From the NCBI GenBank assembly GCA_030043175.1, contig JASHYD010000060.1, forward strand, positions 1 through 7,175: DNA of 7,175 nt. Reading direction: 5' to 3'. Made by a program: the position numbers and the translations under genes. Of this stretch, positions 1 through 7,175 are shown piece after piece (the stretch's first letter is position 1; each line of letters opens with the position of its first letter). This DNA comes from Xanthobacteraceae bacterium (GTDB lineage: Bacteria > Pseudomonadota > Alphaproteobacteria > Rhizobiales > Xanthobacteraceae). Below the pieces are notes generated by a model. It ran no database searches. It had not been told where the DNA came from and worked only from the letters and a program-made list of their open reading frames with translations.

Positions 1-148
1 GGCACGCATGGGCGAACACGGTCGCCCCATCCTCGGCGAGGTGTTCGTTGAGCAGGATGCTCGTTTCGGTCTCGCGCAGCAGCCGCGCCAGCGCCGCCTT
101 CCGGTCTAGGGCGCAGGTCCTCGCCACATGCTCGATGCGAATAGAGGA
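1..148 (-). pseudogene. ATP-dependent DNA ligase (LigD-type) fragment, cut by window edge
   Basis: Reading the minus strand from 148 to 1 gives an open stretch preceded directly by an in-frame TAA (149-151). It contains LDRKAALARLL followed by ILLNEH and EDGATVFAHAC. These match, in order and spacing, the part of LigD-type ATP-dependent ligases just before the EGIVSK motif of the adenylation domain; such enzymes seal DNA breaks, often with Ku in non-homologous end joining. The usual preceding segment (IEHxGEDLR) is degenerate here: IEH is followed by an unmatched VARTCA. No start codon or upstream ligase sequence exists beyond the TAA, so this is a 5'-truncated remnant rather than a whole gene. 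It continues past the left edge, so I cannot tell how much of the 3' part survives. Family identity is from memory of the motifs; the decay is seen directly. Confidence 0.6.
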
Positions 149-307
149 TTACAGTTCGAGCGGCCTCATGACGGGATAACTCCTCGAACCGTGACGGTCT
201 ATGGTCATCGTTCTGACATTGCCCGGCATGTTGCCATCAGTCTCACGTTCGGCAGAAGCTTCCTGGATCCGAAGTTCAATCAGATGGAATCTCATTTGTT
301 CAGACAC
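149..307 (-). CDS. possible small hypothetical protein (52 aa), unrecognised
   Basis: A minus-strand frame starts with GTG at 305-307, or ATG at 293-295, and ends at the TAA at 149-151. It encodes about 52 residues beginning MSEQMRFHLIELRIQE. It is in the same frame as, and immediately before, the ligase remnant, separated only by the stop codon. The product is charged with no membrane segment. I see no clear Shine-Dalgarno sequence before either start and do not recognise the protein. It may be chance, or sequence fused to the ligase remnant by a deletion. Confidence 0.2.
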   Translation of the reverse strand: MSEQMRFHLIELRIQEASAERETDGNMPGNVRTMTIDRHGSRSYPVMRPLEL

Positions 308-586
308 GGCGCGGTGCCCGTCAGGCGCTGCGCGGGGCAGTTTGGCCGCTCCGTCTAACCTCGAAATCGCCTATCGGTATTAGGACGGCACTGCAAGCAT
401 AGCCTGCTATGACGGCTGGCGCATCAAGGTTTGCGAGATCAATTGGGAGGACGAGGCACTGTTTTGCGACGACAGCGGCAAGCGCGTTGAAAGCGCTGGG
501 GAGGCTGGCGATGATCATATTCATGTCCATATTGTACCCAAGGCTTCGGCCACGGGCGTGTGTTGGACTCAGAAACCGACCGTTGG
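152..586. other. gene-poor stretch between ligase remnant and Clp-N fusion gene
   Basis: Apart from the doubtful 52-residue frame at 149-307, no frame here shows a recognisable protein with a ribosome-binding site. The plus strand from 384 to 557, just after an in-frame TAG at 381-383, reads as fairly coding-like codons. It contains an HIHVHIVPK segment superficially like the HIT triad HxHxH, but has no start codon and runs into the antisense of the next gene. A weak inverted repeat (AACC...GGTT, 575-589) spans the stop codon of the minus-strand gene and is not a convincing terminator. Confidence 0.5.
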
Positions 587-1249
587 TTATTTGAACAACT
601 TCGCCCGCACGGCGCAGTCCTTGGCCTCCAGTAATTTCTGCAGCGCCATGGTGCGCTGCGGATTGCGCGGCAGCGTCTCGACAAGGCGTCGCGCAAGATC
701 ACCAAATGGCTTGCTGTGCTCACGAAGATGCTCCGGCAGGTTCTCATCGACAAAGAATTGCAATAATGGCTCCTCCTCGACAAATGTCGCGCGCGATTCG
801 GTCAGGTCCGGGCGCTCGGCGGTGCCGGGATTGATAAAATTGACGGCATCCTGGCGCGTCATCTCCTGCTCCTGCAAGAAAAAGACGGCGTGGCTCTCCC
901 GTTCGGCAAAGATCGCCACCAGCACGTTCGCGGCGGTCACCTCCTCGCGGCCGGAAGACTGGACATGGATCACGGCACGCTGGATCACGCGCTGGAAACC
1001 GGCAGTGGGCTTTGAGTCCTCCCAGCCGTCGGTGACGAGATCTTCCAACTCGGATTCGACGTAGCTCGCGAGATTGTGGCGCAGCTTTTCGACGTCGACA
1101 TTGCAGCCCCGCATCACGGCGGCGGCGTCCTGGTCGTCAATCAACGCCAGCAACAAGTGCTCCAGCGTGGCGTATTCGTGGTGCCGCTCGTTGGCGAGCG
1201 CAAGTGCTTGGTGGAGCGATTGCTCTAGACCGCGCGAGAACGTCGGCAT
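587..1249 (-). CDS. ClpA-type N-domain protein fused to an Acb2/Tad1-like hairpin domain
   Basis: A 220-residue protein. Residues 1-143 match the N-domain of alphaproteobacterial ClpA (MPTFSRGLEQSL, HHEYATLEHLLLALIDD, GFQRVIQRAVIHVQSSGREE, FAERESHAVFFLQEQ). In ClpA this domain docks the adaptor ClpS and substrates for ClpAP proteolysis. Where ClpA would continue through its linker into the first AAA+ module, this protein changes at about residues 144-160 to an unrelated tail and stops. It therefore has no Walker motifs and no ClpP loop. Residues 161-217 (LLQFFVDENLPEHLREHSK, PFGDLARRLVETLPRNPQRT, ALQKLLEAKDCAVRA) form two predicted helices resembling the Acb2/Tad1 hairpin domain; Acb2 proteins sequester cyclic oligonucleotides. 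The start is set by a strong GGAGGAG. It is uninterrupted, unlike its neighbours. The N-domain call is firm; the tail call is from pattern memory. Cellular role unknown. Confidence 0.85.
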   Translation of the reverse strand: MPTFSRGLEQSLHQALALANERHHEYATLEHLLLALIDDQDAAAVMRGCNVDVEKLRHNLASYVESELEDLVTDGWEDSKPTAGFQRVIQRAVIHVQSSGREEVTAANVLVAIFAERESHAVFFLQEQEMTRQDAVNFINPGTAERPDLTESRATFVEEEPLLQFFVDENLPEHLREHSKPFGDLARRLVETLPRNPQRTMALQKLLEAKDCAVRAKLFK

Positions 1250-1257
1250 CAGGTTGT

Positions 1258-1267
1258 CTCCTCCTCA
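1258..1267 (-). promoter_or_regulatory. strong Shine-Dalgarno for the Clp-N fusion gene
   Basis: On the minus strand these bases read TGAGGAGGAG, ending 8 bases before the ATG at 1247-1249. This fixes the start of the Clp-N fusion gene, and the alignment with ClpA (MPTFSR) agrees. Confidence 0.8.
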
Positions 1268-1890
1268 CGCATCGTGGTAGAAACTCGACTGATGCTCTTG
1301 CTCTACCTTGCGGACGGTGAAACGGGATACATCCCGGTTAGCACCGCCGTGCTGGGCGCGTTGCCTGGACACCACGAGCACCGCCAGCCGAATAGATGAC
1401 TTCCGACGCTCGCGAGCTGTTGGCGCCGCCAATGTCGGAGCTTGAGCATACTCGTCCAAAGCCTCTGGCGCGAACTCTAGCATGGTGTTCGAATCGAAAC
1501 AGACACGTCGTCAGAGACTGGATCGAAGGCTGCAGTGCGGAAGGTGATCGACGCGTTTACAGTATAGCCGCGTGCCACAGGATGCGACGCCCCCCCAAGC
1601 CACAGCTCGGTTGAGGCCGACACACCAGCCGGCGGAATACCTGAAAGTCTAGGGGGCGGGACGGATGAAACCGGAAGCGCAATGACCCGCTTTCTTGAGC
1701 GTAGCCCGTAAGGCGGCGCGCTTTGTCTGCCATGGTCGCTCTATCGACTACCGCTTCGCCGAAACCTTGCTTTACCGCGAGCGCGCGGAGCTTGAGGCTG
1801 TAATGTCTGGCCTTTTCTCGAAAACATGTATAGGTTGTAAGTGGTTGGCTGCTAAACCGTTCAATTGGTGGCGCTAAGGCGCTTACCTCA
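1268..1890. other. intergenic stretch with no convincing gene; divergent control region
   Basis: This lies between the Clp-N gene (leaving leftward) and the oxidase operon (leaving rightward), so it should hold both promoters. Several short frames are open. One is a minus-strand 72-codon frame at 1265-1483 whose TGA overlaps the Clp-N Shine-Dalgarno. Another is a minus-strand frame from 1922 that overlaps the start of the oxidase gene. None has a ribosome-binding site or a product I recognise. The minus-strand frame around 1650-1735 begins MADKARR and may be a relic. I looked for sigma-70 and sigma-54 type promoters and a NifA-like TGT-N10-ACA site just upstream of 1890 and found none good enough to call. 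Confidence 0.5.
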
Positions 1891-1897
1891 AGGGGGG
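1891..1897 (+). promoter_or_regulatory. Shine-Dalgarno for the LodA-like gene
   Basis: AGGGGGG sits 5 bases before the ATG at 1903. It supports that start, which places the conserved N-terminal AAIYPSIGVARVG block at residues 17-29, close to its usual position in the family. Confidence 0.6.
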
Positions 1898-1902
1898 CGA
1901 CT

Positions 1903-3807
1903 ATGGTCAAGAGCGCTGACAATGGCCCGATTGACCACGTGATTGTTAAGGCCGCGATCTATCCTTCAATCGGAGTCGCGCGCGTCGGCAGCAGCAAGAC
2001 CGATTGGTATATCGGCCCTGAGGTGCCGAATCCGCTCCCGCGGCCCGCAGGCTTTTATCGCGACAAATCCGGTGCACTAAAGCGCGAGGCGGCGCGCTTT
2101 CGGGTCTATGGCTTGAATGCGGAGGGACGGATTGTTCGAGAGCTGACCTCGGCGGACGCCGAGGTGATTTGGAGCGTAAGGCTCGCAAACAAAAAAGCCG
2201 CTTGGTATGGATTCCAGTTGGCGCTGGACATCCCGGAGGCATCGGCGCCAGGCATGACGCCGACGACACTTCGTAATCCAATGATCACCCGTCGCGCCGC
2301 TCTCGCGATCACACCATCGGCCCGCTCGATTTCCGGTGCCTCCCAGCCCGAGCAACGATTTGGAGATGGTGCCTTCATGGGGAAGCCAGTTTACCTCGGA
2401 TCGATTCTGACCGATGACGCGGGTCGATTGGTCGTTCTCGGGGGACACGGAGTTTCCGCATCATACAACGACACTGCAGCTATCACGTTCGCCAACAACG
2501 ATACTTGGCACGACGATATGGCGGACGGCCCGGTCACGGCTGCGGCCAAGCTCGCCGACAGGGAGTTGCCGGTGGAGCCGGCCTGGATTGTTGTCGCTCC
2601 CCCAAATTATGCGCCTTGCCGCAAGTCGGTTCGGACCATGTGGGATTTGATGCGTGATCTCGCTATCAATAATGGCTGGCTGGTGACGCCAAAGCGGCCG
2701 TCCTTCGCCGACGACATCCTTCCCATCTTTGAGCGAATGGCCGGTCTGCAGTGGGTGAACGAGGGTTTCGCGGCGGGCTTTGGCTGGAAAGGAGTATTCG
2801 ATCTGACGCCTAACACAATCGGGCGTTTGGCGGCTCCCGATCCTGCCAACCTTGAATGGCGAAAGGTCATCGCGAATCTGTTTCGAACCGGAAGCATTGA
2901 CCAGACGAACACCGTTGACAGCTGGGCGCCAGTGCCGTGGCCCTGGATCTACGGCGACGCGATGAATCAGCCGCCGGCGTTGTCGCCGCGCCAGCACAGC
3001 AGCGTGTCTAACTTGCAGCGCGCACAGTTGCAACAATGGGCCGCTGGCGACTTCGACGCCGACTATGATCCTGGTCGCCGCGTGCCGCGACGCATCGAGG
3101 ATGTGCCCGTAGCGCAGCAGGGTGATACGCTTACCAAGGCTGCGCTCGATTTTTGCCTCGCCGATGCGTTCCATCCGGGTTGCGAGATGACCTGGCCCGT
3201 TCGCCAGATCTCGATGTATCGGGCACCATTTCGTTTCGCCCACGCGCCCGAAGACCGGATCGAGCCAGACTATGGATTGACGCTGACATATGCGACCGCA
3301 TCGGCGCCGAACGGCTGCCTCGGCCCGCAGGTGCCCGGCGGCATTAGCCGTTGGATGGCCCTACCTTGGCAGTGCGATACGGCGAGCTGCCGCTCGGGCT
3401 ATGACAAGACCTACGCCCCATTCCTTCCAACGTTCTGGCCCGCACGGGTCCCCAACCAGATCCTGACCCTCCAGGACTACCAGATCGTCATGGACGAGAC
3501 CCGGCCTTTGGCCGCGCGCCAGGCGGCGTTTTTACACCGAGAAGACTGGAATGCACCACTTGACCTGTCGTCGTCGCCCATCGCTCAAATCAATACGATG
3601 ATTACCCACTTCGACCGTATGGGTGTCGTCGAGAGCCACCCCGGACCGGCCGATGGTGCGTTTCCGGGGACCATCGAGGTCGAAGATCGATCGGAGGCTC
3701 GAACTGGCATCATGCTGCTTAAGCAAACCGGTGCCAAGGATTCAGGGGTGACAGACTTTTCAACGATTGACAAAGTGCATCGTTTGCCGCGGTCTTTGCA
3801 TCGCTGA
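1903..3807 (+). CDS. LodA/GoxA-family CTQ-dependent amine/amino-acid oxidase
   Basis: A 634-residue quinoprotein oxidase. Characterised relatives (lysine 6-oxidase LodA, glycine oxidase GoxA) oxidise amino acids and release ammonia and H2O2, using a cysteine tryptophylquinone built from their own Cys and Trp. Family blocks appear in order: AIYPSIGVARVG (18-29), WYIGPE (35-40), FYRD and KREAARFRVYG (51-70), LVVLGGHG (176-183), FANNDTWHDD (196-205), HPGCEMTWPVR (424-434), GGISRWMALPWQCDTASCR (479-497) and FWPARVPNQI (511-520). Probable CTQ residues are Cys427 (or Cys418) and Trp489 (or Trp484). The Cys427-Trp489 spacing of 62 is close to the 65 of LodA (Cys516-Trp581), but I cannot fix the pair without alignment. 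It is slightly shorter than LodA and has no obvious signal peptide or membrane segment. The next gene is its maturation partner. Family confident; substrate unknown. Confidence 0.93.
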   Translation: MVKSADNGPIDHVIVKAAIYPSIGVARVGSSKTDWYIGPEVPNPLPRPAGFYRDKSGALKREAARFRVYGLNAEGRIVRELTSADAEVIWSVRLANKKAAWYGFQLALDIPEASAPGMTPTTLRNPMITRRAALAITPSARSISGASQPEQRFGDGAFMGKPVYLGSILTDDAGRLVVLGGHGVSASYNDTAAITFANNDTWHDDMADGPVTAAAKLADRELPVEPAWIVVAPPNYAPCRKSVRTMWDLMRDLAINNGWLVTPKRPSFADDILPIFERMAGLQWVNEGFAAGFGWKGVFDLTPNTIGRLAAPDPANLEWRKVIANLFRTGSIDQTNTVDSWAPVPWPWIYGDAMNQPPALSPRQHSSVSNLQRAQLQQWAAGDFDADYDPGRRVPRRIEDVPVAQQGDTLTKAALDFCLADAFHPGCEMTWPVRQISMYRAPFRFAHAPEDRIEPDYGLTLTYATASAPNGCLGPQVPGGISRWMALPWQCDTASCRSGYDKTYAPFLPTFWPARVPNQILTLQDYQIVMDETRPLAARQAAFLHREDWNAPLDLSSSPIAQINTMITHFDRMGVVESHPGPADGAFPGTIEVEDRSEARTGIMLLKQTGAKDSGVTDFSTIDKVHRLPRSLHR

Positions 3808-3816
3808 AGGTTCAGG

Positions 3817-5022
3817 TTGATCATGGCGACCGATATTTCAGTTGATGTCGTCATTGTTGGTGCCGGACCGGCAGGCGCGGCCACGGCGCTGATGCTCTCG
3901 CCATTCGTTCGAACGCTGTTATTGGATCACGCGGACTTGCGTGCGGATCGCGAGGCTGGCGCCCGAATTGGAGAATCCCTTCCGGCTGCGGCGCATCGCA
4001 TACTGCGCGATATGGGACTTTGGAACGACTTCCTGCACCAGGGGCATGCTACCTGCTACGGGAGCCGGAGTATCTGGGGCGGGGCGGAGCCCGTTTGTGC
4101 CGACAGCATACGTGATCCCGACGGACCCGGTTGGCACCTCGATCGCGCGCGCTTCGATGCCTGGTTGCGCGCGTGGGCATGCCAGCGCGGAGCCACACTG
4201 AGGACGCCGGCCAGGGTGGTGGCCCTGCGGCGCGACGGTGCTGATTGGCGCCTAAGCCTGCTCCATCATGGCCAGTCTGTGACTGTGGCCTGCAGATACG
4301 TGATCGACGCTGGCGGACGCAGGGCTTCCGTGGTTCGAATGCTCGGACGAAGACCCACGTCCGCGGACCGTCTCGTCTGTCGCTGGATTCATGGCGCTTC
4401 TCAAGGCGACTATGGTACCACCGTCGTCGAGGCCGAGCCGGATGGCTGGTGGTATACCGCTGCGCTTCCGGGCGGGCGGCGTGTGCTTGCCTTCCATACC
4501 GACGCTGACCTGACCGCTGCAAAGACAACAGTAACCAGCCAGGCCCTTCTGGCACGTGCACGAACGCAATCAGGGGTCGGGCCATTGCTCGCTATCACCG
4601 GTTTCGAGGCGCAAGGAATCGGTGGCAATTGCGGGGCTCAAACCAGTTGGCTCGGCGGAGTGACCGGTCAGGGATGGATCGCGGTTGGCGACGCTGCCTT
4701 GGCCTGCGACCCGCTCTCTTCGCAAGGTCTATTGAACGCACTCTACTCGGCGCTCCTCGCCGCGGGTGCGGTCAGGCAGGCACTAGCTGGCGATCCCAGC
4801 GGCCTGGATGAATATCAGGCGGCTATCAATGATCTGTCGAGCGTTTACCGCGCTCACCTCATGGCCTGGTATACGCTTGAAAGAAGATGGTGTGATAGAC
4901 TGTTCTGGCTGCGCAGGCACGTGTCGGTCGACTGTGAAGAATCGCCGTTGACGCGGCGGCGCGTTTTGGCGCCGCGCCAAGCAACGCCTGGAGGAGGCGC
5001 AATAAAAATCTCAGCCACTTGA
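3817..5022 (+). CDS. LodB/GoxB-like FAD-dependent oxidoreductase (CTQ maturation partner)
   Basis: A 401-residue flavoprotein. Residues 11-22 (VVIVGAGPAGAA) are the FAD-binding GxGxxG fold. IGESLP (51-56) and a VIDAGGR segment (162-168) follow, and GWIAVGDAALACDPLSSQG (286-304) is the conserved GD motif near the flavin in the halogenase/PHBH-like family. In characterised operons LodB or GoxB is needed post-translationally to form CTQ in the oxidase, and the placement 9 bases after the oxidase stop fits that role and suggests coupled translation. The start is uncertain: GAAGG at 3806-3810 suits TTG at 3817 (spacer 6), while ATG at 3823 gives a spacer of 12 and loses only two residues. The last 30 residues or so, rich in Arg, Pro and Gly, look unlike the rest and may be a replaced 3' end, since mobile-element debris starts soon after. 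Confidence 0.9.
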   Translation: MIMATDISVDVVIVGAGPAGAATALMLSPFVRTLLLDHADLRADREAGARIGESLPAAAHRILRDMGLWNDFLHQGHATCYGSRSIWGGAEPVCADSIRDPDGPGWHLDRARFDAWLRAWACQRGATLRTPARVVALRRDGADWRLSLLHHGQSVTVACRYVIDAGGRRASVVRMLGRRPTSADRLVCRWIHGASQGDYGTTVVEAEPDGWWYTAALPGGRRVLAFHTDADLTAAKTTVTSQALLARARTQSGVGPLLAITGFEAQGIGGNCGAQTSWLGGVTGQGWIAVGDAALACDPLSSQGLLNALYSALLAAGAVRQALAGDPSGLDEYQAAINDLSSVYRAHLMAWYTLERRWCDRLFWLRRHVSVDCEESPLTRRRVLAPRQATPGGGAIKISAT

Positions 5023-5107
5023 TCGGGAGGCTGAAGTTGTAGCCGCCAGCGGCGAGGATTGGTGTTGTTGGCGTCGCCGTGACGGTGGGCGAGATAGCGT
5101 GAGCCAT
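4859..5107 (-). CDS. doubtful small ORF antisense to the lodB-like 3' end
   Basis: An 82-residue frame starting MAHAISPTVTATPTTPI with a ribosome-binding-like GGAG (minus strand) about 5 bases before the ATG. The N-terminal style resembles small hypothetical or DUF1127-like rhizobial proteins. The later residues (LLRLLQALLGAAPKR and on) lie antisense to the flavoprotein gene and show no recognised motif. It is likely either an N-terminal stub left by rearrangement or chance. Confidence 0.2.
   Translation of the reverse strand: MAHAISPTVTATPTTPILAAGGYNFSLPIKWLRFLLRLLQALLGAAPKRAAASTAILHSRPTRACAARTVYHTIFFQAYTRP
4956..4975 (+). repeat. GC-rich inverted repeat in the 3' end of the lodB-like gene
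   Basis: GCGGCGC (4956-4962) and GCGCCGC (4969-4975) are perfect 7-base arms around a 6-base loop, inside the last coding segment of the flavoprotein gene. No T-run follows, so it does not look like a standard intrinsic terminator. Confidence 0.4.
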
Positions 5108-5293
5108 TTTCTCCGCTACGTAAAGTTGTTGTATATTCCTCTATGCAGCCAAAGCGGTCGATGGGCGAGACGCCTCGGTTGCCGAGCTGCGGCCCGGGAT
5201 GATGAGCCGAAGGGAGCCCGGGGCCGCCCGCCCGACTGATCTGATTCCATTGAGCGGCGCTGGCTCGGAGCCACGGCTCATGAGCCTTGCCGT
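5023..5293. other. gene-poor junction between oxidase operon and IS debris
   Basis: No plus-strand gene is convincing here. On the minus strand an ATG at 5105-5107, preceded by GCGGAGAA a few bases upstream, opens an 82-codon frame (MAHAISPTVTATPTTP...) running back across the 3' end of the lodB-like gene to 4859. Its first 28 codons are outside that gene and it may be the N-terminal stub of a small rhizobial protein, but most of it is antisense to the flavoprotein. The stretch 5204-5286 is packed with GAGCC/GGCTC units (separate entry). I could not find the left terminal inverted repeat of the ISAs1-like element. Confidence 0.4.
5204..5286. repeat. cluster of six alternating GAGCC/GGCTC pentamers
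   Basis: GAGCC occurs at 5204-5208, 5214-5218, 5268-5272 and 5282-5286, and GGCTC at 5262-5266 and 5275-5279. The last four alternate (GGCTC-g-GAGCC-ac-GGCTC-at-GAGCC), giving three overlapping perfect palindromes, and ATGAGCC occurs at both ends of the cluster. The array can fold into alternative hairpins just upstream of the recognisable ISAs1 coding sequence. It may be a subterminal element structure or a decayed palindrome; function unknown. Confidence 0.5.
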
Positions 5294-5718
5294 GTTGCCC
5301 CGAAACTCACGCCTGAAGCGCTTCTCGATCATTTTGCCATCATCGATGATCCGCGCGACCCGTGGCGTGCGGCGCACCGGCTGGCGGAGGTTTTGCTGCT
5401 CGTCGTTTGCGGCACGATCGCGGACTGCGACGACTACGAAGCCATTGCAAAATGGGCAACGCACATCTTGCGTTTTTTCGTTGTTTTCTGCCCTACTATC
5501 ACGGCGTTCCCGGTGCGCGTTGGCTGACCATTCTGGTGAACCGCGTCAATCCGGACCTGTTCGCGCACGCGTTTACGGGTTGGGTACGGGAGATGTGGCC
5601 TGATCGAGCGAACTTTATCGCCATCGACGGCAAGACGTCGCGCCTAAGTCACAATCGTGGCGCCGGCAAAGCGCCGCTTCACCTCGTTTCCGCTTTTGCC
5701 ACCAACAGTCGTCGCTGA
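5294..5718 (+). pseudogene. ISAs1-family transposase, frameshifted and 3'-truncated
   Basis: Two frames together give an ISAs1-type transposase N-terminus. The first (5294 to about 5450) reads LTPEALLDHFAIIDDPRD then LAEVLLLVVCGTIADCDDYE, ending AIAKW. The second (about 5450-5718) reads GNAHLAFFRCFLPYYHGVPG, then RWLTILVNRVNP, WVREMWPDRA, FIAIDGKTSR and GAGKAPLHLVSAFATNSR. Loss of one G after AAATGG explains the switch; restoring it gives a continuous KWGNAHLAF. The associated N-terminal domain and the first catalytic Asp (AIDGK) are present. Similarity then stops at about 5713, and a TGA follows at 5716-5718, so the rest of the DDE domain and the C-terminus are missing. No clear start codon lies upstream in frame. 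It cannot make an active transposase. Orientation is opposite to the IS remnant that follows. Confidence 0.85.
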
Positions 5719-5751
5719 ATCAGCAATTTTAGGGGCCTGTCCCTGTCGGAA

Positions 5752-5767
5752 CTCAAACTCTCAAACT
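5752..5767. repeat. 8-base perfect tandem duplication at the 3' end of an IS remnant
   Basis: CTCAAACT is repeated head to tail (5752-5759 and 5760-5767). It produces two nearby minus-strand TGA stops, at 5761-5763 and 5753-5755, in different frames of the integrase-core transposase remnant. Just left of it CCTGTC is also doubled (5736-5747). These are slippage-type duplications at an element edge. Confidence 0.6.
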
Positions 5768-6280
5768 CGAACATATCGATGGTGTAGCCCGCCCAAGATC
5801 GGCGACGAAAGCACGCGCGTCGGCGTGATCGTGAACAAAGTCCTCGAGCCCTGCGACGGCGGCCGTTCGTCGTTTCGCCATGTACTTCGCCACGGTGGTC
5901 TGGCCGACATCCACGCCGAGCTTAAGGAGTTCACCGTGGATGCGGGGAGCGCCCCATAGCGGATTCGCCACGGTCATCTCACGAATGAGTTGGCGAATCT
6001 CATCACGTGTCCTGGGTCGACCGCCGCGTGGCCTTGATTTCCTGCGCCGCCCGGCTCGCAACCCAGCGCGATGCCATCTGATGATGGTCTCCACTTTGAG
6101 GATTTTCACCACGTCCAACACCTCGGGAGCCAGGTGATAGAGCCCCGCAAACACCAGGCGATCGATACCTACGCCTCAGCACATTGAGCTGTGCCGAAGG
6201 GCGAGAAATTCGGTTTGCAAGGCTGCGCGCGAAAACAGCCCGACCACGGCGTGCCAGATCAACTCGAGGAGATCGCTCAT
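5761..6280 (-). pseudogene. integrase-core (IS3/IS481-like) transposase with catalytic core deleted
   Basis: The minus strand from the ATG at 6278-6280 reads MSDLLELIWHAVVGLF, ALQTEFLALRH, then (one base lost; new frame) QLNVLRR. After a gap in the family pattern follow DRLVFAGLYHLAP, VETIIRWHRAG, SRPRGGRPRTRDEIRQLIRE, NPLWGAPRIHGELLKLGVDV and GQTTVAKYMAKRR. Beyond this the frame shifts (PPSQG), shifts back (FVHDHADA), and shifts again into PILGGLHHRYVRV with a stop at 5761-5763. PILGGLHHxYVR is the family's extreme C-terminus, so the whole rve catalytic domain, with its DDE residues, has been removed by an internal deletion. At least three frameshifts and two deletions are visible, so it is non-functional. 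It lies head-on to the ISAs1 fragment, whose similarity ends about 25-45 bases away. I could not define terminal inverted repeats with certainty. Confidence 0.85.
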
Positions 6281-6403
6281 CGCCGTGATTATCGACCGAT
6301 TCGCAGGCGATCGACAGCTGGCCACGAGAGCAAACAGCATCGCAAATCTGTTGGCTTCTGGTGTGATAGCGCCGCGCAATCTGGCCATGGCTTTCCGCAC
6401 CAG

Positions 6404-6610
6404 CTCGGGTTTGGCAAAGCAGAACACCACAAAATCGTTGTCATCGCGACGCAAAGAGTGCGTCAATTGCACCGCCAACAGGGGGCGACAGCGCCAAATA
6501 CCACCTCACTGTTCTTGAGGCCACCGACCCTTTCAGCCGGGAGCGCCACATGAGGCGGCCATCTGCGCTTGAGATCACCGCTGGGCGATCTCGCCTTTAC
6601 GGCGGCTCAT
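6404..6610 (-). pseudogene. broken copy of a conserved small rhizobial hypothetical protein (MSRRKGEI-type)
   Basis: From the ATG at 6608-6610 the minus strand gives MSRRKGEIAQR. After a one-base shift it reads GDLKRRWPPHVALPAERV then GGLKNSEVVFGAVA, and after a second shift HSLRRDDNDFVVFCFAKPE. Joined, these follow a small uncharacterised protein I recall as common in Rhizobiales, usually about 85-95 residues and ending with an EDAEAFAERFGG-like segment. Here the family pattern stops at FAKPE (6404) and unrelated sequence (LVRKAMARL...) leads into the IS3/IS481-like remnant, so the 3' end is lost. Function of the family is unknown to me. The two frameshifts and the truncation are seen directly; the family match is from memory. 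Confidence 0.65.
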
Positions 6611-6662
6611 CGCCATATCACCATCAGCCGGCCTTCAAACAGCGCACTTAATCGCCTTTTAA

Positions 6663-6944
6663 TCAGACCTCGTCGAAGCCCTTCTCGTACTCGTTCATAT
6701 CGAGCCGGGTCCGCAAATCCGCGTTGAGCTCTTCCAGCACTTCTGTGATGTCAGCGGTCGCGCCTGCTGTGCAACGAGCCGTTCTGCAGCTGCTGAATGA
6801 GCTCATCAAGCCGGTCCAACTTGGATCGCTCCTGCTTCATCAGCTCATCAAGCCGACGTCCAGCAGCCTTCCCAGAATCGGATACCACTCATCCATTTCC
6901 TCGTTGTGCAGGGCGATGACTTCGTCATTTTGACACACCGTCGT
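6663..6944 (-). pseudogene. probable decayed hypothetical gene with a 14-residue helical repeat
   Basis: Three minus-strand frames in succession look coding-like. The first (from about 6944) reads NDEVIALHNEEMDEWYPIL. The second reads RLDELMKQERSKLD then RLDELIQQL. The third reads ADITEVLEELNADLRTRLD and MNEYEKGFDEV, ending at TGA 6663-6665. Two frameshifts would be needed to join them. The segment starting RLDEL is a duplicated 14-residue unit of coiled-coil character, backed by a 14-base direct repeat in the DNA at 6800-6813 and 6842-6855 (42 bases, exactly 14 codons, apart). It lies just upstream of the MSRRKGEI-type pseudogene on the same strand, so the two may have formed one unit. I do not recognise the protein; it could also be chance in an AT-poor sequence. 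Confidence 0.35.
6800..6855. repeat. 14-base direct repeat, 42-base period
   Basis: AGCTCATCAAGCCG occurs at 6800-6813 and 6842-6855. On the minus strand both copies encode RLDEL in the same frame, 14 codons apart, i.e. two heptads. Confidence 0.7.
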
Positions 6945-6960
6945 GTTTTATCGGAGGTGA

Positions 6961-6964
6961 CTAG
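6961..6964. other. possible IS630 target junction (CTAG)
   Basis: IS630-type elements insert at TA, in some members within CTAG, and duplicate it. CTAG here lies just outside the transposase 3' end and next to the limit of the decayed coding stretch. The other end of the element is outside the window, so the duplication cannot be checked. Confidence 0.25.
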
Positions 6965-6991
6965 ATCAGCGTTTCCGAAATTCGAATCATA

Positions 6992-7175
6992 TCAAGCAGC
7001 CTTATCGAGCTTGAAGGGCCAGGTGTGAACGACGGGCTGCTGATTGAAGTAATCGATAGCGGCCATGATGCGATCCTTGAGTTCTTGTTTGGATGCGACA
7101 CGGATATGACGCAAGACGGAGCGGGCGAGTTTAGAGAAGAAGCCCTCGATGAGGTTTAGCCAGGAGCCGTGCGTG
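6992..7175 (-). CDS. IS630-family transposase, C-terminal part (continues past right edge)
   Basis: The minus strand from the right edge reads THGSWLNLIEGFFSKLARSV, then LRHIRVASKQELKDRI, MAAIDYFNQQPVVHTW and KLDKAA, with TGA at 6992-6994. This is the C-terminus of an IS630/Tc1-type DDE transposase. The HGSWLNxxE segment holds the last catalytic acidic residue (Glu), and the tail is the usual helix pair. All 60 residues seen are in one frame with no damage, unlike the other IS genes here, so this copy may be whole outside the window. The transposase catalyses cut-and-paste transposition into TA targets. A CTAG at 6961-6964, 28 bases past the stop, is a possible element/target junction. Confidence 0.9.
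   Translation of the reverse strand, partial: THGSWLNLIEGFFSKLARSVLRHIRVASKQELKDRIMAAIDYFNQQPVVHTWPFKLDKAA

What the first reader, a model, noticed from the sequence alone, without database searches (positions are those of the whole stretch)
587..1249. Fusion of a ClpA N-domain to an Acb2/Tad1-like hairpin domain
The protein keeps a full ClpA-type N-domain, loses both ATPase modules, and ends in a helical hairpin resembling the fold of phage anti-CBASS sponges. The frame is clean and has one of the strongest Shine-Dalgarno sites in the window, although it sits among decayed elements. The N-domain could bind ClpS or ClpA substrates while the hairpin binds a cyclic oligonucleotide, which would link nucleotide signalling to ClpAP proteolysis; or the protein could be a ClpS decoy or an anti-defence cargo gene. 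Seen: the abrupt change after residue 143 and the lack of Walker motifs. Known: roles of the ClpA N-domain and of Acb2. Inferred: the combined function.
Basis: partly seen in the sequence, partly recalled or inferred. Interest (0 to 1): 0.75.

Follow-up and report, generated by a model that had tools for sequence, protein, structure and literature searches.

The report
ClpA N-domain fused to phage hairpin
A bacterial gene joins the docking part of a protein-destroying machine (ClpA, without its motor) to a small helical hairpin otherwise found in phages that is probably a distant relative of phage immune-evasion sponges, suggesting a decoy or adaptor whose function still has to be tested.

Summary
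In detail: on the minus strand at window 587-1249 lies an intact 220-aa protein made of a complete ClpA N-domain, a variable linker and a C-terminal helical hairpin, without AAA+ modules. It is not a broken ClpA: the architecture recurs in metagenomes with both domains conserved and the linker variable, and the N-domains fall in one clade among Xanthobacteraceae-type ClpA. The tail belongs to a phage family of unknown function (PHROG 1761/5120). Pfam's Acb2/Tad1 model does not match it and direct profile comparison with T4 or Pseudomonas Acb2 is at noise. A gapless profile match to an actinophage-rich set of that Pfam family (45-80% by alignment treatment; 0 of 500 shuffles as high), Acb2/Tad1-named proteins among its nearest predicted structures, and a partner module shared with Acb2 genes make it a probable remote relative. 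The putative nucleotide-contact tyrosine is Asp here. Most likely mechanism (inferred): a hairpin-assembled ClpA-N decoy or adaptor that titrates ClpS or other N-domain ligands, as mycobacterial ClpC2 does for an N-domain toxin. Nucleotide binding, oligomerisation and ClpS binding are untested. A new architecture of a known kind, one of several ATPase-less ClpA-N proteins noticed here.

The parts
587..1249 (-). CDS, 220 aa, ClpA N-domain plus phage-type hairpin (stop 587-589)
   Evidence: homologues with both parts
821..1249 (-). ClpA N-domain, residues 1-143
   Evidence: Clp_N; NCBIfam ClpA; E. coli ClpA-N structures; model (mostly 78-95 pLDDT per ten residues, 53 at 71-80)
767..820 (-). variable linker, residues 144-161; 15-76 residues long in relatives
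   Evidence: pLDDT below 50 at 142-159
590..766 (-). C-terminal helical hairpin, residues 162-220 (PHROG 1761/5120 type; probable remote relative of PF24729)
1258..1264 (-). Shine-Dalgarno-like GGAGGAG, 8 nt before the ATG

Best explanation
The gene encodes a stand-alone, ATPase-less ClpA N-domain joined by a flexible linker to a small phage-type antiparallel helical hairpin, probably a remote relative of the Acb2/Tad1 hairpins. SHOWN by computation: the architecture, its recurrence, conservation of both domains, one N-domain clade placed (with modest support) among Xanthobacteraceae-type ClpA. INFERRED: the hairpin self-assembles, as Acb2-type hairpins do, and displays several ClpA N-domains without a motor. 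These bind what ClpA's own N-domain binds, first of all ClpS, or inhibitors and activators aimed at the N-domain. The protein thus works as a multivalent decoy or adaptor that tunes ClpS-dependent ClpAP proteolysis, comparable to mycobacterial ClpC2, where an added domain dimerises a motor-less N-domain that soaks up an N-domain-binding toxin.
For: N-domain intact: invariant columns of the 30 aligned fusions include E25, E30, T82, R87, R91, which align to E. coli ClpA E23, E28, T81, R86, R90 (that some of these contact ClpS is recalled, not looked up). In 29 fusions (P0038 dropped) mean pairwise identity is 87% in the N-domain, 69% in the linker, 90% in the hairpin. All 29 N-domains fall, with the first N-domains of 5 tandem ClpN-ClpN proteins, in one clade (98/83) next to Rhodoplanes ClpA (93/92) (bootstrap not settled, few columns). 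ClpA-N is reused without a motor in other forms, some joined to ClpS itself: ClpN-ClpS (L244), ClpN-ClpN-ClpS (P0040, P0050), ClpN-ClpN (P0012, P0021), Glyoxalase_8-ClpN (L245, L248); the L loci come from genomes of one Xanthobacteraceae genus. Hairpin kinship to Acb2/Tad1. Precedent ClpC2 (PMC10030653, passages); Acb2 hexamer and protomer shape (PMC12043709, passages).
Against: No oligomer prediction, binding or expression data. Direct comparison of the hairpin to T4 or Ac42/p26-type Acb2 is at noise. Short forms (P0241-P0243, 177-179 aa) keep only about the first half of the N-domain, which weakens a strict need for the full ClpS-binding face. The five full-length models differ widely in mean pLDDT (75 to 49). 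The surroundings hold transposase remnants.
Confidence: 0.4

Rival explanations
1. Integrated bait: a domesticated phage hairpin co-assembles with the homologous hairpin proteins of incoming phages and, through the attached ClpA N-domain, poisons them or brings them to ClpS/ClpAP, so the host turns a phage protein into a defence sensor.
For: Rhizobial phages encode hairpins 66-68% identical to the window's (Mesorhizobium phage Cp1R7A-A1, Bradyrhizobium phage ppBeUSDA76-1); free-standing homologues of 63-64 aa reach 81% and 78% (P0131, P0130). The hairpin is as conserved as the N-domain. Acb2 assembles into hexamers (PMC12043709, passages).
Against: No defence-island context could be read; no assay; the hairpin tree is unresolved.
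Confidence: 0.2
2. Nucleotide-gated regulator: the hairpin binds a cyclic oligonucleotide and links nucleotide signalling to ClpAP.
For: Probable remote kinship to Acb2/Tad1 hairpins.
Against: The tail family's Tyr position is Tyr in 16 and Asp in 13 of 29 fusions, Asp in the window; T4 Phe82, which stacks on the ligand (PMC12657218, passages), lies opposite Leu218 in a gapless extension (by eye). No CBASS gene was recognised among the ten other window ORFs scanned.
Confidence: 0.12
3. The tail is only a generic helical hairpin of a separate phage family, not related to Acb2/Tad1; the protein is still a ClpA-N fusion.
For: No Pfam match, no PDB fold match better than E 5, profile comparison with the main Acb2 types at noise, Foldseek E-values of the Acb2/Tad1-named neighbours 0.1 or worse, profile match to the actinophage-rich set only 7-45% under other alignment treatments.
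Against: taken together.
Confidence: 0.3
4. Truncated or decayed ClpA, or an assembly artefact.
For: Transposase remnants nearby; frameshifted ClpA pieces exist in databases (P0065, P0067, by eye).
Against: Other proteins at 80-98% identity keep both domains open and conserved; the tail is a phage family, not the ClpA linker.
Confidence: 0.02

Closest known systems
ClpC2 of mycobacteria (motor-less ClpC1 N-domain homologue)
   Same: Clp N-domain without AAA+ modules joined to an extra helical domain; sequesters an N-domain ligand (PMC10030653, passages)
   Different: ClpC type, extra domain N-terminal (four-helix bundle, dimer, residues 4-72 solved); here ClpA type with a phage-type hairpin at the C-terminus
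Acb2/Tad1 hairpin domain (Pfam PF24729; T4 Vs.4, p26/PaMx type, actinophage members)
   Same: short helix plus two long antiparallel helices; gapless profile match to the actinophage-rich set; same partner module beside or fused to it
   Different: below the Pfam cut-off; conserved KLLEAKDCAVRA helix not seen in the Acb2 sequences aligned here; presumed nucleotide-contact residues not kept; direct match to T4 and Ac42/p26 types at noise
PHROG 1761 and PHROG 5120 (phage proteins of unknown function)
   Same: the tail is a clear member by sequence
   Different: in phages mostly a free protein of about 64 aa; here joined to a bacterial ClpA N-domain
Other ClpA-N reuses: ClpN-ClpS, ClpN-ClpN-ClpS, ClpN-ClpN, Glyoxalase_8-ClpN
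   Same: ATPase-less ClpA-N modules; the first N-domain of 5 tandem proteins shares the fusion's clade
   Different: different second module

Membership tests
Acb2/Tad1 hairpin domain PF24729 | score above Pfam gathering cut-off (27 bits) | tested here: not met
   0 hits for the window; 0 of 29 and 0 of 48 relatives; of ten phage relatives scanned one, Vibrio phage martha, gave 14.1 bits, E 0.057. Controls ring: T4 Vs.4 7.1e-20, seven other members
Acb2/Tad1 hairpin domain PF24729 | protomer of one short helix and two long antiparallel helices | tested here: met
   AlphaFold2 mean pLDDT 90, helices 12-17, 24-43, 48-70 plus a low-confidence 3-10; description of Acb2 in PMC12043709 (passages). 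A common shape
Acb2/Tad1 hairpin domain PF24729 | detectable profile homology to curated members | tested here: inconclusive
   Actinophage-rich set of 9: 80% with gap columns trimmed, 41 gapless columns, 0 of 500 column shuffles as high (max 18.3 against 29.8); untrimmed 45% and, with five divergent relatives added, 23%; merged with other Acb2 16% and 7%; 1 of 300 untrimmed shuffles, an odd outlier, scored higher. T4-type 0.95% and Ac42/p26-type 0.4%
Acb2/Tad1 hairpin domain PF24729 | nucleotide-contact residues (T4 Tyr8, Phe82) | tested here: inconclusive
   Asp168 at the Tyr-like position in the window, Leu218 opposite Phe82; this alignment is by eye
Acb2/Tad1 hairpin domain PF24729 | cyclic oligonucleotide binding | not testable with these tools
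   needs a binding assay
Acb2/Tad1 hairpin domain PF24729 | hexamer | not tested
   only monomer prediction offered
ClpA (AAA+ unfoldase) | N-domain plus two AAA+ modules | tested here: not met
   220 aa, 143.1 bits against a cut-off of 1350; no Walker A
Clp N-domain PF02861, ClpA subtype | Clp_N above cut-off and ClpA as best subtype | tested here: met
   48 bits against 20.7; ClpA models 143 and 130 bits, ClpV 30, ClpB 29; ClpA-N structures
Motor-less Clp-N decoys (ClpC2 type) | sequesters N-domain ligands | not testable with these tools
   inferred from architecture only

The most novel reading that the evidence does not exclude
Xanthobacteraceae-type bacteria have captured a phage hairpin of the Acb2/Tad1 superfamily and joined it to the ClpA docking domain as an integrated bait: the fusion co-assembles with the hairpin sponge of an invading phage and delivers it to, or releases, the ClpS/ClpAP machinery, a bacterial parallel to integrated decoys of plant immune receptors.
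Probability: 0.13. Interest if true: 0.88.

Novelty: new variant of a known kind. Interest (0 to 1): 0.6.

Why it matters
It shows ClpA's docking domain as a free, reusable module joined to a phage-type protein, beside relatives that couple it to itself and to ClpS. It also ties a phage family of unknown function (1639 proteins of about 39-124 aa; 367 phage records with a match at E up to 10) to the Acb2/Tad1 sponge superfamily, which makes the function of both testable.

Tried and rejected
Direct Pfam match of the tail to Acb2/Tad1: none. Solved structures by sequence: no Acb2 chain among the hits. First profile comparisons (T4-rich Acb2 set): noise, 40 of 200 shuffles as high, reversed alignment higher, while two Acb2 branches found each other at 98%. 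Adding bacterial and phage PF24729 members: 17.4 (6.8%), or 15.4 (2.3%) with divergent relatives, the latter above 150 of 150 shuffles (max 14.9). The actinophage-rich set was chosen after I saw the resemblance by eye, so its score is not blind; other treatments gave 45, 23, 16 and 7%; leave-one-out of four rows gave 76-83%, removal of all four 74%. Bridge through mycobacteriophage and Gordonia phage relatives of the tail: no PF24729 hit. Upstream genes of 13 hairpins compared with each other: nothing below E 0.1; compared with the partner modules of hairpin fusions, 2 of 6 Acb2-type upstream genes matched and 0 of 7 tail-type ones. Same slot in two Acinetobacter T4-like phages: suggestive, but the slot is variable. 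Plasmid hits of the tail (24 records) not followed. P0314 (Lon N-domain plus half a hairpin, contig of 1173 bases) set aside as a probable chimera. Hairpin tree with 61 columns: unresolved. A Foldseek control with an unrelated hairpin model could not be run (prediction cap).

Full report
WHAT IS THERE. The ORF lies on the minus strand, ATG 1249-1247 to stop 587-589, 220 aa. A GGAGGAG sits 8 nt upstream of the ATG. Residues 1-143 are a complete ClpA-type N-domain and no Walker A motif is present. Residues 144-161 are a linker of low predicted confidence. Residues 162-220 match PHROG 1761 (4.5e-23) and PHROG 5120 (3.6e-15), both of unknown function. The tail alone finds 1639 proteins at E up to 0.001 in the size class of about 39-124 aa, most of the 120 listed having 62-75 aa, and 367 of 50,697 phage records at E up to 10, of which 153 hold at least 80% of it. 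AlphaFold2 gives two short and two long helices, the long ones antiparallel in the manner of a hairpin (mean pLDDT 90; first ten residues 55).

IT IS A REAL, RECURRENT ARCHITECTURE. I aligned 30 of the 120 proteins listed, those that I took to have both parts. P0038, with an internal gap, was dropped before the counts. In the remaining 29 the mean pairwise identity is 87% in the N-domain, 69% in the linker (15-76 residues) and 90% in the hairpin. A search with residues 150-220 over proteins of 121-385 aa gave 111 hits, 41 of them (the window's own included) with a precomputed Clp_N domain. Some keep only about the first half of the N-domain (P0241-P0243, 177-179 aa); one of these, P0242, is named in NCBI from a Xanthobacteraceae MAG. 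An N-domain tree of 100 rows (29 fusions; 42 ClpA that passed my length and motif filters out of 80 loci; 28 N-domains of tandem-type proteins; 1 ClpN-ClpS) puts all 29 fusions and the first N-domains of 5 tandem ClpN-ClpN proteins in one clade (98/83), next to Rhodoplanes ClpA (93/92), among Xanthobacteraceae-type ClpA (82/74, weak). The bootstrap had not settled and the columns are few. Inside that clade the fusions need two changes, so one or two origins of the fusion remain possible. Together this excludes a recently broken ClpA.

WHERE IT WAS NOT FOUND. Among 391 genomes of the family and 397 of the order, 8 and 8 carry a tail-type hairpin; in none of the 16 does the hairpin's open frame match the N-domain. 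The 80 viral loci match from residue 111 or later. No genome of the window's own is held, so neighbours beyond the window are unknown; the environment of the metagenomes was not shown by any search.

IS THE TAIL ACB2/TAD1-LIKE? Against: PF24729 does not match the window, 0 of 29 and 0 of 48 relatives, although it does match T4 Vs.4; of ten phage relatives one, Vibrio phage martha, gives a subthreshold 14.1 bits over profile 20-55 of 58. Profile comparison with T4-type or Ac42/p26-type Acb2 is at noise. PDB fold search gave nothing better than E 5. For: (i) In BFVD, ranks 1-6 are tail-family or unnamed proteins at 27-50% identity (ranks 1 and 2 are phages that the tail also hit by sequence); ranks 7 and 8 are named 'Acb2/Tad1 hairpin domain-containing protein' (probability 0.99, query TM 0.58 and 0.67, but E 0.10 and 0.26), and 11 of the 50 rows shown bear that name, the other nine at E above 1. 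The full-length model, dominated by ClpA-N helices, drew none among its 50 rows, a weak control. (ii) Nine PF24729 members (six of actinophages, one Lactococcus phage, one viral contig, one bacterial genome; seven verified, the other two called) align to the tail family without a gap over 41 columns, 27% identity to ISF9. With gap columns trimmed the probability is 80% (score 29.8), 0 of 500 column shuffles reach it (maximum 18.3) and the reversed alignment scores 9.0. Without trimming it is 45%, with five divergent relatives added 23%, and with all Acb2 types merged 16% and 7%; one odd shuffle of 300 exceeded the untrimmed score. In a panel of 22 phage ORF families scored against this set, the T4 Vs.4 family ranks first (92%), the tail family second (58%), the next 3.7% (untrimmed 79, 12 and 1.9%). 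(iii) The gene that overlaps the start of Acb2 in Acinetobacter phage Ac42 is homologous (42%, 1.2e-19 in a local set of 76 modules) to the N-terminal module joined to a tail-type hairpin in P0257, likewise P0269 and P0270, and the gene before the hairpin of phage Ab9 (Acb2 type by tblastn with p26) resembles the module of P0270 (5.7e-8). These are 2 of 6 Acb2-type upstream genes examined; 0 of 7 tail-type upstream genes matched a module. (iv) Ac42 and ZZ1, two Twarogvirinae, hold the two hairpin types between the topoisomerase and RNA ligase genes, and ZZ1 has no PF24729 match elsewhere. I conclude a probable remote relative (about 0.7), not a member by Pfam's rule.

DOES IT BIND A NUCLEOTIDE? 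Nothing shows it. At the tail family's Tyr position 16 of 29 fusions have Tyr and 13 Asp; the window has Asp168. In T4 Acb2, Tyr8 and Phe82 are implicated in binding (PMC12657218, passages). The conserved KLLEAKDCAVRA of the tail is not seen in the Acb2 sequences aligned here.

HOW IT MOST LIKELY WORKS. Columns of the N-domain that align to E. coli ClpA E23, E28, T81, R86 and R90 are invariant in the 30 fusions; that some of these contact ClpS is recalled. Related genomes and metagenomes hold other motor-less ClpA-N proteins, some joined to ClpS. Mycobacterial ClpC2 is a motor-less Clp N-domain, dimerised by an added helical domain, that soaks up an N-domain toxin; its authors suggest phage proteins and adaptors as further partners (PMC10030653, passages). 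By analogy I infer that the hairpin assembles the protein and the N-domains act as decoy or adaptor for ClpS or for molecules aimed at ClpA. The bait model, in which the hairpin co-assembles with phage hairpins, is the boldest reading not excluded.

LITERATURE. No paper in the held library has both Acb2 and ClpA; none holds PF24729 or the two PHROG names; searches on ClpA/ClpS with fusion, phage or Hyphomicrobiales terms showed no such protein in their listings (titles and abstract starts seen). Of the papers cited I saw passages only. Subscription papers are not held.

Noticed in passing
window 1903-3807 and 3817-5022, + strand: LodA-type L-lysine epsilon-oxidase (LodA_N 2.7e-79, LodA_C 2.5e-38) followed at once by an FAD-dependent protein, by position a LodB-type partner (inferred), beside the fusion gene.
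   Followed up: no
window 5362-5715, 5756-6154 (-), 6995-7174 (-): Pieces that look like decayed transposases: DDE_Tnp_1-associated (subthreshold), HTH_32/HTH_21 (above cut-off), DDE_3 (subthreshold).
   Followed up: no
L244:4664-5410 (-); P0040, P0042, P0046, P0047, P0050; P0012, P0021, P0025, P0033, P0035: Other ATPase-less ClpA-N proteins: ClpN-ClpS (248 aa), ClpN-ClpN-ClpS (about 370-385 aa) and ClpN-ClpN (about 305-325 aa).
   Followed up: partly
L245:258-968, L248:1371-2174 (-); L246 and L247:2306-3115 by eye: Glyoxalase_8-type N-terminal segment joined to a ClpA N-domain in three genomes of one genus (G180 twice, one cut by the contig end; G151; G235).
   Followed up: no
L218:2983-3207 and L219:2989-3222: Acinetobacter phages Ac42 and ZZ1 hold Acb2 and the tail-type hairpin in the same slot between topoisomerase and rnlB.
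   Followed up: partly
P0257, P0269, P0270; L218:2688-3008; L223:980-1483: A small module (P0257: precomputed PF14083) precedes two Acb2-type genes and is fused to tail-type hairpins.
   Followed up: partly
P0314: Lon N-terminal domain (PF02190) joined to the second helix of the hairpin on a contig of 1173 bases; probably a chimera, worth a check since it would be a second protease docking domain.
   Followed up: no
P0241-P0243: Short forms with only about the first half of the ClpA N-domain joined to the hairpin, one of them in an NCBI Xanthobacteraceae MAG.
   Followed up: no
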